A stretch of DNA of 23,611 nt from a virus, in IMG/VR virus record IMGVR_UViG_3300024259_000155, positions 1-23,611 of that record; one strand, written 5' to 3'. The translations under genes and the position numbers were made by a program. Shown here in pieces: positions 1 to 23,611 of the stretch (position 1 is its first letter; every line of letters starts with the position of its first letter). The notes under the pieces are model-generated. The model saw nothing but the letters and a program-made list of their open reading frames with translations, was not told where the DNA came from and ran no database searches.

Positions 1-324
1 CATTGCGGGGAAGACAAGCCGCACGGCCTCCCACTCGCCCGGGTCATCAGCGCTTGCGACCTTGACTTGGGAGACCGCTTGGCAGGCGATCCGGTCGGAC
101 CACTCGGCGAGGTCTGCGATACCGGCCAGGCTGGGTGCGGCGGCCTCTTTCTTCTCGTCGTCGTCATTGGCGACAGCGATAGCCGCGGCCATTGCGTCGA
201 GCCCCACGCCAGCACGCGCCGCGTCTGCGGTCGTGAGTACGCGGACCTTCCATGTGATGGTCTGGTCGTCGATGGTCTGGACGACCTCGCGGGCCGTGTA
301 TTTTGCAAGTGCGCTGATTCCCAT
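1..324 (-). CDS. Tail protein, possible tail assembly chaperone (partial)
   Basis: The ATG at 324 is preceded by a GAGG-type ribosome site just after the tail tube stop codon, and the frame stays open to the window edge, giving 108 codons without a stop. The protein starts MGISALAKYTAREVV, has a Trp/Val-rich strand-like stretch, then a charged linker (NDDDEKKE) and an acidic helical part. I do not recognise a signature motif. In siphophages the gene directly after the tail tube gene is usually the tail assembly chaperone, which binds the tape measure protein, often with a programmed frameshift near its end. That job is inferred from position only. The C-terminus and any slippery site lie outside the window. 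Confidence 0.6.
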   Translation of the reverse strand, partial: MGISALAKYTAREVVQTIDDQTITWKVRVLTTADAARAGVGLDAMAAAIAVANDDDEKKEAAAPSLAGIADLAEWSDRIACQAVSQVKVASADDPGEWEAVRLVFPAM

Positions 325-335
325 GGGGGAGCCTC

Positions 336-1283
336 TTAGTTTGCCGTGGCGGTTGCCGTGGCGTTGATGAGTGCGAACTCAAAGGACGGATCGACCGAGT
401 CCGCGTAGGCCGAGAACGTGACGGTTTCGGTCAAGACGCCGAAGTCGCTAACGTCGCCGCTGATGACGGTGGCGATCGCGTTTCGGGCGGTGATCTGCAA
501 CGCGTTGGGGCTCGTGGCGCCCGTCGAGTTGATGACGAGATCCTGCTGAGTCTCGGCGAGGTGCGCGGTGTACTGGACGTCGTCGCGGTAGGACCGGACA
601 AGCACGACCTCGGCAGCACGGGGCGCGCTGATCTCCGGCTCGGTGGTCTCGGACGCGCCCAACTCGGGGATGCGAGCAAGCTGGTTGTTCAGCGAGATCG
701 ACAGCGAGCGAGTCCCCGCCACAAGACTGCCGTGCGTCGCGGTCCACGCGTGGTGGTGCTTGATGAACTCGGCGTCTGTGAACGTCGGGGTACCAGCCGA
801 AGCGCGAGCCGCCGAGGTCTGCCCGATGAAGTCGAGAGACAGCGTGGCGATCCCGTTCGCGGCGATCTCCAGCGTGCCGCTCGAGACCTTCATGCCCTCG
901 AAGACCTCCGAGTTGGTCGCGTTGCCGCGGATGACCTCGATCGTCAGGCTCGGGAGCGCGGCCGTCATGGCGTAGGTGTGCGTGTAGGGCGAACCCGTGC
1001 CGGACGTCGAGGACGAGCCAAGCCACGCGTCGAGGAGCATGCCGATCGCGTCGTAGCGGCCCTGGACGACGACGTTACCGCCCGCTTCAATGGACTCTTG
1101 GAACCGGTCGCGGCGGTCACCTGCGGCGCCCTGGCACAAGTGCGCGACGTCGCCGGAGATGACCGAGCGGGCGATGGTGGTTGAGACCACCTTCAGCCAG
1201 TTCGATCGGGCTACAGCCGTGCCCCATGTGGACTCGACACCGATGCCGATTGCTGCGCCGCGGCCTGAAGTGGGGACTGCCAT
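336..1283 (-). CDS. Major tail (tube) protein
   Basis: This 315-aa protein begins with a short stretch around AIGIGVESTWGTAVA (about residues 10-24). That pattern, 'G.E.TWGT.V', is typical of the Phage_tube_2 type of siphophage tail tube proteins. The remainder is beta-strand rich with many Thr/Ser/Val residues, as expected for a tube subunit that stacks in hexameric rings around the DNA exit channel. The ATG at 1283 has a CCGGAG ribosome site about five bases upstream. It follows the terminator-like and unknown tail genes and precedes the chaperone candidate, the usual siphophage order. Identification rests on the N-terminal motif, size and gene order; no search was run. Confidence 0.75.
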   Translation of the reverse strand: MAVPTSGRGAAIGIGVESTWGTAVARSNWLKVVSTTIARSVISGDVAHLCQGAAGDRRDRFQESIEAGGNVVVQGRYDAIGMLLDAWLGSSSTSGTGSPYTHTYAMTAALPSLTIEVIRGNATNSEVFEGMKVSSGTLEIAANGIATLSLDFIGQTSAARASAGTPTFTDAEFIKHHHAWTATHGSLVAGTRSLSISLNNQLARIPELGASETTEPEISAPRAAEVVLVRSYRDDVQYTAHLAETQQDLVINSTGATSPNALQITARNAIATVISGDVSDFGVLTETVTFSAYADSVDPSFEFALINATATATAN

Positions 1284-1298
1284 GGTTTCTCCGGGGGC

Positions 1299-2057
1299 CT
1301 ACGTTTCGTCGGCGGTGGTCACATCGAGAAGGAATCGAGGGGTAAGGACTCGCCCACCGGTCGTGGTGAGCGTGGGCGCGATGGTGTACTGATTCGCCGT
1401 CGTGCCTGCTTTGAGCAAGAAGCGCACGAGGCCATCCGCTGTCATGCGGGTTTCGGTCAGATCATACATTGCGGTCTGGTCGGCTGCCGCGAGCAGTACT
1501 TCGACGTCCACGCTCACGAGTTCTTCGCAGTCTGGGTGCCCGTTGTAGTGGGCGGTCCGCTTGGCGAGCACGGCGCGCACGTCAAGCCATACCATGATGG
1601 TCTCGGCGGCGGCCTTGCCGATGATCTGAGTCGGTCGCGTGGCCCCAGCGGGCCCGACGTAGGGCGACACTATCGGGCCGTCCACGTCGCACGTCCAGGC
1701 GTACCCGGTGCGCGCAGATGCGGCCGTAAATGACCCCTCGTTTGTGGTGTCGGAGCCGCCCGCGTAGATGAAGATCACGCCCATCACCTGCTCAGCGGGC
1801 GGGGTCCAGTTGTCGACCTCGACCACGAGCGTGCGGGTAGCGAACGTGAACGAGGACGCCTGCCAAGTCAGGTCCGTGGTCCCGTCGGCGTCGGTCACGC
1901 GGATCGTGGACTTGTCGTCGCTGGCCGCGTCGATGGCGTCCCAGAACTCGACGTGATCCGCGGGTACCGTGAACGAGATGTCAATGGCGGACGTGCCGGA
2001 CGTCAGCTTGTCGACAATGATCGGAACGCGAACCGTGCGGCCGGACTTCCAAGACAT
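1299..2057 (-). CDS. Hypothetical tail-module protein
   Basis: A 252-aa protein whose ATG overlaps the preceding stop by one base (TGATG), implying coupled translation with the tail terminator gene. I do not recognise its family. It is rich in Thr, Asp and Val and looks mostly beta. An N-terminal part of roughly 100 residues contains the segments STIRVTDADGTTDLTW and FATRTLVVEVDNW, and the C-terminal half is a second beta-rich region. Between terminator and tube a myophage would carry a much larger sheath protein, which this does not resemble. It may be a minor structural or tube-associated protein; function unknown. Confidence 0.7.
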   Translation of the reverse strand: MSWKSGRTVRVPIIVDKLTSGTSAIDISFTVPADHVEFWDAIDAASDDKSTIRVTDADGTTDLTWQASSFTFATRTLVVEVDNWTPPAEQVMGVIFIYAGGSDTTNEGSFTAASARTGYAWTCDVDGPIVSPYVGPAGATRPTQIIGKAAAETIMVWLDVRAVLAKRTAHYNGHPDCEELVSVDVEVLLAAADQTAMYDLTETRMTADGLVRFLLKAGTTANQYTIAPTLTTTGGRVLTPRFLLDVTTADET

Positions 2058-2530
2058 CAGGGCACCCCGTCGAGGTAGTGGCGAATGTCTATCCTGCCCG
2101 CGACGACGCCGAAGTTGAACCCGGAGTTTTCCTGAGCGCCGTCGAATGCGTCCCAGCCCATGAACTGGAGGTCATTCACGGCGCCCGACAACGAGCGGTC
2201 CGACCGGGTGGCGAGGAACACGTCATAGCCGAGACGCTCTGCCGCCTGAGTCCTGCCCGCGGGCGTGTTGTCCAGCCCCGCGACGAATCCCGCGAACTTG
2301 ACCTCTTGGAACGCGTCGTAGTCGCCGAGCTCGGGGCCGGCTTCGGTGCGCGTCACCTCGGTCCAGATGTAGACGATGGGCGCGCGTGGCTTGTGGTCGA
2401 CCGGCGGTGCACCCTGCACAACCTTGCCCGATGGCGTCAGGTCGTACGTGTAGTCGCCGGTTCCGTCGATGACCGTGGCCAGCAGCGTGGCCAGCGCCTC
2501 GCGGACGGTCTCAAGGGGGGAGGCAGGCAT
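2057..2530 (-). CDS. Tail terminator / minor tail protein
   Basis: A 157-aa protein of the size and position expected for a tail terminator, which caps the tail tube and joins it to the head-tail connectors. An N-terminal helix (PLETVREALATLLATVIDG) is followed by alternating strands including APIVYIWTEVTRT and a Gly/Phe-rich C-terminus ending DIRHYLDGVP. The start ATG overlaps the stop of the upstream gene by one base (TAATG). It follows the gp10/gpG-like gene and precedes tail genes, the standard HK97-like order. The call is from order, length and fold-like composition; no diagnostic motif is visible. Confidence 0.6.
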   Translation of the reverse strand: MPASPLETVREALATLLATVIDGTGDYTYDLTPSGKVVQGAPPVDHKPRAPIVYIWTEVTRTEAGPELGDYDAFQEVKFAGFVAGLDNTPAGRTQAAERLGYDVFLATRSDRSLSGAVNDLQFMGWDAFDGAQENSGFNFGVVAGRIDIRHYLDGVP

Positions 2531-3066
2531 TAGGCACCCGCCGATACGCGCTTGAACGCCTCGTCAAGCGACACGAGCAGCCGATTGGGGAACGCCTTCG
2601 AGGCATCGCGGGCGGCGGGCCCGAGGTATGGGCGCTTGGGCATGGTGACGCTCTGGACAACCACGAAGTTACCCGACCCGTCGCCGCGGCTGACTCCTGC
2701 CCGCGTGTCCCCCCCGCCCACCGAGAACCGGAGCGCTGCTGCCCTCTTCGGCCGGATGACTCCGCCAAACTCATGGATGCGCGCATAGACGACATCGGAC
2801 GCGCCCGACCGACCGCCAGCGCTCCACACGACCTCGGGACCGTTGGGGCCCTTGCGCACGTTGCCGGCGATGCTGCCCCGGAGGCGCCCGCTACGGACGT
2901 TCAGACCGGAGGCGCCACCTTTGGTCACGTTCAGCTTGGCGCGCGTCTCACCGTCCAGTGCCGCGCCGATAAGCGCCTTCCTGGCGGCACCCGACAGGCC
3001 CACAGACGACGCCTGCCCACCGAGGGACTTCAGGCGCTTGTTCATCTCCTCGACGGTGATACTCAC
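2530..3066 (-). CDS. Neck protein, HK97 gp10 / Mu gpG-like
   Basis: A 178-aa protein with an N-terminal helical segment (VEEMNKRLKSLGGQ), a central VYARIHEFGGVI motif (about residues 93-104) and a later MPKRPYLGPA stretch. The combination 'YA.IHEFGG ... P.RP[FY]L.PA' is characteristic of the HK97-gp10 / phage virion morphogenesis (Mu gpG, Phage_tail_S) group, which acts in tail completion and head-tail joining. The GTG start at 3066 forms a GTGA overlap with the connector gene upstream. A Gly/Ser/Asp-rich loop between the two motifs is longer than in compact homologues. The choice between the gp10 and gpG families is uncertain. Confidence 0.78.
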   Translation of the reverse strand: MSITVEEMNKRLKSLGGQASSVGLSGAARKALIGAALDGETRAKLNVTKGGASGLNVRSGRLRGSIAGNVRKGPNGPEVVWSAGGRSGASDVVYARIHEFGGVIRPKRAAALRFSVGGGDTRAGVSRGDGSGNFVVVQSVTMPKRPYLGPAARDASKAFPNRLLVSLDEAFKRVSAGA

Positions 3067-3689
3067 GCGACCCCCAGATGGATAATCAGGAAGCCGCTGT
3101 CAAGGATGGCCTTGACGTCGGGGAGTAGGCCGCGCGGCGACAGGCGAACCGTTGACGAGAGCTGAGTCACGCCCTCCAGCCCGATCCGGGGGATACCGCG
3201 GAATGCGTGGAGCGTCTGGAGAATGCACGCGTCTTTCAGGTCGTCGGGCACGGTCGCGAACCCAGCCACATAGACGACCTTGATCGCCGCGACAGAGTCC
3301 GACCACGCGCCGGCCGTTCCGTCGGGGCGCATGATGAACTCGCCCGACAGCAAATCGGTCTCGAAGTCGGTGCCGTCAACCACAAGATCGGCGGTGGCGT
3401 AGTCCATGTCAGGATCGTCGTGTACCGACGTGATTGACACGATGGGGACGCACGGGACGCGGACGGTCTGCCCACTCAGCCGCAAGACGGGGTGTGTGCC
3501 GCGCTTGCTGTAGTGCGTATAGGTCGTGTCTTCCATCGTCGGCGACACGGTGGCCGACGCGGGCGGGTACCCGCAATAGCGGGCGAACACGGCGCCCACC
3601 TTGCCGATCACAAGGTCAAGCAACGTGTCCTCGGCAGACACGAGCGAAGGGTCATAGGCGCGGACCTCGGCGGCGGAACACAGGGCCAC
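3063..3689 (-). CDS. Head-tail connector protein (gp6-like adaptor)
   Basis: A 208-aa protein starting MALCSAAEVRAYDPSLVSAEDTLLD style, that is, short turns followed by helices that continue as LDLVIGKVGAVFARYCGY. A central beta region (RVPCVPIVSITSVHDD) and a C-terminal helical region (DDLKDACILQTLHAFRG) follow. This helix-strand-helix layout with 'P..PI..I.SV' is typical of gp6-like head-tail connectors, which form the dodecameric adaptor ring under the portal. It begins with GTG at 3689, three bases after the stop of the upstream gene, with no strong Shine-Dalgarno, so coupling is likely. Gene position fits well. Confidence 0.75.
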   Translation of the reverse strand: MALCSAAEVRAYDPSLVSAEDTLLDLVIGKVGAVFARYCGYPPASATVSPTMEDTTYTHYSKRGTHPVLRLSGQTVRVPCVPIVSITSVHDDPDMDYATADLVVDGTDFETDLLSGEFIMRPDGTAGAWSDSVAAIKVVYVAGFATVPDDLKDACILQTLHAFRGIPRIGLEGVTQLSSTVRLSPRGLLPDVKAILDSGFLIIHLGVA

Positions 3690-3692
3690 GGG

Positions 3693-4031
3693 TCACGCTC
3701 CAGGGTCGGTCAGCACCTCAACACGAGCCGTTGCGGCCCGCTGGACAGAGTCGCGCCCGTCTTGCTGAAGGACGAGCAACTTGTCATCGTACTCACCAGC
3801 GGCGATGCCTTTCGACAGCGTCCGCCAGTGGATGCCCGCGAATGACCCGGCCGAAGCCATGGCCCGCGGTGCAGGGGTCGCCATTCGGTGCCAGTAGTCG
3901 GCAGGCAGGCGGTCGGCAGTGGCGGCAGGAACCTCCACCACCTCACCCTCTGCCACGACACGGGCAACGCCTGGGAGGGTACCGCGGTATCCTCCTGGCT
4001 TGTCGCATCGCATCGTGACGGGGTCGGCCAC
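3693..4031 (-). CDS. Hypothetical protein in head-neck cluster
   Basis: A 112-aa protein beginning with GTG immediately after the TAA stop of the upstream gene (TAAGTG, no gap). An internal ATG at codon 7 is an alternative start. The N-terminal half contains VARVVAEGEVVEVPAATADR, resembling the short beta-hairpin plus 'V.[VA]....A..L' pattern seen in small phage head-associated proteins. I cannot place it in a family. Its position between the head-associated small protein and the connector suggests a head or neck role, which is inference only. Confidence 0.6.
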   Translation of the reverse strand: MADPVTMRCDKPGGYRGTLPGVARVVAEGEVVEVPAATADRLPADYWHRMATPAPRAMASAGSFAGIHWRTLSKGIAAGEYDDKLLVLQQDGRDSVQRAATARVEVLTDPGA

Positions 4032-4433
4032 TTAGTCGCGCATGATGGGGCCGGAGAAGATGATCTCGCTGGCCGTCAGAACCACGCCGGTGCCGGCAAC
4101 AGACTTGACGGCGCTAACCACCTCGTCCGTTGAGACCTCGACATCCTCGCCGGTGCCGGTCAGAGTGATCTCGAACGGCGTGCCAGCCACCCACGAGCCA
4201 CCAGCCACGTCGGTGACGATGGTGCCGAGTGTGGTCGATCCGGCCTTGACGGTCAGGGTCGCGTAGTTGGTCGCGTGAGCGGTGACCGCGGCCGACGGTA
4301 CGACCGTGACCTTGGTGATCCGCATCTTGGCGGCCTGCTTCCACTGTCCGTAGTCGGACGGGGTGGACGCGGCGTTTCCGGCGTTGATGTTGGTCGGGAA
4401 GACCCGGACCTCGCCAAACTCAGGGGCAGACAT
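4032..4433 (-). CDS. Putative capsid-associated (decoration-like) protein
   Basis: A 133-aa beta-rich protein encoded directly after the capsid gene (12-base gap), with a GGAG ribosome site before ATG 4433. It has the pattern 'KMRITKVTVVPSAAVTAH' followed by YATLTVKAGSTTLGT and a C-terminal SEIIFSGP strand. Small beta-sandwich proteins of this kind, next to the capsid gene, are often head decoration or head fibre proteins. No motif proves that here. It could equally be an uncharacterised minor structural protein. Confidence 0.6.
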   Translation of the reverse strand: MSAPEFGEVRVFPTNINAGNAASTPSDYGQWKQAAKMRITKVTVVPSAAVTAHATNYATLTVKAGSTTLGTIVTDVAGGSWVAGTPFEITLTGTGEDVEVSTDEVVSAVKSVAGTGVVLTASEIIFSGPIMRD

Positions 4434-4445
4434 GGGCAGCTCCGA

Positions 4446-6035
4446 TCAGATGTTGTAGCCGTTGACGACGTTCGCGACCGACGCGGCGTCGGGCGTGTGC
4501 AGGGCGAGCCGCTGGGTGGCGACGAGGTTGACGATGCCCGACTTGATGTCGGTGTCGAGCTCGACGCGGGTGGACCGGCGGGAGTACCAGTTGAACCGGT
4601 TACGGAGGAACCCGCAGACGACGCCCTTGGTGGTGGTCGTCCCGTCGTAGAGGCCCGACGCGTTGAACTCGCTCGGCAACATCGGCGTGGTCGCGATGGC
4701 CCATGGGCCGACGACTGCGGGGAAGTTGCCGAGAATGGCGGCCTTCGGTCCGTACACGTCGACCGTCTTGGTTTCCGCGAGGCCCATGATCTTGCCGAGG
4801 TACACCGCGTAGCCGACCGCGAGCACCATGTCGGCGTTCGCAGGACCGAGCCCCTTCGGGCCAGCGACCAGCTCGGCGAGCTGGAGCAGGGTGGCGTACG
4901 TGAAGGTGGACATGTCCAACTCCGCGGCCGTGGTCAGGTCGTGAGCGCGGGCGCGCAGACCCAGCCAAGCCCGGCGAATGTCGCCAGAGCCGCCGAAGGT
5001 GGAGCCGGTCTCCCAGAGGCCGTCGACGTTCCAAGAGCCGATGCCGGTGTCTTGGTGCGTGGCGGCGGTGTCCGCGTGGAACAGCGCCTCTTCACGTCCG
5101 AGCATGTGGCCGCGGACGATGAGTTCACGCATCTCGGGGAGCGCCTGCACGATGCTGTCGTCGATTGCGTCGCGGTCCATCGGGATGTTGATCGCGAATC
5201 CCTTCGCGTCGATCGTGTTGCTGCCGGTCCCGGGAGTCGACCGGGTGAACTGCGACGGGTCGTCAGTCGTGATGTCGCCGTACAGGTAGGGGCGCGGGTT
5301 CGTCGACAGGAACGGCTTGATGAGGTTCTTGCCCTCCATCGGCCGTGTCGCGAGGGTGTCGCCGACCAGCCCGAAGTCAGACAGGGCGAGCGCCTTGTCA
5401 AGCTCGGCGAGCGTGATGTCGGGAATGAACTCGGCGCCGACACCGGCGGAGTCGGTGAAGACGCGCTCGACCCACTCGCCACCCTGCCGGCCCACTTCAC
5501 CGGGGCCGCTGCTCAGGTGGTAGCCCAGCTTGGCGAACGTCTTGGGGGCGTACTTGGCGAGGGTGTGGGGGTTGCCCAGCTCCTCGTGCTTGCCCTTGCG
5601 CCGGACCGCGGCGCAGATGACCGCAGCCTCGAAGAGGTCCTTGGCGTCTTTGTGCCAGTCGCCGTAGGTCTTCGCGGAGGTCAGGAGGCCCTCGACCTGC
5701 CCGACATCCTGCCCGGCAAACTTGACCTTGCCACCGAAGAGGCGGACGCGCTCGGAACCCTGGGTGGCGTCGCGGCTCACGAACTGGCGAAGCTCGCCTT
5801 CGGGGCCGTCGCGGCGGGCGCTTGCGTCACGGACGGATGCGGCGGCCTTCAGCTCGGCCAGCTCGCGGTCCATCGTGATGAAGTCGGCCTCAACCTTCTT
5901 CGCGCGCTCGTCGAGTTCCGACTGAGTGCGCTTGCCTTCTTTGAGGTCGGCGTGAAGGGTCTGGAACCCCTCAACGATCCGGTTTCGGGCATCGGCGTCG
6001 TTCTGCACGCCGTCAAGAGAGAAATCGCCAGCCAT
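4446..6035 (-). CDS. Major capsid protein, HK97 fold
   Basis: I start this at the ATG at 6035, which has a CCGGAG ribosome site about seven bases upstream, giving 529 aa. An upstream TTG at 6107 would add 24 residues but lies inside tandem repeats and is not favoured. Residues 15-68 form a charged helical, coiled-coil-like segment (ADFITMDRELAELKAAAS) resembling the HK97 delta domain, a built-in scaffold removed by the prohead protease. The rest has HK97-type features: a long central region with DSAGVGAEFIPD and a C-terminus with RFNWYSRRSTRVELDTD before the final strands. The protein would form the icosahedral shell. It lies between the protease and small head genes, as in HK97. Confidence 0.9.
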   Translation of the reverse strand: MAGDFSLDGVQNDADARNRIVEGFQTLHADLKEGKRTQSELDERAKKVEADFITMDRELAELKAAASVRDASARRDGPEGELRQFVSRDATQGSERVRLFGGKVKFAGQDVGQVEGLLTSAKTYGDWHKDAKDLFEAAVICAAVRRKGKHEELGNPHTLAKYAPKTFAKLGYHLSSGPGEVGRQGGEWVERVFTDSAGVGAEFIPDITLAELDKALALSDFGLVGDTLATRPMEGKNLIKPFLSTNPRPYLYGDITTDDPSQFTRSTPGTGSNTIDAKGFAINIPMDRDAIDDSIVQALPEMRELIVRGHMLGREEALFHADTAATHQDTGIGSWNVDGLWETGSTFGGSGDIRRAWLGLRARAHDLTTAAELDMSTFTYATLLQLAELVAGPKGLGPANADMVLAVGYAVYLGKIMGLAETKTVDVYGPKAAILGNFPAVVGPWAIATTPMLPSEFNASGLYDGTTTTKGVVCGFLRNRFNWYSRRSTRVELDTDIKSGIVNLVATQRLALHTPDAASVANVVNGYNI

Positions 6036-6059
6036 CAGGGACTCCGGGTTCGTGCGGCC

Positions 6060-6088
6060 ACCGTACCGTGGCTCGTGTGGTGTGTCAA
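6060..6088 (-). promoter_or_regulatory. Candidate promoter for the capsid gene
   Basis: On the minus strand TTGACA (6083-6088) is followed after exactly 17 bases by TACGGT (6060-6065), a perfect -35 box and a partial -10 box. The putative start would fall a short way upstream of the capsid ribosome site and ATG at 6035. The TTGACA box is the last part of the first 19-bp tandem repeat. Spacing and -35 box are seen directly; promoter activity is inferred. Confidence 0.45.
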
Positions 6089-6139
6089 TATGGAACAGGT
6101 GCGTCAATATGGAACAGGTGTATCATTTTGGAACAGGTG
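6083..6139 (-). repeat. Three 19-bp tandem repeats upstream of the capsid gene
   Basis: Read on the minus strand, three head-to-tail 19-bp units occur at 6121-6139, 6102-6120 and 6083-6101. All share CACCTGTTCCA; the two nearer the capsid gene are CACCTGTTCCATATTGACG and the same with a final A, while the outer unit is diverged (AAAATGATA). The outer unit carries the protease stop codon (6123-6125). The array sits between the protease and capsid genes. Head-to-tail sites about two helical turns apart suggest a protein-binding array, such as an activator or repressor site. Confidence 0.9.
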
Positions 6140-6965
6140 CGAGGAACGCGAACGCCGACCGCTTCGGGGCGCCCTCCACCTCGGTCGTCGTGTGAAGCCA
6201 GTCCAGCACGCCGGGGATCACGGGGGCGGCCTGTCGCTCCTGCCCTCCGTCCTGAACCAAGGCGCCCGCGTTCATCGGAACCGAGACCGGCGAGCATTCA
6301 AGCAGCAGGTTGTCGCGGAAGACCACACCCCGCTGGCTGAACCGCTGGTCGCCCTCGTCGAAGCTGGAGCGGTGGAGCACCTGAGCCGGAAGGAAACCAA
6401 CCGACACGGTGCGCACGACGTTCAGGGCCAGTTGCTCGGCCACGGTCATCGACAGCGGATAGGACGCGATGGGCACGGGTTCGAGGTCGCCCATCAACGC
6501 ACCGTCACGCACGCCGACGTTGTGCCAGATGCCCACGGGCGGATCGCTGGAGCGGTGGCCCCATGGCGCGACGGGGTTCTGCCGGAACTCATCGAGGCGC
6601 CACACCTGTTCCACGATGTCGCGGGCGCGGTCGCTGTCGGCGGTGCTCATGATGAACCGGAACCGCTCCTGCGCGCCCTCTTCGATCTCGTCCTCGTCGT
6701 CCTCGTGGGCTCGGTGGATGGTGAAGCCGTACGAGAACGCGCCGACCGATTGGCGGGTGACCGAGGCCAGCGCCCCGATCTCTTCGATGTCGGCGCTCGT
6801 GATGTCCCGCTCGTGCGAGATGATGGCCTCGATATCGCGGGGCCGGTTGCCGATGGCGCTCGACAGCACATCCAGCGCCCGCTTCTGCGGGGTGCCTGCG
6901 CGCTCGGCGTCGATGAGGAGCCGGAGGATTCCCGCGGCGGGAGTGTTCGTGATTCGGGTGAGCAT
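6123..6965 (-). CDS. HK97-family prohead protease (S78 type)
   Basis: A 280-aa serine protease expected to cleave the capsid delta domain and scaffold during head maturation. I start at ATG 6965, which has a TAGGAG site a few bases upstream; a longer frame start at 7001 lies inside the preceding gene. The catalytic region is clear: His137 in NPVAPWGHRSSDPPVG and Ser188 in VVRTVSVGFLP, preceded by a strand FRFIMSTADSDRARD typical of the family. Residues 1-85 form an extra helical N-terminal region, followed by an acidic linker (HEDDEDEIEEGAQ), making the protein longer than compact homologues. The final codons run into the 19-bp repeat array. Confidence 0.87.
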   Translation of the reverse strand: MLTRITNTPAAGILRLLIDAERAGTPQKRALDVLSSAIGNRPRDIEAIISHERDITSADIEEIGALASVTRQSVGAFSYGFTIHRAHEDDEDEIEEGAQERFRFIMSTADSDRARDIVEQVWRLDEFRQNPVAPWGHRSSDPPVGIWHNVGVRDGALMGDLEPVPIASYPLSMTVAEQLALNVVRTVSVGFLPAQVLHRSSFDEGDQRFSQRGVVFRDNLLLECSPVSVPMNAGALVQDGGQERQAAPVIPGVLDWLHTTTEVEGAPKRSAFAFLAPVPK

Positions 6966-6973
6966 GTCGGCTC

Positions 6974-8185
6974 CTACTTCAAGACTGGAATGGTGGTGCA
7001 TCGGCAGTTGACGCTTTCAGATGCGGCGGCGAACTCACCGGGGCCGGGTGCAGTCTGCCCCGCGTTGTCCCCTGACGTCAGCGTGAACTCTTCGCCGGGG
7101 TTGACTTGCTGCCCGTCGAGGTCATCAGGGCCGCCGCCGGACCAATGGGTGGAGCGTGCGGCCCCATCCCGGGCAGACAGCCAGCCGACCTTGAACGACA
7201 CGCCCGCGTCAGCCGCAGCCGAGTAGGCGAGGTTCGAGCCCTTCGTCATCAGCTTGGTCGTCTCGGTCCGCGCAATCCGCAGCGCCCGGATCGGTGAGAA
7301 TGCGGGGTCACGGATGAGCCGCGCCTGAATGTCGTTGACTGACTCGCCTTGGAGTAGTCCCGACTGGACCGTCTTCGCGATCTGGCTCTTAGTGTACTGG
7401 TCGACGCCCGTGACCATGCGGGCAAGCTCTGCCTCTGCGGGGTCAAGCGTCGGGTTCCACACGATGTCATCGAGCCCGGCGCGGACCTGCTCATTCCACC
7501 CGAGGCGGAGGATGGCACGGACCCGCTGAACCCCGATGTGCTCGGCGGCGAGCTCGGCTTCCTTTGCGGTGTCGAGAACCACAGACATCTCGGAGGCGTT
7601 GAGCACCTGACGCACGACGAGACCCGAGACGGCCGCCTCTTTCGGCAGCACCTCGGCCAATCGTTCGACGGTCCGCTTGACACGGCCCTTCAGGTAGCCG
7701 ACCCAGCGTTGGCGGAGTCGGTTCTCTGCCGGTTTGTGGGCCCGCGTGATGAAGTCGACCCATGCCCGCGTGCGGCCCTCTGGCGTCGTCATGTCGGGGC
7801 GGTCGCTGGGGGCCTCGCGGACAAGGAACGAGAACGGCGAGCGGGTCACGACGACCGGCTTGGCTGCCTCGATTGCTCGGAGCGTGCGGCGGGCCCATGC
7901 TCGACCAGTCGCGCCGCCGTAGAGCAGCCACGCGCGGTCGGTCTTGTCGGCGCCCTCGAAGTAGCGGACCATGTGCCGGACGGTGTCGACGGTGACAACC
8001 TCGCCCGAGGTCAGGGCGTGGGCAACCTGACGCGACCGGAGCGACGCCGCGGTGTCCTCGTCCATGCCGGACGCCACAACAGCAGCAAGCGCCGACGGTG
8101 GCGACATGAAGTCGGGCACGGTCTCCGGCTCGGTCGGCATGTCTCGCGAGCAGCAGATCGGGGCAATGGCGTGGGCGGCACTCAC
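6974..8185 (-). CDS. MuF-like minor head protein
   Basis: A 403-aa protein starting with GTG in a GTGA overlap with the portal stop. Residues 295-403 are a typical phage Mu F-like head morphogenesis domain: PIRALRIARTETTKLM, a conserved Trp (VGWLSARDG), His347 in RSTHWSG, and the C-terminal SVNCRC motif. These proteins are packaged in small numbers and help early head assembly or DNA entry. Residues 31-100 carry a separate domain with VAHALTSGEVVTVDTVRHM and WLLYGGATGRAWA, a pattern I know from other phage head proteins. The MuF plus portal neighbourhood is standard. Start choice is supported by the overlap. Confidence 0.85.
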   Translation of the reverse strand: MSAAHAIAPICCSRDMPTEPETVPDFMSPPSALAAVVASGMDEDTAASLRSRQVAHALTSGEVVTVDTVRHMVRYFEGADKTDRAWLLYGGATGRAWARRTLRAIEAAKPVVVTRSPFSFLVREAPSDRPDMTTPEGRTRAWVDFITRAHKPAENRLRQRWVGYLKGRVKRTVERLAEVLPKEAAVSGLVVRQVLNASEMSVVLDTAKEAELAAEHIGVQRVRAILRLGWNEQVRAGLDDIVWNPTLDPAEAELARMVTGVDQYTKSQIAKTVQSGLLQGESVNDIQARLIRDPAFSPIRALRIARTETTKLMTKGSNLAYSAAADAGVSFKVGWLSARDGAARSTHWSGGGPDDLDGQQVNPGEEFTLTSGDNAGQTAPGPGEFAAASESVNCRCTTIPVLK

Positions 8186-9573
8186 GCTACGGACCGCTCA
8201 GCGCCGAATACGGTGATAGCAAAACGGGCCGCGTCCAGGCTGGCGATAGCGTCGGCCCTCAGCTCAGGGCTCACGATGTCGAGCCGCAGCACTTCGATCG
8301 CGGCGTCGAGCTCGTCGGCGGCCTCTCGGAGTGCGGCATCATCGACCGCCACGACAGCGACGGACGGAATGGCGCGGGCGTCGTCCTCGGGCGCGACGTC
8401 AACGACCTCGGCAACCTCGACCGTCTCGGGCATCCATAGATTTGCGGGCTGGTCGGTGAACCCTTCATAGGTCGCGGCCACCGCAGGATCGGCACCCATG
8501 TTGACCCACTGCTGCACGCGGTTGAGTGCCGCCCCTTGTGAGTCTTGGAGCGCGGGCACCTTGCTGTAGTCGTGCGAGACCGAGACGTTGTCATCCCACA
8601 TCTTCGCCAAACGGGTCCAGGCGTCGTCAAGCAGCGCCGACCGCGCCATATTCCGCGTCCAGTACGTGACCGCCTCTTGCTGAGCGGTAGCGAAGTTGGC
8701 CGCGTCGGGGATGCCCGCGATGGTCGGGGGAACGGCGAACACGGATAGCACCGTCTGCCGCGACCAAGTGCGGGATTCGAGCCCCTCCATGTCCTTCGGC
8801 GACCAGCCGATGACGTCGAGTTTGCCCGACCCGTCGAGGATAGCAACGCCTCCGTGGTTGTCGCTGAACACCTTGCGGAACGCGTCCTTGATGCCCTGGA
8901 CGATGCGCGGGTTCCACGTCGTTTTATCGTCGGTCGGACGGTAGACGGCGGCGGGTCGGCCCGTAGCTGCGGTGCGCGCCGTTGCCTTCGCCAGCTCCAA
9001 GTCGGCGTCAAGGTCGGGCGCCAGCGTCTTGATAGGACTCGTGCCCATCAGCCCGCGTGGGTCATCCTCCCAAGACAGGGAGCGGATGTGCAGCACGTCA
9101 GCGGCGTCGTAGATGACGGACGCGCCGCCGGTATCGTACTCCCAGCCGAGGAGCCCAGACGGCCCGGGGATGGCCTTCATGCGTGCAGGGTGGAGCCGCC
9201 GCAATCCGACGGGCAGATTGCGCACGCCCCGCAGAATCAGAACGTAGGCGTTCGCGGCCAACGTCAGGTCGGCGGTAATCTGCATCTGGAACACACGCCC
9301 CGAGATGCCGCCGCCCGGGTTCGCGATCAGGTCGGTCGCCGGGTGGCTCTCCAGCCGTTCAGGCTCGCCGTTCGTGGTCGCCGATGCCACCAGCGGCAGG
9401 CTCGCCAAGTCCTCGGCGATGCGGGATACGCAGACATGCACCCACGGGTTGACCGCGTACGAGTACCACGCCCGTTTTGGGGAGTAGCCCGGCGCGGTCG
9501 GTCCGCCCGAGGCGAAGTCGGAGCCGCTCGTGTAGTTGTCCGGCGTGGGCTCGGTGACGTTGACGAGGCGCAT
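8182..9573 (-). CDS. HK97-family portal protein
   Basis: The dodecameric portal through which DNA enters the head. The segment RAWYSYAVNPWVHVCVSRIA and following EDLASLPLV is the typical N-terminal portal signature; further on are LLGWEYDTGGASVIYDAADV and VFAVPPTIAGIPD, the usual clip/wing region. The start is uncertain. ATG 9573 (463 aa) has no clear Shine-Dalgarno. TTG 9642 and GTG 9672 in the same frame would add 23 and 33 residues and would overlap the conserved upstream element, and the added segment RPNWLSRATLATLRAM looks helical and could belong to the protein. The gene is followed by the MuF gene in a GTGA overlap. The C-terminus is Asp/Glu/Ala rich. Confidence 0.85.
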   Translation of the reverse strand: MRLVNVTEPTPDNYTSGSDFASGGPTAPGYSPKRAWYSYAVNPWVHVCVSRIAEDLASLPLVASATTNGEPERLESHPATDLIANPGGGISGRVFQMQITADLTLAANAYVLILRGVRNLPVGLRRLHPARMKAIPGPSGLLGWEYDTGGASVIYDAADVLHIRSLSWEDDPRGLMGTSPIKTLAPDLDADLELAKATARTAATGRPAAVYRPTDDKTTWNPRIVQGIKDAFRKVFSDNHGGVAILDGSGKLDVIGWSPKDMEGLESRTWSRQTVLSVFAVPPTIAGIPDAANFATAQQEAVTYWTRNMARSALLDDAWTRLAKMWDDNVSVSHDYSKVPALQDSQGAALNRVQQWVNMGADPAVAATYEGFTDQPANLWMPETVEVAEVVDVAPEDDARAIPSVAVVAVDDAALREAADELDAAIEVLRLDIVSPELRADAIASLDAARFAITVFGAERSVA

Positions 9574-9629
9574 AGCTCGAAGCGTCGCGAGCGTTGCGCG
9601 GCTGAGCCAGTTCGGGCGAGTAGTGACGA

Positions 9630-9672
9630 TGTCGTGTGTCAAAATGGAACACCCTGCTCCAGAATGTACCAC
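9630..9672 (-). promoter_or_regulatory. Conserved 22-bp element upstream of portal gene
   Basis: Positions 9630-9651 match 6076-6097 upstream of the capsid gene in 20 of 22 bases; the minus-strand core here is TGTTCCATTTTGACACAC. A degenerate second copy lies 20 bp further upstream (9659-9672), matching in 10 of 14 bases. As before capsid, the core contains TTGACA, but no convincing -10 box is visible at 16-18 bp. Function as a promoter or protein-binding site is inferred from conservation in front of two key head genes. Confidence 0.7.
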
Positions 9673-9681
9673 GTCAATCGG

Positions 9682-10452
9682 TCAGGGGCTAACGCGCCAC
9701 CGCACCGCCGGCATCTCATCCCACGGATGCACCACCAAAACGAGCCGCTCCGCGTCCAAGACCGCCAGCCGTGCCCTGCGCGTGAACCCCAACCCCTCGG
9801 GCTTCGGCGGCGCTACGTTGACGGTCTCGACCTCGAACGCGGGCCAGCCCCACGCGCGCCCAACATCAGCCAGCCCGGCGGCCATCTGGTCGGAGTGGAC
9901 GAAGGCGTCGGGTAGAACCATCTCGTCGTGTCGCTCGATGAGGTCAGCGATGCTCCACCCCCAGCACTCGCGCGGGTAATGGTGGTGGACGTATGCCCAT
10001 GTGAGCAGGCCGCACGCCCTCTGGGTCATCCACCGCCCTGGCGCGGGCTCTCCCGATATCTTGGGCCATGCCGCAACCTTGGGCCACGCGTCGAGGTCAG
10101 CGCCCACGCGCGCCGGGCCGCGGGCCCCTCTCAGGTACCTGCCCCACGTCCCTGCCACGTCGTCGCAGTCGGTTAGGCCGCCCGTCCAGTAGTCGAGCCG
10201 GTCAGCGCCGCCCTTGGGGCCCGCTCTGAACCAGTGCCAGAAGTGGGAGACGTGCCACGCCAGCGGGTGGCGGACGCTCGACAACGTGTGGCGGGTGCGT
10301 GGGAAGTCGGCAAGCCACGTATGCGACGGCCCCGGGGCCACGGTCACGAGTCCCGCGGACACCATGGTTCGCTCCATCGTCGTCGACCCGGACTTGGGCA
10401 CGCGGCACACGGTCAGGTCGTCACCGAGCAGCAAGGGCCACCTCGTCGTCAT
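9682..10452 (-). CDS. Putative PAPS-dependent sulfotransferase
   Basis: The ATG at 10452 gives 256 aa and overlaps the large terminase end by 32 bases; no clear ribosome site is visible. Residues 14-24 (TVCRVPKSGST) match the 5'-phosphosulfate-binding loop 'PK.GST' of sulfotransferases, and residues 59-70 (SVRHPLAWHVSH) match the 3'-phosphate-binding 'R.P...H.S' motif. Such enzymes transfer sulfate from PAPS to carbohydrate, lipid or protein hydroxyls. The region between (DAWPKVAAWP, WAYVHHHYP) is Trp/His rich. It is an extra gene inside an otherwise standard packaging-head cassette. The natural acceptor cannot be read from sequence; host surface glycan or a virion component are possibilities. 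Confidence 0.72.
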   Translation of the reverse strand: MTTRWPLLLGDDLTVCRVPKSGSTTMERTMVSAGLVTVAPGPSHTWLADFPRTRHTLSSVRHPLAWHVSHFWHWFRAGPKGGADRLDYWTGGLTDCDDVAGTWGRYLRGARGPARVGADLDAWPKVAAWPKISGEPAPGRWMTQRACGLLTWAYVHHHYPRECWGWSIADLIERHDEMVLPDAFVHSDQMAAGLADVGRAWGWPAFEVETVNVAPPKPEGLGFTRRARLAVLDAERLVLVVHPWDEMPAVRWRVSP

Positions 10453-12208
10453 CGCGGATTGGTTGAGTCCAGCCCGCGAGCCGCAACCCGTATGCCAGAT
10501 AGCGCAGGGCATCCCACGCGTGGTCGTCGCCCCGTACTGCGGTCTCGTCCTTCTTGCGTTCGTCCCACGTCAGGTTTTCCATCTCGCGGATCGTGTTCGT
10601 GCAGCAGTCGTGAAAGACGATGTGAGGCTTTCCCTCGACGTCAAGCTGTATCAGGTCGTCGAGCGCGTCGAAGCTGGCGCGGCGGTTCTTGCGCGCGACC
10701 GTGGTTTGGATGTCGAAGTCGTGGGCGAGCGTGCCCCGGGAGTCCAGGCCCTCGGGGTCGGCCCATCGCACATAGGGCTCTTCCTCGCTCCGCCCTGACC
10801 CGCTGCACTCGGGGCAGACCTTGCCGTCCTTCGTGGTCTTGCCACTGGCTGCGGACATTCTCCAGCGCCACCAAGCATCAGACCCGATCTCGTGCGGTTG
10901 GCACTCGTCGCACCCTTCAGCGTCCCAGATGGCGCGGGCATGGTCGCGGATCAGTGTGTCGGCTTGGTAGTGCTCGCGGTAGACGTGGACCACGCCGTCG
11001 GACTGGTCGAGGGCTGCCCAGACGTGGACGAACGGGGCCCGCGTCCCGAAGTCGATGGAGCCGAATGTGGGCCACTCCTTGGGCGGCGTGAATGACTCGA
11101 CGACGTGGTTAGCGCGCTCGAACTCGGGGTGTACCGCGCCCTCCAGCGCCGTGATGACGCCACGTTGACGGGCGAGGCGGATCCGCTCGCCGTACCGGGC
11201 CAGCCGCTTCAAGACTGAATGCCGCGGGACAAACGGGTTGTCGAGCGCGTCCAAGTGCAGCACGAGAACGTCGGCGCGTGGGTGGCGAACGTGCGACTCA
11301 AGGAGCGGAGTCCAGCCCCGAAGCGGCGTCATGCTGAACAGCATCCAGCCGTCGAAGTCGGTCAGCCGCGCGTCGAGCTCCTCAACGATTCCGTCGGTGT
11401 CGCCCCCGTCCGGCTCTTCATCGGGCCACACGACACGAGCAGCGGCACCCTGCATTGACCGGCGCCCCTGGTCGACTGACTTGCAGATGACCGCGGCGCC
11501 GTTGCACTTGGCATCCGCCTGCCCGTTGCCGTTCCAGTTGTAGTATTTCGCGGCGTCGGGCATGTACCGCGTGATCTTCGGCCTGACGTACTGCTTCGAG
11601 TCGTTCGAGGTCAGGGCGACGGCGTACCCGAGGCCGGGCCCGGTCGGTAGCCGTCGCTCCGGCACGAGGGCGAGGTCAATACCGTTCTCGTTGCACCATG
11701 ACACCACGTCGGGATGGTCGCGCCCGAGGCACACGGCTGTGACTACCTGCGCGGCGCCCTCGCTCTTGCCGGTCCGGTTGCCCCCCAGGATGAAGACCCG
11801 GTCAGCGTCGGAGTACAGCGAGCGCATCACAGCCAACCGCTGGCTCGTCCGCGCCTCCCGCACACCGCAATCGGGGCACTCGTGGACCTGAGCAACGCCC
11901 GTCCATGTCATCTCGGGGCCGTCCCACTGCTTCAGAACGGGCGACCACTCGCCACACTGGAGGCACCGAGGCGCCCATAGCCGAGCGTGTGCGAGCGGGT
12001 GCTTCGCCCTGTGCTCTGCCGTCTCGGTGGCCCATCCGTTGACAGCGTCGATGGCGGTGGCGACCTCGGGATCCTTCTCGTCCTCGGGCGTCAGCGAGTC
12101 GAGCCACGCCAGCGCGTGGTCGGTGGACTCGTGGATGGTCTCCGCCGCCAGGAACGCCCGCAGGTGCGCGTGTTTGTCAGCGACAGGCTCGGCTACCGCG
12201 ACGCTCAC
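10421..12208 (-). CDS. terL: Terminase large subunit
   Basis: The DNA-packaging motor, 595 aa from the GTG at 12208, which overlaps the small terminase stop as GTGA. The ATPase domain has Walker A GGNRTGKS (142-149), Walker B VVWPDEE (259-265) and coupling motif SMT (292-294). The nuclease domain has SIDFGT with Asp386, and the C-terminal GDDHAWDALRYLAYGL with Asp561/562/566. Two Cys clusters stand out: CLQC (82-85) with CPDC (111-114) before the ATPase, and CDEC (433-436) with CPECSGSG (465-472) inside the nuclease half. Both look like zinc ribbons. The frame is open further upstream to 12517 but that region is the shadow of the small subunit gene. Confidence 0.93.
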   Translation of the reverse strand: MSVAVAEPVADKHAHLRAFLAAETIHESTDHALAWLDSLTPEDEKDPEVATAIDAVNGWATETAEHRAKHPLAHARLWAPRCLQCGEWSPVLKQWDGPEMTWTGVAQVHECPDCGVREARTSQRLAVMRSLYSDADRVFILGGNRTGKSEGAAQVVTAVCLGRDHPDVVSWCNENGIDLALVPERRLPTGPGLGYAVALTSNDSKQYVRPKITRYMPDAAKYYNWNGNGQADAKCNGAAVICKSVDQGRRSMQGAAARVVWPDEEPDGGDTDGIVEELDARLTDFDGWMLFSMTPLRGWTPLLESHVRHPRADVLVLHLDALDNPFVPRHSVLKRLARYGERIRLARQRGVITALEGAVHPEFERANHVVESFTPPKEWPTFGSIDFGTRAPFVHVWAALDQSDGVVHVYREHYQADTLIRDHARAIWDAEGCDECQPHEIGSDAWWRWRMSAASGKTTKDGKVCPECSGSGRSEEEPYVRWADPEGLDSRGTLAHDFDIQTTVARKNRRASFDALDDLIQLDVEGKPHIVFHDCCTNTIREMENLTWDERKKDETAVRGDDHAWDALRYLAYGLRLAGWTQPIRDDDEVALAAR

Positions 12209-12636
12209 CCGGACTTGACCAGCCGCAGCCCTTGGACCTTGCCGCGCGCGTTGTCCTTGCCGACGGCCGGGGTGCGCTCGGTGGTGTCCTTGGTTTCGAC
12301 TGCGGACGACTTCGGGATCTTGAACCGGTCGAGGATGCTGTTGGCCGCGGCCTGCCGCTCTCCTGACTTGTCGGCGTCGCGCATCTCCTCGCCGAGAACG
12401 CCGATGGCTTCGGCAATGAGTGCACGGCCGTGGGTGAGCGCTTCGTCCATGAGCGACTGTAGCCCGGCCTCCAGGGCGTCGTTGAACTCGGGCTGTAGCC
12501 TCCACTTGCGCAGGCACGCGACAGACACTCCCGCGAGTTCTGCCGCTTCGCCGTAGCTTTTTCGCGCAAGGATGGCGCTTAGGGCGGTGATCTGCCCGGG
12601 GCTAAGGTTCGTACTTTCCTTGACTTTTGCGCTCAC
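12205..12636 (-). CDS. terS: Terminase small subunit
   Basis: A 143-aa protein that should recognise phage DNA and hand it to the large subunit. Residues 10-50 contain a helix-turn-helix, with LSPGQITALSAILARKSYGEAAELAGVS-type spacing and the recognition helix VACLRKWRLQPEF, as in phBC6A51-type small terminases. A helical oligomerisation core (MDEALTHGRALIAEAIGV) and a basic Lys/Arg-rich tail follow. It starts with GTG in a GTGA overlap with the exported hypothetical protein and ends in a GTGA overlap with terL. Call by HTH, size and adjacency. Confidence 0.82.
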   Translation of the reverse strand: MSAKVKESTNLSPGQITALSAILARKSYGEAAELAGVSVACLRKWRLQPEFNDALEAGLQSLMDEALTHGRALIAEAIGVLGEEMRDADKSGERQAAANSILDRFKIPKSSAVETKDTTERTPAVGKDNARGKVQGLRLVKSG

Positions 12637-13037
12637 CTGCCCCCCAGCCCAGCCGCCAGCCCTTCAGCCTCCGACGCAGTCATCTCGACCACGACGTGAC
12701 GCTTGACGAGCGGTGCCAGTGTCATCAGAACTTTATCGCCTGCAACAGTCAATCCGAAGCCGCACGCGCTCGACCCGAGGCCCTGAGCCGCGGCGTACGG
12801 GGCCGTGTCGTTGAGGCCCACAACCTGACCGGATGTGCCCTCGCGAGCCATTGCCGCGGCCGTCGAGAATGCCGCCGCCTGCGTGCCCCACCGCTGAGAT
12901 CCCGCGAGGTGACACACGGTCGGCTTGCGTGCGTCAGTGTCGACGGCGAGGACGCATAGCCAGCGGTTGCACTCGGCCCGCGCCTTGGGTGGCGTGGTCG
13001 CGAGGGCGGTGGCGAGGAGCAGGGCGATGGTGCTCAT
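12633..13037 (-). CDS. Hypothetical exported protein
   Basis: A 134-aa protein with an N-terminal signal-peptide-like segment MSTIALLLATALATTPP followed by KARA and then Cys. The n-region is short and has no Lys/Arg before the hydrophobic run, so it is not canonical. The mature part has four Cys (AECNRWLC, TVCHLAG, SSACGFG) and ends in LAAGLGGR. No known family is recognised. It begins and ends in 4-nt overlaps (ATGA with the upstream gene, GTGA into terS), so it belongs to the same transcript. Export and disulfide formation are inferences. Confidence 0.65.
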   Translation of the reverse strand: MSTIALLLATALATTPPKARAECNRWLCVLAVDTDARKPTVCHLAGSQRWGTQAAAFSTAAAMAREGTSGQVVGLNDTAPYAAAQGLGSSACGFGLTVAGDKVLMTLAPLVKRHVVVEMTASEAEGLAAGLGGR

Positions 13038-13324
13038 GGGGTCAGTGTAGCCGATTCCGGCCCCTTCTCGCTGTTGCCTGCCTCCCCCCGCAACCTGTCC
13101 CCCAACTCCGTCCCCACCGTCCCAAACCCCGCGGCCTCGGTCGTCAGGCGCTCGACTTCATCAGCGAGCCAGCGGACCCCTTTGCGCGTCTTGACCACGT
13201 CGTTGGGCGTCATGCGGTGGTGAAGGCATCTGCACCCGCCGTTCGTGCCCATGCCCCTATGGACACCTGGGACAAGCAGGACGCAGGCGTTGTCACTGCA
13301 TCGGTGTGGGTTCTGGGCGCTCAC
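13034..13324 (-). CDS. Small Cys/His-rich protein, possible zinc-binding
   Basis: Taken from the GTG at 13324, where a GTGA overlap joins it to the preceding gene; 96 aa. Residues 9-36 contain Cys9, Cys14, Cys31, Cys33 and His35-His36 in the sequence HRCSDNAC ... TNGGCRCLHH. Such spacing would suit a single metal site. Similar 'GTNG.CRCL' segments occur in small phage proteins of unknown role, as far as I recall. The C-terminal half (RWLADEVERLTTEA) is helical. An ATG at 13345 is a weaker start, overlapping the upstream gene by 25 bases. Confidence 0.65.
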   Translation of the reverse strand: MSAQNPHRCSDNACVLLVPGVHRGMGTNGGCRCLHHRMTPNDVVKTRKGVRWLADEVERLTTEAAGFGTVGTELGDRLRGEAGNSEKGPESATLTP

Positions 13325-13836
13325 GTTGCCTCCATTGAGGCCCACCGCATCCAGTGCGGCCTGAGTCTGCTGTTGATGTCATCGAGCTCGGTCGTCAGGC
13401 GCTCGATCTCGGCCTCAAGTTCTGCGATCCGCCTGTCCTTGACGCTGATGATGTACTCGGCATCACGGGCGACCTCTGCGGCTGATTCCTTGTGCTGGGA
13501 TTGGAACGTGCCGATGGTGGGGCCGCCAGCAATGAACCGCTGCGGGTAGTTGTCCGCCCTCGCGCTGCGGAGCATGTCCGTCGTCGCGTCGCCCAGAACG
13601 GTCAGGCGCTCGATCTCGGCGGCCTGGGTGGCGATGAGGTTGGCCATTGCGGGGGCGACGAGCAGTAGTCCTGCGAGCCGGTCGGGGCAGTCGTCTACCA
13701 CCGTGTACTTGCCGTGTACTCCACTGTACTCCAGCCGCGTATCCTCGTCGTTCTCCGCCGCACATGCTCGGAGTACGCCGCCAAATACGGCAGCGTGCAT
13801 AGCCACCTCGGCCGGTGTGATTGGGGGCGTGGTCAT
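13321..13836 (-). CDS. Hypothetical coiled-coil protein
   Basis: A 171-aa protein whose ATG overlaps the antitoxin-like gene stop (ATGA). An N-terminal half of mixed composition (PAEVAMHAAVFGGVLRAC) is followed by a long heptad-like region, DRRIAELEAEIERLTTELDD, in the last 40 residues. A shorter coiled-coil segment, TQAAEIERLTVLGDA, is in the middle. The RIAELEAEIERLTTEL type of repeat is common in short phage proteins of unknown function. It does not resemble RelE, Doc or other toxins that partner Phd/YefM. Confidence 0.68.
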   Translation of the reverse strand: MTTPPITPAEVAMHAAVFGGVLRACAAENDEDTRLEYSGVHGKYTVVDDCPDRLAGLLLVAPAMANLIATQAAEIERLTVLGDATTDMLRSARADNYPQRFIAGGPTIGTFQSQHKESAAEVARDAEYIISVKDRRIAELEAEIERLTTELDDINSRLRPHWMRWASMEAT

Positions 13837-14114
13837 GGCTTCACCTCCATCAGCTTCGATGCCACGTTGACCAGCCCGGCGAGCGCCTCTGGCAACGTCA
13901 CCCGTTCACCATCGACGTACGCCGCATCCCCAAGCAGTTCGTAGCAGCGGTCGACGTCGTCCAACCGCTCCAAATCCTCAAGCGGCACCACAGCCACCAA
14001 CGGCCGGCGGTGCGAGGTCACGACGTAGCGCGTGCGATTGGTGGCGACGTCCATGAACGCATCGCCACCGGAGCGGCGGAGGTTGGCCATGGTGATGGTT
14101 TTGGGGGTGGTCAT
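13833..14114 (-). CDS. Phd/YefM-like antitoxin domain protein
   Basis: The ATG at 14114 overlaps the preceding stop as ATGA, giving 93 aa; longer in-frame starts run into the upstream gene. The N-terminal half, with ITMANLRRSGGDAFMDVA and RYVVTSHRRPLVAVVPLEDLE, fits the Phd/YefM fold: a DNA-binding beta-helix segment with '[IV]T..GRP.AV[LV]' followed by 'P.E..E.L'. The C-terminal half is acidic and leucine-rich, as in toxin-neutralising tails. Known family members repress their own operon and neutralise a toxin. No toxin-like gene is adjacent. It may be a lone antitoxin or DNA-binding regulator. Confidence 0.72.
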   Translation of the reverse strand: MTTPKTITMANLRRSGGDAFMDVATNRTRYVVTSHRRPLVAVVPLEDLERLDDVDRCYELLGDAAYVDGERVTLPEALAGLVNVASKLMEVKP

Positions 14115-14449
14115 GGGGACACCTCGGGTGCTTTTGCGTTCTCGTCGACAAGCCGCAGGATCTCGCGCAACACCGCGAACGGGATCGGGACTGTCACAGG
14201 CATGTCGTAGGACTCGTAGCCGTCGCTGGACCGTGAGCAGCCGAGGACGTCCAGTGTGCCGTCTTCCGTGTCGATGGTGAGTTCGTAGTCGGTGTCCGTG
14301 TGCGAGATGTCGACGTCGAGGTTTCCGGGCTTGCTCCATGACCAGACCTTCATCGTCCACAACTGGTGAGTCCATACGCGGTTGCCGTGCTCGTCGGTGA
14401 CCCATGTGTGGTCGCCCCCTGCCGCCGGGGTCTCGTCGGTGGGGGTCAT
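14111..14449 (-). CDS. Hypothetical protein
   Basis: A 112-aa protein with ATGA overlaps at both ends. It is acidic and beta-rich: WTHQLWTMKVWSWSKPG, then DVDISHTDTDYELTIDTEDG, and a C-terminal helix VLREILRLVDENA. I do not recognise the family. Codon use is GC-rich at third positions like its neighbours, and the tight overlaps support it being real. Confidence 0.6.
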   Translation of the reverse strand: MTPTDETPAAGGDHTWVTDEHGNRVWTHQLWTMKVWSWSKPGNLDVDISHTDTDYELTIDTEDGTLDVLGCSRSSDGYESYDMPVTVPIPFAVLREILRLVDENAKAPEVSP

Positions 14450-14691
14450 TGGGGCACGTCCGCGGTCCTGACTACTGTGGCGAGGATGCGAAACACCCGC
14501 GTGTCATCGGGGAACGCGACCATCCCGCCGTCCATGATGCGGGTTGACCACGCATCGCCAGCGTCATCGGTAGTGTCGCCGACAATCCACTCGACGGAGT
14601 ATTGCCCGCTGCTGAACGCCCAGAACGCCCCGACCGGCAACGTCCCATACTCGACCGTCTGCGGCCCCTCGCTCGTCTTTGCTCCACTCAT
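14446..14691 (-). CDS. Small hypothetical protein
   Basis: I start at ATG 14691, which has a strong GGAGGGAGAGGGG purine tract just upstream, giving 81 aa. The protein has GTLPVGAFWAFSSGQYSVEW and VFRILATVVRT strands and looks like a small beta domain. It is the first gene after the 419-bp non-coding interval, so it may be the first gene of the downstream transcript. No family is recognised. Confidence 0.6.
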   Translation of the reverse strand: MSGAKTSEGPQTVEYGTLPVGAFWAFSSGQYSVEWIVGDTTDDAGDAWSTRIMDGGMVAFPDDTRVFRILATVVRTADVPQ

Positions 14692-14832
14692 CCCCTCTCC
14701 CTCCGTCAATCGTTGCCCTCTTCGCCGCCGGTCCATCCAGCCCCATCAAGGTAATGTGCGTTGTGCGCGCTGTCAACGCTGGGGGTGCTTGTTTGGGGGG
14801 TGTTGCTTCTACTAAACCTTTCGTGGACCACC

Positions 14833-15090
14833 TGCCCCACCTTGTGGGCCATCAAAGGCTGTCGTCTGTTTTAGGGCCCGTCCCCTACCCATACTGCTAC
14901 TATATAAAGATTCATGAAAGTTGATAGGTAGGTAGGGCATATTGGCTGTAGTGGCGTCCTGCTGCACATTCATAGGTGGGGCACGAGACGCGAAAAGGTG
15001 GGGCATAGGCGAGGCGTAGGCGAGGCACCACCGAAACGAAGAAGGCACCCGGAGAGGCCGCGCCAACCGCTGCCCCACCGAGTGCCCCAC
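14833..15090. repeat. Cluster of TGCCCCAC words in both orientations
   Basis: Exact TGCCCCAC on the plus strand at 14833-14840, 15071-15078 and 15083-15090, and its complement GTGGGGCA at 14976-14983 and 14998-15005. Five copies lie in 258 bp. The two plus-strand copies at the right are 12 bp apart and the two reverse copies 22 bp apart. I found only two further copies by eye elsewhere (17696-17703 and 18643-18650). This clustering resembles iterons or operator arrays. Confidence 0.75.
15006..15026. repeat. Direct repeat of TAGGCGAGGC
   Basis: The 10-bp word TAGGCGAGGC occurs at 15006-15015 and 15017-15026, a period of 11 bp, about one helical turn. It lies between the outer TGCCCCAC copies, within the same non-coding interval. 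Confidence 0.7.
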
Positions 15091-15110
15091 CATGGCCACC
15101 GATCTGCCCC

Positions 15111-16400
15111 TCATTCGTCCGGGTTCAATACCCTCGTGCGCTTGTGCCAGCGGTAGACCCGGCGGCCATCGAACTGGACCCGGCGGCGCTCGTACCCCAT
15201 CGCAGTCAGCACCCCACCGATCCGCATCTCATCCGCTTTGTTTTGCTTGTCGCCATCCTTCTCGATCGCGGCGTTCAGGACCTCCTCGATCGTGAATCCC
15301 TTTGGAGACGTGGGCAGGTCAAGCCAGCGCTCTACCTTCGGCGCCCACGGGTCCTCGTGCCGGTACTGCTCATGGGCCTCGGTTAGCGCGTCGTCCTCGT
15401 TGACCTCCAGCCACCATCTCTCATTGTCGTTGAACGCCTCGACGGCCTCCGCCCACAACTGGTCACGGTCGCGCTCGACCTCCACGACCTTCGGCATGCT
15501 GCGCACCTCCGCCGGCCAGAACCGACGCGCCCCCGTTGGGTCGCCGAGGAACGACGGCTCGTTGGTGGTGCCCACGAACACGACCTGCCGCGGCTGCTCC
15601 ACTTGGTTCCGGCCGTACGGGGGCCGGAAGTGGTCGATCTGGGCAGACAGAAACGCCTTGACCGTCTCCGCGTCGCGCGGCCGCATCGCTGCGAGCTCCG
15701 CCATCTCGTAAATCCAGGCCCCACGGAGCGCCATGTAGGCGTCCTTGTTGCGCAGGTCGATAGCGGAGTCGCGGAAGTAGTCAGGCCCGGCGAGCGCCCG
15801 AAAGAACGTGCTCTTCCCGTACCCCTGCGGCCCGGCGAGAATCAGAACCGTGTCGACCTTGCAGCCTGGGTCCATGACTCGCGCAACGCACGAGACCATG
15901 AAGCGGCGCGACAGCGTGTCATGCAGCCCGCTGTCCTCGCATCCGGCGTAGTTGGTCAACAGCTTGTCGATGCGCTTGACCCCATCCCACCGCAGGCCCG
16001 TCAACCACTCCTTGATTGGATGGTAGGCCAGTTTCCGCGCCGTGAAGATCACGATCTCGTGGGTCAACGCCAGCGAGGCCCGCAGCTTGTACGTCCGTGA
16101 CATCGCCATACGGATCCCGGTGACGTGCTCGTCTTTGAGCAACTTGCCGCGCCACTCGACGACGCCAGCGAACGAGTTGAACCGCAAACGGGAGCGGAAC
16201 CACGGATCGAGGCGCAAAACGTCCTCGACGTTCTCGGCAATCAAGAGCGGGTTCTTGACGAACTGCATGACGCCGTTCTCGTCGGCCTCAAGGTGTTTCG
16301 GCGGGTGCTGCAACTTGTGCCGCACCGCATCAATCTGCGCAGCCCTGTCGCGCTCCCAGCCGTTCTGCGTCTCGTCTACGAGTTGATCGAGAAGACCCAT
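15111..16400 (-). CDS. VirE-family P-loop helicase/ATPase
   Basis: A 429-aa protein with the hallmarks of the virulence-associated E (VirE, PF05272) family found as the helicase-like part of phage and satellite replication modules. IKEWLTGLRWDGVKRID (129-145) is the family signature; Walker A GPQGYGKST is at 190-198, a Walker B-like IYEMAEL with acidic residues at 230-236, sensor-like GTTN at 277-280 and the arginine-rich GARRFWP at 290-296. It likely unwinds phage DNA with the upstream primase-like protein. A strong AAGGAGGAT site precedes ATG 16400, though the frame overlaps the primase end by 25 bases. It is the last gene before the origin-like interval. Confidence 0.88.
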   Translation of the reverse strand: MGLLDQLVDETQNGWERDRAAQIDAVRHKLQHPPKHLEADENGVMQFVKNPLLIAENVEDVLRLDPWFRSRLRFNSFAGVVEWRGKLLKDEHVTGIRMAMSRTYKLRASLALTHEIVIFTARKLAYHPIKEWLTGLRWDGVKRIDKLLTNYAGCEDSGLHDTLSRRFMVSCVARVMDPGCKVDTVLILAGPQGYGKSTFFRALAGPDYFRDSAIDLRNKDAYMALRGAWIYEMAELAAMRPRDAETVKAFLSAQIDHFRPPYGRNQVEQPRQVVFVGTTNEPSFLGDPTGARRFWPAEVRSMPKVVEVERDRDQLWAEAVEAFNDNERWWLEVNEDDALTEAHEQYRHEDPWAPKVERWLDLPTSPKGFTIEEVLNAAIEKDGDKQNKADEMRIGGVLTAMGYERRRVQFDGRRVYRWHKRTRVLNPDE

Positions 16401-17626
16401 GGCCCATCCTCCTTGCCTTTGTTGATGCCGTTTGTGACAGCCCGATGGGCCTCCTTTGCTTTCAATCCAGACGTTGCGGCCGCGGCCATCATGGCAGCGT
16501 ACGCCTCGCCCTCATCCAGCCAACCGCCGATGATGAGCTGCCCCGCCGCCCTCGCTCCGGTGTAGCACTTCGCGTTGCGGCCGCGCTGCCCCTTGCCGCT
16601 CGTCGCCGTCGCAATGTCTCGCGAGCGGTTGTCCAGCACGATCCGCGCGTACTTCTGGCGGCCCCGGTGCTCCCTGTCGACATCGTCGAGCGAACGGCCC
16701 GCCGATGACTTCGGCATGATGGGAGGCACCGCGAAGACTTCGGGCGGCGGCATGTGGTACGCCTGGAGCCATCGCCACGACAGAAGCGACCCCGTGAACG
16801 TGCGGCCGCGGAACCACGCCGACCGCTTCGCCCACTCGCCCGCAGGGAGCGCCGGTTGAAAGTAGAGCCGGCTCGTGTTCTTGCACGTCTTGTCAATGTG
16901 CGCGCCCCACGACCTCGCCCAGCACTCGGCGGCCGCCCATGTGTCCAGCCACCGATCTGCCGGGCAGTCCTCAGCGAACGGGAACACGATCCGTGCCTTG
17001 TGGTGGTCCGGCTTGTGGCTCCACGTCGTGTGAAGCGCCGCCCGCATCTCGAACCCCGCTACCGTCCGCTCCACCTCGTCCAAGTCTGCCCCGTCGTCGA
17101 TGTCGAGCACGAGACACGACACAGACGCGACGTTGACGTCGAACCGCTCATGGGGAGCGTCAGGATTCAGCCTCACCGGCAGCCAGCCCGGGGCCCTCAG
17201 TTTGTCGGCCGACTCCACCCGCTTCGGCGTCGTCATGACCTTGGCCAGCAGCTTCCACGGCACATCCATCACGCTTGTGAGCCTGTTCCCGACCGCGCCG
17301 TCCACAAGGCACACGCCGTACCGGCGCCCATCGTCAGCCAACCGCGCCGCGTCGTCCGCAGCCTTTTCCGTAGCCCTCTGGGCGTCCCGCTCGTCGCACA
17401 ACCGGCGAGCCAAGAGCAGCGCGTCCGGCATCATCCCGCCCTCGTCGCTCAGGGCATCACGCACAGCGGCCGCGCGAGCATCAACCGGTAAAGCGTCCAG
17501 CGTCTCCCCAACCCGCGCCATGGCCGCCTTGGGCCCCTCTCCCGGCTCACCCTTCTGCACTGCCTGCCACACGAACATGGGCACCGCTACGTCTGGGTCC
17601 TTGCTTGCCCATTGGTCGACGGTCAT
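16376..17626 (-). CDS. Primase-polymerase-like (AEP) replication protein
   Basis: A 416-aa protein. The first ~100 residues are helical (linker with AQRATEKAADDAARLADD). Residues 171-258 resemble the catalytic core of archaeo-eukaryotic primases/primpols: LVLDIDDG with Asp175 and Asp177, then HHKARIVFPF (208-217), then DKTCKNTSRLYFQPALP from 245. These supply the metal-binding acidic residues and the basic/His strand of that fold. The C-terminal third is helical with Gly/Ala-rich segments. It starts by ATGA overlap with the nuclease gene and is directly followed by the VirE ATPase, the typical primase-helicase pairing. Exact family (Prim-Pol, BT4734-like or rep-type) is not resolved. Confidence 0.7.
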   Translation of the reverse strand: MTVDQWASKDPDVAVPMFVWQAVQKGEPGEGPKAAMARVGETLDALPVDARAAAVRDALSDEGGMMPDALLLARRLCDERDAQRATEKAADDAARLADDGRRYGVCLVDGAVGNRLTSVMDVPWKLLAKVMTTPKRVESADKLRAPGWLPVRLNPDAPHERFDVNVASVSCLVLDIDDGADLDEVERTVAGFEMRAALHTTWSHKPDHHKARIVFPFAEDCPADRWLDTWAAAECWARSWGAHIDKTCKNTSRLYFQPALPAGEWAKRSAWFRGRTFTGSLLSWRWLQAYHMPPPEVFAVPPIMPKSSAGRSLDDVDREHRGRQKYARIVLDNRSRDIATATSGKGQRGRNAKCYTGARAAGQLIIGGWLDEGEAYAAMMAAAATSGLKAKEAHRAVTNGINKGKEDGPWVFSINS

Positions 17627-18234
17627 GGCTGCGCCTTGCTGAACTTCACCAGCAGGTGCGAGACGGTGACCGCTTGTGCAGCGTTAACCATACTTGTGGG
17701 GCAGTGTGCGTGAAGGCCAAATCCGCGAGACCGCTTCATCATCGAGGCGCCGTTGGCCCACAGTTGGCGCTCCAGATAGCCCCGCACAGGGACATCCTCG
17801 GCGCATCCAGAGAACGGCAGATCGGGGCGCTCCCGGTCATACGTCGCGGTGACCCCGCTCAGCAGGACTTGGTCTGTCCCGATGGCCCATGTGGGACGCG
17901 GCAGCCTCCGACCATCTTGAGTCATCCAGCCATACCCGCACTGCGCCCCGATGACTTGACGGCGCAGCGTCCTCGCAGCCTTCCAGAACCCGCCATGCTT
18001 CCGTTTCTTCACCTCTATCGCGAACGCGATGTTCCCGTTCATTGCATCGACACGGCCGTACACGTACAGGTCGACGCGACGCGTCTTGGTTGACGTTTCC
18101 AAGAGGCAGAAGTCAGCGGGTACGCGCATCAGCACTTCGCGCTCTACGCGCCACCCGGCGTCGGACAGCTCGTCAGCCAGCATCGCCTGCACCGCGTATT
18201 CGTCTTTGCAGAGCAGGTAGTCGGCCGGGTTCAC
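17623..18234 (-). CDS. PD-(D/E)XK-like nuclease
   Basis: I start at the GTG at 18234, which forms a GTGA overlap with the upstream gene, giving 203 aa; a frame start at 18255 is possible. An N-terminal helix DEYAVQAMLADELSDAG is followed by TRRVDLYVYG (Asp55) and AFAIEVKKRKHG (Glu74-Val-Lys76), then a helix FWKAARTLRRQVIGAQ. This D...ExK on adjacent strands is the core of PD-(D/E)XK nucleases, such as resolvases and restriction-like enzymes. It sits upstream of primase and helicase, suggesting a role in replication, recombination or host DNA degradation. The C-terminal part has three Cys and no recognised domain. Catalysis is inferred. Confidence 0.68.
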   Translation of the reverse strand: MNPADYLLCKDEYAVQAMLADELSDAGWRVEREVLMRVPADFCLLETSTKTRRVDLYVYGRVDAMNGNIAFAIEVKKRKHGGFWKAARTLRRQVIGAQCGYGWMTQDGRRLPRPTWAIGTDQVLLSGVTATYDRERPDLPFSGCAEDVPVRGYLERQLWANGASMMKRSRGFGLHAHCPTSMVNAAQAVTVSHLLVKFSKAQP

Positions 18235-18575
18235 GACGACAGCCCAGGCCCACACAGCCCAGAATCGTCCCCGTGCCCGACCGTGTGCGGGTACCGCTCG
18301 GCCTCCGCCGCTGTGAACAGGAGCGGCGTCGCGTCGTCACCAGCAAACCCGTTCGCCATGAATCCACGGCTCAACAGGATGCCCCGGCACCATGAGGCAT
18401 CTGCCGTGATCCCGCAGTGCGGCGCGACGATCTTGTCGTCGATGAATGCGACGTGCTCGCCTGCATCGTTCAGGATTGTGTGCCCGTAGCAGTAGCGGTC
18501 CCCGAAGAGGGTGAACGCCGGCTTGACCCATAGGCGCACGACTGCGCCACCCCCGGAGGGATTGTCTTCTCTCAT
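18231..18575 (-). CDS. Hypothetical protein
   Basis: Taken from ATG 18575 (114 aa); the ribosome site is weak (AAGTGGA upstream) and an ATG at 18662 in the same frame would add 29 residues across an inverted repeat. The protein has AVVRLWVKPAFTLFGDRYCY, then AGEHVAFIDDKIVAPHCGI, looking like a small beta domain with three to four Cys. No family is recognised. It is joined to the nuclease gene by a GTGA overlap, so the two are probably co-translated. Confidence 0.6.
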   Translation of the reverse strand: MREDNPSGGGAVVRLWVKPAFTLFGDRYCYGHTILNDAGEHVAFIDDKIVAPHCGITADASWCRGILLSRGFMANGFAGDDATPLLFTAAEAERYPHTVGHGDDSGLCGPGLSS

Positions 18576-18589
18576 GTTGATGTCCACTT

Positions 18590-18610
18590 GTCGCCTGAAC
18601 TCCAGGCGAC
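18590..18610. repeat. Inverted repeat upstream of 18575 gene
   Basis: Perfect 8-bp arms GTCGCCTG and CAGGCGAC flank a 5-base spacer (AACTC). The site lies 15 bases upstream of ATG 18575, in a 125-bp gap after the exported protein gene. It could be an operator, or a hairpin in the mRNA that masks or exposes the ribosome site. No U-tract follows on either strand, so it is not a classic terminator. Confidence 0.7.
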
Positions 18611-18700
18611 CACCGGGGCATGACTCCCGATGGGCCCCGTAGGTGGGGCAAGCCTGGAACATCAGAGTTGATGCACCGGGAAGCCCGGCACGAATCAACC

Positions 18701-19123
18701 CTATTCCGACGCCGCCGCCTCGTCAACCTTCGGCGCAAGCATGTGGTCAACCCCCGCTTTGACGGTCTCGACGCCGTAGTGCTGGGAGAACCGGCACACC
18801 GCGCCATCGTAGGACCAGTCCCAGGGGAAAGGCCCCTCGCCAAACTGGCCGCGCATCATCGTTCCGGTGCCGCCGGACTCGATCGACAGGAGTTTGTAGA
18901 ACTGGCGGCAGAGCGAGAGGTTGCCGAGCCTCATTTCGTAGTCCACAACAAGCCCGCGGTAGGTCCTGATGTCTGCCACCACTTCGACAGACTCGGTCGC
19001 GGGGCACACTTGACGGGTCACCCCATCGACCGGCTCGCTCACCCGGCAGTTATCCGCGAGCGGAACTGGCACGGCCTGCGACAGACCGAAAATCAACCCA
19101 ACGACTGGCACACTCTTAGGCAT
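18701..19123 (-). CDS. Hypothetical exported protein with four cysteines
   Basis: ATG 19123 follows a strong AAAGGAGGGCGTG site (a GTG one codon earlier is less likely); 140 aa. The first 24 residues, MPKSVPVVGLIFGLSQAVPV then PLA-D, look like a signal peptide with Lys3 and a cleavage-like PLA. The mature part has four Cys (DNC, QVC, SLC, AVC), consistent with two disulfides, and a Trp/Phe-rich patch GEGPFPWDWSYDG. No family is recognised. Phage-encoded exported proteins can act in superinfection exclusion, envelope change or lysis, but nothing here selects one. Confidence 0.68.
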   Translation of the reverse strand: MPKSVPVVGLIFGLSQAVPVPLADNCRVSEPVDGVTRQVCPATESVEVVADIRTYRGLVVDYEMRLGNLSLCRQFYKLLSIESGGTGTMMRGQFGEGPFPWDWSYDGAVCRFSQHYGVETVKAGVDHMLAPKVDEAAASE

Positions 19124-19147
19124 CACGCCCTCCTTTTGTAGTTTTCA

Positions 19148-20503
19148 TCAAAGCCACCCCCGCCCCCGATACACCTTCTCCCGCGCCTTCGCATACCCGC
19201 GATACGGCCCCCAAGTATCGACGACGTCCACAATCAGCGGCTCCTGCCCATCCTCGTGAGGCCGGAGCGCTCGCCCAATCCGTTGCAAGACCCTCCCCAC
19301 GTTCCGGGTCGGCTCGGTCAGGACCACGGTGTCCACCCTCGGCGCGTCCAATCCCTCATCAGCGAGCGACGTAGCCACGACCACGTCAACGTCGCCGGAC
19401 CTCATGCGCCCCAGAATCGCCGCCCGCTCTTTGGGCTTCACGTCGCCCACCAATGCCGACGCCCGGACCCCTGCGACCTGCAACCCCTCGGCGAGTTGGT
19501 GCGCGTGGTCAACCAGCTTCACGAGCATCAGCACAACGCGATTCTGCTCGACCAGCAAGCGGGCCTCGAATATCAGCCCACCATTCCGCCCGTCGTCGTC
19601 CGCCAGTTTCGCCGCGCGCTCGTGGGCCTCCATGTCTTCGAGGTCAACGGCCGGCGCCTGCCACCATCGGATCCGGGGCTTCAGCACGGCGCCGCTGTCT
19701 TCGAGCTCGCGGTGGTCAACCTCGGCGACGACCTCCCCGAGCGACCACGTCATCCACGGAGATAGCCCGTCCATGCGCTCGGGGGTTGCCGTCAATCCAT
19801 AGCGAAAACGGCCCGCGAGCCCGTGCATGATCCGCAGGTAGGTGGCCGCGGGTGCATGGTGCGCCTCGTCTTGGATGACGACGCCGAAGCGCTGCCCCCA
19901 TCCGTGAGTCTTCCACCAAGACCACCGCGCGAGCGTCTGTAGCGACGCAATGACCACGCGCGCCTCGTCTCCGGGTTCGCCCTTCTTCCTCTTGCCGTAG
20001 CCGACGATCCCAGCCTCAACCCCAAGGAAGTCACGCACGCGCTCTACCCATTGGTCGGCGAGGTCGCGGGAGTGGACCAGCACAAGGGCCGGCGTGTCGT
20101 GCGAGGCCATGAGCGCACAGCCAATGCACGTCTTTCCGCTGCCTGTCGGCGCTACGATGACCCCGCCCGACCCGGTGGCCGTCGCAGCGTCTACCACGGC
20201 CTGCTGGTACGGCCTGAGCGCGCCCAGGAACGTCAACGACTCGGCCTCGGGGGCCACGGTCCTGTCTACGCCCGACCCACGAGCACCGGGCGCACAACGG
20301 GGCACCAACGCACCGCCGCGCCAGGGCCCTCCATCCTGCACACCAATAGGCGAGACCATGCGCGGCGGCTCACTCCCCTTCCCGTGCCGCTTCCACGCCA
20401 CATACGAAGGATTGGGCAGTTCCAGACGCTCCGCCCAAACCCCCGCCCGCCCATCGCCGGCCGGCAGCAGAAGCGAACCCGTGACTGCGGCGGGGCGGGT
20501 CAC
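19148..20503 (-). CDS. SF2 DNA helicase, XPB/UvsW-like
   Basis: A 451-aa superfamily 2 helicase starting with GTG in a GTGA overlap with the upstream gene. After about 90 residues of low-complexity N-terminus come LRPYQQAVVDA, Walker A APTGSGKT (118-125), DEAH at 212-215, GLTAT (236-240), motif V ATSLADEGLDAP (377-388) and motif VI QRIGRALRP (407-415). The DEAH box with 'LRPYQ' and 'R.IGR..R' fits the XPB/UvsW/type I restriction-like helicases seen in phages, used for recombination-dependent replication and fork remodelling. All catalytic motifs look intact. Substrate is not readable. Confidence 0.9.
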   Translation of the reverse strand: MTRPAAVTGSLLLPAGDGRAGVWAERLELPNPSYVAWKRHGKGSEPPRMVSPIGVQDGGPWRGGALVPRCAPGARGSGVDRTVAPEAESLTFLGALRPYQQAVVDAATATGSGGVIVAPTGSGKTCIGCALMASHDTPALVLVHSRDLADQWVERVRDFLGVEAGIVGYGKRKKGEPGDEARVVIASLQTLARWSWWKTHGWGQRFGVVIQDEAHHAPAATYLRIMHGLAGRFRYGLTATPERMDGLSPWMTWSLGEVVAEVDHRELEDSGAVLKPRIRWWQAPAVDLEDMEAHERAAKLADDDGRNGGLIFEARLLVEQNRVVLMLVKLVDHAHQLAEGLQVAGVRASALVGDVKPKERAAILGRMRSGDVDVVVATSLADEGLDAPRVDTVVLTEPTRNVGRVLQRIGRALRPHEDGQEPLIVDVVDTWGPYRGYAKAREKVYRGRGWL

Positions 20504-21012
20504 AACGTCCCCCCGCGCAACCGTTTCACAGTCGACCGCAGAGTCCGCCCCCTATGGGCCTTCTCCACATCCCACCCCACCGCCACCGCGCACGCATCCC
20601 AAGAGACCCCTCCCGCGTCGTGCATCTCGCCACCGGCCAACGCAACCGCCAACCGCTCGTCACTCATCCGCCGCCGCCGTCCATTGGGACGAATCTTGTA
20701 CTCGTAGCCGCGGTATCGGAGTCGCGCGCCCATGGTCCAGGGCGAGACACCCCAGAACGCCGCGACGTAGTGCAGCGGCTCTCCAGACCGGCGCATCAAG
20801 TCAGCCATAGCCGCCGCATCGTCGTCCCACTTCGCACGGAAACGCCGGACCGCTTGCGCCATCGCCCTGCCGGGTTCCTTCACCCGGCTAATCCACCCGA
20901 CCACCGCGCCCGCGTCTGCCCATGTGCGGACGCCGGGGTCCCGCATGTACAACGTGATCGCGTGGATGACCCTGTCGGCTTGGCTTGTGTAGATTGGGGC
21001 TCGGGCGTTCAT
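20500..21012 (-). CDS. Putative DNA-binding protein with HTH-like segments
   Basis: Start chosen at ATG 21012, preceded by a GGGGTGGGG purine stretch; 170 aa. The protein is basic and helical. EPLHYVAAFWGVSPWTMGAR (about residues 77-97) resembles a helix-turn-helix, followed by basic IRPNGRRRRMSDERLA and a second similar helical unit, WDACAVAVGWDVEKAH. It could be a phage regulator or an accessory factor for the helicase it overlaps (GTGA). No family is recognised and the HTH call is by eye. Confidence 0.6.
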   Translation of the reverse strand: MNARAPIYTSQADRVIHAITLYMRDPGVRTWADAGAVVGWISRVKEPGRAMAQAVRRFRAKWDDDAAAMADLMRRSGEPLHYVAAFWGVSPWTMGARLRYRGYEYKIRPNGRRRRMSDERLAVALAGGEMHDAGGVSWDACAVAVGWDVEKAHRGRTLRSTVKRLRGGTL

Positions 21013-21115
21013 ACCCCACCCCCATTGACGGATGGGCACCGCCGACCACAAGGCACTCTCGGACCGCCCAGCCCGCGATAACTGTGGGTAGTGGACGTGG
21101 TCGACGGTGCGTAAA

Positions 21116-22036
21116 TCATCCGAACATACCGACTTGCTCGGTGTTCTCTTCGTTGCGCAGGTTCAGGCACGCGCGGCGGAAGTAGCTGTCCTTGAGTTCG
21201 ACGCCGACGAACTTGCGGTCAAGTTTCAGCGAACCGACACCCTCGGATCCGACGCCGCCGAAGGGAGACAGGACCACGTCGCCGGGGTTGCTCCACAGCG
21301 TCAGCGCGCGGTTGATGATGTCCAGCGACAGCGGGCACATGTGCTTCTCGTCGCCGTCTTCGCGGGCCGCTCGGACGTTCAGAGTGTCGCGCGGGTCCCA
21401 CTTCATCCAGACCGGCGACGCCCACTCCTGCCATGTGTCGAGCGGAATCCCTGCGCGCGTGTGGCTCACGGGCTCATAGACGGCCGACGCGCGGTCCTCG
21501 TCCTCAGGCCATTTGCGCATCATGACGAGGTATTCAGGGAGGCCTTGCCGCGAGTACGACGAGTCCTTCCGAAGCTGCTTGTACAGGAGTCCGTGGGCCT
21601 TCGTCTTCTGCATCTCTCGGACGGGGTTGGTCCAGAGGGTCACGCGCGAGTGGTACTGGAATCCGGCCTGTTCGTGGGCGCGGGTCAACATGCCCGGGAA
21701 GTCGACGAGACCGGACCGGCCAGACGAGCCCTTGTATCGCACGGTGTCCTTGCAGTGGACGATACACATCCGACCAGGACGGAGCACGCGCAGGAGCTCG
21801 TCAACCAGGAACCGATATCCTTCCACAAACTCGGCCGCGTCGGTGACGTTGCCCATGTCGCGGGTCGAGTCGCTGTAGGTGTAGACGTTCGCGAACGGGG
21901 GCGAGTACAGGATGCAGTCCACAGAGTCGGTGGGCATCTGCTTGACGACCTCGACAAAGTCGCCGTTGAACATTGCCCAGTTCTGGCCGTTGTCGGCGTT
22001 GAGGCACTGGATTGTCGGGAGTTGCTTGTTGCTCAT
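21116..22036 (-). CDS. Site-specific DNA methyltransferase, beta class
   Basis: A 306-aa N4-cytosine or N6-adenine methyltransferase (PF01555 type). ATG 22036 has an AAGGA site eight bases upstream; a longer frame to 22090 overlaps the helicase. Catalytic motif IV LYSPPFANVY (43-52) precedes the AdoMet-binding motif I LSPFGGVGSEG (256-266), the order of class beta. SPPF, rather than DPPY, leans to N4-cytosine but does not exclude adenine. The last residues, EQVGMFG, resemble a beta-clamp-binding pentapeptide. No cognate restriction enzyme is next to it, so it is likely an orphan phage methylase protecting DNA or marking replication. It is separated by 19 bases from the SNF2-like helicase. Confidence 0.9.
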   Translation of the reverse strand: MSNKQLPTIQCLNADNGQNWAMFNGDFVEVVKQMPTDSVDCILYSPPFANVYTYSDSTRDMGNVTDAAEFVEGYRFLVDELLRVLRPGRMCIVHCKDTVRYKGSSGRSGLVDFPGMLTRAHEQAGFQYHSRVTLWTNPVREMQKTKAHGLLYKQLRKDSSYSRQGLPEYLVMMRKWPEDEDRASAVYEPVSHTRAGIPLDTWQEWASPVWMKWDPRDTLNVRAAREDGDEKHMCPLSLDIINRALTLWSNPGDVVLSPFGGVGSEGVGSLKLDRKFVGVELKDSYFRRACLNLRNEENTEQVGMFG

Positions 22037-22055
22037 GATGGTATTCCTTCTTTGA

Positions 22056-23447
22056 TTACAGTGATTTGAGCCACGCCGGGACACGTCCATCGTGCGCGGG
22101 GTGGTACTCGATGAGCGCCGCGGAACGTGCAGCGGCGAGTCGGCTTGTCGCGAACATCTGCGCTTTCATGGCCTCATGGTCGGCCGCCTTTCTGTTGATG
22201 ACATTCCACATGACGGTCTCGGTCGCGGCCATGAATACGTGGCAGTCAACGGGGCGAGTCTGACCGAAGCGGTACGAGCGCCGGACGGCCTGATAGAACG
22301 CCTCGTAGCTGTACGACCCGCCCACGAACGCGACCCGAGCGCAGTGCTGGTAGTTGAGCCCCATGCCTGCGATCTTCGGCTTGGTGACAAGGACTCCGCC
22401 GTCGTCGGCGAACCGCAGCAGCCCCTCCGCCTTCTTCTCGGGAGACTGGGCGCCTCGGACGTCAATGCAGCCGGGGAGCACCTTAAACAGTTCGTCCTGC
22501 TCGTAGTTGGTCTCGCACCACACAGTCCAGTGCTCGTCCGGCTCGGCCATGACCACCGCTGCCAATGCCGCCGCGCGGTCCGCCGCGGTCCGCCTCTTCT
22601 CGCTGTGGATGCTTGTCGCCGACAATTCAGGCATCCGAAACAGCCGCCCGTCCTGCCGGTCCTCGGTGATGTCGACCCCGACGTTGTGCCGGATGATGTT
22701 GAGCGGCGGCAGGTCGTAGCCCTCGTCGCTGTAGTCGCCCATGTCGGACGGCTTGCCAATGCAGCGAGCCCAGGACGTCACCCACCGCCAGAACGGCCGC
22801 ACGGCGTGCCCCTTGAGCCTGTACTTGCCAAACTCGCGCTGATCCGTGATGAACCAGCGAGAGATCATCTGATGCGAGGAGAGCACGTCAAGGAACTCGG
22901 AGTGCGTTCCGAGCTCCAAGAAGTCGTTAGGCGCGGGCGTTGCGGTGCATGCGAGTTTGTACTGAGTGTTTCGCCAGTCATGTTGGAGGCGACGTCGAAA
23001 CATGCCGCTGTAGTTCTTCAGAATCGACGACTCATCCAGCACCACACCAGAGAACCACGACGGGTCAACCTTGTGCATCATGTCGTAGTTCAGGACGTAG
23101 ACAGCCGCGCCGGTCGTCACAAGCCCGACGTCAGAATCAAGCCGATAGACGCATGGGATGCCGAACTTCTCCGCCTCCCGCTCGGTCTGCCGGACCACCG
23201 CCAGCGGCGCCAGGATGAGCACCGGTCGCCCGGTCTGCTCGGTCACCTTGTGCGCCCACGCGAGCTGCATGAACGTCTTCCCGAGGCCGGTGTCGGCGAA
23301 GATCGCCGCGCGCCCCAGTTTGAGCGCCCATTCAACCGTCGCGCATTGAAACTGGAACAGGTCGAAGTCTGAACAGTCAGCGTCGAACCCGGCCGGCACA
23401 TGCGCGCGGGCTTTTGAGGCGATGAATGCCTCGTAGTTGTCTTCCAT
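22056..23447 (-). CDS. SNF2-like SF2 DNA helicase/translocase
   Basis: I start at ATG 23447, preceded by GAGGGAAATC, giving 463 aa; the longer frame to 23561 is not coding-like. Motifs in order: FDLFQFQCATVEWAL (Q-like), Walker A ADTGLGKT (51-58), VLDESSILKN (137-145, a DES in place of DEAH), CTATPAPND (167-175), GMGLNY (361-366), and motif VI QAVRRSYRFGQTRPV (386-400). The SYRFGQ motif VI is typical of SNF2 proteins, DNA translocases that move along duplex DNA without strand separation. Phage copies commonly sit beside a methyltransferase as here. Cellular role in this phage is unknown; the domain is clear. Confidence 0.9.
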   Translation of the reverse strand: MEDNYEAFIASKARAHVPAGFDADCSDFDLFQFQCATVEWALKLGRAAIFADTGLGKTFMQLAWAHKVTEQTGRPVLILAPLAVVRQTEREAEKFGIPCVYRLDSDVGLVTTGAAVYVLNYDMMHKVDPSWFSGVVLDESSILKNYSGMFRRRLQHDWRNTQYKLACTATPAPNDFLELGTHSEFLDVLSSHQMISRWFITDQREFGKYRLKGHAVRPFWRWVTSWARCIGKPSDMGDYSDEGYDLPPLNIIRHNVGVDITEDRQDGRLFRMPELSATSIHSEKRRTAADRAAALAAVVMAEPDEHWTVWCETNYEQDELFKVLPGCIDVRGAQSPEKKAEGLLRFADDGGVLVTKPKIAGMGLNYQHCARVAFVGGSYSYEAFYQAVRRSYRFGQTRPVDCHVFMAATETVMWNVINRKAADHEAMKAQMFATSRLAAARSAALIEYHPAHDGRVPAWLKSL

Positions 23448-23466
23448 GATTTCCCTCGTTGTTGAT

Positions 23467-23611
23467 TCAGTTCTTCGGACCGGCATCAGAAACAGAAGCC
23501 ACCGAAACCCCACGCAGCCCCACAAACCCGCCCACTTCAAATCGCCACGGCACCGACCCATCAGGCACGACCCCCGGACGTTTCACCCGCCGCCGCAACA
23601 CAGCCAGCGCG
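23467..23611 (-). CDS. C-terminal end of unidentified protein (partial)
   Basis: The minus-strand frame is open from the window edge to a TGA at 23467-23469, giving 48 codons; the SNF2-like gene starts 19 bases further on. The translation includes KRPGVVPDGSVPWRFEVGG and ends SDAGPKN, with GC-rich third positions. Placement and spacing fit a real gene extending outside the window. No function can be read. Confidence 0.5.
   Translation of the reverse strand, partial: ALAVLRRRVKRPGVVPDGSVPWRFEVGGFVGLRGVSVASVSDAGPKN

Follow-up and report, generated by a model that had tools for sequence, protein, structure and literature searches.

The question raised by this locus is whether the major capsid gene of an uncultivated phage, standing inside an operon of structural genes, is served by a promoter of its own, and whether the tandem repeats in front of it are the sites of a regulator. 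The DNA analysed, referred to here as the window, is a stretch of 23,611 nucleotides that makes up an incomplete viral fragment in IMG/VR (IMGVR_UViG_3300024259_000155). The repeats lie between two genes:

4446-6035, minus strand: major capsid protein gene (529 aa), with a MAGDF start that is kept in all relatives
6123-7001, minus strand: head maturation protease-like gene (phrog_617, 5.6e-11; phrog_80, 2e-4)

The capsid gene comes after the portal, MuF-like, and protease-like genes. The window capsid protein alone matched the major head protein family phrog_10 weakly (E 0.004), and all four aligned capsid proteins matched that family with a best E of 1.9e-9. Structure prediction of the capsid protein yielded no usable model (mean pLDDT 31). 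A longer capsid ORF from the TTG at 6107 was rejected, because the MAGDF start is conserved and the upstream frame is broken in one of the relatives (L006). Searching IMG/VR with the capsid protein identified four relative records (L005/L027, L006, L007, and L008), while neither the 50,697 named phages nor the bacterial and archaeal genome collection yielded a capsid relative. L005/L027 shares 99.6% DNA identity with the window over 14 kb and is effectively the same phage (hereafter the twin). The capsid proteins of L006, L007, and L008 are 90%, 73%, and 69% identical to that of the window, respectively, and L006 is 82% identical to it in DNA.

The first part of the question concerns the following elements:

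6083-6088, minus strand: -35 box TTGACA, kept as TTGAC[A/G] in L006, L007, and L008
6060-6065, minus strand: -10 box TACGGT, of the form TANNNT (TAGCAT, TAGCCT, and TAACGT in the relatives)
near 6053-6054, minus strand: predicted transcription start, which would give a leader of ~19 nt to the capsid ATG
6042-6045, minus strand: Shine-Dalgarno-like GGAG, 6 nt before the capsid ATG (6035), with GGAG likewise in L006-L008

An earlier note on this DNA had pointed out a TTGACA at the end of the innermost repeat with TACGGT 17 bp beyond, and both hexamers are indeed present at exactly that spacing. Its proposal of an internal capsid promoter was strengthened by the comparison with relatives, as the arrangement TTGAC[A/G]-17 bp-TANNNT recurs at the homologous position before the capsid ATG in every relative found and thus in 4/4 distinct lineages (window, TTGACA-17-TACGGT; L006, TTGACG-17-TAGCAT; L007, TTGACG-17-TAGCCT; L008, TTGACA-17-TAACGT). 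The chance expectation for this pattern is 0.03-0.07 sites per record. In all four lineages, CGG also directly precedes the TA of the -10 box. The boxes were kept while the remaining spacer sequence and the leader changed, which indicates that the boxes are under selection. With hexamers 16-18 bp apart, a position upstream of a gene start, and preservation in relatives, the site has the sequence properties of a sigma70/sigmaA-type promoter, and this conservation makes it highly probable that the capsid gene has a dedicated promoter of the sigma70 type.

The window has two other promoter-like sites of this type, each located at a gene boundary on the coding strand and neither carrying a repeat unit. 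One, TTGACA-17-TACCTT at 14748-14776 (minus strand), closely precedes the ORF at 14446-14736, and the other, TTGACG-17-TAGGGT at 18698-18726 (minus strand), lies at the boundary of two small genes, where its -10 box overlaps a TAG stop. In the L008 phage, TTGACC-17-TACCAT (L021 346-374) is found 6 bases before the terminase ATG, such that a transcript from this site would be leaderless or nearly so. Leaderless transcripts are common in Actinobacteria.

The -35 box of the capsid promoter is also the end of a tandem array:

6121-6139, minus strand: repeat unit 1 (outer), CACCTGTTCCAAAATGATA, overlapping the protease stop TGA
6102-6120, minus strand: repeat unit 2, CACCTGTTCCATATTGACG, the equivalent of which carries the -35 box in L006
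6083-6101, minus strand: repeat unit 3 (inner), CACCTGTTCCATATTGACA, whose last 6 bases are the -35 box

The units run head-to-tail on the minus strand from 6139 to 6083 in the gap between the protease and capsid genes, just as the earlier note had described, and arrays of this kind were absent from shuffled windows. Tandem Repeats Finder reported a period of 19 and 3.3 copies with a score of 91, the top score in the window, and the best three-copy tandem had a z-score of 8.3 compared to ≤5.7 in 60 shuffled windows. The outer copy does carry the protease stop, which falls at 6123-6125 (LAPVPK-TGA). Units 2 and 3 are identical at 18/19 positions, units 1 and 3 at 16/19, and units 1 and 2 at 15/19. 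The suggestion that each repeat spans two helical turns, placing bound proteins on a single DNA face, was mistaken: 19 bp correspond to 1.81 turns of B-DNA, so successive units are rotated by ~65 degrees and do not share one face, although side-by-side binding is still possible with this period. The units have the common core TGTTCCAnnnTGAYRCA and a dyad skeleton, TGTnnCAnnnTGnnACA, that fits unit 1, unit 3, and a further copy at the portal gene exactly and unit 2 with one break. Its 3 exact occurrences compare with none expected for a pattern that was picked after the fact. This skeleton is of the kind that would be expected of a dimer site, while the overall symmetry of the units is weak (4-6 of 9 pairs match). 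We rejected a role for the region as an RNA structure or terminator, as RNA folds of the capsid and portal regions were no better than those of shuffled sequences (z-scores of 1.4, -0.2, and -0.2). An extra weight-matrix match at 6603 (plus strand) was likewise set aside, being located inside the protease coding sequence and within chance.

The portal copy had been missed by the earlier note, as it is located outside of the range considered there:

9633-9651, minus strand: fourth copy, TGTTCCATTTTGACACACG, over the probable portal gene start, in the coding direction
9651-9673, plus strand: weak inverted copy, CCTGCTCCAGAATGTACCACG, adjoining the fourth copy

The fourth copy has a single mismatch to the 18-base core, where none is expected in shuffles. 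It stands out less by a leave-one-out weight matrix, with which its score was reached in 7/400 shuffled windows. It is documented in the window and its 99.6% identical twin. The inverted copy is notable for its position only, as the best matches in shuffled windows averaged a higher weight-matrix score than its own (8.3-10.6). No -10 box is found 16-18 bp downstream of the fourth copy. Based upon a comparison with the homologous portal N-terminus in L008, the TTG of the TTGACA in the fourth copy (9637-9642, minus strand), rather than a downstream ATG, may be the portal start codon. More distant portal relatives were found in L014-L018 (36% identity). Because a copy is found at the portal gene, whereas both of the remaining promoter-like sites lack one, the unit seems to accompany structural genes rather than promoters as such.

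Among the capsid relatives, the fate of the units differs from that of the promoter. Three units are found in the window and twin and two in L006, while L007 and L008 have none, and the repeat units thus appear to be younger than the promoter. The absence from relatives that the earlier note had counted against its proposal was borne out for the repeats in L007 and L008, but neither for L006 nor for the promoter. Elsewhere in IMG/VR, a tandem pair of units was found only in the twin and L006. Besides the twin, the 18-base unit was matched in three viral contigs, L010-L012 (~40% GC), and these matches were set aside as a coding coincidence, as all of them fall in one long ORF and share the surrounding DNA. 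In L006, the -35 box sits in unit 2, whereas the -35 box of the window is the TTGACA of the extra unit, which is 18/19 like unit 2. The third unit may be a simple fresh tandem duplication of the second. Over the stretch that opens with unit 1 and closes with the -35 box of unit 2, L006 matches the window at 34/36 positions, compared to 23/45 at the protease end before this island and 7/17 in the spacer after it. The island is conspicuous chiefly by comparison with its flanks, and it is supporting rather than decisive evidence, since 9.8% of the 36-column blocks of the window-L006 alignment reach ≥34/36 identity.

The relatives carry inverted repeats over the same promoter boxes, which can be compared with a near-palindrome in the window:

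6057-6072: 16-bp near-palindrome GCCACGGTACGGTGGC over the -10 box (7/8 pairs), not significant alone (P 0.56, shuffles)
L028 7460-7503 and G004:C1 18200-18243: capsid-promoter inverted repeats of L007/L008, differing from the window units but lying at matching positions

L006 has GGTAG-cat-CTACC, L007 has GTTGGG-ttgacg-CCCAAC and GGTAGC-cttac-GCTACC, and L008 has GTTGG-tattgacac-CCAAC and GGTAAC-gtct-GTTACC. In all three, an inverted repeat covers the -10 box from the same starting position, and in L007 and L008 another covers the -35 box. Single inverted repeats are not significant (P 0.13-0.56, shuffles). In our judgement, they probably represent more than chance, given the shared position, the paired change from GGTAGC/GCTACC in L007 to GGTAAC/GTTACC in L008, and the uniqueness of each pattern, which is found nowhere else in the record of its relative. 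The sequence overlapping the promoter consists of TGTTCCA units in the window and L006 and of GTTGG-CCAAC and GGTARC-GYTACC dyads in L007 and L008. One could therefore picture a promoter whose position and boxes are fixed while the operator overlapping it is replaced between lineages, a doubtful reading at present. If true, late structural genes would have a fast-changing repressor specificity of their own, and capsid production would be under the direct control of a sort of immunity or timing switch.

We consider it an even bet that the capsid promoter is of the host sigma type and that the units are the sites of one regulator, more likely a repressor. According to this model, the main sigma factor of the host would read the promoter, with a start near 6053, and the promoter would add capsid mRNA beyond that produced by read-through from the upstream portal-MuF-protease genes. 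One sequence-specific DNA-binding protein would occupy the 19-bp units; on the innermost unit, which holds the -35 box, it would block RNA polymerase, and the outer units would assist through side-by-side binding, with a further site at the portal start. The conserved island and the distant fourth copy are our grounds for inferring that the units are bound by a protein. That part of the original proposal is plausible, as the units are shared with L006 and appear again at the portal gene. Evidence against it is their absence from L007 and L008, where other inverted repeats are found, together with the lack of a nearby -10 box at the fourth copy. An operator that controls a promoter would be expected to overlap its -35 or -10 box, and unit 3 ends in the -35 box. 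A repressor is favored over an activator because the -35 box inside the site is a full consensus. As for the protein itself, no regulator, integrase, or repressor gene was recognized among the scanned proteins of this incomplete fragment (PHROGs, Pfam). A Phd/YefM-like antitoxin-type protein encoded at 13836-14405 (minus strand; E 1.9e-5, below the Pfam cut-off) is a possible DNA-binding regulator, but only a lead. It appears solitary, with no toxin partner visible.

The main rival is a plain constitutive capsid promoter, next to which the third unit, or all of the units, would have arisen by neutral tandem duplication of the segment that contains the protease stop and the -35 box. The 18/19 match between units 2 and 3 and the one unit by which the window exceeds L006 resemble a single recent duplication, and L007 and L008 keep the promoter without any units. 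Slippage does not account as readily for a unit copy 3.5 kb away at the portal start, nor for units 1 and 2, which are only 15/19 alike and yet both kept in L006 amid diverged neighbors. Overall, we regard this explanation as rather unlikely, albeit the strongest of the alternatives. Less probable still is a late activator in the manner of the middle and late activators of Mu or P2, which would bind the units and bring RNA polymerase to the promoter of the capsid gene, and perhaps also to the portal gene. Its sites would be suitably placed, in contact with the -35 box from the upstream side, confined to structural genes, and all in the direction of transcription, but a full-consensus -35 box with ideal 17-bp spacing rarely needs an activator, the fourth copy is without a -10 box, and units that repeat every 19 bp do not point to one side of the DNA. 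Finally, it is very improbable that the units are roadblocks like those of cluster A mycobacteriophages, namely asymmetric repressor sites in short gaps that halt elongation along the late operon, one of them lying over a promoter, since they occur in only two places in 23.6 kb and in tandem, with neither a repressor gene nor an integrase seen in this fragment, even though the four clear copies share one orientation to transcription at gene ends or starts and TTGACA is part of the unit, as it is of the L5 site when that is read on the opposite strand.

If a regulated capsid promoter is indeed present, then such a dedicated element stands inside the structural operon of an uncultivated phage group for which the phage collection searched here contained no capsid relative. 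It would provide a short DNA target for finding the regulator and a case for following operator change at a fixed promoter. Such a promoter would not break with known phage gene regulation, and its parts can be compared with several described systems. The measured housekeeping promoter of Streptomyces lividans has a -10 box TANNNT and a -35 box nTGACn ~17 bp apart, and its ribosome site, GGAG, is located 4-9 nt ahead of the start (PMC8079986). The capsid promoter resembles it in both boxes, the spacing, and the GGAG, a match by consensus only, and it differs in the overlapping 19-bp units added in this phage. The promoter form would thus fit an actinobacterial host. In cluster A mycobacteriophages, repressor sites occupy promoters and short intergenic regions, mostly in a single orientation, and the L5 repressor is described as having >20 sites of 13 bp (PMC9283540, PMC6550527). 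As in L5, Bxb1, and TipsytheTRex, the sites described here are short, repeated, and located over a promoter and gene boundaries, with the four clear copies all on the minus (coding) strand. Unlike the 13-bp sites spread at >20 per genome in that cluster, they have a 19-bp period, number three in tandem plus one at two places in the 23.6-kb fragment, and have no known repressor. We therefore did not classify the array as stoperators, because its sites are few and tandem and a repressor gene was not found in the fragment.

In the OR/OL regions of lambda-type phages, tandem operators over promoter boxes support cooperative binding and graded repression. The present array is similar in that one site recurs several times at intervals and covers promoter boxes, but those of lambda-type phages are at early promoters beside the repressor gene, whereas this one is at a structural gene within a late operon. 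Late activators such as P2 Ogr, Mu C, and the RinA/Ltr type usually have one site at a promoter with a poor -35 box. Their sites are also dyad-like and just upstream of structural gene promoters, but here the units are repeated and the -35 box is a consensus. We found no fitting report of such an array at a phage capsid gene in the open-licence literature, and we would describe it as a new example of a familiar arrangement, namely operator-like repeats at the promoter of a phage.
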